A stretch of 64,000 nt of DNA, from positions 1-64,000 of the forward strand of contig NZ_PJNW01000002.1 in assembly GCF_002844595.1 (NCBI RefSeq). The letters run 5' to 3'. Of this stretch, positions 1-64,000 are shown piece after piece; the stretch's first letter is position 1, and every line of letters begins with the position of its first letter. This DNA comes from Pleomorphomonas diazotrophica. GTDB lineage: Bacteria > Pseudomonadota > Alphaproteobacteria > Rhizobiales > Pleomorphomonadaceae. Under the pieces are notes generated by a model. The model saw only the letters and a program-made list of their open reading frames with translations, did not search any database and was not told the origin of the DNA. The position numbers and the translations under genes are program-made.

Positions 1-171
1 GAAAACCGAGAGGGCTTTGGCGTATCTGAAAGCGACCTAATCATCGCTAGAGACCGGAAGGCCCATCGTGGGGTAAAACCGCTGATCGCGGGGCTCACCT
101 GCAGGGCGAGGCGCTGTACATCCAAAAGCCTCCGCCAGGCGTATAATCAGAGAAACCGAAGAGAGTGGGTC

Positions 172-822
172 ATGATGCGATCTACCGTTCTCGCGAGCGG
201 GTTTGTCCTGCTCTGGCTTCTCTGTCCGATCGTTGCCATCGCCACGTTCCGTTTTCTTGTCGGTGGTGTCGCCATCACCATGCCGGGGTTCCTCTATCAA
301 GCCGAAATGCGCCCGCTCGCATTCTACGCCCACATCGTATTGGGCTCGGTTGCGTTGGGTCTCGTGCCGTTCCAGTTCTGGCAAGGGCTGCGGTTCAGGC
401 AGATACGGGTTCACCGCTGGCTCGGTCGCGCCTATGGCGTCTCGGTTCTTGCAGGCGGAACCGGTGGTTTGTGGCTGGCAGTGACCAGCCGATCTGGCGA
501 CGTCGCCTCATGGGGGTTCGGCCTCCTTGCCATCGCCTGGGTTGGTGCGACGGTCTGTGGAATCCTACTCGCCATGGGGCGAAATGCCTCCGCGCACCGG
601 GACTGGATGATCCGGTCTGCGGCGCTCACGATCGCTGCGGTGACGCTGCGGATCTATCTCGGCCTCGGGATGCTGCTCGGCTTCTCCTACGAAGATATCG
701 CCGGCTTCCTCGCATGGAGTTGCTGGGTGCCGAATCTGATCGCCGCCGAGTTGATCCTGCGTCACGGCAGAGGGCGGCGGCGTAGCCCCGTAGCTGCCAG
801 TCATCAAGCCGGAAGGCTCTAG
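172..822 (+). CDS. DUF2306 family membrane protein
   Basis: A 216-residue integral membrane protein with about six hydrophobic segments (near residues 8-28, 51-69, 87-104, 116-135, 147-167 and 178-196). It carries the HRWLGRAYG motif (from H81) and an HRDWM motif (from H142) seen in DUF2306 proteins. H54 lies inside a membrane segment. The family's biochemical role is unknown; conserved histidines suggest metal or heme contact, which is inference. ATGs occur at 172 and 175, and the upstream GAGAG is only a modest ribosome-binding site. The stop codon overlaps that of the convergent response-regulator gene (819-822), so the two ends share bases. No operon partner is visible. Confidence 0.75.
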   Translation: MMRSTVLASGFVLLWLLCPIVAIATFRFLVGGVAITMPGFLYQAEMRPLAFYAHIVLGSVALGLVPFQFWQGLRFRQIRVHRWLGRAYGVSVLAGGTGGLWLAVTSRSGDVASWGFGLLAIAWVGATVCGILLAMGRNASAHRDWMIRSAALTIAAVTLRIYLGLGMLLGFSYEDIAGFLAWSCWVPNLIAAELILRHGRGRRRSPVAASHQAGRL

Positions 823-1178
823 CCAGTTGGTGCGGCAGCCAGGAAGGCCAGCAGTTCCTTCTCGTTGTAGGGCTTGAGGATGATCGGTGATCCCAGGAGG
901 TCGGTCGGAAGAAGGTTCGGCGCCACGAGGCCGGTCATGAAGGCGAAGGGCATGCCCCTCCGCTTCAGCTCGCGCGCCAAGTCGAAGGACGTCTCGTTCA
1001 TGAGATGGATATCGAGCAACGCCGCCTGGGGTTTGCCCTGATCCAGGCCGTCCGATGCCGCCGCCGCCGTGAAGAAGGGGCCGACGACCATGAAACCCTT
1101 GGAGGTCAACAAGTCTTCGAGGTCCATGGCAATCAGCGGCTCGTCCTCAAGGACGAGAATTTTCATGCCGCTGGTCAT
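819..1178 (-). CDS. single-domain response regulator (CheY-like receiver)
   Basis: A stand-alone receiver domain of 119 residues with no output domain. The acidic pocket is at E11-D12-E13, the phospho-acceptor is D56 in LLDIHL, the switch threonine is T82 in FMTG, and the conserved lysine is K102 in KPY. The start at 1178 is chosen because a strong GAGGTGG site precedes it; longer in-frame extensions lack a site and extend into the divergent promoter region. The gene is divergent from a Crp/Fnr regulator. Such solo receivers in alphaproteobacteria often take part in phosphorelays or compete for phosphoryl groups. No histidine kinase is nearby, so its partner is unknown. Confidence 0.85.
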   Translation of the reverse strand: MTSGMKILVLEDEPLIAMDLEDLLTSKGFMVVGPFFTAAAASDGLDQGKPQAALLDIHLMNETSFDLARELKRRGMPFAFMTGLVAPNLLPTDLLGSPIILKPYNEKELLAFLAAAPTG

Positions 1179-1320
1179 CTGCCACCTCGCGATCTTTGCA
1201 GCCGCTTGAATTCGCTTTTTCTTTGCTATTAAGGATATTAGTGGCGCGGGATGTTTCTGTATGTCCAATACTGAACATAACGGGAGAACTTCCGCGCTTT
1301 TTACATCCGCAGGAACACGC

Positions 1321-2055
1321 ATGGCCGCAATTTCGACGTTCGAGGGCAAGACCGGCAACAATCTTGTCGACGCGTTGCGCCCCAGGGAGCGGGAACTTCT
1401 GGTCTCACATCTTCAGTCGTGGCCCGGCGAGGTGGGGCGGACGCTGCAAATGCCGGGCAGCCGAGTGGAGTGGGCCTATTTCCCGATCGGCAAGGCCATG
1501 GTCTCCTACCGCGTCACCTTTGGCGATGGGCGAGAGGTAGAAACGGCCCTCATCGGCCGTGAAGGCGCGGTTGGTGGTATCGTCAGTCAAGGTCATTTGC
1601 CGGCCTTCGCGCTGGCCGTGGTGCTGTTTGGCGGAACCTTCGCCCGGATCTCGCTCACCGACCTCGAGGCCATCAAGGCCCGGGAACCTGCCATCGACTC
1701 GCTGTTCAACCGCTATGCCGATTGCCTTCTGGCGCAGGTGTTTCAGGCAAGCGCCTGCAATGCCGCTCACAGCATCCAGCAACGGGCGGCCCGCTGGCTG
1801 GTGGCGGCCAGCGAGCGCACCGGATCGGACGAGTTGACGTTGACTCAGGACCAACTCGCGGGATTGCTCGGCGTCGGCCGCAGCTACACGACGCGCGTCA
1901 TCGGGCGGTTCAAGGCGGAAGGCGTGGTCGACACGCAGAGAGGCCGGCTGACCGTGGTCGACCATGCTCACCTCGCCGCGATGGCGTGCGATTGCAACGA
2001 CGTGGTGCGCAGCCACTTCAACACGGTGCTGAAGGGCGTCTATCCGGACCCGTGA
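1321..2055 (+). CDS. Crp/Fnr family transcriptional regulator
   Basis: A 244-residue protein with an N-terminal cyclic-nucleotide-binding-like beta roll (about 15-130), a dimerisation helix and a C-terminal Crp-type winged helix (about 171-212, LTQDQLAGLLGVGRSYTTRV). No N-terminal FNR-type cysteine cluster is present, so an oxygen-labile Fe-S cluster is unlikely. Cysteines occur late, near CDCND. The start at 1321 follows AGGA at good spacing. An upstream ATG at 1261 would add 20 residues, but that stretch has poor codon bias and no ribosome-binding site. The gene is divergent from a solo response regulator, an arrangement common for stress regulators in rhizobial genomes. Its target genes are unknown. 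Confidence 0.85.
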   Translation: MAAISTFEGKTGNNLVDALRPRERELLVSHLQSWPGEVGRTLQMPGSRVEWAYFPIGKAMVSYRVTFGDGREVETALIGREGAVGGIVSQGHLPAFALAVVLFGGTFARISLTDLEAIKAREPAIDSLFNRYADCLLAQVFQASACNAAHSIQQRAARWLVAASERTGSDELTLTQDQLAGLLGVGRSYTTRVIGRFKAEGVVDTQRGRLTVVDHAHLAAMACDCNDVVRSHFNTVLKGVYPDP

Positions 2056-2078
2056 GCGTTCCGGAGCTGTTTTGAGGT

Positions 2079-2768
2079 CTACAAGACCCGGAGGCCGAGC
2101 TCCTTCAGGAGGTCGGTCGCCTGGGCGCGGGAAATGATGGCGCCCCGGAAATGCGCCGCATCCCCCAGGCGTATGCCGCCGAGATCGGCGCCGCGCAGGT
2201 CGGCTCCCTCGAAGCGGGCGCGGATGAGCTGGGCGTCGCGCAGGCTGCAATCCTCGAACACCACGTCGCGGAAGTCGGCGCCTTCCAGGAGGGCGCCGGA
2301 GAGGTCCACCTGCCTGAGCGTCTCACCGCGGAAGGACACCTTGGGCAGGCGCGCGTCGACCGCCAACACTTCCTCCAGCGTGAGATCGACGGTGCGGGCA
2401 TCGGTAAGGTCGGCGCCGGTCAGCTTGGAGCGGCGGAAGGCGGCGGAGGTCAGAACCGCTTGCCGGAACAAGGCGTTGTTGAAGTCCGAGGCGACGATCT
2501 CCGCGTCAACCAGGTCGGCACGGCTGAAGTCGGCGAAGGCGGCCTTGCAGGTCGACCAGCGGCTTTCGGAAAGGCGGGTGCGCGCGAGCTTGCAATGGCC
2601 GAGGTTGCAGTTGTCGAACTGCCAGCCGGAAAGGTCGACTTCGCCGAAGACGAGGCCGGCGAGGTCGGCACCGGCGAGGCGACGCGGCGCGCCGACGGCC
2701 AGCAGCCGATCGAGGGCCGCCTGATCGACGGCCTTGCCTGCAAGGTCGATGGCGGGGATGTCGGTCAT
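2079..2768 (-). CDS. pentapeptide repeat protein
   Basis: A 229-residue soluble protein. From about residue 30 most of the chain follows the A(D/N)LXX pattern, for example LAGADLAGLVF, FADFSRADLVDAEI, LTGADL and FEGADLRGADLGG. This pattern predicts a right-handed quadrilateral beta helix. Some members of the superfamily (Qnr, MfpA) mimic DNA and protect gyrase, but nothing here shows that role, so only the fold is claimed. The gene starts 28 bp after the apt stop on the same strand and may be co-transcribed with it. It ends 23 bp from the convergent Crp/Fnr gene. There is no signal peptide or membrane segment. Confidence 0.85.
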   Translation of the reverse strand: MTDIPAIDLAGKAVDQAALDRLLAVGAPRRLAGADLAGLVFGEVDLSGWQFDNCNLGHCKLARTRLSESRWSTCKAAFADFSRADLVDAEIVASDFNNALFRQAVLTSAAFRRSKLTGADLTDARTVDLTLEEVLAVDARLPKVSFRGETLRQVDLSGALLEGADFRDVVFEDCSLRDAQLIRARFEGADLRGADLGGIRLGDAAHFRGAIISRAQATDLLKELGLRVL

Positions 2769-2796
2769 GCGCTGCCTCCGCCACCCACCGGAACGG

Positions 2797-3324
2797 TCAT
2801 TCGCCCTCGAAGGCGATCAGCGTGCGAACGGCGACGTTGAGGGCGCGGAGCTTGTCGGCGCCGCCGAGCGCCGGCAGGTCGACGATGAAGCAGGCCGCTT
2901 CGAGCTCGCCGCCCATCTGGCGGATCAGCTTGGCGGCGGCGCTGGCCGTGCCGCCGGTGGCGATCAGGTCGTCGACCAGGAGCACGCGCTCGCCGGGCAG
3001 GATGGCGTCCTTGTGCATCTCGATCTCGTCGACGCCATATTCCAGGCTGTAGACCATCGACACCGTCTCGTGCGGCAGTTTGCCCTTCTTGCGGATCGGC
3101 ACGAAACCGGCGCTGAGCTGATGGGCGACGGCGCCGCCGAGAATGAAGCCGCGCGCTTCGATGCCCGCCACCTTGTCGATCTTGCCACCCGCCCAGGGCT
3201 GCACCAGCTCGTCGACGGTGCGCCGGAAGGCGCGGGCATTGCCGAGAAGGGTGGTGATGTCGCGGAAGATGATGCCCGGCTTGGGATAGTCGGGGATCGC
3301 GCGAATGGTATCGGCCAGATTCAT
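2797..3324 (-). CDS. apt: adenine phosphoribosyltransferase
   Basis: This enzyme salvages adenine by joining it to PRPP to give AMP and pyrophosphate in the cytoplasm. The 175-residue length is normal. The PRPP-binding signature [14 protein letters not shown] is at residues 114-127, the flexible-loop segment RKKGKLP at 79-85, and the N-terminal [13 protein letters not shown] block is typical of Apt. The start at 3324 gives the standard N terminus; upstream extension has no family similarity and crosses the bc1-operon terminator. Apt next to the petABC operon is a common arrangement in Hyphomicrobiales, which supports both calls. Confidence 0.96.
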
Positions 3325-3439
3325 GGAGGGGCTTCCCGAAGAAGTTACGGCTCGTTCTAGACGGCTCGCCCGCGGGCCGCAACAGTTTCGACCCGTCGGT
3401 GGCGTCCCGACGGCGGTTTTCCTGCGTTTGTCGGCAAAC

Positions 3440-3464
3440 ATGAAAAAGGGCCCGTCGGGGCCCT
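3440..3464 (-). terminator. rho-independent terminator of petABC
   Basis: A GC-rich stem (AGGGCCC, loop cgac, GGGCCCT) is followed on the minus strand by a run of five T. It lies about 26 bp past the cytochrome c1 stop and upstream of apt, so it separates the two units. Confidence 0.8.
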
Positions 3465-3489
3465 CTTCCTTGGCATCGATGAGAAACGG

Positions 3490-4347
3490 TCAGTGCGCGG
3501 TGCCGCGCCAGACCTGCCGCTTCACGAAGTAGAGGATGCCGGCAAAAACGAAGAGGTAGAGCATCACCTTGAGGCCCAGCTCCTTGCGGGCGTCGAGATG
3601 CGGCTCGGCGGCCCACATCAGGAAGGCCGACACGTCCTTGGCATACTGCTCCTTGGTCTGGGGCGTGCCGTCGGAATACTCGACGACGTCGTTGTCGAGC
3701 GGCGGCGGCATGCGCAGGGAAACGCCGTTGATGAAGTGCGGGTTGTAGTAGGTGCCTTCCGGCACCTCCACGCCTTCCGGCGGGTCCTGGTAGCCGGTGA
3801 GCAGCGCCGTGATGTAGTCCGGGCCCTGTTCCTGGTAGGGCCAGAACATGTCGAACACGAACCAGGGGAAGCCGCGATGGACGGCGCGCGCCTTGGCGAT
3901 CAGCGACAGGTCGGGCGGCAGGGCGCCGCCGTTGGCGGCACGGGCCGCATTGTCGTTGGGGAAGGGCGAGGGGAAGGCGTCGGACGGCAGGCGCGGCCGC
4001 TCGAACATCTCGCCGGCGTCGTTGGGGCCGTCCTCAATGGCGTAGGTGGCGGCAAGCACCTTCACCGCGTCCTCGGTGAAGCCCGGCCCACCCTCGTCGG
4101 CGAGGTTGCGGAACTTGACCAGCTTCATCGAGTGACAGGACGAGCAGACGTCCTTGTAGACCTGATAGCCGCGCTGGAGCTGCGCCTGGTCATAATGGCC
4201 GAAGAAACCGGCGAAGGACCATTCCTGGCGGGCCGGCTTCAAAAGCGGGAACTCCACCGCCTTTTCCTCGGCGGACGCAACGGTGGCGGTCAGGGCGATG
4301 CCGGCGGCGACAGCGGCGGCGGCCCAACGGATCATCTTGGCAGTCAT
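3490..4347 (-). CDS. petC: cytochrome c1 of the bc1 complex
   Basis: This subunit carries electrons from the Rieske protein to soluble cytochrome c in the periplasm. It has 285 residues: a signal peptide (about 1-26), one c-type heme site CSSCH (68-72), a later SLRMPPP segment that likely holds the axial methionine, and a C-terminal membrane anchor (about 255-280). The start at 4347 follows a good GGAGAG site and gives a clean signal peptide. An alternative ATG at 4371 overlaps the cytochrome b stop as ATGA and could be coupled. It is the last gene of petA-petB-petC. Cytochrome b and c1 are separate genes here, not fused as in some relatives. Confidence 0.96.
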   Translation of the reverse strand: MTAKMIRWAAAAVAAGIALTATVASAEEKAVEFPLLKPARQEWSFAGFFGHYDQAQLQRGYQVYKDVCSSCHSMKLVKFRNLADEGGPGFTEDAVKVLAATYAIEDGPNDAGEMFERPRLPSDAFPSPFPNDNAARAANGGALPPDLSLIAKARAVHRGFPWFVFDMFWPYQEQGPDYITALLTGYQDPPEGVEVPEGTYYNPHFINGVSLRMPPPLDNDVVEYSDGTPQTKEQYAKDVSAFLMWAAEPHLDARKELGLKVMLYLFVFAGILYFVKRQVWRGTAH

Positions 4348-4367
4348 GATTTCTCTCCGTCGGGCGC

Positions 4368-5660
4368 TCAATGGGCAGAACTGGGAGCCGATTTTGCCAG
4401 GATGGCGTCGTTGATCGACACCGGCAGCGGCTTCGGCTTCTCGATGTAGCCCAGCACCGGCAGGATCACCAGGAAGTAGGCGAAGTAGTAGAAGGTGCTG
4501 AGCTTCGCCCAGACGACCGCCTGATAATCAAGCCCGGGGACATGGAACAGGATGTCGTCGGTCTTCACCGAGCCGAGGTAGCCGAGGAACAGCGCGTTGA
4601 CGCCGAACAGCCAGAAGGCGACCTTGAAGATCGGCCGGAAGCGGCCTGACCGCACCTTGGAGGTGTCGAGCCATGGCAGGAAGGCCAGGACGGCGATGGC
4701 GCCGAACATGGCGAGCACGCCGCCGAGCTTCGAGTCGATCGGCCCGATGTTGAAGTCGATGGCCCGGAGGATGGCGTAGAACGGCAGGAAGTACCATTCC
4801 GGCACGATGTGGGCCGGCGTCGACAGCGGGTTGGCCTCGATGTAGTTGTCGGGGTGGCCGAGGAAGTTCGGCTGATAGAAGACGAACCAGCCGTAGAAGA
4901 TCATGAACAGCACGATCCACATCACGTCCTTCGACGTGGCGTAGGGCGTGAAGGGCACGGTGTCCTTCTCGCTCTTGACGTCGATGCCGAGCGGGTTGTT
5001 CTGGCCGACCACGTGCAGCGCCCAGACGTGCAGCACCACGACGCCGGCGATCAGGAACGGCAGCAGATAGTGCAGCGAGAAGAAGCGGTTGAGCGTGGCG
5101 TTGTCCACCGAGAAGCCGCCGATCAAGAGCGTCTGGATCGGCTGGCCGACGATGGGGAGCGCGGTGAAGAAGTTGGTGATGACGGTGGCGCCCCAGAAGG
5201 ACATCTGGCCCCAGGGCAGCACGTAGCCCATGAAGGCGGCGGCCATCATCAGGAGGTAGATGATGACGCCGAGGATCCACAGGATCTCGCGCGGCGGCTT
5301 GTAGGAGCCGTAGTAGAGACCGCGGAAGATGTGGATGTAGACGGCGATGAAGAACATCGACGCGCCGTTGGCGTGGAGATAGCGGATCAGCCAGCCCCAG
5401 TTGACGTCGCGCATGATGCTCTCGACCGACTGGAAGGCGATGCGGCTGTCGGCGGCATAGTGCATGGCCAGCACGATGCCGGTGACGATCTGCACCACCA
5501 GCATCATCGCGAGGATGCCGCCGAAGGTCCAGAGGGCGTTGAGGTTGCGCGGCGTCGGGTAGGAGACGGCGGTGTCGTGCAGGAGGCGGACGACGGGAAG
5601 GCGTGCCTCGAACCACTTCCCCAAGGCTGTCCTCGGGACATAGGTCGAATGACCGGACAT
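4368..5660 (-). CDS. petB: cytochrome b of the bc1 complex
   Basis: The 430-residue membrane core of the quinol-cytochrome c oxidoreductase. Heme-ligand histidines are at H96, H110, H197 and H211, giving the expected 14-residue spacing in two helices. The Qo-site motif PEWY is at 287-290, in full-length b style including the C-terminal helices beyond 300. The gene sits 24 bp after the Rieske gene and overlaps the upstream start option of cytochrome c1 by 4 bp. It passes electrons from quinol across the membrane and builds proton-motive force. Confidence 0.97.
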
Positions 5661-5684
5661 GGATTACCTCTTCGGGAAGGACGA

Positions 5685-6248
5685 TCAGCCGATGCGGATC
5701 TTGGTGTCGGTGAGGAAGGCGTAGGGCGGAATCGGCAGGTTCTCCGGCGCCGGACCACTGCGGATGCGGCCGGAGGTGTCGTAGACCGATCCGTGGCAGG
5801 GGCAGAACCAGCCGCCGAATTCGCCGGACTCGTCGAGCGGAATGCAGCCGAGATGGGTGCAGACCTTGGTCATGACGAGGATGTTCTCCTTGCCGGCCGC
5901 GGCGCGATTGGCGTCGGAGGCGTCGGCGGAGGCGTCGGCGTTGGCGTTGCGGGCCAGCGGGTCCTTCAGCTCCTCGAGCTTGACGGCCTTGCCTTCCTCG
6001 ACTTCTTTCTCGGTGCGGTTGCGGATCACCACCGGCTTGCCGCGCCACATGACGGTGATCGCCTGACCGGGCTGAACGCCGGAAATGTCCACCTCGACCG
6101 ATGCGAGCGCGCGGGTGGAGGCATCGGGGTTCATCTGGTCGATGAACGGCCAGGCTGCAGCCGCAACGCCGACTACGCCGAAAGCACCGGCAGCATGCAG
6201 GAGGAAATCGCGGCGGGTTGGTTCTGCCGGTGTATCACTCTCAGCCAA
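5685..6248 (-). CDS. petA: Rieske iron-sulfur subunit of the bc1 complex
   Basis: A 187-residue protein with a twin-arginine N terminus (TRRDFL at 11-16) and a membrane anchor. The [2Fe-2S] ligand boxes are CTHLGC (130-135) and CPCHGS (149-154). I place the start at a TTG (6248) preceded by AAGGAAG, which gives the family-like N terminus MAESDTPAEPTRRDF. A further upstream TTG at 6284 has no clear site. Residues 101-117 are an odd Ala/Asp/Asn-rich insertion between the anchor region and the cluster domain. It is the first gene of the petABC operon. Confidence 0.95.
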   Translation of the reverse strand: MAESDTPAEPTRRDFLLHAAGAFGVVGVAAAAWPFIDQMNPDASTRALASVEVDISGVQPGQAITVMWRGKPVVIRNRTEKEVEEGKAVKLEELKDPLARNANADASADASDANRAAAGKENILVMTKVCTHLGCIPLDESGEFGGWFCPCHGSVYDTSGRIRSGPAPENLPIPPYAFLTDTKIRIG

Positions 6249-6598
6249 GATCGCTTCCTTTCGCGCGGGGAGCGGTCGCGGCAATCAGCCGGACGACCGC
6301 CTCACAGGCCCGCCGCCGCCACCCCGTCCGTGGCAGTTGATGCGGGCGTGAAGAAGAGGTTTCAACAACTTGCCCGGCGCCCGAAGCGGACGTGACTACG
6401 CCTTGCTACGGATGCCTTTCCGGCCCCCTTTATGCATCAACGCCAACCATTGTCCAGTTGGTCCGCCTGAGAATTTGGTCTGATTTTTGGATTTGTTCCA
6501 AAAAGATTGGGAGCCGTTACCGGCTCCCTACAGCGCGCTTGCCACCGGTCCGTTTCCGGACCAGTGCACTCCTGTTTTTGTTCGGGACGCAGCCTTGC
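6249..6598. other. intergenic region between petA and the heptaheme gene
   Basis: A gap of about 350 bases with no credible gene. Its left part is the probable promoter and leader of petABC. At 6500-6528 it holds the terminator of the leftward cytochrome locus. A moderately AT-rich patch (about 6470-6510) includes the T-run of that terminator. Confidence 0.6.
6500..6528 (-). terminator. rho-independent terminator of the heptaheme cytochrome operon
   Basis: The inverted repeat GGGAGCCG (6509-6516) and CGGCTCCC (6521-6528) has a 4-base loop. On the minus strand it is followed by a T-rich run. It lies 70 bp past the heptaheme gene stop. Confidence 0.8.
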
Positions 6599-7432
6599 TC
6601 AGTGGACCTTTTGCCATCCCACGCCGGGGATGTCGTTCCAGGAGTTGGTGAGGTGGCAGGCCTGGCAATCCTCCACCTTGGCATCGGGACGCTTCGCGAT
6701 CGGCTGCGACATCATGGTGAAGTGCTCCATGTAGTGGCTGGGCGGCGCCTGATGGCACTGGTTGCAGTCGCGGGTATTGGGGGAGGGGTGGACGAACTCG
6801 GGAATGGACCAGACCTTGGTGCTGTGACAGGAAGCGCAGTCCGAGCCGAACTGGTTTTGATGCGGGTCCTGTTTGGCGTGGCAGGATGAGCACTGCAACA
6901 CCTCCGCTTCGGGCGAGCCGCCCTTCGCCTTGCCGTGCTCGATGCCCGCGAGATAGCGTTGCAGGTCGGTGAGAAGCGGCGAGGTTTTCGCCGGCGCGCC
7001 GGACGCCCTGGCGGAAAGGTCGATGCCGGCCTTGGCGAGCACCTGATGATCCATGGCGATCGGCCGCCGGTCCTCTCCCTGGTGCTCGACGTGGCAGCCC
7101 GCGCAGGTGCCGATGTCGGCATGGAAGGCGGTGTCCTGCGTTTCCAGAAGGCGCGGGTTTTCCGCGTGGCAGGTCAGGCAGGCGGTAGCCTCCGGTCCCT
7201 TGTAGGGCGTGTGGCAGCTCTCGCACTTGTCGGTCAGGAAGGCATGTGCCTTGGACAGCGGGCCCGGATTGACCCAGCCCTTCCAATCCTTCCATGTCGC
7301 CGGCTTGGTGACGGCGGGCGCCGTCGGGGCCGGCTTGGCGCCGTCGAGCGCCGACTGGGCGTAGGCCATCTGGCCGAGCCAGTTGCCGGCGAGAAACATG
7401 AGAAGGGTGAGGATCTGAACGACGATTCTCAT
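6599..7432 (-). CDS. periplasmic heptaheme c-type cytochrome
   Basis: The 277-residue protein has a signal peptide (about 1-25) and seven CXXCH heme c sites, at residues 70-74, 85-89, 110-114, 181-185, 199-203, 223-227 and 256-260. Extra histidines (for example H63, H104, H117, H129, H191, H215, H233, H237) could serve as second axial ligands. The grouping is three hemes, a 66-residue heme-free spacer, then four hemes, resembling tetraheme/cytochrome c3-like modules. The ATG overlaps the stop of the upstream cytochrome b gene as ATGA, so translation is probably coupled. Inferred role: periplasmic electron sink or relay for the membrane cytochrome. I know no named family for this exact architecture. 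Confidence 0.88.
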   Translation of the reverse strand: MRIVVQILTLLMFLAGNWLGQMAYAQSALDGAKPAPTAPAVTKPATWKDWKGWVNPGPLSKAHAFLTDKCESCHTPYKGPEATACLTCHAENPRLLETQDTAFHADIGTCAGCHVEHQGEDRRPIAMDHQVLAKAGIDLSARASGAPAKTSPLLTDLQRYLAGIEHGKAKGGSPEAEVLQCSSCHAKQDPHQNQFGSDCASCHSTKVWSIPEFVHPSPNTRDCNQCHQAPPSHYMEHFTMMSQPIAKRPDAKVEDCQACHLTNSWNDIPGVGWQKVH

Positions 7433-8163
7433 AGCGGCAGCCACCTCAGCCCGAAGTAGAAGGCCTGCCAGATGTGCAGGCCGAGCAGGATCATCAAAGC
7501 GATCGACAAGACGATATGCAGGATGAGCCAGCGCCGGAATGCCGCCCTGACGGCGGCATAGGCGGCGATGGCCGACTTGACGTCGGCGATGGCGGCGGCC
7601 ACGTCATGGGGACGGGGCGGCCTTTCGCCATCGTGCCGGCGCCAGGGGGTGAGCTGCCAGCCGAGATAGACGAGGAAGTTGCGAGGTACCGGCTCCGCTG
7701 GCCGGTCGCTCTCCAGAAGCTCGTCGAAGTTCCGGCTCAGTCCGTGAAGCAGTTCCTTCTTGTCTCTCAGCTGCTCGGCCACCCGGCTCAGAATGTAGCG
7801 GCCTATGTAGCCGCTGAGCGCGGTTGCCAGCATCAGGGCGGTGAGGGCGATGCCGAGGCCGTGCTCGAAGCGCCGTCCGGTGTGGATCAGGCCGAGGATC
7901 GGCCCGATCAATCCGGCGTAGATGTGGAAGGTCAGGAAGGCCCGGAGGCCGCGCGGGCCGCCGAACAGGCGCTTGACAGCGCCTATTCGCCTGACCGGCG
8001 TGTAGAGCACGGACGCAAGCATCAGGAGCGCGCCGGCGATGCCGATCAGGCTGCCGCCCAGGCTGCCCGCGAAGCGCGGTTGCTCTTCGACGAGAAAGCC
8101 GAACGCCAGCGTGATGAGCAGGACGATCAGGCCCCAGGACAGGATGCGTTCGCGATCGCTCAC
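7429..8163 (-). CDS. diheme b-type membrane cytochrome
   Basis: A 244-residue protein with about five membrane helices (near 8-26, 37-58, 74-97, 103-126 and 212-241). Two helices carry paired histidines 14 residues apart, H80/H94 and H216/H230. That is the geometry of two stacked transmembrane b hemes, as in bc1 cytochrome b and ferric-reductase-like proteins. A soluble Arg/Pro-rich loop of about 80 residues separates the pairs. It sits between the [2Fe-2S] protein gene (1 bp gap) and the heptaheme gene (4 bp overlap). Inferred role: transmembrane electron transfer. Sequence outside the histidine pairs matches no family I can name. Confidence 0.8.
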   Translation of the reverse strand: MSDRERILSWGLIVLLITLAFGFLVEEQPRFAGSLGGSLIGIAGALLMLASVLYTPVRRIGAVKRLFGGPRGLRAFLTFHIYAGLIGPILGLIHTGRRFEHGLGIALTALMLATALSGYIGRYILSRVAEQLRDKKELLHGLSRNFDELLESDRPAEPVPRNFLVYLGWQLTPWRRHDGERPPRPHDVAAAIADVKSAIAAYAAVRAAFRRWLILHIVLSIALMILLGLHIWQAFYFGLRWLPL

Positions 8164-8164
8164 C

Positions 8165-9433
8165 TCATGCCCTCACGATGACCTTGCCGCGCGGATAGGA
8201 CTGGCAAGCGAGAACCATGCTGTCCTTGACCGCATGGGCGGTGTCCTCGCCTTCGGTCAGGATGTCTCCCTGAACGACCTTGATCTTGCATCCGTTACAG
8301 GTGCCGGCCAGACAACTGCCGCTGATCTCCACTTCGGCCCGTTCCGCCGCGTCGTAAAGGGTTTCTCCCGGCTCGAGAATAACCGTCTTTCCCGAGCGCG
8401 AGAACACCACTTCGGCAGGTCCTGGCTCACTCGTCGGGACTGGCGCCTTCCCGGGGCTGGCTCGCGACGTCGCCGCCTGCTCGGCCGGCTCGGCCGGAGG
8501 GGACGGGACGGGTGCAGCCGTGGGAGTGGTGGGAGGCGCGGCCGGTGCCCGGTGGGTCAGATGCGGCAGGTGGGCCGATATCCGCCGGACGAGCTGGGCG
8601 GCGGCACCCATGCGATAGATGTAGGCGGTCACCAGGGTGACGGAGGCGAGGATGAGCGCCACCATCACGGTGAGGTGGAACGGTGTCAGGCCATAAATCA
8701 CCCACTCGTCGTTGGCTTCCACCAGGCTGGGCATGTTCATCTGCCGGCGAAACCAGCCGAGTGCCACTTGCTGGGGCGCTTCGCCGGCCAGGACGCGTTG
8801 CCCGGACAGCCCGGCCTCGGTGAGCGCGGCCCCCTGCTTGATGAGATTGAGGGCGTTGCGGACGGCGAGGGCGTCGGCCTCGGCCGTCCTGCGCGACAGT
8901 TGGACGAGGCCGTTCGTCATCAGGGCGGCTCCCGCCGAAATCGACTGACGGGATTGCATCTCAAGGGAGACGCGCTGCTCGGGGCCGACCTCAGGCATCG
9001 CCATCAGGCTGGGGTAGAAGGCCGGCTGCGGCATGCTCATTTCGCCCATCATGGCCATCATCTGGCCCGCGCCGGACGTTGACACCGTCGAACTGCCGGA
9101 CATCGGTGGGGCGGACGGGGCGGAAGGAGACGGCATGGTGGCGAGCGCCGTCTTGGGAATGTCGGTCGGTGCCGCATATTGGCCGGCCCCGTAGGCCGGA
9201 GCATAGGTGAGGCCCTGCATCGGCCCAGTCTGGGGCATCGGCGCGGCCTGGGGCATCGCCTGGCCCGGATGATGGGCCGCGTGATCGGGTGGCGGGACAT
9301 CGGCAAGGGCCGGCGATGTTCCGGACAGGACCATCGCCAGCGCGGCCGTCAGGGCTGCGTTCAGGAGCAAGCCGGCAGGTTTGGAGCGCACATGGGCACG
9401 CTTGCCGCCGCAAGCAATCGGCATCAGAGGCAC
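8165..9433 (-). CDS. membrane-anchored protein with C-terminal [2Fe-2S] ferredoxin domain
   Basis: A 422-residue composite protein. It has an N-terminal signal or anchor (about 21-44) and a Met/Pro/His-rich low-complexity stretch (45-150). A helical region (150-240), one strong membrane helix (about 249-273) with flanking arginines on its C-terminal side, and a Pro/Ala linker (295-338) follow. The C terminus is a plant-type ferredoxin domain with ligands C374, C379, C382 and C410. The positive-inside rule puts the ferredoxin in the cytoplasm and the Met-rich part in the periplasm. The GTG at 9433 is preferred because GAGGA precedes it; an ATG lies at 9424. The gene is 1 bp from the cytochrome b gene and clearly co-transcribed with it. 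Inferred role: electron entry point. Confidence 0.82.
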   Translation of the reverse strand: MPLMPIACGGKRAHVRSKPAGLLLNAALTAALAMVLSGTSPALADVPPPDHAAHHPGQAMPQAAPMPQTGPMQGLTYAPAYGAGQYAAPTDIPKTALATMPSPSAPSAPPMSGSSTVSTSGAGQMMAMMGEMSMPQPAFYPSLMAMPEVGPEQRVSLEMQSRQSISAGAALMTNGLVQLSRRTAEADALAVRNALNLIKQGAALTEAGLSGQRVLAGEAPQQVALGWFRRQMNMPSLVEANDEWVIYGLTPFHLTVMVALILASVTLVTAYIYRMGAAAQLVRRISAHLPHLTHRAPAAPPTTPTAAPVPSPPAEPAEQAATSRASPGKAPVPTSEPGPAEVVFSRSGKTVILEPGETLYDAAERAEVEISGSCLAGTCNGCKIKVVQGDILTEGEDTAHAVKDSMVLACQSYPRGKVIVRA

Positions 9434-9510
9434 GGGAGATTCCTCGATCGAAAGGGAAGGAAGGCGCCCGGAGCCCGACGCCGTGAGGGACGCCGGGCTC
9501 CGGACTCCGC

Positions 9511-10248
9511 TTACTTGATGACGTGCGAGTTATGCGTGCTCTGGTCGGCCGGCGCGGCCGGCGCGGCCGGATCGGTGATCTGGGCGGCGGCCTGTCCCCA
9601 GGCCAGGGTCTTCAGCGTCTGCAGCTCGGTTTCATGCGAGGCGAGCACCTGTTCGGCGATCTTGCGGATCTCCGGGTTGGTGCCGTGCAGGAGCTCGATC
9701 CGGGCAAGGTCGATGCCGGCCTCATGCTGGGCGATCATGCCCTGCAGGAAGTCCTTGTCCGGCGCGCCCGTGAGCGGCTGATTCAGGATGTTGACCAGCC
9801 GCGAGTAGGTCCAGGCCGTGGCCTGGGCGGCCGGCGTCGGCGGCACCTGAACCTGCGGCGCCGGGAACTGGTTCGCCTGCGGTGCGGCCGCTCCCGGCAT
9901 GGCGTTCATCATCGGCTGGCCCATCATCTGGCTGGGCTGCATGCCCGGCATGGCCTGCTGCATCTGCTGCGGGGTCATCATCATGCCCGGTTGGGCCATC
10001 GGCTGCTGCTGGGCCTGCGGCGCCGGCATGCCGGGCTGCTGCATGCCTTGCTGGGGCATGTTGCCCATCTGCCCGCCGCTCGGCATCGGCATCTGCATCT
10101 GGTCCATCATCATGCCGCCCGAAGACGAGCCCGAGGGCATCGAGGAGCCACCGCCCATGGGCATCATCATCATGGCAAAGGACGGAGCGGCGAAGGCGAC
10201 GGTGGCAAGGGCGACGGTCGCAAAGAGGGTGGAGTGAAGCTTAGTCAT
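9511..10248 (-). CDS. secreted Met-rich protein with DUF305-like C-terminal domain
   Basis: A 245-residue exported protein with a signal peptide (about 1-25). Residues 26-135 are extremely rich in Met, Gln, Pro and Gly (MMM, QMQMP and GMQQPGM type runs). A helical C-terminal domain (about 145-210) contains DFLQGMIAQHEAGIDLAR and ASHETELQTLK, resembling DUF305 four-helix proteins with their M..HH/AI signature. Met-rich stretches typically bind Cu(I), and several DUF305 proteins sit in copper loci, so a periplasmic copper role is a reasonable inference. The gene follows the Cys-rich gene and precedes the ferredoxin gene on the same strand, with a gap under 80 bp to the latter. Confidence 0.8.
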   Translation of the reverse strand: MTKLHSTLFATVALATVAFAAPSFAMMMMPMGGGSSMPSGSSSGGMMMDQMQMPMPSGGQMGNMPQQGMQQPGMPAPQAQQQPMAQPGMMMTPQQMQQAMPGMQPSQMMGQPMMNAMPGAAAPQANQFPAPQVQVPPTPAAQATAWTYSRLVNILNQPLTGAPDKDFLQGMIAQHEAGIDLARIELLHGTNPEIRKIAEQVLASHETELQTLKTLAWGQAAAQITDPAAPAAPADQSTHNSHVIK

Positions 10249-10409
10249 GGTTTTCCTCGGTTTCTGAATGCAGACCGGCGCGCCTCTCAGGGCGGCATGT
10301 TCGTCTGCGGATTTTCAGGATGTTCCGGCCGTGGCCGAAAAGCTGATCGTGCTTCAACCGGTCGGACGCTCGCGCCAGGCGCGGCCATTCCGACGGAGTG
10401 GTGGCAGGA

Positions 10410-10784
10410 TCAGGACCGAGGGGGCTCCATGGGCGGCTCCGGCCCATAAAGCGCAACCGTCGCCTCGTTGGAGGGGACGGGACGAATGCCGAATGCCGCG
10501 CTGGCCGTCTTGGCGATCAGGGCGGCGGTGCCGGGCACGCATTTGGCCATGCAGCTTGCCGCGCCGACGCAGGCGATCTTGCCGCAGTCCATCTTGCCGG
10601 ACGGATGCGTGGCGCAACAGGGATCGGCATCGAGAGAGGTCAGGACCGGACCCGGCTGGGCCAGATCCATGACCGTTGAGCCGTGCTCGGCATGCATGGC
10701 GCTTGCCGTCGCCAGAGGCAACGACAGCATGCCCAGGATCGCGACCCAGGCAAACAGCCAGCGAAAGTGAGACAAACGGCCCAT
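10410..10784 (-). CDS. small Cys-rich secreted protein
   Basis: A 124-residue protein of no named family. It has a signal peptide (about 1-29), six cysteines at 56, 57, 67, 72, 78 and 82 in a CC...C....C.....C...C pattern, and a Pro-rich tail ending PPMEPPRS. It looks paralogous to the divergent gene at 10920-11327: same plan, similar Cys block and a matching PPRS tail. The ATG at 10784 gives the signal peptide but has no good ribosome-binding site, so the start is uncertain. Clustered thiols in an exported protein suggest metal binding or disulfide structure. Copper is the likely ligand, judged only from the neighbours. Confidence 0.6.
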   Translation of the reverse strand: MGRLSHFRWLFAWVAILGMLSLPLATASAMHAEHGSTVMDLAQPGPVLTSLDADPCCATHPSGKMDCGKIACVGAASCMAKCVPGTAALIAKTASAAFGIRPVPSNEATVALYGPEPPMEPPRS

Positions 10785-10919
10785 GTATATAAGTTGGCAC
10801 AGGTTCCGTGTGGCTGCCATTGATATAAAATACGTATCGAATCCCGGCCATGCCGCCGGGTTTCCGGGCGAAATGGAGTTGTTGGGGAGAGGTGACCGCC
10901 GGGCGAGGCCTTGACCGCG
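10785..10919. promoter_or_regulatory. divergent control region of the redox/copper-like locus
   Basis: The only gap where transcription diverges between the leftward five-gene set and the rightward two-gene set. It contains an AT-rich core (about 10818-10840) with the 8-bp palindrome ATACGTAT at 10830-10837, flanked by TTGATA and TATCGAA. No regulator gene is adjacent. A metal-responsive (CueR- or CsoR-like) operator would be expected, but I cannot identify one with confidence. Confidence 0.45.
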
Positions 10920-11327
10920 ATGGTTGCCGAACCACATACTTGCCCATCTCTGAGCGGGTTAGGTCCCTTGGTACGCCCCTTCGTGTTGCTCATTGCGGTG
11001 CTTGCCCTGCTTCTGGCCGTCGCGCCGGGATCGCATGCCTATGGCGCCGTGATGGGGGCGGGTCCGACCATGTCCTCCTCGCACGGCGACCCCGATGGCT
11101 GTGCCTCGGCAATGGCTCTCAAGGGCCAGACGCAACAGCACGATGCTGGCGGCTGCGCCAAGATGAACTGCTGCCTGGGCGCGATGTGCGTCTTTGCCGG
11201 CCTGCCGTCGACGGCGGTCGTTGCTACGGCACCGGCAACGGCCGTGCTGTCCCTTTCGTCGGTGACCGCCGCCCTCAACGGCCGTGACGTCGCCCCACCT
11301 CTCGATCCTCCCAGATCATTCGTCTGA
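10920..11327 (+). CDS. small Cys-rich secreted protein (paralogue)
   Basis: A 135-residue exported protein. It has a long hydrophobic signal (about 18-39), then cysteines at 61, 79, 84, 85 and 90 in CAKMNCCLGAMC, and a C-terminal PPLDPPRSFV tail. C8 lies before the signal. The plan mirrors the divergent gene at 10410-10784, though identity is low. The ATG at 10920 is chosen; a TTG at 10911 is an alternative. It precedes the multicopper oxidase gene by 143 bp. I do not recognise the family. Position and thiol content suggest periplasmic copper handling, which is inference. Confidence 0.6.
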   Translation: MVAEPHTCPSLSGLGPLVRPFVLLIAVLALLLAVAPGSHAYGAVMGAGPTMSSSHGDPDGCASAMALKGQTQQHDAGGCAKMNCCLGAMCVFAGLPSTAVVATAPATAVLSLSSVTAALNGRDVAPPLDPPRSFV

Positions 11328-11470
11328 CCGTTTGTCGCGGATTTCCGCCAACGCTTTCACTCGAAATCTCGCCTCCCGGCGAGCAGCGCGCCGTTGGCCG
11401 CTGGAACACTTCATTTCAACGCAGTTCCGAGCGCAAAAGACTTTCACTGGAACTGCTCTGGGGATCGATC

Positions 11471-12925
11471 ATGAACCGCAGAACTCTCCTCAAGACCGCC
11501 CTCGGCGGCGCCGCCATCCTGTCGCTGCCGACGTTGCGTGCCTTTGCCGCGACGACGCAGACCCTGACGCTGGCCTCGCGGACCATCGAGGTGAACGGCC
11601 GCGCCGCCACCGTCTATTCGCTCACCGGTCCCGATGGAAAGCCGGGCCTTACCTTCGATGCCGGCGCCGATTTCGACGTGGCGCTGGCCAACACGCTCGG
11701 CGAGGATACCATCGTCCACTGGCACGGGCTGACGCCGCCGTGGGATCAGGACGGGGTGGCCGACGCGCCGAAGCCGATGCTCAAGGCCGGCGAGACGCGG
11801 GCCTATCGCTTCCCGGTGGGCAGCGGCGGCACCCACTGGATGCACGCCCATACGCTGCAGGAGCAGAACCTACTGGCGGCGCCGCTGATCGTGCGGCGCC
11901 CGGAGGAGACGGCCGCCGACGAGCAGGAAATCGTCATCCTGCTGCACGATTTCTCCTTCACGTCGGCGGCGGAGCTGCTGGCCAAGCTGAAGGGTAACAC
12001 GTCGGGCGGACATGCCATGTCGGGCATGGGCCATGACATGCCGGCGATGGACATGTCGATGCAGGGCATGGATCACGGCGGCATGGACATGGGCTCGATG
12101 AAGGGCATGGACCACGGCGAAGCCATGGACCTCAACGACATCGAATACGACGCCTATCTCGCAAACGATCGTACGCTCGACGATCCGGAGGTGGTCAAGG
12201 TCGAGAAGGGCGGCAACGTCCGCCTGCGCATCATCAACGGCGCGACGGGGACAGCCTTTTCCATCGACCTCGGCAGCCTCGAGGGGCAGGTGATTGCCGT
12301 CGACGGCCAGCCGGTGCAGCCGGTCGACGCCCGGCGCTTTCCGATGACCATGGGGCAGCGGCTCGACATTCGCCTCCGTGTTCCTCAGGAAGGCGGGGCC
12401 TTCCCCATCCTGGCGCTCCGCGAGGGCGGGACGCAGCGGACCGGCATCGTCATCGGCACCGCCGGATCGACGGTGCCCAAGCTGTCGCCTGTGGGCGAGG
12501 TGGCGGGACCGGTGGTCGACATTGCCCAAGAGGTCGGCCTGCGGGCCATCGCGCCGCTGGCCGATCGGCCGGCCGATGTCCGCTATGTCGTCGATCTCAA
12601 GGGCGACATGGCGGGCTACACCTGGTCGATGCCCGGCAGCGAGGCGATCAGGGTGACGAAGGGACAGCGGGTCGAGATCGACATGCGCAATGCCTCGATG
12701 ATGGCCCATCCGATGCACCTGCACGGCCATCATTTCCAGGTGGTCGGCCTCGACGGTGGCCCGCGCTTCTCTGGCGCGGTGCGCGACACCGTGCTGGTGC
12801 CGCCGAACAGGACCGTCACCATCGCCATCGACGCGGAAAACCCCGGCCGCTGGGCGTTTCACTGCCATCACCTCTACCACATGGCAGCGGGCATGATGGG
12901 GACCTTCGCCTACGACGACGTGTGA
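11471..12925 (+). CDS. Tat-exported multicopper oxidase (CueO/CopA type)
   Basis: A 484-residue periplasmic laccase-like enzyme that couples substrate or Cu(I) oxidation to reduction of O2 to water. The Tat signal begins MNRRTLLKTALGG. Copper ligands are all visible: HWHG (83-86), HAH (125-127), HPMHLHG (413-419) and HCHHLYHMAAGM (464-475), with type 1 ligands C465, H470 and M475. Residues 181-219 form a Met/His/Asp-rich insert (GMDHGGMDMG type), as in CueO and CopA, where such loops bind Cu(I). The three-domain length is normal. Cuprous oxidase activity is the likely role; substrate is not proven by sequence. Confidence 0.93.
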   Translation: MNRRTLLKTALGGAAILSLPTLRAFAATTQTLTLASRTIEVNGRAATVYSLTGPDGKPGLTFDAGADFDVALANTLGEDTIVHWHGLTPPWDQDGVADAPKPMLKAGETRAYRFPVGSGGTHWMHAHTLQEQNLLAAPLIVRRPEETAADEQEIVILLHDFSFTSAAELLAKLKGNTSGGHAMSGMGHDMPAMDMSMQGMDHGGMDMGSMKGMDHGEAMDLNDIEYDAYLANDRTLDDPEVVKVEKGGNVRLRIINGATGTAFSIDLGSLEGQVIAVDGQPVQPVDARRFPMTMGQRLDIRLRVPQEGGAFPILALREGGTQRTGIVIGTAGSTVPKLSPVGEVAGPVVDIAQEVGLRAIAPLADRPADVRYVVDLKGDMAGYTWSMPGSEAIRVTKGQRVEIDMRNASMMAHPMHLHGHHFQVVGLDGGPRFSGAVRDTVLVPPNRTVTIAIDAENPGRWAFHCHHLYHMAAGMMGTFAYDDV

Positions 12926-12937
12926 CGATCAAACATG

Positions 12938-12963
12938 GCGCGAGGCGGCCTGCTGCCTCGCGC
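12938..12963. terminator. bidirectional hairpin between the multicopper oxidase and the GNAT toxin
   Basis: The 9-bp arms GCGCGAGGC (12938-12946) and GCCTCGCGC (12955-12963) lie between two convergent genes; the right arm touches the toxin stop codon. There is no strong T-run, so termination efficiency is uncertain. Confidence 0.55.
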
Positions 12964-13481
12964 TATTCCACCTCTCGCAGGGAAGCGGCAATATCTGCCA
13001 TCGAGCGGAACAGGAGCAGTTCATCGTCCCTGGAGGGCAGGAAGCCACGCCGGCGCCAGAAGGCAGCGGCGTCAGGATCTATGGCGTTGACCAACAGGGC
13101 TCGGCCGCCGATCAGGCCGGCGGCTGTCACGCAGCGCGTCAAGGCGTGCTTGACCAAACCCGTTCCGATGCCTTGGCCGACATAGGCGATATCGGTCGCC
13201 AACTGCCCGAGCAGCAGACAGGGAACAGGGTCTGGCGGCTGGCCGGTGCGGATCGATCGGGGCATGGCGGCCGGCATGACGGCGGTCGGCGCGAGACCAT
13301 AATAACCGACCATCCGACCCACGTCGTGAACGACGATGACGGCGGTAAAGCCCTTCTGCTGATTGGAAAGGGCGCGTGTCTTCAGCCAGGTATCGAGGGC
13401 GGGCTTGCCGCAGGCAAAGGCTGAAACGTCATGCTCGGCCGTCAGAGGTTCGGGCGCTGACAGATGCGCTGACCGGGGCAT
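12963..13481 (-). CDS. GNAT acetyltransferase toxin (TacT/AtaT-like)
   Basis: A 172-residue GNAT-fold protein with the acetyl-CoA loop GQGIGTGL (about 117-124) and a C-terminal AFWRRRGF block typical of the TacT/AtaT toxin family. Known members acetylate the amino acid on charged tRNAs and block translation. The N-terminal FACGKPALDTWL and YGLAP blocks also fit. The start lies 3 bp after the stop of a DUF1778 gene, the standard antitoxin-toxin order. Family assignment is firm; the tRNA target is not visible. Confidence 0.88.
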   Translation of the reverse strand: MPRSAHLSAPEPLTAEHDVSAFACGKPALDTWLKTRALSNQQKGFTAVIVVHDVGRMVGYYGLAPTAVMPAAMPRSIRTGQPPDPVPCLLLGQLATDIAYVGQGIGTGLVKHALTRCVTAAGLIGGRALLVNAIDPDAAAFWRRRGFLPSRDDELLLFRSMADIAASLREVE

Positions 13482-13484
13482 TGA

Positions 13485-13784
13485 TCAGGGCTCGTTGCTC
13501 TCGGATGCTTCCCAGGGCGCCGGACGCTTCAGCACCTCGACCATTTCCGAGACTGGCCGGGCCGGCTCCGACAGCACGTCGACGAAGGATTGAAACCCCT
13601 CCGGGCTCATGCGGATCGGCAGCGTTTGGAGCAGAACGTCTTCCGCTGCCTGCATGGCGGCCTCCCGGACGAAATCGGTTCTCGACCGGCCGCGCAGCCG
13701 CGCGGCGCGATCGATGATGGCGAGATCCGCTTCGGGCAGGCGCATCGACAGCGGATGGTCCTTGCGTTCGGCTTTGCCTGGCAT
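13485..13784 (-). CDS. DUF1778 ribbon-helix-helix antitoxin
   Basis: A 99-residue antitoxin with an N-terminal ribbon-helix-helix DNA-binding part (HPLSMRLPEADLAIIDRAA) and the TDFVREAAMQAAEDVL helix typical of DUF1778/TacA. A C-terminal tail, probably disordered alone, would wrap the GNAT toxin. The start at 13784 follows GAGGAG with good spacing; an earlier in-frame ATG at 13799 has none. It probably represses its own operon through the palindrome at 13820-13838. Confidence 0.88.
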   Translation of the reverse strand: MPGKAERKDHPLSMRLPEADLAIIDRAARLRGRSRTDFVREAAMQAAEDVLLQTLPIRMSPEGFQSFVDVLSEPARPVSEMVEVLKRPAPWEASESNEP

Positions 13785-13819
13785 GGTGTCTCTCCTCATC
13801 AGAGCGTAAGGTAACGCAT

Positions 13820-13838
13820 GTAATGCAAAATGCAATAC
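13820..13838. promoter_or_regulatory. palindromic operator of the toxin-antitoxin operon
   Basis: A 19-bp near-perfect palindrome of the form GTA-n-TGCA-nnn-TGCA-n-TAC, with 7 of 9 pairs matched. It lies 36 bp upstream of the antitoxin start in an AT-rich patch that stands out from its surroundings. Ribbon-helix-helix antitoxins normally bind such sites to autoregulate. Confidence 0.65.
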
Positions 13839-13848
13839 AACGAGCGAC

Positions 13849-15741
13849 TCAAGCCGGCTCGTCCTCGTCGATGTTGAGGAAGCCGCCGGTCTGGCGGCTC
13901 CAAAGGCCGGCGTAGAGCCCGCCCTTGGCGACGAGGTCGGCATGGCTGCCCATCTCTATGATGCGGCCGCGATCCATGACGACCAGCCGGTCCATGCGGG
14001 CAATGGTGGAGAGACGGTGGGCGATGGCGATCACCGTCTTGCCCTCCATCAGCACGCCGAGGCTCTCCTGGATGGCCGCCTCGACATCCGAGTCCAAGGC
14101 GGAGGTTGCCTCGTCCAGCACCAGGATCGGCGCGTTCTTGAGGAGCACGCGGGCGATGGCGATGCGCTGCCTCTGGCCGCCGCTGAGCTTCACGCCGCGC
14201 TCGCCGACATAGGCGTCGAAGCCGGTCCGTCCCTTGTTGTCCACGAGGTCGGGGATGAATTCGTCGGCGTGGGCCATGCGGGCGGCGGCCAGCATTTCCT
14301 CGTCGCTGGCGTCGGGACGGCCGTATTTGATGTTGTCGCGGATCGACCGGTGCAGCAGCGAGGTGTCCTGGGTGACCACCCCGACAGCGGCGCGCAGCGA
14401 GTTCTGCGTGACCTTGGCGATATTCTGCCCGTCGATGCGGATGGCGCCAGTTTCAAGGTCGTAAAGGCGCAGGAGCAGGCTCACCAACGTCGACTTGCCG
14501 GCGCCGGAGCGGCCGACGAGGCCGATGCGCTCGCCCGGCGCGATATCGAGCGTCAGGTCGTCGATGGCGAGCCGCGCGTCCTTGCCCGTCCCGTAGCCGA
14601 AACTGACCCGGTCGATCTCGATGCCGCCGCCGGTGACGGCGAGCGGCTTGGCGTCGGGACGGTCGGTGATGAGCTGGGGCCGCGACAGCGAGCGCACCGT
14701 GTCGTCGAGCGTGCCGACGCTCTCGAACAGGTCGGAGAGGCTCATGGTGGCGAAGCGCGACAGTTGCTGGATCTGCATGGTCATGGCGATCACCGAGGCG
14801 ATGTCGCCGGGGGTGGCAAGGCCATGGCTCCATAGCCGCACGCCGACAAGACCGCTGGCGGCGAGCAGCAGGCCGTTGACCAGGGTGAGCATGGCGGAGA
14901 GGCCGGTCATGAGCCGCATCTGCTTGCCGGTGGCCGTCACGCCGTTTTCCAGCGCCTCGCGCACATAGGCGTCCTCGCGCGTCGAAGCGGTGAACAGGCG
15001 CACTGTCATGTAGTTGGAATAGCCGTCGACGAGGCGGCCGGAGAAGATCGAGGCGGTGTCGGCCACCTCGCGGGCGGCGGCGCGACTCTTGGGCACGTAG
15101 GTGGAGACGAGGATGGCGTAGGCCACCGTCCAGACGATGAGCGGCGCGGCGAACAGCGGGTGCTTGACGAGGAGATAGCCGACGACGCCGACCATGTAGA
15201 GCACGACGAACAGCAACTGATCGGCGAACAGGCGGAGTAGCGAGCGGATCGCCTGGCCGGTCTGCGTCACCTTGGTGGCAATGCGGCCGACGAAGTCATT
15301 CTGGAAGAAGGAAATGTCGGCGCGGGCGACGAACTCGTGGGTTCGCCAGCGGACCAGCGTGCCGATGTTGCGCGACAGCACCTGATTGCGGACGAGTTGG
15401 GCGAGGAGGGCGATCAGCGGCCGTGCCGCCAGCAGCAGAAGCAGAAAGACGAGGATGACGCGTCCGTCGATGACGCGGTCGCCGCTCCTGTCGGCCTCGG
15501 TCACCGCGTCGATCAGCCAGCCGATGCTGATGGGCAGCGCCACCTCGATCAGCGACAACAGCAAGGTCAGCCCTGCCATCACGGCCAGCGGCCAGCCGGT
15601 CTCGCCGAGAAAGAAGCGAAGAATGCGCCACTTGGTCGTCGGCGGGGTCAGCGGATGGACGCCCGACGTTGGCTTGAAGGGATCGATCCGGGTCTCGAAC
15701 CAGGCGAACAGGCGGGTTGCGGCGGATCGAAGAGAGGACAT
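13849..15741 (-). CDS. ABC transporter, fused membrane and ATPase domains (exporter half-transporter)
   Basis: A protein of about 630 residues of the multidrug/lipid exporter (MsbA-like) class. An N-terminal six-helix transmembrane domain is followed by a nucleotide-binding domain with GRSGAGKST (Walker A), LSGGQRQR (signature), ILVLDEATS (Walker B) and an AHRLST H-loop. It should act as a homo- or heterodimer in the inner membrane; the substrate cannot be told. The start is uncertain: ATGs at 15741 and 15792 both lack strong sites. Its ATPase domain is almost the same as that of the gene at 19084-20964, whereas the membrane domains are much more divergent. The toxin-antitoxin operon lies directly downstream on the same strand. 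Confidence 0.88.
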   Translation of the reverse strand: MSSLRSAATRLFAWFETRIDPFKPTSGVHPLTPPTTKWRILRFFLGETGWPLAVMAGLTLLLSLIEVALPISIGWLIDAVTEADRSGDRVIDGRVILVFLLLLLAARPLIALLAQLVRNQVLSRNIGTLVRWRTHEFVARADISFFQNDFVGRIATKVTQTGQAIRSLLRLFADQLLFVVLYMVGVVGYLLVKHPLFAAPLIVWTVAYAILVSTYVPKSRAAAREVADTASIFSGRLVDGYSNYMTVRLFTASTREDAYVREALENGVTATGKQMRLMTGLSAMLTLVNGLLLAASGLVGVRLWSHGLATPGDIASVIAMTMQIQQLSRFATMSLSDLFESVGTLDDTVRSLSRPQLITDRPDAKPLAVTGGGIEIDRVSFGYGTGKDARLAIDDLTLDIAPGERIGLVGRSGAGKSTLVSLLLRLYDLETGAIRIDGQNIAKVTQNSLRAAVGVVTQDTSLLHRSIRDNIKYGRPDASDEEMLAAARMAHADEFIPDLVDNKGRTGFDAYVGERGVKLSGGQRQRIAIARVLLKNAPILVLDEATSALDSDVEAAIQESLGVLMEGKTVIAIAHRLSTIARMDRLVVMDRGRIIEMGSHADLVAKGGLYAGLWSRQTGGFLNIDEDEPA

Positions 15742-15947
15742 GCCACGAATGTGGCTGGATCTCCCGAGCGTGCAAGAGAGAAGCTGCGGCATCCCGAGAA
15801 ATTTCTTGTGAAGCGGCTGGGGGAAGGGAGCGCCGTTGTTCGGAAGCCTGAAGGGCACGAAGGGCGGCGTGCCGTGCGATCGAGGTGGCGCAAAGTTCCA
15901 CTTTCATGACAACCTGAGTTGCTCAGCCTGCCTGGAGGAGGAGAGAC

Positions 15948-16448
15948 ATGAACCGCATCGAGACCGAGGTGAGCGGCGGCTGCCAGTGCGGGGCCTTGCG
16001 CTATCGCGCCACCGCCGTGCTCGACAACTCGCACCTCTGCCATTGCCGCATGTGCCAGAAGGCCACGGGTAACATCTTTTCGGCGCTGGTCGCCGCGCCC
16101 GACGAGGCGCTCACCTGGACGCGCGGAAAGCCCAGTGTCTGGAAGAGTTCGGAGAAGGTCGAGCGCGGCTTCTGCGCCAACTGCGGCACGCCGCTGTTCT
16201 TCCACCACGTCGAGAACGGCCGCACCAACCTGATGCTCGGCACGCTCGACAATCCCAACGCCTTCCCGCCGCACGCCAACATCTGCACCGAAAACATGGT
16301 GACCTGGTTCGAGACGATCACCGACATCGAGAACACGGGCGCGACGGAGAACAACGGCCCCGCCTGGGCGGCGGCGATCAAGCAGAGCAACAATCAGCAT
16401 CCCGATCACGATACCGATGGGTGGAAGGTGAAGGGGCGGGAGGGGTGA
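15948..16448 (+). CDS. GFA/CENP-V family zinc protein
   Basis: A 166-residue protein of the glutathione-dependent formaldehyde-activating (GFA) fold. All expected zinc ligands are present: C12 and C14 (GGCQCGAL), C31, C33 and C36 (CHCRMC), and C76 and C79 (CANCG). Family members bind zinc in a Mss4-like fold. Few have a proven reaction, so formaldehyde activation should not be assumed. The C-terminal 30 residues are polar and variable. The stop codon abuts the outer end of the palindromic element at 16456-16642. Confidence 0.88.
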   Translation: MNRIETEVSGGCQCGALRYRATAVLDNSHLCHCRMCQKATGNIFSALVAAPDEALTWTRGKPSVWKSSEKVERGFCANCGTPLFFHHVENGRTNLMLGTLDNPNAFPPHANICTENMVTWFETITDIENTGATENNGPAWAAAIKQSNNQHPDHDTDGWKVKGREG

Positions 16449-16455
16449 TAGGAGC

Positions 16456-16642
16456 GAGCGCTATATCGGCCGATCGCCCTCTTCGGCCTGAGGTCCTCGC
16501 CTTCGCGAGGATGACAGTTAATCTATACAAAACAAGATATTAGTGCGCCGCTCGCGGTGCTATCTCCCCTTTATATCAGGCCGTCATCCTTGCGAAAGCG
16601 AGGACCTCAGGCAGAATGGGGCACGCGGTTCATATAGCGCTC
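16456..16642. repeat. 187-bp imperfect palindromic intergenic element
   Basis: Two 60-bp arms (16456-16515 and 16583-16642) are inverted copies around a 67-bp centre. The outer 11 bp (GAGCGCTATAT) match perfectly. The inner 30 bp match at all but two positions, and the middle 19 bp partly. The element fills the space between two convergent genes. The plan resembles a miniature inverted-repeat or RIME/REP-like element; it could also end transcription from both sides. No transposase or clear target duplication is visible. Confidence 0.8.
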
Positions 16643-16644
16643 CC

Positions 16645-17100
16645 TCACTCCCCCTCCTGCCTGCTCAGCACCATCAGCTCCCCACGCAGCACGTCAGGAT
16701 CGGCCAGCCCCGTCTCGATCTCCGCATGCACCGCCTTCCAGATTGGCACGGCATCGGTCAGGACCGCCCGCCCCTCCGGTGTCAGCCGCAGCAATCTGGC
16801 GCGCTTGTCCGACGAGTCGGCTTCCGTTGCCACCAGCCCCCGCCGCTCCAGCGGCTTGAGGTTGGCGGTGAGCGTCGTGCGGTCCATGGCGAGCAGCGCT
16901 GCCACGCTGCCGACCTTCGGCGGATGCGGCCGGTTGAGCGACATCAGCAAGGAGAATTGACCGCTGGTGATGCCGACAGGCTTCAGCGCAATGTCGAAGC
17001 GGCGGGCCAGCGCCCGCGCCGCCCGCTGCGCATGCAGGCACAGGCAGGTGTCGCGCACCAGGATGGTCGTCTCGAAGCTTGGATTGACAGTCATTTGCAT
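16645..17100 (-). CDS. MarR family transcriptional regulator
   Basis: A 151-residue winged-helix regulator. The core (about 40-110) shows the MarR pattern: GSVAALLAMDRTTLTANLKP as the recognition region and DKRARLLRLTPEGRAV as the wing. C19 and C21 (DTCLCLHAQRAARALAR) suggest thiol-based sensing as in OhrR/HypR-like members; this is inference. It is divergent from a VOC-family gene, with a perfect palindrome (17129-17140) between them that is the probable operator for both. Confidence 0.87.
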   Translation of the reverse strand: MQMTVNPSFETTILVRDTCLCLHAQRAARALARRFDIALKPVGITSGQFSLLMSLNRPHPPKVGSVAALLAMDRTTLTANLKPLERRGLVATEADSSDKRARLLRLTPEGRAVLTDAVPIWKAVHAEIETGLADPDVLRGELMVLSRQEGE

Positions 17101-17128
17101 TTGAGGTTGACATCCGCTGCGTAATTAC

Positions 17129-17140
17129 GTTGATATCAAC
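17129..17140. promoter_or_regulatory. MarR operator, perfect 12-bp palindrome
   Basis: GTTGATATCAAC is a perfect inverted repeat of the usual MarR-site type. It lies 29 bp upstream of the marR-like start. On the plus strand it overlaps a possible -10 (TGATAT) that lies 18 bp after TTGACA at 17107-17112, so binding would block the VOC gene promoter. Confidence 0.7.
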
Positions 17141-17277
17141 ATAGACGTGGAGGCGTCAACGGATATCGGCGGGGGAATGGGACGCCGGAGGCGGCATGAC
17201 ACCGCCCGACATAGCCAAGCCGGAGAAGCACCAGCGAGAAGAGCCTGCCGGTTTGCGCCTTACAAGAGGAGAACATC

Positions 17278-17724
17278 ATGAAGATCGTCACCAGCTTGAG
17301 TTTCCGGGGCCAGTGCCGCGAGGCCTTCGAGTTCTACGCCAAGGTGCTCGGCGGCAAGATCACTGCTGCCTTTCCCTATGGCGACGGCCCGCCGGACATG
17401 CCGATGACCGACGAGAAGTACAAGACCTGGCTGATGCATTGCTGGCTCGAGGTGGGCGATCAGGCCCTGATGGGCGCCGACATGGACCTTCAGTGGGCCA
17501 AGAACATCGACAAGCCAAAGAACGGTTTCGATGTTACCCTGCACACCCAGGATAAGGCCGAAGGCGAGCGCTGGTTCAACGCGCTGTCCGAGGGCGGCAC
17601 AAAGGTGATGCCGTTCCAGGAAACCTTCTGGTCGCCCGGCTTCGGCTCGCTGATCGACAAGTTCGGCATTCCCTGGATGGTCAACGTCATGCCCTCGGCC
17701 GATTGGAAGCCGCAGCAAGCCTGA
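17278..17724 (+). CDS. VOC superfamily protein (PhnB/YjdN-like)
   Basis: A 148-residue member of the vicinal-oxygen-chelate fold, PhnB-like subgroup. It has CREAFEFYAKVLGGKI near the N terminus and the RWFNALSEGGTKVMPFQETFW and FGSLIDKFGIPWMVN blocks that define the group. The reaction of this subgroup is unknown. A strong AGAGGAG site precedes the ATG. It is divergent from the MarR gene and likely controlled by it. Confidence 0.88.
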   Translation: MKIVTSLSFRGQCREAFEFYAKVLGGKITAAFPYGDGPPDMPMTDEKYKTWLMHCWLEVGDQALMGADMDLQWAKNIDKPKNGFDVTLHTQDKAEGERWFNALSEGGTKVMPFQETFWSPGFGSLIDKFGIPWMVNVMPSADWKPQQA

Positions 17725-17793
17725 CCAGAACATATGTCCTATCAATAGGTTATTTGCGTAGTATCAGTCGGGCGCAAGCCCAGAGAGACAATC

Positions 17794-19005
17794 ATGAGCC
17801 ATTCCTATCGTTGGGTCATCGTCGCGGCAGGCGGCCTTCTGGGCTGCGTCGCCATCGGCGCCATGTTCTCGCTGCCCGTCTTTCTGCAGCCGATGTCCAA
17901 GGAGACCGGCTGGTCCGTCACCGGGATTTCCACGGCGATGACCATCGGTTTCCTCGCCATGGCCGTCGCCAGCATGATCTGGGGTGGCCTGTCCGACCGG
18001 TTCGGGCCGCGCCCCGTGGTGCTCACCGGCTCGGTGGTGCTCGCCTCGAGTTTGGCGCTTGCCAGCCGGACGACATCGTTGATCGAGTTCCAGTTCACCT
18101 TCGGCCTCCTGGTCGGTGCGGCCACCGCCGCCGTCTTCGCACCGATGATGGCCTGCGTCACCGGCTGGTTCGATACGCAGCGCAGCCTCGCCGTGTCGCT
18201 CGTTTCGGCCGGCATGGGCATGGCGCCGCTCACCATCGCGCCCTTCGCGGCCTGGCTCGTCACCATTCACGACTGGCGCACCTCCATGCTGATCATCGCC
18301 GGCATCACTGCCGCGCTGATGATCCCGGTGTCGCTGCTGGTCCGCCGGCCGCCGGCGCTGGAAGGCCACCATCCCGAAATGATGGCGAACGAGCCGCAGG
18401 CGGGCATGACGGTGCGGCAGGCGGTGGCTTCGCCGCAGTTCATCACGCTGATGCTGGCCAACTTCTTCTGCTGCGCCACCCACTCGGGCCCGATCTTCCA
18501 CACGGTGAGCTATGCCGTCACCTGCGGCATCCCGATGATCGCGGCGGTGTCGATCTACAGCGTCGAGGGCTTCGCCGGCATGTTCGGCCGCATCGGCTTC
18601 GGCCTCGCCGGCGACCGGTTCGGCGCTCAGCGCATACTGGTGCTTGGCCTCCTGGCGCAGGCCTTCGGCGTGCTGTCCTACAGCTTCGTCAACCAGATCG
18701 GCGGCTTCTACGCCGTGGCTGTGGTGGTGGGCTTCATCTACGCCGGCACCATGCCGCTCTACGCCGTGATCATCCGCGAGAACTTCCCGCTGAAGATGAT
18801 GGGCACCATCATGGGCGGCACCGCCATGGCCGGCAGCCTGGGCATGTCTACCGGCCCCTTGGTCGGCGGCATGATCTACGACCACTTCAACGGCTATGCC
18901 CTGATGTACATCGCCTCCTGTGGCATGGGCCTCGCCGCCGCGCTGATCCTGCTGTCGTTCCGGCCCTTCCCGTCAAGGCAGGAAGGGGCGCTTGCCGCGG
19001 CGTAG
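17794..19005 (+). CDS. MFS transporter
   Basis: A 403-residue carrier with 12 predicted membrane helices. The loop 2-3 motif GGLSDRFGPRPV and its second-half counterpart FGLAGDRFGAQR are typical of the major facilitator superfamily. Overall plan resembles the OFA/monocarboxylate branch, but the substrate cannot be assigned. It follows the VOC gene by about 70 bp and ends at a strong hairpin. It may be in the same MarR-controlled unit. Confidence 0.87.
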   Translation: MSHSYRWVIVAAGGLLGCVAIGAMFSLPVFLQPMSKETGWSVTGISTAMTIGFLAMAVASMIWGGLSDRFGPRPVVLTGSVVLASSLALASRTTSLIEFQFTFGLLVGAATAAVFAPMMACVTGWFDTQRSLAVSLVSAGMGMAPLTIAPFAAWLVTIHDWRTSMLIIAGITAALMIPVSLLVRRPPALEGHHPEMMANEPQAGMTVRQAVASPQFITLMLANFFCCATHSGPIFHTVSYAVTCGIPMIAAVSIYSVEGFAGMFGRIGFGLAGDRFGAQRILVLGLLAQAFGVLSYSFVNQIGGFYAVAVVVGFIYAGTMPLYAVIIRENFPLKMMGTIMGGTAMAGSLGMSTGPLVGGMIYDHFNGYALMYIASCGMGLAAALILLSFRPFPSRQEGALAAA

Positions 19006-19027
19006 GACTTAAAGCCTCCCACTTGTG

Positions 19028-19070
19028 CATCCGCCCGGGAAGTCTTTCGACTTCCCGGGCGGATGATTTT
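19028..19070. terminator. terminator hairpin between the MFS and ABC exporter genes
   Basis: A perfect 17-bp stem (19028-19044 with 19049-19065, loop tttc) is followed by ATTTT. It lies between convergent genes and can serve both. The outer stem GCATCCGCCCG recurs in the hairpin at 53291-53335. Confidence 0.85.
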
Positions 19071-19083
19071 GGACCATCTGCTT

Positions 19084-20964
19084 TCAGGCCTCGGCCGGAA
19101 CCGAGAAGTCGGCGACCTTTCGGGCCTCGGCCTCGCTTTCGTCGACCAGGAAGCCGCCGGTCTGGCGGCTCCAGAGGCCGGCATAGAGACCACCCTTGGC
19201 GACGAGATCGGCGTGGCTGCCCATCTCGACGATGCGGCCCCGGTCCATCACCACCAGCCGGTCCATGCGGGCGATGGTGGAGAGGCGGTGGGCGATGGCG
19301 ATCACCGTCTTGCCTTCCATCAGCGCCCCCAGGCTTTCCTGGATGGCCGCCTCGACGTCGGAGTCCAAGGCCGAGGTTGCCTCGTCCAGCACCAGGATCG
19401 GCGCGTTCTTGAGGAGCACGCGGGCGATGGCGATACGCTGCCGCTGACCGCCCGAGAGCTTCACACCGCGCTCGCCGACATGGGCATCGAAGCCGACGCG
19501 GCCTCGATTGTCGACGAGATCGGGGATGAAGCCGTCGGCATGCGCCATGCGGGCCGCCGCCGCCATCTCCTCGTCGCTCGCTTCGGGCCGGCCGTACTTG
19601 ATGTTGTCGCGGATCGACCGGTGGAGAAGCGAGGTGTCCTGCGTCACCACGCCGATCGCCGCGCGCAGCGAGTTCTGCGTGACGCCGGCAATGTTCTGCC
19701 CATCGATGCGGATGGCGCCGCTTTCGATGTCGTAGAGACGCAGGAGCACGTTGACGAGCGTCGACTTGCCGGCACCCGAGGGACCGACGAGGCCGATCTT
19801 CTCGCCCGGCTCGATGGTCAGGCTGATGCCATCGAGCGCGCCCTTCGCCTTGCCGTAATGGAAGGCGACGCGGTCGAACTCGATGCCGCCACCGGTGACG
19901 GCGAGCGGCTTGGCCTCCTTGCGGTCGACGACCGTCTGCGGCTTCGAGATGGTGGTGATGCCGTCCTGGACGGTACCGATGTTCTCGAAGATGCCGGTCA
20001 GCTCCCACATGATCCAGCCGGACATGTTGATGATGCGGACGACCAGACCGCCGACCAGCGCGATGGCGCCGGTGGTGACTGCACCTTCCGTGAACAGCCA
20101 GACCGACAGGGCGCCGGTGATGGCGATCAGCAGGCTGTTGATGATCGTCAGCGACATGGTCATGCCGGTGATCAGCCGCTGCTGGGCATAGAACACCGCC
20201 GTATGGTCCTCCAGCGCCTCGCGGGCGAAGTCGTCCTCGCGCTCGGCGTGGGCGAACAGCTTCACCGTGTGGACGTTGGTGTAGCTGTCGACCACGCGGC
20301 CGGTGAGCAGCGAGCGCGCCTCCGACATCTCCTCCGACTTCCTGGCGACGCGCGGGATGAAGGTCCAGAGCACCAGGAGGTAGGCGCCGATCCAGATGAC
20401 CAGCGGGATGGCAAGGCGCACGTCCGCCTCGACGAACAGCACCAGCGCCGACACCGTGTAGATCAGCACGAACCAGATGGCGTCCGCCGCCTGGGTGGTG
20501 GATTCACGCAAGGACGGACCGGTCTGGATGATCTTGTTGGCGACGCGGCCGGCGAAGTCGTTGTTGAAGAAGGCGATCGACTGGCGGAGCACGTAGCGGT
20601 GGTTCTGCCAGCGGATCAGGTTGGTCATGCCCGGCGCGATGGTCTGGTGGATCAGGAGATCGTGCAGCACCTGGAAGAAGGGCCGGCCGATCAGGATCAC
20701 CAGGGCCATCCAGAGGAACTCCAGGCCATGGCGAACCATCACCTCGGCGGGCGGGGTGTTGCTGAGATAATCGACGATGGCGCCGATGTAACGGAACAGC
20801 GCGACCTCGATCAACGCGACGAAGAAGCCCACCACCATGACGGCGGCAAAGCTCGGCCAGACCTGGCGGAGATAGTGCCAGTAGAAGGGGATGAGGCGAT
20901 CGGGCGGCTGGCCACCCGGCCCCTTGGCATAGGGGTCGATAAGGCGTTCAAAGAAGGCAAACAT
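19084..20964 (-). CDS. ABC transporter, fused membrane and ATPase domains (paralogue of 13849-15741)
   Basis: A 626-residue exporter half-transporter: a six-helix membrane domain (to about 330), then an ATPase domain with GPSGAGKST, LSGGQRQR, ILVLDEATS and AHRLST. The ATPase half is nearly identical to that of the gene at 13849-15741, while the membrane halves have drifted far apart. The two may form a heterodimer or be independent exporters; substrate unknown. The start at 20964 gives MFAFFERLIDPYAKG, matching the paralogue's FAWFETRIDPFKP. Confidence 0.89.
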   Translation of the reverse strand: MFAFFERLIDPYAKGPGGQPPDRLIPFYWHYLRQVWPSFAAVMVVGFFVALIEVALFRYIGAIVDYLSNTPPAEVMVRHGLEFLWMALVILIGRPFFQVLHDLLIHQTIAPGMTNLIRWQNHRYVLRQSIAFFNNDFAGRVANKIIQTGPSLRESTTQAADAIWFVLIYTVSALVLFVEADVRLAIPLVIWIGAYLLVLWTFIPRVARKSEEMSEARSLLTGRVVDSYTNVHTVKLFAHAEREDDFAREALEDHTAVFYAQQRLITGMTMSLTIINSLLIAITGALSVWLFTEGAVTTGAIALVGGLVVRIINMSGWIMWELTGIFENIGTVQDGITTISKPQTVVDRKEAKPLAVTGGGIEFDRVAFHYGKAKGALDGISLTIEPGEKIGLVGPSGAGKSTLVNVLLRLYDIESGAIRIDGQNIAGVTQNSLRAAIGVVTQDTSLLHRSIRDNIKYGRPEASDEEMAAAARMAHADGFIPDLVDNRGRVGFDAHVGERGVKLSGGQRQRIAIARVLLKNAPILVLDEATSALDSDVEAAIQESLGALMEGKTVIAIAHRLSTIARMDRLVVMDRGRIVEMGSHADLVAKGGLYAGLWSRQTGGFLVDESEAEARKVADFSVPAEA

Positions 20965-21307
20965 GACAGCACCGAAAGAAGGCGGTGAGCCGACGGCCGG
21001 ATGGCCGCGGCTGAAAGCTGGAGGTTGAAATCAGGGGGCGAATGGGTTCGGGACGGCGCGCGCACTGCGGGCACGGTCCGAAACTGGCCACGGAACAGCG
21101 AGCCGGCAAAATCGGCCCGACCGGGTCAAGCTATGAGCAGAGAACCACCATTCGATCGCTCCTCCTTGTGACTGGAGCGGCTGCACGGTAGCAGAAGGAG
21201 TTTTCAGTGCAACCGTTCGGTGCCTCTGGCGCTAAGACGATTCAAGAAGGGTGGCAGAAAAGCCACTTTCCATCACTTCCACCGATCGAAATCCATCGGA
21301 AACGTTG
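20965..21307. other. intergenic region upstream of the ABC exporter and trmL
   Basis: About 340 bases with no convincing gene. It should hold divergent promoters for the leftward ABC gene and rightward trmL. Only a small inverted repeat (CGCTCC at 21157-21162 with GGAGCG at 21174-21179) was seen. Confidence 0.5.
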
Positions 21308-21772
21308 ATGATCGACCTCGCTCTCTACCAGCCGGACATCGCCCAGAACACCGGAACGCTGATCCGGCTCGCCGCCTGCCTCGGCACGACGCTGCATGTG
21401 ATCGGCCCCGCCGGCTTCGACATGTCCGACCGTAACCTCAAGCGGGCCGGCATGGACTATATCGAGCTGGCGACGGTGGTGCGGCATGTCGGCTGGACGG
21501 ATTTCGAGGCCTACGCGACCGGGGCAGGGCGGCGGCTGGTGCTGGCGACCACCAGGGGATCGGTTCCCTATGCCGACTTCGCCTTCCGCGATGGCGACAT
21601 CGTGCTGATGGGGCGGGAATCAGCGGGCGTTCCCGAGGCGGTGCACGAGCGGGCGGATGGGCGGATCGTCATTCCGATGCGGCCGGAGGCGCGGTCCATC
21701 AACATGGCGCTGTCGGCCGGCATGATCCTGGGCGAAGCCCTGAGACAGACGGGCAACTTCCCGAAGCTTTAG
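21308..21772 (+). CDS. trmL: tRNA (cytidine/uridine-34 2'-O)-methyltransferase
   Basis: A 154-residue SPOUT-class methylase that uses S-adenosylmethionine to methylate the wobble ribose of some leucine tRNAs. Family blocks are NTGTLIRLAACLGT (about 13-26), MGRESAGVPEAVHE and RSINMALSAGMILGEALRQ, which form the trefoil knot that binds the cofactor. Length matches TrmL of other bacteria. The ATG at 21308 gives the standard N terminus MIDLALYQPDIAQ; an upstream GTG at 21251 would add 19 unrelated residues. TrmL is often near petABC in this order, but here the two are 15 kb apart. Confidence 0.93.
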   Translation: MIDLALYQPDIAQNTGTLIRLAACLGTTLHVIGPAGFDMSDRNLKRAGMDYIELATVVRHVGWTDFEAYATGAGRRLVLATTRGSVPYADFAFRDGDIVLMGRESAGVPEAVHERADGRIVIPMRPEARSINMALSAGMILGEALRQTGNFPKL

Positions 21773-21861
21773 GAAGACCGATCGTCGGCATCACCGAAAT
21801 GCGTTGGACGAGCCGGCGGGTTTGGCCGATGCTTCACGCCTTCGGTTCGGGGAGAGACGAG

Positions 21862-22515
21862 ATGAAACTGCTCATTGCCAACAAGGGATATTCCTCCTGG
21901 TCGCAACGCGCCTGGATCGTGCTCAGGCATTTCGGCATTCCCTTCGAGGAGACGGTGCAGCCGATGTATGTGGAGGGCTGGAAGGAAGCCCTCCTGAAGA
22001 TATCGCCGACCGGCAAGGTGCCCTGCCTCGTCGATGACGACGTCACCGTCTGGGAAAGCCTCGCCATCATCGAGTATCTCGCCGAGAAATATCCCGACCT
22101 CGGCATCTGGCCGGCCGACAGGGCGGCGCGGGCGCATGCCCGATCGGTGGCGGCGGAGATGCACGCCGGCTTCCAGAATCTTCGGCGCGACTACGGCAGT
22201 AACTGGCGCCGGACCTATGCCTGGAAGGTGCGGGGCGATGGCTCGGCGCTGGAGGACGGCAAGCGGATCTTCGCGCTCTGGAAGGAGGCGCGGCGGCGCT
22301 TCGGTCAGGGCGGGCCCTTCCTCTACGGCGCCTTCTCGGCGGCGGACGCCATGTATGCGCCGGTGGTCGGCCGCTTCACCACCTATTCCTGGCCAGTGGA
22401 TGCGGAGACGGAGGCCTACATGGAGGCAGTCAGGAAACTGCCCGCCTATGCCGAATGGGTGGCGGCCGGCCGGGCCGAGCCCTGGACGATCGCCCAGTAC
22501 GAATACGACGAATAG
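21862..22515 (+). CDS. glutathione S-transferase family protein
   Basis: A 217-residue protein with an N-terminal thioredoxin-like domain (ANKGYSSWSQRAWIVLRHFGIPFEE, then SPTGKVPCLVDD and VWESLAIIEYLAEKYP) and an all-helical C-terminal domain. The SSWS segment holds the probable catalytic serine. The PTGKVPCL cis-proline and the ES pair that holds the glutathione gamma-glutamyl group are intact. A GGAGAG site fixes the start at 21862. The substrate is unknown. Confidence 0.88.
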   Translation: MKLLIANKGYSSWSQRAWIVLRHFGIPFEETVQPMYVEGWKEALLKISPTGKVPCLVDDDVTVWESLAIIEYLAEKYPDLGIWPADRAARAHARSVAAEMHAGFQNLRRDYGSNWRRTYAWKVRGDGSALEDGKRIFALWKEARRRFGQGGPFLYGAFSAADAMYAPVVGRFTTYSWPVDAETEAYMEAVRKLPAYAEWVAAGRAEPWTIAQYEYDE

Positions 22516-22589
22516 CCGGGCGGGGCGGTCTGGAACCCCCTCGGGGCGTGCAGCGTTGATGCTCTATGCTTATTGAGGAGGCTCAAGCC

Positions 22590-23024
22590 ATGATCAAGAC
22601 CCTCACAGCAACCGCGCTCACCGCCGTCATGGTGATCACGTCGGTCATTCCTGCCGGGGCAACGTCCTTCTTCTTCGGCACAGGCCCCGCGTCGATCGAA
22701 CGGGTGCAGTATCTCGACGCTCCGAGGCCCATCTATCGCGATCGTCACGGCTATTGGCACGGCCATCGCGGCTACCGCTACTACCGCCCGGGCTACCGCC
22801 GCCACGACGACGGCTGGTGGTATCCGCTCGCCGCCTTCGGCCTCGGCGCGGCGATCATCGGCGGCATGGCCGCCCAGGCGCCCCGCCCGCCGGTCGCCGT
22901 CGCGGTGCCGTCCAGCCACGTGCGCTGGTGTCAGGGGCGCTACCGCTCCTACGACGTCTACAGCAACACCTTCCAGCCCTATAACGGGCCGCGGCAGGTC
23001 TGCGTATCGCCCTATTATCGCTGA
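22590..23024 (+). CDS. BA14K family secreted protein
   Basis: A 144-residue exported protein. It has a signal peptide (about 1-24), a Tyr/Arg/His/Gly-rich middle ([13 protein letters not shown] type), a hydrophobic stretch (about 80-97) and a C-terminal BA14K module with [19 protein letters not shown] and VCVSPY. The family was first described as a Brucella 14-kDa immunoreactive protein with lectin-like activity and is common in Hyphomicrobiales. The two cysteines likely pair. The start at 22590 follows GAGGAG. Confidence 0.88.
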
Positions 23025-23035
23025 CGAAAAAGCCG

Positions 23036-23067
23036 GGCGAGACGATGGTTGGCGCTCTCGTCTCGCC
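23036..23067 (+). terminator. hairpin after the BA14K gene
   Basis: The 10-bp arms GGCGAGACGA (23036-23045) and TCGTCTCGCC (23058-23067) begin 12 bp after the stop. No T-run follows, so it may stabilise the mRNA end more than terminate. Confidence 0.45.
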
Positions 23068-23133
23068 TCGGCGCTTGGCAAGGATGGGTGAAAGCGCCTA
23101 AACACGCTCCGTTAAAACCCGGAGTGTTCGCTC

Positions 23134-24051
23134 ATGCCGACCAGCGCCGCCTCCCTTGCACCGACCGCGCTGCCGCCCGATCTGGAGGGCAAGAAGGCGC
23201 TGGCCACCGACTGGTTCGCCGACCTGCGCGACCGCATCTGCGCGGCGTTCGAGGAGATCGAAGCCGAGGGTGCGGTGGCAGCCGGAGTGGAGCCGGGCCG
23301 CTTCGTGCGCACGCCCTGGCAGCGCACCGACCACAGCGGTGCGCCGGGCGGCGGCGGCGTGATCAGCATGATGCGCGGCGCCGTCTTCGAGAAGGTGGGC
23401 GTCCACGTCTCGACCGTTCACGGCGAGTTCGCGCCGGAGTTCCGGGCGCAGATTCCGGGCGCCGAGGAGGATCCGCGCTTCTGGGCGAGCGGCATCTCGC
23501 TGATCGCCCACATGCAGAACCCGCATGTTCCGGCCGTTCACATGAACACGCGCATGGTGGTGACCACCCGCCAGTGGTTCGGCGGCGGGGCCGACCTGAC
23601 GCCGATGCTCGATGCCCGACGCACCCAGGAAGATCCCGACACCATCGCCTTCCACGCTGCGATGAAGGCGGCCTGCGCCGCCCACCCGCACATCGATTAT
23701 GCCGACTACAAGACCTGGTGCGAGGAGTATTTCTTCCTCAAGCATCGCGGCGAGATGCGCGGGGTCGGCGGCATCTTCTACGATTACCTGCATTCGGACG
23801 CCGGCTGGGCGGCCGATTTCGCCTTCACCCGCGACCTCGGCCTTGCCTTCCTCGACATCTTCCCGCGCCTCGTCCGCGCCAACATGCGGACGCCCTGGAC
23901 GGCGGCCGAGCGCGACGAGCAACTGGTGCGGCGCGGCCGCTATGTGGAGTTCAACCTTCTCTACGACCGCGGCACCGTGTTCGGCCTGAAGACGGGGGGA
24001 AACGTCGACGCCATCCTGTCGTCCATGCCGCCCCACGCCAGATGGCCCTGA
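23134..24051 (+). CDS. hemF: oxygen-dependent coproporphyrinogen III oxidase
   Basis: This enzyme converts coproporphyrinogen III to protoporphyrinogen IX in heme synthesis, using O2, in the cytoplasm. The 305-residue chain shows the family blocks [21 protein letters not shown] (23539 region), [15 protein letters not shown] and [10 protein letters not shown], plus the C-terminal [19 protein letters not shown] signature. Length is normal. It stands alone between the BA14K gene and a convergent SDR gene. The 142-bp inverted repeat downstream probably ends transcription. Confidence 0.96.
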
Positions 24052-24193
24052 GAGCCTGACCTGAAACTCTACTGGGCCGGACATTTGGCTTAGTCTTCTG
24101 CGCTTCCGGTGCTCACGGACGTTAAGTCCGCTCCGCTCCGGTTCTCGAACCCGTCGCCATCTGCCTCGCTCCAGCGAGTTTCAGATCAGGCTC
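24052..24193. repeat. 142-bp element with 18-bp inverted ends
   Basis: GAGCCTGACCTGAAACTC (24052-24069) is matched by its inverted copy at 24176-24193 with one mismatch. The element fills nearly all the gap between convergent hemF and SDR genes and begins next to the hemF stop. Its internal part contains smaller repeats (GGAC...GTCC). It looks like an intergenic palindromic element and may act as a terminator. Confidence 0.7.
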
Positions 24194-24199
24194 CGACGC

Positions 24200-24922
24200 T
24201 TACCAGGGCGTCTCTCCATCGGGCTCCACGAAGCGGCCGGATACCGCGTCCTCGCCGAGCAGGGCGTATTTGACCGGCAGACGCGCGCCTTCCTCCGGCG
24301 TCATGTAGCCGGTGTGGCCGGTGAGATCGGTCTTCACATAGCCGGGACTGACCGAGTTGACGGCGATGGGCGTGCCGCTGAGCTCCGCGGCAAGTTGCAC
24401 GGTCAGCATGTTGAGCGCCGCCTTGGAGGCGTTGTAGCCGATGAGCCGAGCCGAATAGTAAGGCGAGGTGGGATCGCCGTTGACGGTCAGCGAGCCGAGC
24501 GAACTCGAGAGATTGACGATGCGCCCGGCCGGCGATTGACGCAGCAGCGGCAGCATCGCCTGCGTGACCGAGAGCGTGCCGATGAAGTTGGTCTCCATGA
24601 TCCGCCGCGCCGCCTCGGGCGAGGCCATGGTCGGCGGGCCGTCCTCGGCGTCGACGATGCCGGCATTGTTGACGAGAATGTCGAGCCGGCCCTGACGGCC
24701 GCGGACCGCGGCGGCCGCCGTCGCGATGCTCTTGCCGTCGGTGACGTCGATCTGAATGGCCTCGACCTTCAGCCCCTTGGAGGCGAGGCCATCTGCCGCC
24801 GCCTGTCCCCGCCCGACATCGCGGGCGCCGAGGAGGACCTGGACGCCGGCCTCGGCGAGCTGGCGGACGATTTCGAGACCGATGCCCTTGTTGGCACCGG
24901 TGACGAGGGCGATACGCACCAT
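24200..24922 (-). CDS. short-chain dehydrogenase/reductase
   Basis: A 240-residue Rossmann-fold oxidoreductase of the carbonyl-reductase-like SDR type. The NAD(P) motif TGANKGIG is at about 8-15, NNAG follows near residue 85, and the catalytic S and YNASK (YxxxK) are present, followed by VNSVSPGYVKTDLTG. The basic residue after the glycine motif (ARDVGRG) suggests NADPH preference. The start at 24922 follows AAGGA. It is divergent from a TetR regulator gene 75 bp away, which probably controls it. The substrate is unknown. Confidence 0.9.
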   Translation of the reverse strand: MVRIALVTGANKGIGLEIVRQLAEAGVQVLLGARDVGRGQAAADGLASKGLKVEAIQIDVTDGKSIATAAAAVRGRQGRLDILVNNAGIVDAEDGPPTMASPEAARRIMETNFIGTLSVTQAMLPLLRQSPAGRIVNLSSSLGSLTVNGDPTSPYYSARLIGYNASKAALNMLTVQLAAELSGTPIAVNSVSPGYVKTDLTGHTGYMTPEEGARLPVKYALLGEDAVSGRFVEPDGETPW

Positions 24923-24997
24923 TGAACTTATCCTTTCCATCTCGGGTTTGTGGTAGACCTGAAAATATGAAGGATCGTTCAGTTTGAGGATTCGCTT
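24923..24997. promoter_or_regulatory. divergent SDR/TetR control region with inverted repeat
   Basis: TTGAAC-n-TATCCTT at 24922-24935 is mirrored by AAGGATCGTTCAG at 24970-24982, about 12 matched positions. The spacing is wider than a single TetR site, so the two halves could be separate weak sites or chance. Confidence 0.4.
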
Positions 24998-25693
24998 TTG
25001 CTGACCAGCCCGCCGCCGCATCTGTCGCCCCGGAAAAGGCCGCGTCAGGCCCGCGCGACCGTGACGCTCGACGCCATCTTCGAGGCGACCATTCAGGTTT
25101 TGATCGCCGATGGTCCGCGCCGGCTGACGACGACGCGGGTGGCCGAGCGGGCCGGTGTCTCGGTCGGCACTATGTACCAGTACTTCCCCCACAAGCAGGC
25201 GCTGTTCTACGCGCTCAACGAGCGCTACCTCGATCTCGTCGCCGACAAGGTGGAGGCCACCTGCCGAGCGCAGCAGGGAGGTTCCGTCCGAGACATGGTC
25301 AAAGCTCTGGTGGCGACCTATTGGGCGGCCAAGACCGAACGGGTCGAGGTGACGCAGGCGCTCTACAAATCGGTGGTGGAACTCGACAACGAAGCGATGA
25401 TCGAGGCTTTTGCCTGCCGCGTCGACAGGGCGACGGCCACGATGTTCGCCAGCGCCGCCGACGCCGCCTTCGCCGATCTGCATACCGTGGTGCTGACGCT
25501 GCTCACCAGCATCTTCGGCACCGTCCGTAGCGTGTTCGAGCGCAACCTGCCGATGGATGAGGCTGAGGCGGTGCTGCGACAGCTCGTCGTGATGTGCGTC
25601 GCCTATCTGGACGCGGTCAAGCTGCCTTCGGATGGGGGCATGGCGCCGGATCGTAGCCGGACGGTTGAGGTACCCGTGCACGATGCCGCCTGA
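24998..25693 (+). CDS. TetR family transcriptional regulator
   Basis: A 231-residue regulator with an N-terminal TetR helix-turn-helix (TTTRVAERAGVSVGTMYQYFPHKQALF, about 45-72) and a helical ligand-binding C-terminal domain with a hydrophobic segment near 150-170. The start is a TTG at 24998 preceded by GAGGA with good spacing; no ATG occurs before the DNA-binding domain. It is divergent from the SDR gene and probably represses it and itself. Confidence 0.88.
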   Translation: MLTSPPPHLSPRKRPRQARATVTLDAIFEATIQVLIADGPRRLTTTRVAERAGVSVGTMYQYFPHKQALFYALNERYLDLVADKVEATCRAQQGGSVRDMVKALVATYWAAKTERVEVTQALYKSVVELDNEAMIEAFACRVDRATATMFASAADAAFADLHTVVLTLLTSIFGTVRSVFERNLPMDEAEAVLRQLVVMCVAYLDAVKLPSDGGMAPDRSRTVEVPVHDAA

Positions 25694-25738
25694 TTATGAG
25701 ATTCTTGGCACGACCAGATCCGTGCGCAGCTCATGTAC

Positions 25739-25798
25739 CGATTCATAAAAACGATTCATACTTGTTTATGCGTGTTGTCGTTCTCGTTTATGCACGTT
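25739..25798 (+). promoter_or_regulatory. repeat-rich promoter region of the deoR-like gene
   Basis: A clearly AT-rich island. CGATTCATA occurs twice (25739-25747 and 25752-25760). GTTTATGCRYGTT occurs twice, 22 bp apart (25764-25776 and 25786-25798), immediately upstream of the regulator start at 25809. Two-turn spacing fits cooperative binding on one face of the helix, as expected for an autoregulatory DeoR-family protein. Confidence 0.55.
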
Positions 25799-25808
25799 AT
25801 AAGGCGAT

Positions 25809-26579
25809 ATGACCGATGAACTGCCGCTTGCCCGTCGTGATCTGATCGCCGCCCGTCTTGCCGACGGGCAGTCGGTGGCCTCTGTCCAGCTCGCCACCGA
25901 GTTCGGCGTATCCGAGGATGCCATTCGCCGCGATCTCCGGGCACTGGCCGCCGAGGGGCTGTGCCGCCGCGTCTATGGCGGCGCGCTGCCCTTGGCGGCG
26001 AGGCCGCTGTCGGCCCGGCTCGGCGAAGGGGTCGATGTCAAGCGGGCACTGGCGGCGCGCGCGGCGGCGCTGGCCGGACGGGGCGACCTGATCTTCCTTG
26101 ACGCCGGCAGCAGCCACGTGGCGCTGGTCGACGCCCTGCCGGAAGACCATGGGCTGACGGTGGCGACCAACTCGGTGGACATTGCTGCCGCCGTGCTGGC
26201 CCGGCAGGACATCGATCTCCTGATGATCGGCGGGGCGGTGGACGCCACTGTGGGCGGGGCGGTGGACGCCGTGGCCGTCGAGGCGGTGACGCGCCTTGCC
26301 ATCGATCTCGCCTTTGTCGGCGTCTGTGGCGTGTCGGCCGAGGAGGGCGTCGGCGCCCTCAACCACGCCGACGCCATCTTCAAGCGGGCGGTGATGGCGA
26401 CGAGCCGGCGACGGGCCGCGCTGGTCACCAGCGACAAGTTCGAGGCGCGCGCGCCCTACCGGATCGCTCCGGCCAGCGCCTTTTCCCATTTCGTCGTCGA
26501 GCAGGACGCGCCCGAGACCGTTGTCGCCGACCTCAGGCGCACCGGCGCCGAGGTTCTTCAGGCCGGCGATCCCCCATGA
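25809..26579 (+). CDS. DeoR family transcriptional regulator
   Basis: A 256-residue protein with an N-terminal DeoR winged helix (SVASVQLATEFGVSEDAIRRDLRALAAEGLCRRVYGGA, about 22-59) and a C-terminal sugar-phosphate-isomerase-like sensor domain (DLIFLDAGSSH, VATNSVDIAA, LLMIGGAVDATVGGAV). Such sensors usually bind phosphorylated sugars. The downstream MFS gene overlaps or abuts it, so the carrier is the probable target. A repeat-rich promoter lies directly upstream. Confidence 0.88.
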   Translation: MTDELPLARRDLIAARLADGQSVASVQLATEFGVSEDAIRRDLRALAAEGLCRRVYGGALPLAARPLSARLGEGVDVKRALAARAAALAGRGDLIFLDAGSSHVALVDALPEDHGLTVATNSVDIAAAVLARQDIDLLMIGGAVDATVGGAVDAVAVEAVTRLAIDLAFVGVCGVSAEEGVGALNHADAIFKRAVMATSRRRAALVTSDKFEARAPYRIAPASAFSHFVVEQDAPETVVADLRRTGAEVLQAGDPP

Positions 26580-26593
26580 ACACTGGAGCCAAC

Positions 26594-27733
26594 ATGATAT
26601 CCGCAGATCGGCCGGCCACCCGGCTGGCAACGCGCCTCGCCTTCCTGGTGGCCGGCTTCGGCGTCGCCTGCTGGGCGCCGCTCATTCCCTATGCCAAGGC
26701 GCGCCTTGCCGTCGATGACGGCGTGCTGGGATTGCTTCTCCTTTGCCTCGGCATCGGCTCGGTGGTCGCCATGCTGATGACCGGCATGCTGAGCGCCCGC
26801 TACGGCAGCAAGCCGATCATCATTGGCGGTGCCGTGGGCATGGTCCTGTTCCTTCCGCTTCTCTCGGTGGCGTCGACGCCGTTGACGCTGGGCTTGGTGC
26901 TGTTCGTGTTCGGCGGCTCGCTGGGTTCGCTCGATGTCGCCATGAACATCCACGCCGTCGAGGTGGAGAAGGCGGCGAAACGGCCGCTGATGTCGGGCTT
27001 CCACGGTCTCTACAGCGTCGGCGGCTTCATCGGCTCGATATTCGCCATCTTCCTGCTGTCGGTGCAGCTCGGGCCGCTGCCGACCACGCTGGTCGCCGCC
27101 GCCCTGATGCTCTTGGCGACGCTGGTGATCGCGCCGCGCCTTCTGACGGCGGTGAAGGCCGAGGGCGGGGCGCTGTTCGCCCTGCCGCGCGGCTTCGTGC
27201 TGCTGCTTGCCGTGCTCACGGCCATTGTCTTCCTGGTGGAAGGGGCGGTGCTCGACTGGGGCGCGCTCTATCTCACCGGTGCCGGCCTTGTCGGGGCGGA
27301 GCAGGGCGGCATGGGCTACATGGTGTTCTCCATCGCCATGACCGTGGTGCGGCTCGCCGGCGACGCGGTGGTCGGACGCATCGGCGATCGGGCCACGCTG
27401 TTCTGGGGCAGCCTGATCGGCATCGCCGGCTTTGCGCTGGTGCTGGTGGCGCCGGTCGTCGCCGTTGCCATGGCCGGCTTCCTCCTGGTCGGCATCGGCC
27501 TTGCCAACATCGTGCCGGTGCTGTTCCGCCGGGCCGGCAACCAGACGGTGATGCCGGCCGGGCTCGCCGTCGCCGCCGTCACCACTGCCGGTTACGCCGG
27601 CGTGCTCCTGGGGCCGGCCGGCATCGGCTTCGTCGCCAAGCTCACCAGCCTTCCGGCCTCCCTGTGGATGCTGACCGCGCTTCTGGCGCTGGTGACGCTG
27701 ACCGCAGGCCGGGTGGCCGGCCGTCCGCACTGA
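26594..27733 (+). CDS. MFS transporter
   Basis: About 380 residues with 12 membrane helices. Motifs GMLSARYGSKP (loop 2-3) and VVGRIGDRATLF (second half) mark the superfamily. The MSGFHGLYSVGGFIGS block is typical of the YbjJ-like/fucose-permease-like branch. I chose the ATG at 26594 because TGGAG precedes it; an earlier ATG at 26576 overlaps the deoR stop as ATGA and could be coupled. Coupled position suggests it is regulated by the DeoR-type protein and carries the sugar or its relative. The substrate is not determined. Confidence 0.85.
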   Translation: MISADRPATRLATRLAFLVAGFGVACWAPLIPYAKARLAVDDGVLGLLLLCLGIGSVVAMLMTGMLSARYGSKPIIIGGAVGMVLFLPLLSVASTPLTLGLVLFVFGGSLGSLDVAMNIHAVEVEKAAKRPLMSGFHGLYSVGGFIGSIFAIFLLSVQLGPLPTTLVAAALMLLATLVIAPRLLTAVKAEGGALFALPRGFVLLLAVLTAIVFLVEGAVLDWGALYLTGAGLVGAEQGGMGYMVFSIAMTVVRLAGDAVVGRIGDRATLFWGSLIGIAGFALVLVAPVVAVAMAGFLLVGIGLANIVPVLFRRAGNQTVMPAGLAVAAVTTAGYAGVLLGPAGIGFVAKLTSLPASLWMLTALLALVTLTAGRVAGRPH

Positions 27734-27740
27734 GGAGGGA

Positions 27741-28124
27741 ATGATGCGCCTTGCCCATGTCGCCCTTTGGACGCTCGACCTCGATGCCGCCGCTGCCTTC
27801 TGGCGCCGATGTTTCGACGCCGAGGTCGGCGATGTCTACGAGAGCCGCAACCGGCCGGGCTTCCGGTCGCGCTTCGCGAGATTGCCGGATGGCGCCGCCG
27901 TCGAGCTGATGACCGGTCCTTGGGTCGAGCCGATGGCGCCGGCCGAGCGCGTCGGCTGGGATCACGTTGCGGTGTCGCTGGAGAGCGAGGCCGCCGTCGA
28001 TGCGCTGGCCGCCCGATGCAAGGCGGATGGCTGCCTGTTGTCCGGGCCGCGCTGGACCGGTGACGGCTACTATGAGGCGGTGATCGCCGCGCCGGACGGT
28101 ACGCGCATCGAGATCACCAGCTAA
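27741..28124 (+). CDS. VOC superfamily (glyoxalase-like) protein
   Basis: A 127-residue single-module VOC protein: MMRLAHVALWTLDLDAAAAFWRRCF at the start and GDGYYEAVIAAPDGTRIEITS at the end, with metal-ligand candidates H7, E56 in VELM, H77 in DHVAV and E123 in RIEIT. That is a full set of the family's H/E/H/E positions, as in lactoylglutathione lyase relatives. A GAGGAGG site precedes two ATGs (27741 and 27744). It lies 7 bp after the MFS stop and is probably the third gene of the deoR operon. The reaction is unknown. Confidence 0.86.
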   Translation: MMRLAHVALWTLDLDAAAAFWRRCFDAEVGDVYESRNRPGFRSRFARLPDGAAVELMTGPWVEPMAPAERVGWDHVAVSLESEAAVDALAARCKADGCLLSGPRWTGDGYYEAVIAAPDGTRIEITS

Positions 28125-28128
28125 TACC

Positions 28129-29178
28129 TTATACGGGCGCCCAGACGACGTCGTCGATGGAGCGGGCGCCGCTTGCCAGCACCACCAGCCGCTCGAAGCC
28201 GAGCGCGATGCCGGAGGCCTCCGGCATATGGGCGAGGGCGGCGAGAAAGTCCTCGTCGAGCGGGTAACGCTCGCCGTAGATGCGCTCCTTGATCTCCATC
28301 TCCTCCTGAAAGCGTCGGCGCTGCTCCTCGGGGTCGGTCAGCTCGCCGAAGGCATTGGCGAGCTCGACGCCGCAGGCATAGAGCTCGAAGCGCTCGGCAA
28401 GGCGCGGGTCGCGGGCGACCGGGCGGGAGAGGGCGGCTTCGCAGACGGGATACTCGTAGAAGATGGTTGGCCTCCCCATGCCGAGGTTGGGCTCGATGCT
28501 CTCGACGAGGATGCGCGAGTAGATGTCGGTCCAGCTGTCATCGGCGACGACGCGGAAGCCGCGGGCCTCGGCTTGTGTCGCCAGGGCGTCGCGGTCGGGC
28601 GCGCCGGGGTCATCGGTGAGCGTCGCGAGCAGGTCGATGCCGGCGTAGCGGGAGAAGGCCTCGGCGACGGTGAGCTTCTCGGGCTCGGCGAAAGGATCGG
28701 CGGTGCGGCCGCGCCAGACGAAGGCGTCGCGGCCGAGCGTCTGGGCGGCGAGCCGCATCAGCGCCACGGCGTCGTCCATCAGTTGCTCATAGGGCTCGTT
28801 CGCCCGGTACCATTCGAGCAGCGTGAACTCCGAGGAATGCAGCGCCCCCTTCTCGCGGTTGCGGAAAACGCGGGCGAAGTCGAAGATGCGCGTTTCGCCG
28901 GCCGCCAGCAGCTTCTTGGCCGTGAACTCGGGCGAGGTATGGAGGTAGCGCGGGGCGCGGGTGCCATCGAGGCCGATCTTCTCGGTGGCGAAGGCGTGGA
29001 GATGCGCCTCGTTGCCGGGCGACACCTGCAGGGCAGGGCATTCGACCTCGGTGAAGCCCTGGTTCTCGAACCAGGCGCGGACCGCGCGCTTGATCTCGCC
29101 GCGCGCAATGAGGAACGGACGGCGGCCGAGGTGCCGTTCGACCGACCACCAGGGCGACTCTCCGGCCGTTTCGTGCAT
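28129..29178 (-). CDS. epmA: EF-P--(R)-beta-lysine ligase
   Basis: A 349-residue class II lysyl-tRNA-synthetase-like enzyme without the anticodon-binding domain (also called GenX/PoxA/YjeA). It attaches beta-lysine to a conserved lysine of elongation factor P. Motif 2 ([19 protein letters not shown]) and motif 3 ([15 protein letters not shown]) are intact, and the [13 protein letters not shown] block is typical. It is divergent from efp, its substrate, with 107 bp between them. The mutase EpmB that makes beta-lysine is not in this window. Confidence 0.95.
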
Positions 29179-29285
29179 TCCGCCTCTTCCTTTTCCGCTT
29201 CAAAAATGTCAGGAGAGACGCGAAGCACGCCCGGAGCCAACGCTTCGAGGCCACGCCACCCTTTTGTCAGGATATCCGATACGTC

Positions 29286-29855
29286 ATGGTCAAGGTCATC
29301 GCTAGCCAAATCCGCAAGGGCAACGTCGTCGAGCTGGATGAAAAGCTCCACGTCGTCCTGCTGGCCGAGAGTTTCCATCCGGGCAAGGGCACGCCCACCA
29401 CGCAGATCGACATGCGTCGCATCAACGACGGCGTGAAGGTGTCGGTGCGCTACAAGACCACCGAAATGGTCGAGCGCGCCCAGATCGACGAGCGTCCCTA
29501 CACCTTCCTCTATGAGGAAGAGCATGGCTTCGCCTTCATGCAGATGGAAACCTACGAGCAGATCTCCGTGCCCAAGGAGGTGGTCGGCGACCGCGCCGCC
29601 TTCCTGGCCGAGAACATGGAATGCCACGTCGGCGTCTACAACGACGTGCCGGTGTCGATCGAGCTGCCCGCCCGCATGACGCTGGAAGTCACCGAGACCG
29701 AGCCGGCCGTGAAGGGCCAGACGGCCGCCTCCTCCTACAAGCCGGCCATCCTGTCGAATGGCGTGCGCACCATGGTGCCGCCCTTCGTCTCCGTCGGCAC
29801 CCGCATCGTGGTGATGACCGAGGACGCCTCCTACGTCGAGCGCGCCAAGGACTGA
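29286..29855 (+). CDS. efp: elongation factor P
   Basis: The 189-residue translation factor that relieves ribosome stalling at proline runs. Three beta-barrel domains are present. The modified-lysine loop FHPGKGTP carries the lysine target of EpmA at about position 34. Length and C-terminal [25 protein letters not shown]-type ending fit. The ATG at 29286 gives the normal N terminus. Its stop codon lies in the left arm of a perfect 26-bp terminator palindrome. The epmA-efp divergence supports the lysine-type rather than rhamnose-type modification. Confidence 0.97.
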
Positions 29856-29885
29856 TCTTGGCGATCGCCAAGATCAGTTTTTTTT
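29852..29885 (+). terminator. efp terminator
   Basis: A perfect 26-bp palindrome (29852-29877), whose left arm includes the efp TGA, is followed by eight T. This is the strongest intrinsic terminator in the window. Confidence 0.95.
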
Positions 29886-30155
29886 ACTGCCTCAAACGCC
29901 GGCGGGCTTTCGCTTCGCTTTCATCTTCGAGACGCTTCGTGTCTCGAAGACACGCTCCGCGCGCCGCCGCTTGGCGCCGGAAGCCGCCTGAGGCGGCTTC
30001 GGGAACAACCTGGGCTTTGTCGGCCTGAAAGACGAAACAACGCCCGGAAGAACGCTTCCGGGCGTTTTTCTTTGCAGCGATGGAACCGATGGCACGCTCC
30101 GCGCGTATCCAGCGCAGGCCTGCCCGGCCGTCACCTCAACAGGAAAGGCTCCCCC
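29886..30155. other. hairpin-rich spacer between efp and the entericidin gene
   Basis: No gene is seen. Two more stems occur: CTTCGAGAC (29925-29933) with GTCTCGAAG (29941-29949), and GAAGCCGCC (29980-29988) with GGCGGCTTC (29992-30000). A second terminator follows at 30039-30069. The purpose of several hairpins after an already strong terminator is unclear; a small structured RNA cannot be excluded. Confidence 0.5.
30039..30069 (+). terminator. second intrinsic terminator downstream of efp
   Basis: The 12-bp stem AACGCCCGGAAG (30039-30050) with CTTCCGGGCGTT (30055-30066), loop AACG, runs into five T. Confidence 0.85.
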
Positions 30156-30317
30156 ATGTCTGCCAAGTCCATCCTCAGCGTCGGTGTCATCGTTCTCTCG
30201 GTCGTCGCCCTGGGCGGTTGCGCCAACACGATCCGCGGCGTCGGCAAGGATACGGCCAATGCCGTCAACGCAACCCAGGCCGCCGGCAACAACGTCGGCA
30301 ACGCCGCAGCGCGCTGA
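30156..30317 (+). CDS. entericidin A/B family small lipoprotein
   Basis: A 53-residue lipoprotein. The signal (MSAKSILSVGVIVLSVVALGGC) ends in a lipobox with the modified cysteine at 22. The short mature part has ANTIRGVGKDTANAVNAT, matching the conserved NTxxGxGKD core of EcnA/EcnB. E. coli homologues form a bacteriolytic/antidote pair; single copies in alphaproteobacteria have no clear role. GGAAAGG precedes the ATG. A terminator follows at about 30392-30427. Confidence 0.85.
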   Translation: MSAKSILSVGVIVLSVVALGGCANTIRGVGKDTANAVNATQAAGNNVGNAAAR

Positions 30318-30391
30318 CTGTTCGCCGGCGGGGCCGGCATGGGATGACATGGGCGGACAGGTCGTTTCCGGCCGCCGCGCCCGCTTTTTTC

Positions 30392-30427
30392 AAGGCCCCG
30401 CTCGTCCGTGAGGATGGCGGGGCTTTT
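30392..30427 (+). terminator. terminator after the entericidin gene
   Basis: GCCCCGC (30395-30401) pairs with GCGGGGC (30417-30423), extended by AA/TT pairs, and is followed by TTTT. Confidence 0.75.
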
Positions 30428-30658
30428 GCGTAGGACGAAAAGACCGTCCTGTTCGTTGGAAGGAGTTCGCCGACAAGCGCGCTCCAGCACTTGGAAGGGC
30501 GGCGGCCGAAAGGGCAAAGCTAACGATCAAATCGCCCGGATATCCGCCTCGGCGCGGCCCGGTTCAATCCGTCCGGCGACCGCGCAACGACTTGTTAAGC
30601 CTAACGCCTCATAAATGTGGAGAGCTGCGTACAGGCAGTGCGTGACGCTTGGCTTTCG

Positions 30659-30699
30659 TTGACGCCCCACATGATCCCATGCTATCCCAAATCATCCCG
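30659..30699 (+). promoter_or_regulatory. putative dcw promoter overlapped by a four-repeat MraZ-box array
   Basis: A TTGACG -35 (30659-30664) is spaced 17 bp from CTATCC (30682-30687), close to the alphaproteobacterial TTGAC-N17-CTAT pattern. Within it CCCA repeats with an exact 10-bp period at 30666, 30676 and 30686, then CCCG at 30696. On the other strand this reads TGGG-N6 repeats, matching the known MraZ target of TGGG boxes one helical turn apart. MraZ binding here would block RNA polymerase. Confidence 0.7.
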
Positions 30700-30923
30700 G
30701 CAAGCAGGTGATCCGAGCCAGACGTCTCGCGAATTTCGAGAGTCAGGCAGGGCCAGAGGACCGGGTTCAGCCGCGACAGCCCGTTGCAGAATGCAACGAC
30801 TGACCCGGCCGTGGGCCGTGTCCGCGCCATGCGAGCCGCCAGGTCGGGTTGCCTCCGAAGAGGCAGGGGTCCGGCCAAAGAAACGGGGATTGAAGCACCG
30901 CTCGTTGCGGGCTGCGGGGATCG

Positions 30924-31379
30924 ATGAACGGCTTCGTATCGCGCGTCACCAACAGGATCGATCGGAAGGGGCGGGTGTCCATCCCGGCGCCGTTCCGTCA
31001 GGTTCTGGCGCGCGACGGCTACGAGGGGCTCTATTGCTATCCGTCGATCGACATGGAAGCGGTGGACTGCGGTGGCAACCAGTTGCTGGCCGAAATCGAG
31101 CGCAACCTGTCTCGCTACGCGCCCTTCTCCGAGGATCACGACCTCCTCTCGACCGCCTTCTACAGCTCGTCGGACCATCTGACGATCGACAGCGAGGGCC
31201 GCATCGGCCTGACGCCAAAGCTTCTGGAAGTCACGGGAATCACCTCCGAGGTGACCTTCGTCGGCCAGGGCTACAAGTTCCAGATCTGGGAGCCCACGCG
31301 CTTTGCGACCTACGAGCTGACGGCCCGGGAGCGGGCGCGGGCGCTCCGTCGCGGCTTGAAGCCGGAGGGAACCGCATGA
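30924..31379 (+). CDS. mraZ: MraZ transcriptional regulator
   Basis: A 151-residue protein with two SpoVT/AbrB-like swapped-hairpin motifs, around [21 protein letters not shown] and [18 protein letters not shown]. It forms ring-like oligomers and represses the dcw operon that it opens, by binding TGGG repeats upstream. The stop overlaps the rsmH start as ATGA. The start at 30924 has a short GGGGA site. Confidence 0.96.
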
Positions 31380-32386
31380 GTGCGCTCGTCGACGCCGGCG
31401 CCGCGCCGCATGTGCCCGTTCTTCTTGCCGAAGTGCTGTCGGCGCTGTCGCCAATCGACGGCGCGACGATCATTGACGGCACCTTCGGCGCCGGCGGCTA
31501 CAGCCGCGCCATTCTGGCCGGTGGCGCCGGCCGCGTCATCGCCATCGACCGCGATCCCACGGCAATCGAGGCGGGCGCTGCCGTCGTGGCGGAGAGCGCT
31601 GGCCGCCTGACGCTCGTGCCCGGCACCTTCTCCGAGCTCGACCGGCTGGCCAATGAGGCCGGCGAAGCCTCCGTCGACGCGGTGGTGCTCGACATCGGCG
31701 TCTCCTCCATGCAGCTCGACCGGGCCGAGCGCGGCTTTTCCTTCCGCGCCGACGGCCCGCTCGACATGCGCATGAGTCTTTCCGGCCCGACGGCGGCCGA
31801 CGTGGTCAACACGCTGTCGGCCAAGGAACTCGCCCGTCTCTTCTGGATCTATGGCGAAGAGAAGCAGTCCATGCGCATCGCCAAGGCCATCGTGGCGCGG
31901 CGCGAAAATCAGCCATTCAGCCGGACGGCGGAGCTGGTCTCGACCATCGAAAGCGTGCTGGGCGCCAAGCGCTTCGGCGAAATGCATCCGGCAACTCGCG
32001 CCTTCCAGGCGATCCGCATCCACGTCAATGGCGAACTCGACGAGCTGTCCGACGCGCTGGCCGCCGCCGAGCGCGTGCTGAAGCCGGGCGGACGGCTGGT
32101 CGTCGTCACCTTCCATTCCCTTGAGGATCGCATCGTCAAGCGCTTCTTCGCCGACCGTTCGCGCGAGCGGGCCGGCGGATCGCGTCATCTGCCGGAGGCG
32201 TCGGTGCCGCCCGCCACCTTCAGCCTGCGGGGGCGGCAGCCGGTGGAAGCCGGCGAGGCTGAGCTTGCCGTCAATCCCCGCGCCCGCTCGGCCAAGCTCA
32301 GGTTCGGCATCCGCACCGAGGCGCCCGCCCGGCCGATCGACCGCGCCGCGCTTGGCGTGCCCAGCCTTTCGGGGGAGAGGTCATGA
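31376..32386 (+). CDS. rsmH: 16S rRNA (cytosine-1402 N4)-methyltransferase
   Basis: A 336-residue SAM-dependent methylase that modifies C1402 in the ribosomal P site. The SAM loop [10 protein letters not shown] is at 34-43, followed by [21 protein letters not shown] and [13 protein letters not shown] are family signatures. GGAGGG precedes the ATG, which overlaps the mraZ stop by 4 bp. Normal length. Confidence 0.97.
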
Positions 32387-32760
32387 CCCGCTATATCAAC
32401 GCTCTCCTGGTGTTCCTGATGGTGCTGTCGGCCGCCGCCGTCTACGACATGAAATACGAAGCGGAGATCGCTGCCGAGAACATCAAGCAGAAGCAGGCGG
32501 AGATCGCCCAGGCGCATGAGGATATCTCGCTGCTCAAGGCGGAATGGGCGCTGCTGACGCGGCCCGCCCGCATGCGCGACCTTCTGGAGCGGCACAAGGA
32601 CATCCTGAGCCTGACCCCGCTCTCTTCCGACCACATCGGCACGCTCGCCGACATTCCCGAAAAGCCGGTGGTGCCGCCGGTCGATGCGCCGGTCGAACAG
32701 TCGGCCGACGGTTCGGCCGCGCTGCCGCATATCCAAGACGACGCGAGTTTGGTGCAATGA
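32383..32760 (+). CDS. ftsL: cell division protein FtsL
   Basis: A 125-residue bitopic protein with a short N-terminal cytoplasmic part, a membrane helix (about 5-21) and a periplasmic leucine-zipper-like coiled coil (about 25-58), then a Pro-rich tail. FtsL links FtsB/FtsQ to FtsWI and triggers septal murein synthesis. Sequence conservation is low in general, so position between rsmH and ftsI is a main support. It overlaps both neighbours by 4 bp. Confidence 0.88.
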
Positions 32761-34487
32761 ACTTCCGGTTTGGTCCGTTCCGAAAGCCCGCCGAGCCGAT
32801 GGCCGCCGCCACCGGTCCGGAGTTTCGCGCTTCGGCGCGGCGCGGTGCGGGCGACACCATGCGCGGCCGGCTCATTCTCGCCTCGGCCTGCTTCGTCCTG
32901 GTCTACGGCACCATCATCGGCCGCCTCGTCCAGATGGGCGTCAGCCTGCCGCAGGAATCGGTGACGCTGGGCAATGCCCAGGCGGCGGTGTCGGCCGCCC
33001 GTCCCGACATTCTCGACCGCAACGGCGAGATCCTCGCCACCGACATCAAGTTTGCCTCGCTCTACGCCGAGCCGCGGCGCGTCGTCGATCCGGACGAGGC
33101 GACGGAGCAGCTCGCCACCGTCTTCCCCGACCTCGGCACCGACGCGGTGCGCCAGCGCCTCGCCTCCAAGCAGGGCTTCCTGTGGCTGAAGCGCGAGATC
33201 ACCCCGGCCCAGCAGGCGGCGGTGCATGCCCTCGGCATCCCCGGCATCGGCTTCCTTACCGAGAACAAGCGCTTCTATCCGTCGGGCCGGACCGTCGCTT
33301 TCGTCACCGGCCACGTCAACATCGACAACCAGGGCATCGCCGGCGTCGAGAAGTATATCGATGACCAGTGGCTCGGCGACCTGCAGCGCGCCGGCATGGC
33401 CTCCAACAACTTCGAGCCGATCAAGCTGTCGATCGACCTCCGCGTGCAGCAGGTGCTGCATGACGAGATCACGGCGGCCATGCAGCGCTACACGGCCAAG
33501 GCGTCGGCGGCGGTGGTGATGAACGTCAAGACGGGCGAAGTGGTCGGCATGACCTCGGCGCCCGACTATGACCCGATGAACCCGGCCGAAGCGCTCGATC
33601 CCAACAACATGAACCGCGCCTCGGCGGCGGTCTATGAAATGGGGTCGACTTTCAAGGTGTTCGCCACGGCCATGGCGCTCGATTCGGGCAAGGTGAGCAT
33701 CACCGACAGCTTCGACGCGACGCGCGGCCTGACCATCGGCGGCTTCACCATCAACGATTTCCACGGCAAGCATCGCGTGCTGAGCGTGCCGGAGATCTTC
33801 ATCTACTCGTCCAACGTCGGCACCGGTCGTGAGGCGCTGAAGGTCGGTTCGCAGGGGCAGCAGGAGTTCCTGAAGCGCATCGGCCTGATGGACAAGGTGC
33901 CGACCGAGCTGCCGGAAATCGCCCGGCCGATCCTGCCCAAGCGCTGGTCCGACCTCGTCACCGTCACCGTCTCCTTCGGCCACGGCATTTCGGTGTCGCC
34001 GCTCGCCACTGCCATGGCGGCGAGCGCGGTGATGAACGGCGGCATCCTGATCCCGCCCACCTTCTTCCCGCGCAGCGAAGAGGAGGCGCGCCTCATCGGC
34101 AAGCGGGTGCTGAAGCAGTCGACCTCCGAGCAGATGCGCTATCTGATGCGCCTCAACGTGCTGGCGCCCGGCGGCTCCGGCAAGTCGGCCGACATTCCCG
34201 GCTACCGCATCGGCGGCAAGACCGGCACCGCCGAGAAGGTGGAGAACGGCCGCTATTCCAGCAACAAGCGCTTCAACGCCTTTGTCGCCACCTTCCCGAT
34301 CGACGACCCGCAGTATCTGCTGCTGGTGGTCCTCGACGAACCCAATCCCGAGCGGCCCGGCCTGCCGGCCACCGCCGGCATGAACGCCGGGCCGACGGCC
34401 GGCAACATCGTCGGCCGCATCGCGCCGATGCTGAACGTCGAGCCACGCTTCGACGACGTGGACGTGCCGCTGATGGCTGCCTACTGA
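32757..34487 (+). CDS. ftsI: septal peptidoglycan transpeptidase FtsI (PBP3)
   Basis: A 576-residue class B penicillin-binding protein that cross-links septal peptidoglycan. It has a membrane anchor (about 38-57), a pedestal domain and a transpeptidase domain with S297-T-F-K300, S351-S-N353 and K488-T-G-T. The ATG at 32757 overlaps the ftsL stop as ATGA; a longer in-frame extension inside ftsL is rejected. A 121-bp gap precedes the fused murE-murF gene, wider than other junctions. Confidence 0.96.
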   Translation: MNFRFGPFRKPAEPMAAATGPEFRASARRGAGDTMRGRLILASACFVLVYGTIIGRLVQMGVSLPQESVTLGNAQAAVSAARPDILDRNGEILATDIKFASLYAEPRRVVDPDEATEQLATVFPDLGTDAVRQRLASKQGFLWLKREITPAQQAAVHALGIPGIGFLTENKRFYPSGRTVAFVTGHVNIDNQGIAGVEKYIDDQWLGDLQRAGMASNNFEPIKLSIDLRVQQVLHDEITAAMQRYTAKASAAVVMNVKTGEVVGMTSAPDYDPMNPAEALDPNNMNRASAAVYEMGSTFKVFATAMALDSGKVSITDSFDATRGLTIGGFTINDFHGKHRVLSVPEIFIYSSNVGTGREALKVGSQGQQEFLKRIGLMDKVPTELPEIARPILPKRWSDLVTVTVSFGHGISVSPLATAMAASAVMNGGILIPPTFFPRSEEEARLIGKRVLKQSTSEQMRYLMRLNVLAPGGSGKSADIPGYRIGGKTGTAEKVENGRYSSNKRFNAFVATFPIDDPQYLLLVVLDEPNPERPGLPATAGMNAGPTAGNIVGRIAPMLNVEPRFDDVDVPLMAAY

Positions 34488-34608
34488 TCGAGCCGTCGCG
34501 GGTGATCCGCGAGGCAAAGGGCGGTGTGGAAAGTGTGAGTTGTCCTCATTTCGATCGCAAATCGAGGACAGTGTGCGGCGTCCCGCGATCAACACCATGG
34601 ACGAACAT

Positions 34609-37482
34609 ATGAAACTCGCCGAACTTGCGCCCGACATCCTCACGCTCGATCCGGCTCTCCGCCGCATTTCGATCACCGGCGTGACCGCCGACAGTCGCGA
34701 GGTCGTCCCCGGTTCGCTGTTCGTGGCGCTGCCCGGCACCCGTGCCAAGGGCACCGACTTCATTCCCCAGGCCATCGAGAAGGGCGCGGCGGTGGTGCTC
34801 GCCGACACCGAGGACGAACTGCCCGACAGCCTCAGCGTGCCGGTGCTGCGCGACAACGACCCCGCCCGCCGCTTTGCCCGCATGCTGGCCCGCTTCTACG
34901 GCCCGCAACCGAAGACGGTGGTGGCGGTGACCGGCACCAACGGCAAGACCTCGGTCGCCGCCTTCGTCCGCCAGATCTGGCTGGCCGCCGGCTACGAGGC
35001 GGCATCGATCGGCACGGTCGGCGTGACGACCAAGGCCGGCAACGCCTATGGCAACATGACGACGCCCGATGCGGCGACGCTGCACCGCACGCTGCACGAC
35101 CTCGCCGCCGACGGCATCGATCACGTGGCGATGGAGGCCTCTTCTCATGGCCTGATCCAGCGCCGGCTCGATGGCGTCGAGGTGGCGGCCGGCGCCTTCA
35201 CCAACCTGTCGCGCGACCATCTCGACTATCACGGCTCGATGGAAGCCTACATGGCCGCCAAGATGCGGCTGTTCGACACCATCCTCACGCCCGGTTCCGG
35301 CGCCGTGGTCAACCTCGACGACGTCTATGGCGAGGCCTTCGCCTCGGCGGCGCGCATCTCCGGCCTCGATCTCCAGACGGTCGGCGCCGCCGGCGCCCGC
35401 ATCCGCATTCTCGATGTCGCCCGCGATGGCTGGGCGCAGATCGCTACCGTCGACATCGGCGCCGGGCCGAGGCCCGTGCGCATTCCGCTGGTCGGCGCCT
35501 TCCAGGTGTCCAACGCGCTGGTCGCCGCGGCGCTCGCCGCCGCCGACGGCTCGGTGTCGCTCACCGACGCGCTCGACGCGCTCGACGGCATCAAGGGCGC
35601 CAAGGGCCGGCTGGAGCTGGTCGGCTACGCGCCGTCCGACGCGCCGGTCTTCGTCGATTTCGCCCATACGCCGGCCGCCCTCGAAGTGGCGCTGCAGACG
35701 CTGCGGCCCTTCACGGCCGGCCGCCTGATCGTCGCCTTCGGCGCCGGCGGCGATCGCGACAAGGGCAAGCGGCCGCAGATGGGCGAGGTCTGTTCCCGCC
35801 TCGCCGACGTCGCCATCGTCACCGACGACAATCCGCGCACCGAGGATGCGGCGACCATCCGCAAGGAAGTGCTGGCCGGCTGCCCCGGCGGCGTCGAGAT
35901 TGGCGATCGGACGACGGCGGTGCGCGAGGGCATCGCCATGCTCGGGCCCGACGACGTGTTCCTGATCGCCGGCAAGGGCCACGAGATGGGCCAGACCATC
36001 GGCCGCGAGACGGTGCATTATTCCGACCACGAGGCGGTGCTGGCGGTGCCAGGCGTGACGCCGGCTGACCGGTCGCTGTGGCAGGCCGACGAACTCGTCA
36101 AGGCGCTGAACGGTCGCGCCGAGGGTGCGGTACCGCCGGTCGACAGCATTTCCATCGATAGCCGCACCGTCGAACGGGGCGGTGCCTTCTTCGCCATCGC
36201 CGGCGACCGGTTCGACGGACATGACTTCGTCGAGGCGGCGCTTCAGAGGGGCGCGGCGGTGGCCGTGGTGGCGAACGACAGGCGCGCCGCGCTGCCGGCG
36301 GATGTCGGACCGCTGGTGGTGGTGGACGACGTGCTCGCCAGCCTCGGGCGCCTCGGCATCCGGGCGCGCGAGCGTACGGCGGCCAAGGTGATCGCCGTCA
36401 CCGGGTCGGTGGGCAAGACCTCGACCAAGGAGGCGCTGCGCGAGGCGCTGTCGCCGTCGGGCGCGGTGCATGCCTCGGCCGCTTCCTTCAACAATCATTG
36501 GGGCGTGCCGCTGACGCTCGCCCGCATGCCCTCGGGCAGCCGCTACGGCGTGTTCGAGATCGGCATGAACCATCCCGGCGAGATCACGCCTCTGGTCCGC
36601 ATGGTGCGGCCGCATGTCGCCATCGTCACCACGGTGGCGCCGGTGCATCTCGAGCATTTCAGCTCCGTCGAAGCGATCGCCGAGGCGAAGGCCGAGATCT
36701 TCGCCGGCCTGGAGCCGGGTGGCACCGCCATTCTCAACCGCGACGGCGATTTCTCGGCGCTCTTGGCCGAGCGCGCCCGTGCCCGCGGCGCCCAGGTGGT
36801 GTTCTTCGGCGAACATCCCGAGGCCGAGGCGCGGCTTCTCAAGTGCTCGCTCAACGAGACCTGCACCGCCGTCACCGCCGACATCCTCGGCGAGACCGTC
36901 ACCTACAAGCTCGGCGCGCCGGGCCGGCACATCGCCCAGAACTCGCTCGCCGTGCTCGCGGCGGTGAAGATCGTCGGGGGCGATCTCACCCGGGCGATGC
37001 TGGCCTTGCAGGCGCACCAGCAGCCGAAGGGACGCGGCAAGCGCCACGTGCTGCAGGTGTTCGGCGGCACGGCGCGGCTGATCGACGAAAGCTACAACGC
37101 CAATCCCACTTCGATGCGGGCGGCCATCGCGCTGCTTGGCTCGGCCTCGGTGGAAGGTCAGGGCCGCCGCGTCGCCGTGCTGGGCGACATGCTGGAACTC
37201 GGCCCCGAGGCGGCGGACCTGCACGCCGGTCTGGCCGAGCCGCTCAGGGCGGCCAAGGTGGACACGGTGTTCTGCGCCGGGCCGCTGATGCACAATCTTT
37301 GGCAGGAGCTGCCGCGCGGCATGCGCGGCGCCTATGCCGAGACCTCGAAGGCGCTGGCCGACACGCTGCTCGACGACGTCAGGGCAGGCGACGTGCTGAT
37401 GGTCAAGGGCTCGCTCGGCAGCGCCATGGGGCCGCTGGTCGAGGCGTTGATCGGCCGCTTCGGCAGTGAAGCATCCGGGTAG
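34609..37482 (+). CDS. murE-murF: MurE-MurF fusion (UDP-MurNAc tripeptide ligase and tripeptide:D-Ala-D-Ala ligase)
   Basis: One uninterrupted frame encodes two successive enzymes of murein precursor synthesis. Residues 1 to about 484 are MurE: P-loop TGTNGKTS (108-115) and the meso-diaminopimelate signature DNPR (407-410). From S489-L490-W491, a typical MurF start, to 957 is MurF with P-loop TGSVGKTST (598-606) and KGS near the end. No internal stop, gap or long linker separates them. A fused chain would add meso-DAP and then D-Ala-D-Ala to UDP-MurNAc-dipeptide. I chose the ATG at 34609 (MKLAEL); other starts at 34597 and 34540 (TTG) exist. Each half has normal length and intact motifs. Confidence 0.93.
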   Translation: MKLAELAPDILTLDPALRRISITGVTADSREVVPGSLFVALPGTRAKGTDFIPQAIEKGAAVVLADTEDELPDSLSVPVLRDNDPARRFARMLARFYGPQPKTVVAVTGTNGKTSVAAFVRQIWLAAGYEAASIGTVGVTTKAGNAYGNMTTPDAATLHRTLHDLAADGIDHVAMEASSHGLIQRRLDGVEVAAGAFTNLSRDHLDYHGSMEAYMAAKMRLFDTILTPGSGAVVNLDDVYGEAFASAARISGLDLQTVGAAGARIRILDVARDGWAQIATVDIGAGPRPVRIPLVGAFQVSNALVAAALAAADGSVSLTDALDALDGIKGAKGRLELVGYAPSDAPVFVDFAHTPAALEVALQTLRPFTAGRLIVAFGAGGDRDKGKRPQMGEVCSRLADVAIVTDDNPRTEDAATIRKEVLAGCPGGVEIGDRTTAVREGIAMLGPDDVFLIAGKGHEMGQTIGRETVHYSDHEAVLAVPGVTPADRSLWQADELVKALNGRAEGAVPPVDSISIDSRTVERGGAFFAIAGDRFDGHDFVEAALQRGAAVAVVANDRRAALPADVGPLVVVDDVLASLGRLGIRARERTAAKVIAVTGSVGKTSTKEALREALSPSGAVHASAASFNNHWGVPLTLARMPSGSRYGVFEIGMNHPGEITPLVRMVRPHVAIVTTVAPVHLEHFSSVEAIAEAKAEIFAGLEPGGTAILNRDGDFSALLAERARARGAQVVFFGEHPEAEARLLKCSLNETCTAVTADILGETVTYKLGAPGRHIAQNSLAVLAAVKIVGGDLTRAMLALQAHQQPKGRGKRHVLQVFGGTARLIDESYNANPTSMRAAIALLGSASVEGQGRRVAVLGDMLELGPEAADLHAGLAEPLRAAKVDTVFCAGPLMHNLWQELPRGMRGAYAETSKALADTLLDDVRAGDVLMVKGSLGSAMGPLVEALIGRFGSEASG

Positions 37483-37577
37483 GCAAGACGGGGAAGACGG
37501 ACTAATACGGGGCCGCGCCGCCGACAGACAAGGGCGAGAATGCCCAGCGGCGGCGATGGAATGGAGAGCTTGTAAAA

Positions 37578-38681
37578 ATGCTGGTCTACTTGGCCGATTG
37601 GGCGGGGCAGTTGTCGGTCCTGAACGTGTTTCGCTACATCACCTTCCGCACCGGCGCGGCGGTGATCACGGCGCTTCTGTTCGTCTTTCTGTTCGGGCCG
37701 GCCATCATCTCCTCGCTGCGCATCCGCCAGGGCAAGGGCCAGCCGATCCGCGACGACGGTCCGCAGAGCCACCTCGCCAAGAAGGGCACGCCGACCATGG
37801 GCGGCCTGATGATCCTCTCGGGCATCCTGGTGGCGACGTTGCTGTGGGCCGACCTCACCAGCCCCTATGTCTGGACCGTGCTGCTGGTCACCGTCGCCTT
37901 CGGCACCATCGGCTTCTATGACGACTACCTCAAGGTGACCAAGCAGTCCCACAAGGGCCTCTCCGGCCGCGCCCGGCTGATGCTGGAGGCGGTGATCGCC
38001 ATGCTGGCCTGCCTCGTCATCATGTCGGCCGGCCAGGCCGCCGCCGTGCCCAGCGAGGAACATCTCGCCACCTCCTTGACCTTCCCCTTCGTCAAGGCGC
38101 TGATGATCAACCTCTGGTACTTCTACGTGCCGTTCGGCGCCTTCGTGATCGTGTCGGCCGGCAATGCGGTGAACCTCACCGATGGCCTCGACGGGCTCGC
38201 CATCGTGCCGGTGATGATCGCGGCCGGCAGCTTCGCGCTGATCGCCTATCTCTCCGGCAACTACGTCTTCGCCAACTATCTGCAGATCCACTTCGTGCCG
38301 GGCACCGGCGAACTCGCCGTCATCTGTGGTGCGGTGATCGGCGCCGGCATCGGATTCCTGTGGTTCAATGCGCCGCCGGCCGCCATCTTCATGGGCGACA
38401 CCGGCTCGCTGGCCCTTGGCGGTCTGATCGGCACGGTGGCGGTGGCGGTGAAGCACGAGATCGTGCTGGCCATCGTCGGCGGTCTGTTCGTCCTGGAGGC
38501 GGTGTCGGTGATCATCCAGGTCACCTCCTACAAGCTCACGGGCAAGCGTGTCTTCAAGATGGCGCCCATCCACCATCATTTCGAGCAGCTCGGCTGGACC
38601 GAATCGCAGGTGGTGATCCGCTTCTGGATCATCGCCGTCGTGCTGGCGCTGATCGGCCTGTCATCCCTCAAGCTGCGCTGA
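37578..38681 (+). CDS. mraY: phospho-MurNAc-pentapeptide translocase
   Basis: A 367-residue, ten-helix inner-membrane enzyme that makes lipid I. Hallmarks are [19 protein letters not shown] with the catalytic aspartates, [22 protein letters not shown] and PIHHHFE. Length and order in the cluster are standard. A GGAGAG site precedes the ATG. Confidence 0.97.
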
Positions 38682-38694
38682 TGGAGGCCCGGCG

Positions 38695-40104
38695 ATGATC
38701 CCAATCACCTCGATGAAAGGCAAGCGCGTCGCGGTGTTCGGCCTGGGCGGGTCCGGGCTGATCACAGCGGAAGCGCTGGTGGCCGGCGGGGCGGAGGTCA
38801 TCGCCTGGGACGACAACGAGAGTGCCCGCGCGGCCGCCGAGGCGCGCGAGATCCAGGTGACCGACTGGCGGGGCAGCGAGTTCGGCGCCTATTCGGCGCT
38901 GGTGCTGGCGCCCGGCGTGCCGCTCACCCATCCCGAGCCGCACTGGTCGGTGAAGATCGCCCGCGAGGCCGGCGTCGAGGTGATCGGCGACATCTGCCTG
39001 TTCGCCCGCGAGCGCAAGTTCCGCGCCCCGACCGCGCCCTTCGTCGCCATCACCGGCACCAACGGCAAGTCGACGACCACGGCGCTGATCCATCACATTC
39101 TGAAGTCGGCCGGCAAGGATGTGGAGATCGGCGGCAACTTCGGCCCGGCCGTGCTCGGGCTCGATGACCTCGCTCCCGATCGCTTCTATGTCATCGAGTG
39201 CTCGTCCTTCCAGATCGATCTCGCGCCTGGCATCGACCCCACCGTCGGCATCCAGCTCAACCTCACCGAGGATCATATCGACCGTCATGGCTCGATCGAG
39301 GGCTACGCGGCGGTGAAGGAGAAGCTGGTGGACGGTGCCCAGGTGGCGGTGGTCGGCGTCGACGACGTCTTCAGCGCCGCCATGGCGACGCGCCGGGAGT
39401 CCAAGGGCCTGGAAACACTGCGCATCTCGACGCGGGGCTCGGTGGCGCAGGGCGTCTGGGCCGTGTCCGGCCGCATCATCGAGCCGATGGGCCTTGCCCA
39501 GACGGTGGTCTACGATCTGCATGGCCATCCGATCCTGAAGGGCGTCCACAACGCCCAGAACGTGGCGGCGGCGGTGGCGGCGACGCGCCGGCTCGGCCTG
39601 GGGCTCGATGAGGTGAGGAAGGGCATCGAGACCTTCCCGGGCCTTGCCCATCGCATGGAGCCGATCGGCCGCTCCGGCTCGGTCATTCTGGTCAACGACA
39701 GCAAGGCGACCAACGCCGACGCGGCCGCCAAGGCGCTCGCCAGCTACGACAACATCTACTGGATCGCCGGCGGCAAGCCGAAGAGCGGCGGCATCGCCCC
39801 GCTCAGCGGCTTCTTCCCGAAGATCGCCAAGGCCTACCTGATCGGCGTGGCGGCCGAAGAGTTCGCCGCCACCATCGGCGGCGCGGCACCGCATGCGATC
39901 GTCGAGACGCTCGACCGCGCCGTCTCCGAGGCGCTGACCGACGCGCTGGCCGCCACCGAGGCGAGCGGCCGCGAGGCGGTGGTGCTGTTGTCGCCGGCTT
40001 GCGCCTCCTACGACCAGTTCAAGAACTTCGAGGTGCGCGGCGACCACTTCCGCGAACTCGTGCTGACCGATCCCCGCGTCAAGCCATTCCAGGAGAAAGC
40101 CTGA
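38695..40104 (+). CDS. murD: UDP-MurNAc-L-alanine:D-glutamate ligase
   Basis: A 469-residue ATP-dependent ligase that adds D-glutamate. The nucleotide motif GTNGKSTTT is at 121-129, and the N-terminal Rossmann part is VAVFGLGGSG. The HNAQNVAAAVAA and NDSKATNADAAAKAL blocks are typical. The stop overlaps the ftsW start by one base (TGATG). Confidence 0.97.
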   Translation: MIPITSMKGKRVAVFGLGGSGLITAEALVAGGAEVIAWDDNESARAAAEAREIQVTDWRGSEFGAYSALVLAPGVPLTHPEPHWSVKIAREAGVEVIGDICLFARERKFRAPTAPFVAITGTNGKSTTTALIHHILKSAGKDVEIGGNFGPAVLGLDDLAPDRFYVIECSSFQIDLAPGIDPTVGIQLNLTEDHIDRHGSIEGYAAVKEKLVDGAQVAVVGVDDVFSAAMATRRESKGLETLRISTRGSVAQGVWAVSGRIIEPMGLAQTVVYDLHGHPILKGVHNAQNVAAAVAATRRLGLGLDEVRKGIETFPGLAHRMEPIGRSGSVILVNDSKATNADAAAKALASYDNIYWIAGGKPKSGGIAPLSGFFPKIAKAYLIGVAAEEFAATIGGAAPHAIVETLDRAVSEALTDALAATEASGREAVVLLSPACASYDQFKNFEVRGDHFRELVLTDPRVKPFQEKA

Positions 40105-41261
40105 TGGTCTCGCGTGCCGAACGCAACCCGGTGGCCGATTGGTGGTTCACCGTCGACAAGCTCCTGCTCATCGCCTTCCTGGCGCTGATCTTCGGCGGCA
40201 TCGTGCTGTCGCTGGCCGCGAGCCCCGCCGTTGCCGAACGCATCGGCATCGCCGACAGCTACTATTTCGTGAAGCGTCAGGCGCTGTTCGCCATACCCGC
40301 GGTCATCACGCTGATCGGCGTTTCCTTCCTGAACCCCAAGCAGATCCGCCGGGCGGCCCTGGCCGGCTTCGTCGTCTGCGTCATCCTCCTGATCCTGACG
40401 CTGCTGGTCGGCCCGGAGGTGAAGGGTTCGCGCCGCTGGATCACCATCTTGGGCATGTCGGTGCAGCCGTCGGAGTTCATGAAGCCGATGTTCGCCGTGC
40501 TGGTCGGCTTCCTGCTGGCCGAGGGCCAGAAGCGGCCCGACCTGCCCGGCCGCAGCTTCTCGCTGCTGCTGCTCGGCATCGTGGCGGCGCTGTTCGTCGC
40601 CCAGCCCGACTTCGGCCAGACCATGCTGATCTGTCTCACCTGGGCCGGCCTGTTCTTCATTTCCGGCATGAGCTGGATGTGGATCGTGGTGTTCGCCGGC
40701 GCCGGCGCCACCGGCATCCTCTCGGCCTATACGCTGGTGCCGCACGTGCGCTCGCGCATCGAGCGCTTCATGAACCCCGAGGCCGGCGACACCTTTCAGG
40801 TGCAGACGGCCCAGGAGGCCTTCATCAACGGCGGCTGGTGGGGGCAAGGGCCGGGTGAGGGCACCTTCAAGCGCATCCTGCCCGACAGCCACACCGACTT
40901 CGTGTTCGCGGTGCTGGGCGAGGAGTTCGGCCTCATTCTCTGCATGTGCCTCGCCCTGGTGTTCGCCTTCGTGGTGCTGCGGGGCATCAGCCACGCGATG
41001 AAGGAGAATGACGGCTACGTCCGCCTTGCCACCACCGGCCTCATCATGCAGTTCGGCCTGCAGTCCTGCATCAACATGGCGGTGAACCTGCACCTGATGC
41101 CGGCCAAGGGCATGACGCTGCCCTTCATCTCCTACGGCGGCTCGTCGCTGGTGGCGGTGGCCCTGTCCATGGGCATGCTGCTGGCGCTGACCCGCAAGCG
41201 GCCCGACCAGACCCGGTTCGTGGCGCCGATCGAATTTTCGCCGCTGCCCAGCCGAGGCTGA
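40104..41261 (+). CDS. ftsW: septal peptidoglycan polymerase FtsW
   Basis: A 385-residue SEDS-family glycosyltransferase with about ten membrane helices. SEDS signatures include GSRRWI, QPSEFMKP, AQPDFGQTML, the HTDFVFAVLGEEFG block with the catalytic aspartate loop, and PFISYGGSS near the C terminus. It works with FtsI to build the septal wall. AGGAG lies 9 bp before the ATG. A longer frame starting inside murD is rejected. Confidence 0.97.
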   Translation: MVSRAERNPVADWWFTVDKLLLIAFLALIFGGIVLSLAASPAVAERIGIADSYYFVKRQALFAIPAVITLIGVSFLNPKQIRRAALAGFVVCVILLILTLLVGPEVKGSRRWITILGMSVQPSEFMKPMFAVLVGFLLAEGQKRPDLPGRSFSLLLLGIVAALFVAQPDFGQTMLICLTWAGLFFISGMSWMWIVVFAGAGATGILSAYTLVPHVRSRIERFMNPEAGDTFQVQTAQEAFINGGWWGQGPGEGTFKRILPDSHTDFVFAVLGEEFGLILCMCLALVFAFVVLRGISHAMKENDGYVRLATTGLIMQFGLQSCINMAVNLHLMPAKGMTLPFISYGGSSLVAVALSMGMLLALTRKRPDQTRFVAPIEFSPLPSRG

Positions 41262-41263
41262 CC

Positions 41264-42391
41264 ATGACCCGCACCATCCTGATCGCCGCCGGCGGAACCG
41301 GCGGCCATCTGTTCCCCGCCGAATCGCTCGCCTATTCGCTTGCCCCGCGCGGCTTCGACGTCCATCTCGCCACCGACCACCGGGCCAACAACTACGGCTC
41401 GGAATTTCCGGCCACGGACATTCACATCATCGCCTCGGCGACCTTCGGCGACCGCTCGCCGCTCGGCCTGATGAAATCGGCCGCCAACCTTGCGCGCGGC
41501 GAAATGCAGTCGCTGTCGTTGGTCCGCCGGCTTGATCCCGCCGTCACCATCGGCTTCGGCGGCTATCCGACGCTGCCGCCGCTTCTCGCCGCCTGGCTGA
41601 CCAAGCGCCCGACCATCGTCCACGAGGCCAACGCGGTGATGGGGCGGGCCAACCGCTTCCTCGCGCCGCGCGTCACGGCGATCGCCACCACCTTCAAGGA
41701 CACCGGCCTGATGGGCGCCGGCGCGTCGCGCGCCGTCGTCACCGGCAATCCGGTGCGGCCGAAGGTGCTCGCCGCCGTGGCGCCCTATCGTGAGCCGGCC
41801 GAGGGCGGCAAGATCGACCTCCTGGTGTTCGGCGGCAGCCAGGGAGCCCGGGTGTTCAGCGACCTGATGCCGCCGACGCTCGAGAAACTGCCGGCCGACG
41901 TGGCGGCGCGGCTCCGCCTCGTGCAGCAGGTGCGGCCCGAGGATCTCAACCGGGTCGGCGAGATTTATGCCCGCCTCGGCCTCGACCACGAGATCGCTCC
42001 CTTCTTCGTCGACCTGCCGACCCGCATCGCCAACGCCCATCTCGTCGTCTGCCGGTCTGGCGCGTCGTCGGTGGCCGAGCTCACCGTCATCGGCCGGCCG
42101 TCGATCCTGGTGCCGCTGCCGCACGCCCTCGACAACGACCAGAAGACCAACGCGCTCGGCCTCGAGAAGGCCGGTGGCGCCATCATGGCCGAGCAGGCGT
42201 CGCTGACACCGGACAAGCTGGCCGATCTCATTGCCGGGCTGGTGCGCGAGCCGGCGCGCCTCACTGCCATGGCGGCCGCCGCCAAGGGCGAGGGCCGTCC
42301 CGATGCGGTGGCGCGGCTGGCCGATCTCGTCGAGTTCATCGCCTCCGGCGGCAAGGCCGCTGATTTTGCTTCTAGGGAAACACGTCCATGA
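41264..42391 (+). CDS. murG: UDP-GlcNAc:lipid I N-acetylglucosaminyltransferase
   Basis: A 375-residue GT-B enzyme on the inner face of the membrane that turns lipid I into lipid II. The glycine-rich loop [12 protein letters not shown] is at 8-19; a second one ([12 protein letters not shown]) and the UDP-GlcNAc site ([23 protein letters not shown]) follow. Two bases separate it from ftsW; it overlaps murC by 4 bp. Confidence 0.97.
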
Positions 42392-43803
42392 AAATGCCCC
42401 GCGACATCGGGCCGGTTCATTTCGTCGGCATCGGCGGCATCGGCATGAGCGGCATCGCCGAGGTCCTGCAGAATCTCGGCTACCGCGTGCAGGGCTCCGA
42501 TCAGGCCGAAAGCGGCAATGTCGAGCGCCTGCGCGCCTCCGGCATTCCGGTCATGATCGGCCACAAGGCGGAGAACCTCGGCGCCGCCGAGGTGCTGGTG
42601 GTCTCCTCGGCGATCAAGCGCGACAATCCCGAGCTGGTGGCCGCCCGCGAGCGGCACCTGCCGATCGTCCGCCGCGCCGAGATGCTGGCCGAGCTGATGC
42701 GCTTCAAGCAGGCGATCGCCATCGGCGGCACCCATGGCAAGACGACCACCACCTCGCTGGTGGCCGCGCTGCTGGATGCCGGCGGCTTCGACCCGACGGT
42801 GATCAACGGCGGCATCATCAATGCCTATGGCACCAACGCCCGCATGGGCGCCGGCGACTGGATGGTGGTGGAGGCCGACGAGAGCGACGGCACCTTCGTG
42901 AAGCTGCCGGCCGACATCGCCATCGTCACCAACATCGATCCCGAGCATCTCGATCATTACGGCACCTTCGACGCCGCCCGCGCCGCCTTCAGGCAGTTCA
43001 TCGAGAACGTGCCCTTCTACGGCTTCGCCGTGATGTGCCTCGACCATCCGGAGGTGCAGGCGCTGGTCTCCAAGATCGAGGACCGGCGCATCATCACCTA
43101 CGGGCAGAACCCGCAGGCCGACGCCCGCTTCACCGACCTCCGCATCGAAGGCGGCCACTCGCGCTTCTCGGTGGAGATCCGCGACCGGGTTACCGGCGAG
43201 GAGACGGTCATCCCGGCGCTGGAGCTGCCGATGCCCGGCCGCCACAACGTGTCCAACGCCACGGCGGCGATCGCCGTCGCCCATCGGCTGGGCATCTCGG
43301 CCGAGGCGATCCGCAAGGGCCTCGGTGCCTTCGGCGGAGTCAAGCGGCGCTTCACCCGCACCGGCGACTTCAACGGCGTCACCATCTACGACGACTACGG
43401 CCACCATCCGGTGGAGATCATGGCCGTGCTCAGGGCGGCGCGCGAAGGCGCGGCCGGCAAGGTGGTGGCGGTGATGCAGCCGCATCGCTACAGTCGCCTC
43501 CACTCGCTGTTCCCGGACTTCTGCAAGGCCTTCAACGACGCCGACACGGTGATCATCGCCGACGTCTATCCGGCCGGCGAGCAGCCGATCGAGGGCGCCG
43601 ACAAGGATCATCTGGTCTCCGGCATCAAGGCGGCCGGCCATCGCGACGCCCGCGCCCTCGAAGGGCCCGACAAGCTCGCCGCCACCGTCGCCTCCGTGGT
43701 CAAGCCCGGTGACATGGTGGTCTGCCTCGGCGCCGGCAACATCACCCAGTGGGCCTATGCGCTGCCCGGCCAGCTCAAGGCGCAGGCGGGAGCTGAGGGA
43801 TGA
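42388..43803 (+). CDS. murC: UDP-MurNAc:L-alanine ligase
   Basis: A 471-residue ligase that adds L-alanine, the first stem-peptide residue. [15 protein letters not shown] at 11-25 binds the substrate nucleotide; the ATP motif [11 protein letters not shown] is at 113-123. [11 protein letters not shown] and [10 protein letters not shown] are family signatures. ATGA overlaps at both ends indicate tight coupling with murG and murB. Confidence 0.97.
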
Positions 43804-44744
43804 CCTTGCGCGACCGCCTCGGCGACACCTCGCATATTCGCGGCCCGATCGAGGACAATCGATCGCTGAAGGACCTTGTGTGGTTCCGGGTCGGCGGACC
43901 GGCGGAAATCCTGTTCCAGCCGGCCGACGAGGCCGACCTCCAGGCCTTCCTGAAAATCCTGCCGCAGGATGTGCCGGTCACCGTCATCGGGCTCGGCTCC
44001 AACCTGCTGATCCGCGACGGCGGTATTTCCGGCGTGGTGATCCGCCTGTCGGTGCGCGGCTTCGGCGGCACCGAGGCGCTGTCGCCCACCCGCATCGGGG
44101 CCGGCGCGGCCATCCCTGACAAGTTCCTGGCCGCCAAGGCTCTGGAGCTCGGGCTATCAGGCTTTGCCTTCTACCACGGCATTCCCGGCGGCCTCGGCGG
44201 CGCGCTGACCATGAATGCCGGCGCCCACGGTTCGGAGACCGCCGAACGGGTGGTCGAGGTGCGCGGCGTCACCCGCGACGGCGAGGTGATGACACTGCCG
44301 GTCGGCGAGCTCGGCTACTCCTACCGCCATTCGGCGCCGCCGCCCGGCTTCATCTTCACCTCGGCGGTGCTGGAAGGCATTCCCGCCGACAAGGAGAGCA
44401 TCTCCGAGGCGATGAAGGCGGTGACCGAGCATCGCGAGGCGTCGCAGCCGATCAAGGCGCGCACCGGCGGCTCCACCTTCAAGAACCCGCCGGGTCATTC
44501 GGCCTGGAAGCTGATCGACGCGGCCGGCTGCCGCGGCTTCCGGATCGGAGATGCGCAGGTCAGCGAGATGCACTGCAACTTCCTGATCAACACCGGCGAA
44601 GCCACGGCCCATGACGTCGAGCTGCTCGGCGAGACGGTGCGGGCGCGGGTCTATGAGACCAGTGGCATCCGTCTCGATTGGGAAATCAAAAGGCTGGGCG
44701 CCTTCGTGCCCGGCGCTGAGGTCGAGCCGTTTCTCGGCAAGTGA
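43800..44744 (+). CDS. murB: UDP-N-acetylenolpyruvoylglucosamine reductase
   Basis: A 314-residue FAD enzyme that reduces the enolpyruvyl group with NADPH to make UDP-MurNAc. FAD-binding [15 protein letters not shown] and the [18 protein letters not shown] block are clear. Near the C terminus [18 protein letters not shown] carries the catalytic serine region. Placement between murC and ddl is standard for this class. Confidence 0.96.
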
Positions 44745-44797
44745 CCCGAGGTCGGCCGGCCAAGTCTTGACGCGTGCGCGTCAGCAAGGGGACGGTC

Positions 44798-45721
44798 ATG
44801 ACCAAGCATGTGGCGGTACTGATGGGCGGTTGGTCGTCGGAACGGCCGGTCAGCCTCAACTCGGGCAAGGCCTGCGCCGACGCGCTGGAGGCTCGCGGCT
44901 ACCGCGTCAGCCGCGTCGACGTCGACCGGACGATTGCCGCCGTTCTGGCGGAGCTCCGCCCCGACGTCTGCTTCAACGCGCTGCATGGCATCTACGGCGA
45001 GGACGGCACCGTCCAGGGCATCCTCGAAGTGATGGACATTCCCTATACGCACTCCGGCGTCCTCGCCTCGGCGCTGGCCATGAACAAGCCCAAGGCCAAG
45101 CATGTGATGAAGGCGGCGGGCATCCCCGTGGCCGAGCACAAGCTGGTTCATCGCCTCGAAGTGGTTAACGAGCACGTGCTCGAACCGCCCTATGTGGTGA
45201 AACCTCCGGCTGAGGGATCGAGCTTTGGCGTGATCATCGTTCCGGCTGATGCGGCCCGTCCGCCGCAGGAGCTCGCCGGCCCAGACTGGCGCTTCGGCGA
45301 CATGGTCATGGTGGAAAAATACATTCCGGGACGGGAACTTACATGTGGTGTGATGGGGGATCGCGCCCTCGACATCATCGAAGTGGTGCCGCAGGGCGAA
45401 GCCTTCTACGACTATGACGCAAAGTATCGCCCCGGTGGATCGAAGCACGTTTTGCCGGCCGACCTTTCACCCTTTATTTACCAAAATATTCAAACATTGG
45501 CCCTCGAAGCGCACCGTTCGCTCGGCTGCCGTGGCGTCAGCCGGGCCGATTTCCGCTTCGACGACCAAGGTGACGGAACCGGGCAGGTGATCTGCCTCGA
45601 AGTGAACACGCAGCCGGGAATGACGGCGACCTCGCTCGTGCCGGAAATGGCCGCCCATGCGGGCATCGGTTTCGGCGAGTTGGTGAGCTGGATGGTGGAG
45701 GACGCAAGTTGCAGGCGATGA
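44798..45721 (+). CDS. ddl: D-alanine--D-alanine ligase
   Basis: A 307-residue ATP-grasp enzyme that makes the D-Ala-D-Ala used by the MurF half of the fusion. Signatures are [25 protein letters not shown] and [12 protein letters not shown] 44798 follows GGGGA; a GTG at 44774 would extend it by 8 residues. A short stretch near 45466-45498 uses AT-rich codons unlike the rest of the cluster, possibly because it hides a promoter for ftsQ-ftsA-ftsZ. The ftsQ ATG overlaps its stop. Confidence 0.96.
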
Positions 45722-46626
45722 CGACAGGCATGGCGAAGCCGGCGGGGCGCAAGAGGTTCTTCCTCTTCGGCCGTCGCGGTGTTTCGCGCCTGCGTCGCAA
45801 GCCCGTCTGGCGTCCGGCCGGCCTCCTCGCGGCGCTGCCGCGCGGCGCCGGCGTCGCCATGTCCGTCGCCTATCTCCTCGCCTGGGGCGCCTATGGCATG
45901 GTGCTGTCGGGCCGCACCGTCGAAGTGCTGAACGATACCTCCGCCGAGCTCGGCTTCCGCGTCTCCGCCGTCCGCATCACCGGCCAGCGCGAGATCGACG
46001 AGGCCGACGTGCTCGACACGCTGTCGATCCATTCGGGTCAGTCGCTGTTCTTCTACGATGCCGCCGCCGCCCGCGAGCGCCTGCAGTCCATTCCCTGGGT
46101 CGAGGACGTCTCGGTGATGAAGCTCTACCCCGGCACGCTCCGGGTGATCATCGAGGAGCGCGTGCCGGCTGCCCTGTGGCAGCCGACGATCGATGCGCCG
46201 GTGGTGGTGATCGACAGCGCCGGCAAGGTGATCACCGACCGGCTGGAGACCCGCTATTCCCGCCTGCCCCGCGTGGTGGGCGAGGGCGCCCAGCTCAAGG
46301 TCGCCGAGATCACCTCGCTGCTCGACGACGTGCCGGACCTGCAGAAGAAGGTGCGCGCCTCGATGCTGGTCTCCGATCGCCGCTGGGACCTGTTCCTCGA
46401 CAACGGCGTGCAGGTGATGCTGCCGGAGGTGAACCCGCAGAAGGCGGTGACCGAGCTGCAGGAGACCGACAAGGACTCGGGCCTCCTCGATCGCGACATC
46501 ACCGTCGTTGACCTGCGCCTGCCCGACCGGCTGGTGGTTCGCCTTTCCGACGACGCGCGCAAGGCTCGCGACGAGCTGGTGGCGGCGCGCAACAAGGCCC
46601 TCAAGAAGCGGGAGCAGGGCGCATGA
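45718..46626 (+). CDS. ftsQ: cell division protein FtsQ
   Basis: A 302-residue bitopic protein with a basic cytoplasmic N terminus, a membrane helix (about 40-62) and a periplasmic POTRA domain ([23 protein letters not shown], about 80-145), then the beta domain. It scaffolds FtsB/FtsL. The ATG overlaps the ddl stop as ATGA; a TTG at 45709 is an alternative. It overlaps ftsA by 4 bp. Confidence 0.94.
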
Positions 46627-47939
46627 CCCACGCATCCGACGCCCGCGTTCAGCGCATGCGGCCGCTGCCGCCCAAGCGCCCGGTCATCGTTTCGGTGCTC
46701 GATGTCGGCACCTCCAAGATCTGCTGCGTCATTGCCCGCCTGACGCCGCGCCCGGTCGGCGACGTACTGCCCGGCCGCACCCACCTGATCGAGGTGCTCG
46801 GCTTCGGCTACCAGCGGTCGCGCGGCATCAAGGCCGGCGCCGTGGTCGACCTCGAGCAGGCCGAGAAGGCGATCCGCCTCGCCGTTGACGCCGCCGAGCG
46901 CATGGCGGGCCTCACCGTCGAGTCCCTGATCGTGTCGCTGTCCTGCGGTCGGCTGGGTTCGGAGACCTTCTCGGTCAAATACGATCTCTCCGGTTCGGAA
47001 GTCAGCGAGAACGACATCCAGCGAGTGCTGGAGATCGGCGCCTCCTACAAGGTCAAGGACGGCCGCACCATCGTTCATGCGCTGCCGATCGGCTACGCGC
47101 TCGACAACAACCGCGGCATCCGCGACCCGCGCGGCATGATCGGCTCGTCGCTGTCGGTCGACACACACCTCATCTCGGCCGACGCCGTGCCGCTCCGCAA
47201 CCTCGAGATCTCCGTCAACCGGGCGCATCTCGAAGTCGAGACCATGGTTGCCACCCCCTATGCGTCGGGCCTGTCGACCCTAGTCGACGACGAGACGCAG
47301 ATGGGCGTCGCCTGCGTCGACATCGGCGGCGGCACCACCAAGATTTCCGTCTTCGCCGACGGTCAGTGCGTCCATGTCGACGCCTTCGGCCTCGGCGGCC
47401 ATCACGTCACCATGGATCTGGCGCGGGCGCTGTCGGCCCGGCTCGTCGACGCCGAGCGCATCAAGGCGCTCTATGGTTCGGTGATCGCCACCGACAGCGA
47501 CGAGCGCGACATGGTCACCGTCGAGCCGGTGGGCGACGACGACGTGGCCCATCAGGTGACGCGCGCCCAGCTCGTCGAAATCATTCGTCCGCGTGTCGAA
47601 GAGACTCTTGAGGTGGTGCGCGATCGGCTGCATGCTTCAGGATTCGCCGGCCGGGTCGGCCGCCGCGTCGTTCTGACGGGTGGCGCCAGCCAGCTCACGG
47701 GTCTGCCGGAACTTGCCCGCAAGGTGCTCGGCCGCAATGTCCGGCTCGGGCGTCCGGTCGGCGTCGCCGGGCTGCCGGACGCGGCTCGCGGGGCTGCCTT
47801 CGCCACGGCGGTGGGTCTGATGATCTATCCGCAGGTGGCGCAGATCGAACAGTTTTCCGGCCGGCGCAAGTCGATGGCGCTGGCTGCCAACGGTGGCTTC
47901 GTCTCCCGCATGGGGGCGTGGTTCCGGGAGAGTTTCTGA
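46623..47939 (+). CDS. ftsA: cell division protein FtsA
   Basis: A 438-residue actin-like ATPase that tethers FtsZ to the membrane. It has phosphate-1 VLDVGTSKICCVIA, a 1C/SHS2 region, phosphate-2 VDIGGGTTKISVF, and the adenosine motif VVLTGGASQLTGL. The C-terminal end (ANGGFVSRMGAWFRESF) forms the amphipathic membrane-targeting helix. A 127-bp gap to ftsZ leaves room for a dedicated promoter. Confidence 0.97.
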   Translation: MTHASDARVQRMRPLPPKRPVIVSVLDVGTSKICCVIARLTPRPVGDVLPGRTHLIEVLGFGYQRSRGIKAGAVVDLEQAEKAIRLAVDAAERMAGLTVESLIVSLSCGRLGSETFSVKYDLSGSEVSENDIQRVLEIGASYKVKDGRTIVHALPIGYALDNNRGIRDPRGMIGSSLSVDTHLISADAVPLRNLEISVNRAHLEVETMVATPYASGLSTLVDDETQMGVACVDIGGGTTKISVFADGQCVHVDAFGLGGHHVTMDLARALSARLVDAERIKALYGSVIATDSDERDMVTVEPVGDDDVAHQVTRAQLVEIIRPRVEETLEVVRDRLHASGFAGRVGRRVVLTGGASQLTGLPELARKVLGRNVRLGRPVGVAGLPDAARGAAFATAVGLMIYPQVAQIEQFSGRRKSMALAANGGFVSRMGAWFRESF

Positions 47940-48066
47940 TCCGCGCCGGCAACGGGGCGGATCGGTGCGTAACAGGCGTAAAAGGAACGTGCGGTTGCAG
48001 CGGCGGCCGCTGATCTAGGACAGAGGACGTATCGGCGAGAGCCGCTTGCAGAATAACGAGGCAACC

Positions 48067-49887
48067 ATGACGATTAATCTAAAGATGCCCGACCTCACGG
48101 AGCTCAAGCCGAGAATCACCGTCTTCGGCGTCGGCGGTGCCGGCGGCAACGCCGTCAACAACATGATCCAGTCCGGCCTGCAGGGCGTCGAGTTCGTCGT
48201 GGCGAACACGGATGCGCAGGCCCTGGCGTCCTCACGCGCCGAGCGCATCATTCAGATGGGCGTCGCGGTTACCGAGGGCCTTGGCGCCGGTTCGCAGCCG
48301 GAAGTCGGCCGCGCGGCCGCCGAGGAAGTGATCGACGAGATCAACGACCATCTCGCCGGCAGCCACATGGTGTTCATCACCTGCGGCATGGGCGGCGGCA
48401 CCGGCACCGGTGCGGCCCCGGTCATCGCCCGCGCGGCCCGCGAGCATGGCATCCTCACCGTCGGCGTCACCACCAAGCCCTTCCAGTTCGAGGGTGCCCG
48501 GCGCATGAAGATCGCCGACGCCGGCATCAAGGAGCTGCAGAACTCGGTCGACACGCTGATCTGCATTCCCAACCAGAACCTCTTCCGCATCGCCAACGAA
48601 CGCACCACCTTCGCCGACGCCTTCGCGATGGCCGACCAGGTGCTCTACTCGGGCGTCGCCTGCATCACCGACCTGATGGTCAAGGAAGGCCTGATCAACC
48701 TCGACTTCGCCGACGTCCGCTCGATCATGCGCGGCATGGGCAAGGCGATGATGGGCACCGGCGAAGCCTCCGGCGAGAAGCGCGCCATCCAGGCCGCCGA
48801 GGCGGCGATCGCCAATCCGCTGCTCGACGAAGTGTCGATGCAGGGCGCCCAGGGTCTCCTGATCTCGATCACCGGCGGCAAGGACCTGACGCTGTTCGAG
48901 GTCGACGAGGCGGCCACCCGCATCCGCGAGGAAGTGGACCAGGAAGCCAACATCATCCTCGGCGCCACCTTCGACGACAGCATGGAAGGCATGATCCGCG
49001 TGTCGGTGGTCGCCACCGGCATCGAGCCGGAGCTGGTCCGTCAGGAGTCGGTCGTTCGCAACTCGAGCGCCGATGCCATCGGCCGTGCCGCGCCGACCCG
49101 TCCGGCCCAGGTGACCACGTCCGCTGCTGCCGCCGTCGCGGCGCAGGAGGTGCGGCAGCCTTTTAGCCAGCCGGCCGTGCGTCCGGTGGTGACCCGCGAG
49201 GCCGCTCCGGCCGCGTCGATCGCCCCTGCGCCCGCGCCGGTTCCGAACTATGCCCAGGCCGCCGCTGCCGCTGCGCAGGTTGCCTCCGTCGAAGCCATCG
49301 AGGCGGCACTGGCGCTGCCCGAGGCCGCCATCGAGCCGGAACCGGTTCGCGCTGTCACCACGCCGCATGACCCGCGCGTGTCGATCGAGCCCTACGAGCC
49401 GGCGATGAACCACTATGACGCGCCCGCGCCGGCCGCCCAGCCGGTCCGCGCCGCCGAGCCGGCGCTGGTGCAGCAGCCCTACGTGCCGCCGGTCGCCGAG
49501 CGTCCGTCGGCCGTCGCCCAGCGCAGCCGCGTTCCGTCGATCGAGGAGTTCCCGCCGATCGCCCAGCGTCAGGCTGCCGCGTCGGTGCAGGTGCATCCGG
49601 AGGACCATGACGGTGAGCGCCGTCCGCTGGGTCTGCTCCGCCGCCTCGCCAACGTCGGTCTCGGCGGTCGCCGCGAGGAAGAGGCGCAGCCCGAGGCGCC
49701 GCGCGCCGCTGCTCCGCAGCCGGCCGTGCGTCCTTCGGCGGCGAGCGAGTTCGTGAAGCAGCGTCCCGCCGCCCCGATCCAGGGTGCTGCCGGCCGTCTC
49801 GACCCGCAGGGTCGCATGGCGCCGCAGCCGGCGCCGCGCGCCGCCGACGACGACATGGAGATCCCGGCCTTCCTGCGCCGCAAGTGA
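48067..49887 (+). CDS. ftsZ: cell division tubulin homologue FtsZ
   Basis: The Z-ring GTPase. In this 606-residue chain the GTP-binding GGGTGTG is at 109-115, with [12 protein letters not shown] at 22-33 and the T7-loop [11 protein letters not shown]. The globular core ends near residue 325. A disordered linker of about 265 residues, rich in Ala, Pro, Val and Glu, precedes the C-terminal peptide [13 protein letters not shown] that binds FtsA. Long linkers are usual in Hyphomicrobiales. The start at 48067 follows GAGG; an in-frame TTG at 48046 is rejected. Confidence 0.98.
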
Positions 49888-49910
49888 TCGAGGCTTAAGC
49901 GTAAAGACAA

Positions 49911-49946
49911 CGGGCCCGCGAAGGTGACTTCGCGGGCCCGCTGCAT
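49911..49946. terminator. bidirectional terminator between ftsZ and azlD
   Basis: A perfect 13-bp stem CGGGCCCGCGAAG (49911-49923) with its complement at 49928-49940, loop GTGA. T-rich sequence follows on both strands, so it can end both convergent operons. Confidence 0.85.
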
Positions 49947-49960
49947 TTTGGGATGTATGG

Positions 49961-50260
49961 TCAGATAAAGGCCAGGCGCAGCAGTGCGGCGACGGCGACG
50001 CCGGCAACTACAGTGGCGATCAGCGGCAGCCTGAGCGCCAGAACCAGAACCACCAGACCGGCGACCGCCTCGATGGGGCCGGACATGACGATGGGCGCAA
50101 CCACGGCCACCAGCACGGCGGGCGGCAGCGCGTCGAGGGCGACGCGGACCGGGCCGGACTTGGGCAGCCGGTCGGCGATCAGGAAGCCGAGGATGCGGGT
50201 GAAATAGGTGAGGACGCCCATCGCCAGGATGGCGGCGAAATTGACGGGATCGATGGTCAT
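49961..50260 (-). CDS. azlD: AzlD family branched-chain amino acid exporter subunit
   Basis: A 99-residue membrane protein with about three to four helices. MGVLTYFTRILGFLIAD and the LDALPPAVLVAVVAP block are family-specific. With AzlC it forms an exporter of branched-chain amino acids or analogues. The start overlaps the azlC stop as ATGA. Confidence 0.9.
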   Translation of the reverse strand: MTIDPVNFAAILAMGVLTYFTRILGFLIADRLPKSGPVRVALDALPPAVLVAVVAPIVMSGPIEAVAGLVVLVLALRLPLIATVVAGVAVAALLRLAFI

Positions 50261-50979
50261 GGCGTCGCGTCTCCGGCGGCCTGATCTGCGGCGGGCGCCT
50301 CGCGCGGCGCGGTGACGACGGCGGCGGTGATGCCGGCAATGGCACCGGCGATGACATACCAGGCGCCAGGGACGACGGCATGAACGGCGACGGCCACCAC
50401 GGCGCTCGCCACCAGCACCGGACCGGTGCGGCGGACGCTCTTCCAGAAGCCGAGGGCAAGCGCAATGAAGATGGCCGGGAAGGTGAAGTCGAGGCCATAA
50501 GTCTCGGGGTGCTCGAGATAGGCGCCGAACACCGTGCCGAGCACCGAGGCGATCTGCCAGCAAACGAACAGCGTCAGCGCCACCGTGAAGTAGAAGGTGC
50601 GGCTGATCGGCCGGTCGAGGGCGCGGCGTTCGCTGAGCGCCCAGGCCTCGTCGGTGAGCAGGAAGGCCGCCACCCAGCGCAGGCGGCCGAAATGGGCGAT
50701 CTTGCCCGACAGCGAGGCGCCCATCAGCGCGTGGCGGAGGTTGACGAGGAAGGCCATCAGCGCCAGCGCGGCAACCGGCGCAGGCGTGCTCCACAGACCC
50801 ACGGCGATGAGCTGCGAGGAGCCCGCGAAGACGATCGACGACATGGCGAGCATCTCGGCCGGCGTCAGACCCTTGGCCGTCGCCTGCTGGCCGAGAATGA
50901 GTGCAAAGGGCACGGCGGCGGCGACGGTCGGAAAAACCGCCACCAGACCGGCCCGGAAGTCGGCAAGGCGTGTTGTCAT
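50257..50979 (-). CDS. azlC: AzlC family branched-chain amino acid exporter subunit
   Basis: A 240-residue membrane protein. The AzlC block (SSIVFAGSSQLIAVGL and VNLRHALMGASLS) is clear, with further helices to about 220 and a variable Ala/Pro tail. AzlCD relatives export leucine analogues and histidine-related compounds; the exact substrate is unknown. A remarkable double palindrome lies 15-56 bp upstream of the start. No Lrp-like regulator gene, the usual partner, is adjacent. Confidence 0.92.
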   Translation of the reverse strand: MTTRLADFRAGLVAVFPTVAAAVPFALILGQQATAKGLTPAEMLAMSSIVFAGSSQLIAVGLWSTPAPVAALALMAFLVNLRHALMGASLSGKIAHFGRLRWVAAFLLTDEAWALSERRALDRPISRTFYFTVALTLFVCWQIASVLGTVFGAYLEHPETYGLDFTFPAIFIALALGFWKSVRRTGPVLVASAVVAVAVHAVVPGAWYVIAGAIAGITAAVVTAPREAPAADQAAGDATP

Positions 50980-50993
50980 GTCCAGCTTTCCTT

Positions 50994-51035
50994 AGGTCAA
51001 TATTTCTGACCTTTATAGGTCAGTGTGTATGACCT
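50994..51035 (-). promoter_or_regulatory. tandem palindromic operator upstream of azlC
   Basis: Two identical 19-bp palindromes of the form AGGTCA-N7-TGACCT are at 50994-51012 and 51017-51035, separated by 4 bp. Half sites are perfect in all four copies. The region is AT-rich and just upstream of the azlC start, so it very likely controls azlCD. Confidence 0.75.
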
Positions 51036-51104
51036 ATTATTGGGGTGCTGTCCACCCGAAAACCGAAAGATCCGGAAATTTGACCGCTCGGCGTCGCAAC
51101 AATC

Positions 51105-51728
51105 CTAAAGAACCGTCCCGCTGGTGGTTCGTTTGATGCCGGCGGCGGTCATGTCGGCCCAGGCGCGCTCCAGCGAGCCCGAAATGTCAATGGCGCGGCA
51201 GGCGTCCTCGATCACCGACACGCGAAACCCGGCGCCGGCGGCGTCCAGCGCCGTCCAGGCGACGCAGTAATCGGTGGCGAGGCCGACGACATGCACCTCC
51301 TCGACGCCGCGTTCGCGGAGATAGCCGGCAAGGCCGGTCAGCGTCTCGCGGTCGGCCTCGCGGAAGGCGGAGTAGCTGTCCACGCCCTGGTGCCAGCCCT
51401 TGCGGATGATCATCTGGGCGGATGTGACGCGGAGGTCCGGGTGCAGCTCGGCGCCGGGCGTGCCCTGTACGCAGTGATCGGGCCACAGCACCTGAGGGCC
51501 GTAGGGCATGTCGGTGGTGTCGAAGGGCTCACGGCCGGGATGGGCGGAGGCGAAGGAGGCATGGCCCTCCGGGTGCCAGTCCTGAGTGACCACCACCTGC
51601 TCGTAACGGGGCACCAGCGCATTGATCACCGGCACGATGGCATGGCCGCCGCCCACCGCCAATGCACCGCCGGGGCAGAAATCGTTCTGGACGTCGACGA
51701 CGATGAGGGCGGTGGCGGGCGAGGGCAT
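51105..51728 (-). CDS. pncA: nicotinamidase (isochorismatase-like hydrolase)
   Basis: A 207-residue enzyme that hydrolyses nicotinamide to nicotinate for NAD salvage. Catalytic triad candidates are the D of VDVQNDFCPGGALAV, the K of IRKGW and the C of ATDYCVAWTALDA. Metal ligands are the D and H of TQDWHPEGHASF, and WPDHCVQGT is family-specific. The ATG at 51728 follows GGAG; a TTG further upstream at 51746 has no site. Confidence 0.94.
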   Translation of the reverse strand: MPSPATALIVVDVQNDFCPGGALAVGGGHAIVPVINALVPRYEQVVVTQDWHPEGHASFASAHPGREPFDTTDMPYGPQVLWPDHCVQGTPGAELHPDLRVTSAQMIIRKGWHQGVDSYSAFREADRETLTGLAGYLRERGVEEVHVVGLATDYCVAWTALDAAGAGFRVSVIEDACRAIDISGSLERAWADMTAAGIKRTTSGTVL

Positions 51729-51822
51729 GGCGCGACTCCGGGGCAAGATGGTCGGGAGAATTTATTGCATCGGCGAGGGGAGGCGGCAAGCGTGGCAGGT
51801 GGCCACGCCGGCGCTTCGGTCC

Positions 51823-52285
51823 TCACAAGAGCTTGTGCATGGGGCGGCCGGATACGCTCCGCCGGAGGTCCGGTTCGCCCGCGTCCCCGTATCCCATGGC
51901 GAGGTAGAAGGCGTGGGCGGTCTCGGTGCTGGTCAGCCTGCACTCCGTATGTACGAGGTCGCGAAGATAGGCTTCAAGCGACCGGAGGATCGCCTTGCTG
52001 ATGCCTCTGAAGCGGGCTTCCGGCGTCACATAGTTCAGGGGTGATCTCGCCGGCACCTGACGCACCGCCGACGCCGAGAATGGCGCCGTTGTCCTCCGCG
52101 ACCACGATGAGCCGGTCGGGCGCCTTGATCCAGAGACGGACGTTGTCGGGCGTCTTGTTGGAGAGCCACTCACGAAGGATCTCGGCATCTCCGTGGTGAT
52201 CGGCGATGCAGAGATCGCGAATGGACCGGCGCAGGACGGCGGCGGCCTGTTCGGCATCGGCGGGTATGGCAGGGCGGATCAGCAT
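51823..52285 (-). pseudogene. GNAT acetyltransferase gene broken by a one-base frameshift
   Basis: The N-terminal part (MLIRPAIPADAEQAAAVLRR to GASGAGEIT) reads in one frame, while the C-terminal part (LNYVTPEARFRGISKAILRS to MHKLL) reads in another. They join cleanly if one base is removed from a run of four G on the plus strand at 52038-52041. Then the acetyl-CoA motif region RFRGISKAIL is restored. The 463-bp unit would encode about 153 residues. Either a recent inactivation or a sequencing error in a homopolymer. Intact codon bias on both sides argues for a very recent event. Confidence 0.75.
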
Positions 52286-52361
52286 CCCGTCTCTCGCAAA
52301 GGGTTCCCGCCCGAGGATACGCTGGTTTGCCGCTCTCGATGAAGCGCGTTTCGTCCGGCCT

Positions 52362-52395
52362 CTTATCCAGGTAAGATGACGGCCTTATCCTGGTA
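52362..52395 (+). promoter_or_regulatory. direct repeats upstream of the XRE-type regulator
   Basis: CTTATCCWGGTA occurs at 52362-52373 and again at 52384-52395, exactly 22 bp apart (two helical turns). The second copy lies 14 bp before the regulator start. The first extends into a near palindrome (CTTATCC-AGGTAAG). Likely an autoregulatory operator, perhaps also for the divergent GNAT gene. Confidence 0.6.
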
Positions 52396-52408
52396 TAGGA
52401 CGCGTCGC

Positions 52409-53248
52409 ATGGATGTTCAGATCAGCACCGACAACGCGCTTGGCGCCTTCCTGCGCGACCGGCGCTGCCGTATGGACGCCACCGCTTTCGGCCTGCCGAC
52501 GAGCCGGCGGCGGACGCCGGGCCTCAGGCGGGAGGAGGTGGCGCAGCGGGCCAACGTTTCCGTCACCTGGTACACCTGGCTGGAGCAGGGGCGCGGCGGC
52601 GCGCCGTCGGCCGACGTGCTCGACCGCATTGCCCGGGCCCTGATGCTGACCGACGTCGAGCGCGAGCATCTGTTCCTCATCGGCCTTGGCCGGCCGCCGG
52701 AGGTGCGCTATCGCGAGAGTGACGAGGTGTCGCCGCGCCTGCAGCGGGTGATCGACGCGCTGACGCTCAGCCCCGCCCTCATCAAGACCGCCACCTGGGA
52801 CATCGTCGCCTGGAACCGGGCGGCCAGCGTGATCCTCGCCGATTATGGCGCCATGGCCCCGCGCGAGCGCAACGTGCTGCGCATGATGTTCTGCGACCCG
52901 GCCGTCAGGGCGCGCCAGACGGACTGGGAGAGCGTCGCCCGTTTCGTGGTGGCGACCTTCCGTGCCGAGGCAGTGCGGGCCGGTGCGTCGGGCAGCGTCG
53001 CCGCGCTGGTCGACGAACTCAGCCGGGCCAGCCCCGAGTTCGTCGCCATGTGGCGCGAGAAGGAAGTGGGACACCACGGCGAGGGCACCAAGACGCTGCG
53101 CCATCCGACGCTCGGCGTGCTGTCGCTCGAGTATTCGGCCTTCGCCGTCGACGGCCGCCCCGATCTCTCCATGGTGGTCTACAATCCCGCGGCGCCGGAG
53201 GCCGCAGCCGAGGTGAAGCGGCTGATCGAGGCGGCGAGCCTTGGGTAG
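52409..53248 (+). CDS. XRE-family regulator with MmyB-like ligand-binding domain
   Basis: A 279-residue protein. The N-terminal helix-turn-helix (about 8-75) has LGAFLRDRRCRM, RTPGLRREEVAQRANVSVTWYTWLEQGRG and PSADVLDRIARAL. The C-terminal domain (about 100-275) has LIKTATWDIVAWNRAASVILADY, the MmyB-like PAS-related fold that binds fatty-acid-like ligands in some members. These regulators usually control an adjacent reductase or transporter; here the neighbour is a broken GNAT gene. ATG 52409 follows AGGA. Confidence 0.9.
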   Translation: MDVQISTDNALGAFLRDRRCRMDATAFGLPTSRRRTPGLRREEVAQRANVSVTWYTWLEQGRGGAPSADVLDRIARALMLTDVEREHLFLIGLGRPPEVRYRESDEVSPRLQRVIDALTLSPALIKTATWDIVAWNRAASVILADYGAMAPRERNVLRMMFCDPAVRARQTDWESVARFVVATFRAEAVRAGASGSVAALVDELSRASPEFVAMWREKEVGHHGEGTKTLRHPTLGVLSLEYSAFAVDGRPDLSMVVYNPAAPEAAAEVKRLIEAASLG

Positions 53249-53290
53249 CCCGATCGAATAAGGGTAGGATATGCGCCGCTGCCTTCTCAA

Positions 53291-53335
53291 GCATCCGCTT
53301 TGTCCGAAAAGTCTCACAACTTTTCGGGCGGATGC
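53291..53335 (-). terminator. hairpin at the end of recN
   Basis: The arms 53291-53312 and 53319-53335 pair as GCATCCGC and CCGAAAAGT with a 5-base bulge in the left arm. It lies directly after the recN stop between convergent genes. The outer stem GCATCCGC is shared with the hairpin at 19028-19065. Confidence 0.65.
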
Positions 53336-55000
53336 TCAGTGCCCCTTGAGCAGGCGCTCGGCGGCGGCGCGGGCTTCCTCGGTGATGCGGCTGCCGGCCA
53401 GCATGCGGGCGATTTCCTCACGGCGGTGGTTGTCGGGAAGCCGAGCAACCGAAGTGGCGACGCGGGCGCCATCGTCGACGCTGTCCTTGGCGATCAGGAA
53501 GTGGTGGTCGGCGCGGGCGGCGACCTGCGGCGCGTGGGTGACGGAGAGCACCTGCACCTTGCGGGCGAGCCGGGCGAGACGGGTGCCGATCGCCTCGGCC
53601 ACCGCGCCACCGACGCCGGTGTCGATCTCGTCGAACACAAGCGTCGAGGCCGATCCCTTGTCGGCAAGTGACACCTTGAGGGCCAGCAGGAAGCGGCTGA
53701 GTTCGCCACCCGAGGCCACCTTCATCATCGGTCCGGGCCGGGTGCCGGGGTTGGTCTGCACCCAGAATTCCAGCGTGTCGATGCCGTCGGCGGTGCGCGT
53801 CTCGGGGTCGGCGAGCTGGTTGACGATGAAGCGGGCGCGTTCGAGCTTGAGCGACGGCAGCTCGGCGGCGACGGCGTCTTCCAACAGGCGGGCGGCCTTT
53901 TCGCGGGCGGCCGACAGTCTGGCCGCGAGCTTGTCATAGTCGGCGCGGGCGGTGGTGGCCGACTGGGCGAGCGCGTTGAGACGGTCCTCGCCGGCGTCGA
54001 GATCGGCAAGGTCGGAGGCCATGCGGGCGGCCAGCGCACCGAGCTCGTCGGGCAGAACCGAGTATTTGCGGGCGGCGGCGCGGATGGCGAACAGGCGCTC
54101 CTCGGTGCGCTCCAGTTCGGCCGGATCGAAATCGGCGGCGCGCAGGGCGGCCTCGAAGACAGAGCGGGCATCCTCCAGCGCATCAAGGGCGGTGGAGATC
54201 GATTGCAAGGCCGGGCCGGCCAGCGCCGCCACCTCGCCCTTGCGTTCGAGGCGCCGCAGCAGGCCGGAGAGCTCCGGCACCGGTGAGCCGGAACCGTTGA
54301 GATGGTCGTAGGCCTCGCGCAGGTCGACGGCGACCTTCTCGGCACGCATCATCTCCTGCCGGCGTTCGGCCAGCGCCGTCTCTTCGCCCGGCTCGGGGGC
54401 GAGCTTCTGGAGTTCTTCCACGGAGGCACGCAGATAGTCGCCTTCGCGGCGGGCGTCGGCGATGCGGCGCTCAAGGTCGGCCAGCGCCTTCTCGGCGTCG
54501 CGCCAGGCGCGATGGGCAACGGCGACCGCCTTCACGTCGGCCTCAAGGCCGCCAAAGGCGTCGATCAGGCCCCGGTGGATGGCCGGATCGACCAGGGCGC
54601 GGTCGTCGTGCTGGCCGTGGATCTCGACCAGAGCCGCGCCGAGCTGGCGCAGCAGGTTGGCCGAAACGGCGCGGTCGTTGACGAAGGCGCGGGTGCGGCC
54701 GTCGGCGGTCTGCACGCGCCGGACGATGACGTCGCCGTCGTCGTCGAGGTCGTTCTCGACGAGGAGGGTACGGGCAGGGTGGCCGACCGGCAGGTCGAAG
54801 ACGGCGGTGACCTGTCCCTGCTCGGCGCCGTGCCGGACGAGGCCGGCATCGCCGCGCCCGCCGAGGGCGAGCGACAGCGCGTCGAGCAGAATGGACTTGC
54901 CGGCGCCGGTCTCACCGGTCAGCACCGTCAAACCTTCGGTAAAGGCGATCTCAAGCCGCTCGATCAAAACGATGTCGCGGATTGCGAGCGTCTGCAGCAT
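53336..55000 (-). CDS. recN: DNA repair protein RecN
   Basis: A 554-residue SMC-like ATPase that acts in double-strand-break repair. Walker A is GETGAGKSILLDALSLALGG (residues 30-49), the middle forms a long coiled coil with interruptions (about 150-370), the signature is SGGELSRFLLALK, and Walker B is LVFDEIDTGVGG. VLSVTHAPQVAA follows. It is the last gene of lpxC-bamD-recN, normally downstream of ftsZ on the same strand but inverted here. Confidence 0.97.
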   Translation of the reverse strand: MLQTLAIRDIVLIERLEIAFTEGLTVLTGETGAGKSILLDALSLALGGRGDAGLVRHGAEQGQVTAVFDLPVGHPARTLLVENDLDDDGDVIVRRVQTADGRTRAFVNDRAVSANLLRQLGAALVEIHGQHDDRALVDPAIHRGLIDAFGGLEADVKAVAVAHRAWRDAEKALADLERRIADARREGDYLRASVEELQKLAPEPGEETALAERRQEMMRAEKVAVDLREAYDHLNGSGSPVPELSGLLRRLERKGEVAALAGPALQSISTALDALEDARSVFEAALRAADFDPAELERTEERLFAIRAAARKYSVLPDELGALAARMASDLADLDAGEDRLNALAQSATTARADYDKLAARLSAAREKAARLLEDAVAAELPSLKLERARFIVNQLADPETRTADGIDTLEFWVQTNPGTRPGPMMKVASGGELSRFLLALKVSLADKGSASTLVFDEIDTGVGGAVAEAIGTRLARLARKVQVLSVTHAPQVAARADHHFLIAKDSVDDGARVATSVARLPDNHRREEIARMLAGSRITEEARAAAERLLKGH

Positions 55001-55009
55001 GGCGTCCCG

Positions 55010-55837
55010 TCAGAGCAACGCGGCCTTGAATGCCTTGGAGATCCAGGATTGGGTGTTCTCGCGCGGCTCGAGACCGTTGGTGTTGAGGAGCTTATAGGCA
55101 TCCTTGTACCAGCGGCTGTCAGGATAGTTGTGGCCGAGCACGGCGGCGGCCGTCTGCGCCTCGTCGACGATGCCCATGGCATAATAGGCTTCGGTGAGAC
55201 GCTCCAGCGCCTCCTCGATGTGACGAGTCGTCTGGTACTCCTGCACCACGACCTTGAAGCGGTTGATGGCGCCGATGTACTGGTTGCGGTTCAGATAGTA
55301 GCGGCCGACTTCCATTTCCTTGCCGGCGAGCTGGTCCTTGGCGATGTCGAGGCGCTTGCGACCCTCGGCGGCATAGGGGCTGTCGGGATAGCGATCGACC
55401 AGCTCCTGCATGGCCTGCATGGCCTGCGTGGTCAGCTTCTGGTCGCGCGTGATGTCCGGCATCTGGTTGAAGTAGGATTGCGCGATCATCCACTGCGCAT
55501 AGGCGGCGTCTTCCGAACCGGGATAGAGCGTCAGGTAGCGCTTACCCTGGGTGATGGCCTCGGTGAAGTTGCCGCGCGTGTAGTTGGTGTAGGTGGTCAT
55601 GATGAGGGACTTGCGCGCCCACTCCGAATAGGGGTGCTGCTGGTCGACCTCTTCAAACTTCTTGGTGGCGTTCTTGTAGTCGCCCTGCTGCAGGTAGGCG
55701 ATGCCCGCGTTGTAGGACTTCTCCGCCGGGATCTCCACGAAGGGTTCCAACGGCTCGTCGGAAGAACAGCCGACGAGGGCGGTGGCGCCTCCGAGGAGAA
55801 CGAGCACGGCGGCCACACGAACGAAACTCTGCCTCAT
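55010..55837 (-). CDS. bamD: outer-membrane assembly lipoprotein BamD
   Basis: A 275-residue lipoprotein with lipobox cysteine at 24 (ATALVGC). Five TPR-like repeats cover about 40-245, including AEKSYNAGIAYLQQGDYKNATKKFEEV. It is the essential partner of BamA in beta-barrel insertion (ComL in older literature). It lies 9 bp before recN and is probably co-transcribed with it. Confidence 0.95.
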   Translation of the reverse strand: MRQSFVRVAAVLVLLGGATALVGCSSDEPLEPFVEIPAEKSYNAGIAYLQQGDYKNATKKFEEVDQQHPYSEWARKSLIMTTYTNYTRGNFTEAITQGKRYLTLYPGSEDAAYAQWMIAQSYFNQMPDITRDQKLTTQAMQAMQELVDRYPDSPYAAEGRKRLDIAKDQLAGKEMEVGRYYLNRNQYIGAINRFKVVVQEYQTTRHIEEALERLTEAYYAMGIVDEAQTAAAVLGHNYPDSRWYKDAYKLLNTNGLEPRENTQSWISKAFKAALL

Positions 55838-56066
55838 GAAAACCCCATCACCGTACGCAACCGCTCGCGGCCGCCATCCATCCCACGCGCACTGCCCGCC
55901 GGGCGCCGCCCGATGCCGAGCCTCCCAGGCCTCCGGCGCGAGTCGGGCGCGCTCCGGGCAGCAGGAAGCTCTTTTATCGTAAAGCCGTCGCGGATGCTAC
56001 GTGCCCGTGATGTTCGGCCACATTATGGCGACAAGGCCGGAAAACCGCGGCGGAACGGAGGTGGGG

Positions 56067-56996
56067 TCAATCGCGCGACGGCGCCAGCGCCGCCGCCTGG
56101 ACAATGCCGCCGGCCGGCTCGCGAGCCACCACGGGATCGTGGACGATCTCATAGGCGCCGGCGTCGGCGACGAGCGCCCTGACGGCCATCCAGTTGAGCT
56201 TGTGGCCGCCCTTGTAGGAGCGGAAATGGCCGATGAAGGGCATGCCGATCAGCGACAGGTCGCCCACCGCGTCGAGCGTCTTGTGGCGGACGAACTCGTC
56301 GGGCCAGCGCAAGCCTTCGGGATTGAGGATGCGGCCGTCGCCGATGGCCACGGAATTGTCCAGCGACGAGCCGAGCGCGAAGCCCATCTTCCAGAGCTTC
56401 TCGACGTCGGCCATGAAGCCGAAGGTGCGGGCGCGGGCGATGTCACCGGCGAAGGTCCGCGGATTGAGATCCAGCACGTAGGACTGGCGGCCGATCAGCG
56501 GATTGGAGAAATCGATGGTCACATCGTAGCGCGTGCCGTCATGCGGCAGGAACTCCAGCACGGCGTCGCCGACTTCGAGGCGCACCGGCTTGAGGACGCG
56601 CAGAACCTTGCGCGGCGCGGCGAGGCGGCGCAGGCCGGCCTCGGCGATCAGCTCGATGAAGGCGGCCGAGCAACCGTCGGCGATGGGCATTTCCGGGCCG
56701 TCGATCTCGACGACGACATTGTCGACGCCGGAGGCGGCCAGCGCGGCCATCAGATGCTCGATGGTGGCGACCGTGCGACCACCGATACCGATCATGGTGC
56801 AGAGCTCGGTGGCAACCACATTGTCGTGGCGGGCGGCGATTTCCACCTCCTCGCCATCGGTGCGAACGAAGACGATGCCGCGGTCGGCCTCGGCGGGATG
56901 CAGGACAATGGTCGCCGGCTTGCCGGAATGCACGCCGATGCCGGAGAACCGGACGCTTTCGCCGAGAGTGGTCTGCTTGCCGTAGGACGTTCGCAT
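56067..56996 (-). CDS. lpxC: UDP-3-O-acyl-N-acetylglucosamine deacetylase
   Basis: A 309-residue zinc hydrolase that commits the cell to lipid A synthesis. Zinc ligands are H81 (TIEHLMAAL), H238 and D242 (RHKTLDAVGD); the general acid H265 is in YKGGHKLN. ATG 56996 gives the family N terminus MRTSYGKQTTLGESV. The 229-bp gap to bamD is larger than usual but shows no gene. In most relatives lpxC follows ftsZ directly. Confidence 0.96.
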   Translation of the reverse strand: MRTSYGKQTTLGESVRFSGIGVHSGKPATIVLHPAEADRGIVFVRTDGEEVEIAARHDNVVATELCTMIGIGGRTVATIEHLMAALAASGVDNVVVEIDGPEMPIADGCSAAFIELIAEAGLRRLAAPRKVLRVLKPVRLEVGDAVLEFLPHDGTRYDVTIDFSNPLIGRQSYVLDLNPRTFAGDIARARTFGFMADVEKLWKMGFALGSSLDNSVAIGDGRILNPEGLRWPDEFVRHKTLDAVGDLSLIGMPFIGHFRSYKGGHKLNWMAVRALVADAGAYEIVHDPVVAREPAGGIVQAAALAPSRD

Positions 56997-57160
56997 CGAA
57001 TGTTTCCAAAAAAAAGACCGGTAAGCGCAGTACGAGCCAATCCGGCACATTTTTCATAAAACACATGGGGACGTCCCGGGAAAGTCACTCTTTCTTACCG
57101 AGTGTTACGCCGGCGAAGATGCTTTTTCTCCTTGAGTTTCAACGGGCTGTCGATGGCAGC

Positions 57161-57186
57161 AAAACGCGCGGCACATGAGCCGCGCG
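57161..57186 (-). terminator. terminator of the aminopeptidase P gene
   Basis: CGCGCGGC (57165-57172) pairs with GCCGCGCG (57179-57186), loop of 6. On the minus strand the stem is followed by TTTTG, 26 bp past the stop. Confidence 0.75.
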
Positions 57187-57211
57187 CAAGGCGTGAAAGA
57201 GGAGCCGGGCG

Positions 57212-59026
57212 TCAGGCGGGAATCGGCGCGGTGGCCGCAATGAGCCAGGCCCGATCGGCCTCGTCGGTCAGAAGCGGCAGGAGCTTGCCGCGCACCTCGG
57301 CGTGATAGGCGTCGAGCCAGGCGCGCTCGCGCTCCGTCATCAGCGCGGGGCGGACCAGACGGCGGTCGATGGGGCAGAGCGTCACCGTCTCAAAGCCCAT
57401 CATCGGCCGTTCGCCGCCGTCGATCGCCTCTGGCGCGGTGACCACGACGAGGTTCTCGATGCGGATGCCCCAGGCGCCGGCCTTGTAGAAGCCGGGCTCG
57501 TTGGACATCAGCATGCCCGGCTCCAGCGGCACGTGGCCGGTCTTGGCGATGCGGGCCGGGCCTTCGTGGACGGAGAGATAGTGGCCGACGCCATGGCCGG
57601 TGCCATGGTCGAAGTCGAGGCCGGCTTCCCACAGCTTCTCGCGAGCGAGCACGTCGAGATGGGCGCCGGTGGTGCCCTTGGGGAAGCGGGCGAGCGTCAG
57701 GCGGATGTGGCCGATCAGCACGCGGGTGAAGCGGTCGGCCATTTCCTCGCTGGGCGTGCCGACGATCATGGTGCGGGTGATGTCGGTGGTGCCGTCCTGA
57801 TACTGGGCGCCCGAATCGACCAGCAGGATGCCGTCCATCTCCACCTTGCGGTTGGAGGCGGTGCTGACGTGATAGTGCGGGATGGCTGCATTGGGGCCGG
57901 CGCCGGCGATAGTCTCGAAGGAGATGTCGCGCAGCGCGCCGGTCTCGCGGCGGAACTCTTCCAACTTCCTGGTGACGGCGATCTCGTCGAGGCCGCCCTT
58001 CGGCGCCTCGCGGTCGATCCAGGCGAGGAAGCGCACCATGGCGACACCGTCGCGGACATGGGCGGCGCGAATCCCTTGGAGTTCGGTGGGGTTCTTCAGC
58101 GCCTTGGGCAGCAGCACGGGATCGGCGCCGGCCACCACCTTGCCGCCGCCTGCTTCGATGCGGCGCACCACCTCGAAGGCGGCCGAGGCCTTGTCGACCA
58201 GCACGCTCCCACCCAGCGCCGTCAGTGCCGAAGCGAAGCCTGCGGGCGGCTCGACGCCGGCGATCTGCTCCAGCCGGTCGCGGACGACGTTGTCGAGCTT
58301 GGCGCCGTCGATGAACAGGGATGGCCGGCCGTCCTTCCGCAGGATGGCGAAGGACAAGGCCTCCGGCGTGTGCGGCACGTCCTGACCGCGGATGTTGAAG
58401 GCCCAGGCGATGGAATCGGGGCGGGTCAGCACGGCCGCTTCGGCGCCGGCCTTGCCGATCGCCTCGCCGAGGCGGGCGAGCTTCTGCTCGGCGCTTTCGC
58501 CGGCAAGGCTCTCGGGAAACAGCGATACGCGGCCCTTGGGAGGCTCCGGCCGGTCGGGCCAGACGGCGTCGACCGGGTTGGCGTCAACGGCGACGAACTC
58601 GGCGCCGATGGCGGCGAGCGCCGCCTCGAAGCGGCCGACTTCGGCGGCGGTCATCAGCCAGGGATCGAAGCCGATGCGATCGCCTTTCCGGGCCACCGTC
58701 TTCAGCCAGTCGTGCGGCGGTTCCTCGATCAGATGGTGCGGTTCGATCACCGTGAGATCGACCTGCTCGCGCACCTGAAGCGTATAGCGGCCGTCGACAA
58801 ATATGGCGGCGCGGTCGTCGAGCACGATGGCAAGGCCGGCCGAGCCGGCGAATCCGGTCAGCCAGAGCAGGCGACGGGCGGCGGCGGGGATGTACTCGCC
58901 CTGATGCTCATCGGCGAGCGGCACCAGGAAACCCTTGAGGCCCTGGCGCTTGAGCTCACCCCTGAGGGCGGCGAGCCTTGCCTTGCCGTGGCTGGGATCG
59001 CTGACGTTGTCGAATGTCTGGAACAC
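57212..59026 (-). CDS. pepP: Xaa-Pro aminopeptidase (aminopeptidase P)
   Basis: About 604 residues of the M24B metallopeptidase family, in the three-domain long form: two creatinase-like N-terminal domains, then the pita-bread catalytic domain. Dimetal ligands are in DSGAQYQDGTTDITR, GHGVGHYLSVHEGP, MSNEPGFY and RIENLV. It removes N-terminal residues before proline in the cytoplasm. I choose the GTG at 59026, which follows GGAG and gives MFQTFDNVSDP, the family-type start. A TTG at 59089 has no site. Confidence 0.92.
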   Translation of the reverse strand: MFQTFDNVSDPSHGKARLAALRGELKRQGLKGFLVPLADEHQGEYIPAAARRLLWLTGFAGSAGLAIVLDDRAAIFVDGRYTLQVREQVDLTVIEPHHLIEEPPHDWLKTVARKGDRIGFDPWLMTAAEVGRFEAALAAIGAEFVAVDANPVDAVWPDRPEPPKGRVSLFPESLAGESAEQKLARLGEAIGKAGAEAAVLTRPDSIAWAFNIRGQDVPHTPEALSFAILRKDGRPSLFIDGAKLDNVVRDRLEQIAGVEPPAGFASALTALGGSVLVDKASAAFEVVRRIEAGGGKVVAGADPVLLPKALKNPTELQGIRAAHVRDGVAMVRFLAWIDREAPKGGLDEIAVTRKLEEFRRETGALRDISFETIAGAGPNAAIPHYHVSTASNRKVEMDGILLVDSGAQYQDGTTDITRTMIVGTPSEEMADRFTRVLIGHIRLTLARFPKGTTGAHLDVLAREKLWEAGLDFDHGTGHGVGHYLSVHEGPARIAKTGHVPLEPGMLMSNEPGFYKAGAWGIRIENLVVVTAPEAIDGGERPMMGFETVTLCPIDRRLVRPALMTERERAWLDAYHAEVRGKLLPLLTDEADRAWLIAATAPIPA

Positions 59027-59355
59027 CTCTGTCACTCCGCCGTGCTCGAAAGAGGGAGAGTTGTGGCCCCTGGTTTCGGGTGCCGTCAAGGCGGGTGTTT
59101 GGCTTCGGGCAAGCTTTGGCGTTTATCCCACGTTCACGCCTTTGGCGGGAATCCGGCGGCAAGGGGCGGTTGCGGCGAAAGGGAGGCGGCAGCCATGAGT
59201 CACCTGCAAAGGTGGGCTGCGTTGCCGTCCGTTCATACTAAAGTCGTAGTCTGCTATTACAAGAGCAGTTCGGAGGGCTGGTTTCGCGTCCCATGAGGAT
59301 AACGGCGCTTTTGAGAACCTTCGGTGGAAGCCGATGACATTCAAGAGGTGCTAAA

Positions 59356-59568
59356 ATGAGCCGATTTGCCCCGACCACTGCCACATCCTACCGAAGTGGC
59401 GTTTTCCGCCGGACCTACGAAGCGACGCTCGGCACGCGCGAGCGGCAGGCGCAGCGCTATGTCGCGCCCTATCTTGCCTCGCTCGACGACCAGTCGGCGC
59501 GCGAGCACGGCTGCGGCCGCGCTTCCACTGGCATCATGCGGTCGCGCGCCGTGGATGCCGCGCTTTAA
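59356..59568 (+). CDS. small hypothetical protein
   Basis: A 70-residue basic ORF. It is rich in Arg and Ala, with no signal peptide or membrane helix, and I do not recognise a family. AGAGGTG lies a few bases before the ATG at good spacing, which favours translation. It stands alone between the divergent aminopeptidase P gene and two hairpins. The window offers no clue to function. Confidence 0.5.
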   Translation: MSRFAPTTATSYRSGVFRRTYEATLGTRERQAQRYVAPYLASLDDQSAREHGCGRASTGIMRSRAVDAAL

Positions 59569-59611
59569 TGCCAACTCGCGAAGATGCTGACGCATCCGCT
59601 CATTGAGAGCA

Positions 59612-59654
59612 TTGCCGATTTCTCATTTGCATCAGAGGCACGAGAAATCGGCAA
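59612..59654. terminator. hairpin downstream of the small ORF
   Basis: The 13-bp arms 59612-59624 (TTGCCGATTTCTC) and 59642-59654 are a perfect inverted repeat with a 17-base loop. No T-run follows. Confidence 0.5.
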
Positions 59655-59659
59655 GCGGA

Positions 59660-59692
59660 ATACCAAGCTGCATTTTCAATGCAGCTTGGTAT
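59660..59692. terminator. perfect hairpin at the end of the BMP-type transporter operon
   Basis: The 15-bp arms 59660-59674 and 59678-59692 with a 3-base loop form a perfect stem. It lies 20 bp past the last permease stop between convergent genes. No clear T-run, so it may be an mRNA stabiliser or a dispersed palindromic repeat. Confidence 0.6.
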
Positions 59693-59711
59693 GAGCCGCA
59701 ACCGTCACGGT

Positions 59712-60623
59712 TCAGGGTTTGAAGGGCTCTCCGAGCGAGGCGACGCCGTTGAGCTTCAGAAGACGCCGGTTCGAGGAGATGACACCGAGAACGACGATCG
59801 TCACCAGATAGGGCATGCTGGCGAGCAACTGCGACGGCAGTTCGACGCCGCCGGCCTGCGCGGCAAGCCCAGCCAGTGAGACGGCGCCGAACAGACAGGC
59901 CCCCCAGAAGATGCGGAGGGTCAGCCAAGTGCCGAAGACGACGAGGGCGAGCGCGATCCAGCCCCGTCCGGCTATCATCCCGTCGGCCCAGAGAGGCGTA
60001 TAGACCGTGGCGGCATAGGCGCCGGCAAAGCCGGACATCAGTCCGCCGAAGGCCACGGCTGCGACGCGAATGGCGATCACCGGATAGCCGATGGAATGGG
60101 CCGCCTTCGGGTTTTCGCCGACGGCCCTGAGCAACAGGCCGGTTTTGGTAAAGGCGAAGGTGGCCCAGATGGCCGGGGTGGCGGCCAGCGACAACCAGAC
60201 GACGGGGTCCTGGACGAACAGCCCGCCCACCACCGGCAAATCGGCGAGACCGGGGACCGAGAGCTTCGGCAGGCCCTTTACCGTCAGGCTCTCGTAGGTC
60301 TTGCCGAACAGCGCCGAAAGACCCTGGCCGAGAATGCCGATGGCAAGGCCGGCCGCCACCTGATTGGCCTGCAAGCCCAGCGCCGCGAAGGCAAACAGCA
60401 GGGATAGCAGCGCGCCGGCAAGGCCCGCGCCGGCAAAGGCCAGCGCATGCCCGCCGCCATGATAGACGATGATGAAGGCAACCGCCGCGCCGAGCGCCAT
60501 CAGCCCCTCGACGCCGAGGTTGAGCACGCCGGCGCGTTCACCGACGAGTTCGCCGAGTGCCGCCAGAAGGAAGGGCGTGGCCGCGGCCAGCATGCCGGAC
60601 AGGATGAACTCCACCGCGATCAT
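59712..60623 (-). CDS. ABC transporter permease, BMP/nucleoside-type (second permease)
   Basis: A 303-residue inner-membrane permease with about eight helices. GELVGERAGVLNLGVEGLMALGA and LGLQANQVAAGLAIGILGQGLSALFG mark the BPD_transp_2 family, the YufQ/NupQ-like member. It should pair with the permease encoded upstream (60620-61714), with which it overlaps by 4 bp. The system probably imports nucleosides or related bases, judging from the BMP-type binding protein. Confidence 0.92.
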   Translation of the reverse strand: MIAVEFILSGMLAAATPFLLAALGELVGERAGVLNLGVEGLMALGAAVAFIIVYHGGGHALAFAGAGLAGALLSLLFAFAALGLQANQVAAGLAIGILGQGLSALFGKTYESLTVKGLPKLSVPGLADLPVVGGLFVQDPVVWLSLAATPAIWATFAFTKTGLLLRAVGENPKAAHSIGYPVIAIRVAAVAFGGLMSGFAGAYAATVYTPLWADGMIAGRGWIALALVVFGTWLTLRIFWGACLFGAVSLAGLAAQAGGVELPSQLLASMPYLVTIVVLGVISSNRRLLKLNGVASLGEPFKP

Positions 60624-61714
60624 GCCGGCGCTCCGCTCATGGGGCGGGGAAAGGCGAGCCGGTAGCGCACGAAGGTCACCGCCATCAGGTAGGCCAGCAA
60701 GAGGCTGCCCTGGAACACCCTGACGGCGGCGATCGGCAGGTCGGCCGACACCAGCGCGTTGTCGCCGCCGATATAGATCGCTGCCATGACCACGGAGGAG
60801 AAGATGATGCCGATGGGGTGCAAGCCGCCGAGATAGGCGACAATGATCGCCGCGTAGCCATATCCGGTGGAGATCGAGCGTTGCAGCTGTCCGATCGGGC
60901 CGGCGACCTCGGCCGCTCCGGCAAGTCCGGCTGCAAAGCCGCCGATCAGCAGCGACAGCCAGATCGCGCGCCCCTCGGAAAAGCCGGCGTAGCCGGCGGC
61001 GCGCGGGGCAAGCCCGCCGACCTCCAGCTTGTAGCCGATGAAGCTCTTCTGCATGAACACATAGGCGGCGAGCGCCAAGGCGAGGGCGATCGGCAGCGAC
61101 GCATTCACCCGCGTTCCCGGGATGATCAGCGGCACCATGGCGTCATACTGAAACATGACCGACTGCGGGAAGTTGAAACCGTTGGGATCCTTCCAGGGAC
61201 CGAGCAGCAGGTAGTTGAGAACCTGGACCGCCACCAGGCTGAGCATCAATGAGACGAGGATCTCGTTGGCCCTGAGACGCACCCGCCAGAAGGCGGTGAT
61301 CCCCGCCCACAATGCGCCGCCGACCGCACCGGCCAGAAGCATGGTCGGCCAGATCCATTGTCCCGTCGCCATCGGATACCAGACCGGCAGCGCGGAGGCG
61401 AAGATGGCGCCGATGATGAACTGGCCCTCGGCGCCGATGTTGAACACCTTGGCGCGATAGCCGATCGCCAATCCCTCGGCGATCAACAGCAGCGGCCCGG
61501 TCTTGAGCAGCACTTCGGAGAAGGACGAAAAGGAAATGAATGGCTCCAGGATCATGGCATGAAACACCGCCAGCGGATCCTTGCCCATGACCAGATAAAG
61601 CAGCAGGTTGATGAGCGTCGCCGCCACGAGCGCCAGAAGTGGGGCGAGGACCTTGAGGTACAGCGACGGCCGCTCGCGCCTGACGAGCGTCGGCCAGATG
61701 CGGGCGGCGCTCAT
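60620..61714 (-). CDS. ABC transporter permease, BMP/nucleoside-type (first permease)
   Basis: A 364-residue permease with about ten helices. KTGPLLLIAEGLAIGYRAKVFNIGAEGQ and RLRANEILVSLMLSLVAVQ are typical of YufP/NupP-like proteins. It overlaps the ATPase gene by 4 bp and the second permease gene by 4 bp, so all three are translationally coupled. Confidence 0.93.
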   Translation of the reverse strand: MSAARIWPTLVRRERPSLYLKVLAPLLALVAATLINLLLYLVMGKDPLAVFHAMILEPFISFSSFSEVLLKTGPLLLIAEGLAIGYRAKVFNIGAEGQFIIGAIFASALPVWYPMATGQWIWPTMLLAGAVGGALWAGITAFWRVRLRANEILVSLMLSLVAVQVLNYLLLGPWKDPNGFNFPQSVMFQYDAMVPLIIPGTRVNASLPIALALALAAYVFMQKSFIGYKLEVGGLAPRAAGYAGFSEGRAIWLSLLIGGFAAGLAGAAEVAGPIGQLQRSISTGYGYAAIIVAYLGGLHPIGIIFSSVVMAAIYIGGDNALVSADLPIAAVRVFQGSLLLAYLMAVTFVRYRLAFPRPMSGAPA

Positions 61715-63219
61715 GCCGCAGCCCCCGCGCCGATCATGTAGCGCCCGATGTCCTCCGGCCGCGTCTCACGCGTCTCCAGCGAGGGGCTCAGCCGTCCCTG
61801 GCTCAGAACCTGAATGCGGTCGCAGATGTCGAACAACTCGTCGATCTCCTCGGAAATCACCAGGATGGCAACGCCTTCGTTTCTGAGCGCCACCAGCTTC
61901 TGACGAATGGCGGTGGCGGCGCCGATGTCGACGCCCCAGGTGGGCTGGGCCAGAAAGAACAGCTTCGGCGCCAGCATCATTTCCCGGCCGACGATGAACT
62001 TCTGCAGGTTGCCCCCCGATAAGCCGCTCGCCTCGGCCTCCGCGCCGGAGGTGCGCACGTCGTGATCGGCGATGCAGCGCCGGGTGAACTCGGTAGCCTG
62101 CGCCATGGCGATCAGCCCGTGCCGTACCAGACCCAGCGGGTGGGCGGTGAGGAGGCTGTTGCGCGCAAGCGACATGCCTTGCACCGCGCCACGGCCGAGG
62201 CGGTCTTCCGGCACGAAGGCAAAGCCGAGTTGTCGCCGTTCGGCGGGGCCGAGATGGCCCACCGGCTCGCCCATCATCTGGACCTGCTCGCGGTTCTCGA
62301 AGGGCAGCCGGATCTCGCCGGAGATCAACTCGGAAAGCTCGGCCTGCCCGTTGCCGGAAATGCCGGCGATTCCCAGGATTTCGCCAGCCCTGAGGGTGAG
62401 CGCCACATCCTTGAGCGGCATGCCGAAGGGATCGTCCGGCGTGTAAGTCAGCCCGATCAACTCCAGCATGGTCTCACCCGGCTCCGATGGTGTCCTCGGC
62501 GGTGGCTCGGGCATGTCGCGGCCGATCATCATGCGGGCAAGGTCATGAGCGTCGTGTTCGCGGGGATCGACGTGGCCGGTGACCTTGCCGGCGCTCAGGA
62601 TGGTCGCGCGGTCGCAGATGGCGCGGATTTCCTCGAGCTTGTGCGAGATGAACAGCACCGACACGCCACCGTCGCGCAGCCTCAGCAGCGTATCGAACAG
62701 CTTGTCCACCGATTGGGGTGGCAGCACGGAGGTCGGCTCGTCGAGGATCAACAGCTTCGGATCGGTCATCAGGCAGCGGATGATTTCCACCCGCTGGCGT
62801 TCGCCGACCGACAGTTCGTGGACATGGGCATGGGGATCGACCTCAAGGCCGAACTCGGTGCCCAGTTCCCGAATGCGCGCGATCAGCGCCCTTGTTTGCC
62901 CCGGCACCACGAGGCGGATGTTTTCAATGACGGTCAGCGTCTCGAACAGCGAGAAATGCTGAAACACCATGCCGATGCCCCGCCGGCGGGCCGCCGCCGG
63001 CGAGGCCAGTTTCAAGGGCACGCCCTGCCAGAGCATCTCCCCGCTGTCCGGCGTCTCCACGCCATAGATGAGCTTCATCAGCGTGGACTTGCCCGCGCCG
63101 TTCTCGCCCAGGATGGCGTGGATCGATCGTGGCGCGACGTCGATATCCACGGCCTGATTGGCCCGGACCTCGCCGTAACGCTTGGAGATGCCGCGCAATG
63201 ATAGGAGGGGCGCCGCCAT
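61711..63219 (-). CDS. ABC transporter ATP-binding protein with two nucleotide-binding domains
   Basis: A 502-residue tandem ATPase of the sugar/nucleoside import type (YufO/RbsA/MglA-like). The first half has Walker A GENGAGKSTLMK, signature LSVGERQRVEI and Walker B LLILDEPTSVL. The second half has the degenerate loop GISGNGQAELSE and LSGGNLQKF. It energises the two permeases downstream. It starts 6 bp after the binding-protein stop. Confidence 0.94.
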   Translation of the reverse strand: MAAPLLSLRGISKRYGEVRANQAVDIDVAPRSIHAILGENGAGKSTLMKLIYGVETPDSGEMLWQGVPLKLASPAAARRRGIGMVFQHFSLFETLTVIENIRLVVPGQTRALIARIRELGTEFGLEVDPHAHVHELSVGERQRVEIIRCLMTDPKLLILDEPTSVLPPQSVDKLFDTLLRLRDGGVSVLFISHKLEEIRAICDRATILSAGKVTGHVDPREHDAHDLARMMIGRDMPEPPPRTPSEPGETMLELIGLTYTPDDPFGMPLKDVALTLRAGEILGIAGISGNGQAELSELISGEIRLPFENREQVQMMGEPVGHLGPAERRQLGFAFVPEDRLGRGAVQGMSLARNSLLTAHPLGLVRHGLIAMAQATEFTRRCIADHDVRTSGAEAEASGLSGGNLQKFIVGREMMLAPKLFFLAQPTWGVDIGAATAIRQKLVALRNEGVAILVISEEIDELFDICDRIQVLSQGRLSPSLETRETRPEDIGRYMIGAGAAA

Positions 63220-63225
63220 GGCCGG

Positions 63226-64000
63226 TTATTTCGGCAGTGGCGAGGTGACGCCCTTCACATGCCAGTCCATGGCAACGATGGCGGCGTCGTCCAACGTGGC
63301 GCCGGCCGCCACGCCCTCGCTGCCGTCGGCCTTGGCGATCGGACCGGCAAAGGGCGAGAAGCTGCCGTCGGCGATCTTGGCTTCGATCTCAGTGATCTTC
63401 GCCTTGGTTTCGGCCGGAATGGCCGGGTTCCAGTCGACGGTCTGCACCACCTTGTCGGCGACGCCAAGGAAGGCGCTGGCGCCGGTGAACTTGCCAGCCA
63501 GATGGGCATCGACCTGCGCCTTGAAGTAGGGCGACCAGTCGGTGGCGACGCAGCCGAGATAGGTTTTCGGCGCGTAGCTCTTCATCGAGGAGTTGAGATT
63601 GAAGGCATAGACGCCGGCCTCCTCGCAGAGCGAGATCACCGAGGGCGTATCCTGCGCGTTGGAGAAGATGACGTCGCAGCCTTGCGCGATCAGCGCCTTG
63701 GCGGCTTCCTGCTCCTTGGCGGGGTCGAACCAGGAGTTCACCCAGACCACCGACACCTCGATGGCCGGGTTGATCGCCTGGGCGCCCAGCGTGAAGGCGT
63801 TGATGGAGGTGATCAGCTCGGGGATGGCGAAGGCCGAGACCGAACCGAGCTTGCCGGACTTGGACAGCGCGGCCGCCGCCATGCCCATCAGATAGGTGCC
63901 CTGGTAGTATCTCGCCGCAAAGGGCGAGAAGTTCGGAGCCACCATGTAGCCGGAGGCATGCAGCACCGAAACGTCCGGATTGCGCTTGGCGATCTGCATC
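63226..64000 (-). CDS. BMP family substrate-binding protein (partial, N terminus outside window)
   Basis: The C-terminal 258 or so residues of a periplasmic (or lipoprotein) binding protein of the basic membrane protein/PnrA family. Visible blocks are FAARYYQGTYLMGMAAAALSK, GSVSAFAIPELITSINAFTLGA, VWVNSWFDPAKEQEAAKALI and DVIFSNAQDTPSVI, all characteristic. PnrA-like proteins bind purine nucleosides. The gene runs off the right edge, so signal peptide and start are not seen. It is the first gene of the operon that continues with the ATPase and two permeases. Confidence 0.93.
   Translation of the reverse strand, partial: MQIAKRNPDVSVLHASGYMVAPNFSPFAARYYQGTYLMGMAAAALSKSGKLGSVSAFAIPELITSINAFTLGAQAINPAIEVSVVWVNSWFDPAKEQEAAKALIAQGCDVIFSNAQDTPSVISLCEEAGVYAFNLNSSMKSYAPKTYLGCVATDWSPYFKAQVDAHLAGKFTGASAFLGVADKVVQTVDWNPAIPAETKAKITEIEAKIADGSFSPFAGPIAKADGSEGVAAGATLDDAAIVAMDWHVKGVTSPLPK

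Follow-up and report, generated by a model that had tools for sequence, protein, structure and literature searches.

A cytochrome b-heptaheme cytochrome c gene trio inserted beside a copper-type gene pair in Pleomorphomonas, a possible outward electron outlet

In Escherichia coli MsrPQ, a membrane b heme protein hands cytosolic electrons to the periplasm. Enzymes of the FRE/NOX type combine PF01794 with FAD and NAD domains. PCC3 and PCC4 are putative porin-cytochrome conduits, whose inner-membrane protein has five transmembrane (TM) helices, two Hx13H motifs in TM3 and TM5, and SGxxG in TM4 (He et al. 2017, PMC5566968). Cu(I) oxidation and export receive much attention in models of bacterial copper resistance, while Cu(II) reduction for Cus export is listed in a recent study as a mere possibility among others (PMC10304878). 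Here we describe three adjoining genes, for a [2Fe-2S] protein (Fer2 protein), a membrane cytochrome b (cytB) and a heptaheme cytochrome c (cytC), which share features with each of these systems.

The trio lies in the window, a 64,000-nucleotide stretch of Pleomorphomonas diazotrophica DNA (contig NZ_PJNW01000002.1), within a locus of seven genes at 6599-12925. ORF translations and Pfam/NCBIfam matches confirmed all seven ORFs and the assignments given in the initial annotation, including seven CxxCH, two Hx13H and three multicopper oxidase (MCO) domains above their Pfam cut-offs; chance ORFs are ruled out by family conservation. The reported spacings also hold, with 1 bp between the Fer2 and cytB genes and a 4-bp overlap of cytB and cytC, provided that cytC starts at ATG 7432.

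Table 1 Features of the locus (positions in the window)
Feature	Position	Strand	Remarks
Inserted segment with five leftward genes	6542..10908		~4.35 kb (about 6,550-10,890), ~20 bp uncertainty per edge; empty site in five Pleomorphomonas
Terminator-like hairpin directly 3' of the cytochrome c gene	6509..6528	-	Belongs to ancestral petA-side DNA
Heptaheme cytochrome c (cytC, cytC7), periplasmic	6599..7432	-	Likely start ATG 7432, ORF open to 7444; seven CxxCH
Diheme membrane cytochrome b (cytB), five helices	7429..8163	-	H80, H94, H216, H230; SGYIG at 117
Fer2 protein: exported HxxHH/Met-rich head, one TM helix (~aa 253-275), C-terminal cytosolic 2Fe-2S domain (aa 347-415)	8165..9433	-	Pfam Fer2 4.6e-11; FAD/NAD domains of relatives absent
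CopM/DUF305-like protein, Met-rich, exported	9511..10248	-	Just under curated cut-offs: NCBIfam CopM (NF049983) 61.7 bits (cut-off 90), PF03713 26.6 bits (cut-off 27)
CysA, small exported Cys-rich protein	10410..10784	-	Signal-peptide-like start common to P. oryzae; no Pfam family
Sigma-70-type promoter of CysB-MCO unit, TTGACC-18-CATACT	10911..10940	+	Aligned in five trio-less congeners
CysB, small exported Cys-rich protein, ancestral at the site	10968..11327	+	Occurs with MCO in five trio-less congeners
MCO, TAT-type, three-domain, Met/His-rich insert	11471..12925	+	PF07731, PF07732, PF00394 above cut-off (MCO by Pfam); TIGR01480 (CopA/PcoA copper-resistance oxidase) 221.5 bits, below curated cut-off of 478.95

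The seven genes had been proposed to form one system, which is unsupported, and a single conserved seven-gene system is rejected on account of the empty sites. Five related genomes of Pleomorphomonas have just the cytochrome bc1 genes and the CysB-MCO pair at this site, with the trio absent, and the five-gene leftward insertion is found in 2 of 14 genomes of the genus. By the longest matches to the five empty-site genomes, petA-side homology ends at 6542-6562 and CysB-side homology resumes at 10889-10908. The locus is thus a composite of two units differing in age, a trio module inserted next to an older CysB-MCO unit; in most relatives of the trio, the copper genes beside it are other than CysB-MCO, and a Spy/LTXXQ gene often takes the place of the CopM-like gene. 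The inserted segment stands just upstream of petABC in the same orientation.

The promoter of the older unit bears on where CysB starts. It is kept in the five other Pleomorphomonas genomes and is the sole promoter match across 6.8 kb. ATG 10920, the start behind the 135-bp divergent region described earlier, falls inside it, so the start is likely TTG 10968 and the gap between CysA and CysB is ~183 bp. That the two Cys-rich proteins are paralogues, as had also been claimed, is only suggested: both terminate in PPxxPPR and the P. oryzae CysA orthologue scores 24 bits against the CysB profile, but window CysA scores no higher than shuffled sequences.

A single scan found 419 relatives of the trio, often plasmid-borne, in Pseudomonadota, Planctomycetota, Bacteroidota and others. 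Gene order and tight packing are kept in Alpha-, Beta- and Gammaproteobacteria, Planctomycetota, Bacteroidota and others, and the window trio has the family set, an Fe-S protein with an HxxHH/Met head adjoining a diheme cytB and a heptaheme cytC. Judged by sequence, the trio is a conserved, mobile and widespread family, of which the window copy is a version lacking the FAD/NAD (FNR) region. The open-access papers that we searched, also with copper terms, held no description of the trio, and the family is apparently undescribed. The set for which the initial annotation knew no described system is an FNR-less version of this common family.

For cytC, which matches Cytochrom_c3_2 and Cytochrome_C7 in the window, exactly seven heme motifs occur in all of the 80 loci retained as most similar to the window. 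Further His residues are invariant besides these motifs, and the protein is probably heptaheme with bis-His ligation. The AF2 model is poor (pLDDT 63), and the cytC profile found no matches among PDB sequences. In cytB, the two Hx13H motifs are present in 50/50 aligned proteins, and the AF2 model (pLDDT 86.6) has five long helices (3-25, 35-58, 70-95, 102-152 and 185-240). Window cytB has no Pfam match, PF01794 included; that Ferric_reduct family matches 15/50 members weakly (best E 0.005), and an NCBIfam scan of the 50 gave no meaningful family. A fold search with the cytB model against the PDB returned nothing at E <= 0.001, with cytochrome b561, Dcytb and STEAP4 as weak matches only, and the cytB profile against PDB sequences gave chance-level matches and a putative ferric reductase at E 0.2.

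These two proteins resemble parts of PCC3-like loci, where they also have adjoining genes. CytB combines five TM helices, two Hx13H motifs and SGxxG in the way described for PCC3/PCC4 (PMC5566968). It is homologous to the PCC3-like membrane protein (E 1.7e-14 to 3.7e-21), as is cytC to the 18-heme periplasmic cytochromes of such loci, with E values (5.7e-37 to 1.7e-46) that are inflated by the repeated CxxCH. The trio might then be a reduced PCC3-type conduit, which respires an extracellular acceptor or takes electrons from Fe(II). However, the trio has seven hemes rather than 18 or more and lacks a porin or extracellular cytochrome: no porin-type or extracellular multiheme gene lies in the inserted segment, neither a second multiheme gene nor a porin gene recurs among the relatives' neighbours, and only 6/61 loci have a gene for CopB, predicted to be an outer-membrane barrel, near the trio. 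We give such a conduit a slim chance.

What the trio family adds to the PCC3-like parts is a reductase with a copper-like head, and copper genes around it. The Fe-S protein has FAD_binding_6, NAD_binding_1 and Fer2 in 10/10 relatives scanned with Pfam, and an FNR profile matches nearly every intact relative, so that nearly all of them have the complete FAD/NAD(P)H reductase, headed by a periplasmic HxxHH/Met-rich region. These domains point to NAD(P)H as the donor in most relatives, where two b hemes would be fed by cytosolic NAD(P)H and FAD as in FRE/NOX enzymes; the trio differs from the latter in having separate subunits, five helices, a plant-type 2Fe-2S domain and a heptaheme c output. 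The invariant candidate heme ligands, the cohesion of the trio across phyla and the relatives' FAD/NAD(P)H entry domain lend good support to the carrier order proposed at first, from [2Fe-2S] through two b hemes to seven c hemes.

The Fe-S proteins of the window and of P. oryzae, when aligned with their relatives, lack the FNR region. Since it is gone, a cytosolic ferredoxin or reductase, that is, some other protein, must presumably feed electrons in Pleomorphomonas; a single FAD_binding_6 protein, an FNR-like one, was found in the genome. The FNR-less trio could instead have switched donor or direction (to quinol or bc1-linked electrons, say) or be a decaying remnant. Its insertion in line with petABC is consistent with this, as are the long branch of the Pleomorphomonas pair in the tree and a planctomycete locus (L083) from which FNR and Fer2 have both been lost and which has a cytochrome c-b561 fusion upstream. 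On the other hand, decay is rejected: the Pleomorphomonas trio is under purifying selection (dN/dS 0.17-0.25) despite the domain loss, and all ligand residues are kept. Taken as a whole, this alternative is quite unlikely.

Copper was linked to the locus from the start, and the relatives support this. Within ~10 kb of the trio, strict copper genes (MCO, CopB, Cu-ATPase, DUF411, DUF305, CopC and four-helix Cu protein) occur in 43/61 loci, compared with 1/13 controls (Fisher p = 4e-5). Their labels come from similarity to a set compiled by hand, and the 80 retained loci are the ones nearest to the window. Of seven trios taken from an even draw of genomes, strict copper genes lie near four and an RND metal-type pump near two others. 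Besides, nearly every full-length relative carries, behind its signal peptide, an HxxHH motif and then a Met-rich stretch. The window MCO, the CopM-like and Met-rich proteins, and the relatives' copper neighbours resemble PcoA/CopA-CopB and CopM copper resistance, although the trio is absent from the described copper systems compared.

Strict copper genes are absent in 18/61 loci, and some trios belong to operons of [NiFe] hydrogenases. Copper is thus not necessarily the acceptor or donor. The trio adjoins hydrogenase genes in Alteromonas, a Xanthobacteraceae MAG and a cyanobacterial MAG, and is near one on a Bradyrhizobium plasmid. By gene order, orf1 and cyt of the Alteromonas HynSL cluster are apparently cytB and cytC of this family (PMC3102683); in the passages concerned, they are treated purely as hydrogenase accessories, dispensable for maximal hydrogenase activity in E. 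coli, and the upstream FAD/2Fe-2S gene and a copper link are not discussed. Their dispensability would fit electron partners rather than maturation factors. The trio could thus be a general periplasmic electron exchanger with NAD(P)H, its main partner being a periplasmic [NiFe] hydrogenase or other redox enzyme, and copper genes merely co-riding stress islands or plasmids. Hydrogenase structural genes, however, occur in 4/61 loci against the 43/61 with copper genes, and the HxxHH/Met-rich head is kept where hydrogenase is absent; we consider this exchanger unlikely.

The Met-rich neighbours (CopM/DUF305, MCO insert) and the Cys-rich proteins also bring to mind a repair supply as in MsrPQ, where outward electrons would reduce oxidised methionines or thiols in the adjoining copper proteins. 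The membrane protein has the FRD-type Hx13H plan, and a cytosol-to-periplasm path through a b heme protein would be common to both. Unlike MsrPQ, the trio has a multiheme c output, and by similarity labels no methionine sulfoxide reductase (MsrP) gene is found at the locus or among recurrent neighbour clusters. The probability of this role is small.

We tentatively favor, at a little under an even chance, the trio being an outward transmembrane electron outlet for copper stress, whose likeliest job would be reducing periplasmic Cu(II) or copper-oxidised centres. Cytosolic electrons would pass to the 2Fe-2S cluster, then to two b hemes in the five-helix membrane protein and on to the periplasmic heptaheme cytochrome c, with the exported head of the Fe-S protein probably binding copper beside the chain. 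NAD(P)H would be the donor in most relatives through the protein's own domains, and a separate ferredoxin or reductase in Pleomorphomonas. With copper reduced, Cu(I)-specific chaperones and exporters could act. The Pleomorphomonas module would have brought a CopM-like chaperone and a Cys-rich protein of its own, landing by the older CysB-MCO unit. Against this outlet, it seems contradictory for the window locus to make extra Cu(I) next to an MCO that oxidises Cu(I).

A bolder proposal, which we regard as possible but rather doubtful, is a family of conduits dedicated to copper reduction, mobile and spread across phyla, in which an NAD(P)H reductase with a copper-binding head drives a diheme b-heptaheme c wire of PCC3-like parts for enzymatic control of periplasmic copper redox, with the Pleomorphomonas member fed by ferredoxin. 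If such a common plasmid-borne electron outlet does accompany copper exporters, periplasmic copper redox control would be an enzymatic and testable function, and metal resistance would be linked to proteins put forward as components of extracellular electron transfer. The variant in Pleomorphomonas is a natural domain-deletion experiment.

The genome that holds the window (4.5 Mb, genus Pleomorphomonas) contains all seven ORFs of the initial annotation, each at the position proposed for it, and P. oryzae has the same seven genes in identical order. Five other Pleomorphomonas genomes (L155-L159) carry the divergent CysB-MCO pair directly after the cytochrome bc1 genes petABC. The trio (Fe-S protein, cytochrome b cytB and cytochrome c cytC), CopM and CysA are all absent in between.

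Genes of the locus, with family support from Pfam and NCBIfam
Feature	Position	Strand	Family
Cys-rich exported protein (CysA)	10410-10784	-	no family of its own found
Met-rich CopM/DUF305-like protein	9511-10248	-	supported
Fer2 (Fe-S) protein	8165-9433	-	supported
Membrane protein, diheme cytochrome b candidate (cytB)	7429-8163	-	no family of its own found
Heptaheme cytochrome c (cytC)	6599-7432	-	c-type cytochrome
Cys-rich exported protein (CysB)	10968-11327	+	no family of its own found
Multicopper oxidase (MCO)	11471-12925	+	supported

When the flanks of the empty site are aligned to the window, homology stops at 6542-6562 on the petA side and restarts at 10889-10908 on the CysB side (three longest matches). 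Because the flanks align across the empty site of the trio-less congeners, the five leftward genes are read as an insertion of ~4.35 kb; their loss from those congeners would explain the alignment less simply. MCO relatives occur in 9 of 14 genomes of the genus, and the heptaheme gene in 2 of 14. A single promoter match turned up in the region: sigma-70-type TTGACC-18-CATACT at 10911-10940, which lies upstream of CysB and is kept in the trio-less genomes. The divergent layout is therefore a product of insertion and no evidence of a single designed unit.

In P. oryzae, the heptaheme gene is separated from petA by two genes that the window lacks (L023:11222-12579), one for a small exported protein, the other for a NarI-like nitrate-reductase gamma subunit (PF02665, 1.4e-45). 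The MCO gene adjoins a TacAT-type toxin-antitoxin pair on the - strand (12963-13943), a GNAT acetyltransferase and a TacA-like ribbon-helix-helix antitoxin (PF08681, 4.8e-16); P. oryzae and L155 have a GNAT homologue at the same position.

The trio forms a mobile family, which protein searches placed on 52 plasmid records, 26 of them predicted conjugative, with hosts including Sphingobium, Alteromonas, Legionella, Spirosoma and Variovorax. One GTDB genome scan gave 419 relatives, and the 80 retained are those closest to the window rather than a random draw. Among them a recurrent gene order runs from Spy/LTXXQ or another small exported protein through the Fe-S reductase and cytB to cytC, in Pseudomonadota, Planctomycetota, Chloroflexota, Elusimicrobiota and others. 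Of 399 genomes sampled evenly from the phylum, 7 gave strong cytB matches, one of them being the genome of the window. In the tree, near-identical copies occur across different orders (e.g., Thalassolituus and a Methylophaga plasmid), and the Pleomorphomonas pair stands alone on a long branch.

Several trio loci have further features. A Bradyrhizobium BTAi1 plasmid carries two different trios (L053:304-2458 and 9397-12669), one with a short Fer2 ORF adjoining an IS3 transposase. The trio islands L050, L053, L024, L055 and L046 share a recurring type of stress cargo with no obvious copper link, in the form of DUF3141, DUF1622, alpha-glucan phosphorylase or AdhP genes. In Legionella (L067, L069, L070, L072, L075, L111, L117, L119) the trio adjoins an apparent extra F-type (N-type) ATPase operon, several of these loci also having RND pump genes.

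FAD_binding_6, NAD_binding_1 and Fer2 were all present in the Fe-S protein of 10/10 relatives scanned, and a profile of the FAD/NAD region matched in 73 of 80 loci; the misses in P. oryzae and L083 are genuine, the other five being apparently interrupted by contig ends. By alignment, the window and P. oryzae proteins retain the exported head, TM helix and Fer2, and everything between is gone. The head of relatives has HxxHH after the signal peptide, then a Met-rich stretch and usually YPSLM; that of the window reads DHAAHHP ... MMAMMGEM ... YPSLM. Between the window and P. oryzae, dN/dS of the trio genes is 0.17-0.25. No FNR-like reductase was found in the window, and the one FAD_binding_6 protein found in the host genome reads as a stand-alone FNR-type reductase. 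In the planctomycete L083 (2187-4960), the trio's first protein stops after the TM helix, lacking FAD, NAD and Fer2 domains, and a 678-aa multiheme c-cytochrome b561 fusion is encoded upstream; this trio is perhaps a quinol-fed version.

All 80 cytochromes c have exactly seven CxxCH motifs, with additional invariant His residues sufficient in number for bis-His ligation, and two Hx13H motifs together with an SGxxG-like one occur in all 50 aligned cytB proteins. Structure matches were not significant.

Extracellular respiration is a rival reading, as the window membrane protein fits the signature given for the inner-membrane protein of the putative porin-cytochrome conduits PCC3/PCC4 (PMC5566968), and PCC3-like loci (L029, L031, L032, L035, L040) have parts homologous to the trio membrane protein and cytochrome. 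However, the trio is not such a conduit, because the porin and extracellular cytochrome are absent. In those five loci, from genomes of the window's order, a distant cytB relative adjoins an 18-heme cytochrome, and several also encode giant proteins of 23 to 65 hemes close by; by these neighbors they look like PCC3 conduits. In function the trio would also resemble a split ferric-reductase/NOX enzyme, although sequence comparison does not place it in that family. No description of the trio was found in the open-access papers searched, which is weak evidence that none exists.

A strict copper gene lies within about 10 kb in 43 of the 61 trio loci of at least 15 kb; around distant cytB relatives the figure is 1 of 13 loci (Fisher p = 4e-5). 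These loci are not independent, and their genes were labeled by phmmer against a hand-made set. Among seven trios from evenly drawn genomes, a check less biased by likeness to the window, strict copper genes accompany four (L177, L179, L025, L026) and RND pump genes two (L024, L178), and one has neither (L027); the L024 pump exceeds the CusA/CzcA cut-off, and the copper P-type ATPase adjoining the L026 trio exceeds its own. On annotated plasmids, the neighbors of the trio include CopA/CopB oxidases, copper ATPases, heavy-metal regulators, DUF411 and DUF305. Hydrogenase partnership is another rival: [NiFe] hydrogenase genes accompany a minority of trios. In an Alteromonas copper paper, hydrogenase genes adjoin the copA island, in a passage that does not mention the trio (PMC8478169).

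The architecture supports the carrier order proposed initially, in which electrons would pass from the cytosol through [2Fe-2S] and two b hemes to seven c hemes. Flow would be outward, as expected because relatives have an NAD(P)H donor and periplasmic copper is at far higher potential. Methionine repair is a further rival for the use of these electrons. The reading we favor is that the trio would reduce periplasmic Cu(II) or copper-oxidized centers; we give a copper-linked outward relay in general roughly an even chance, and this particular acceptor a lower one.
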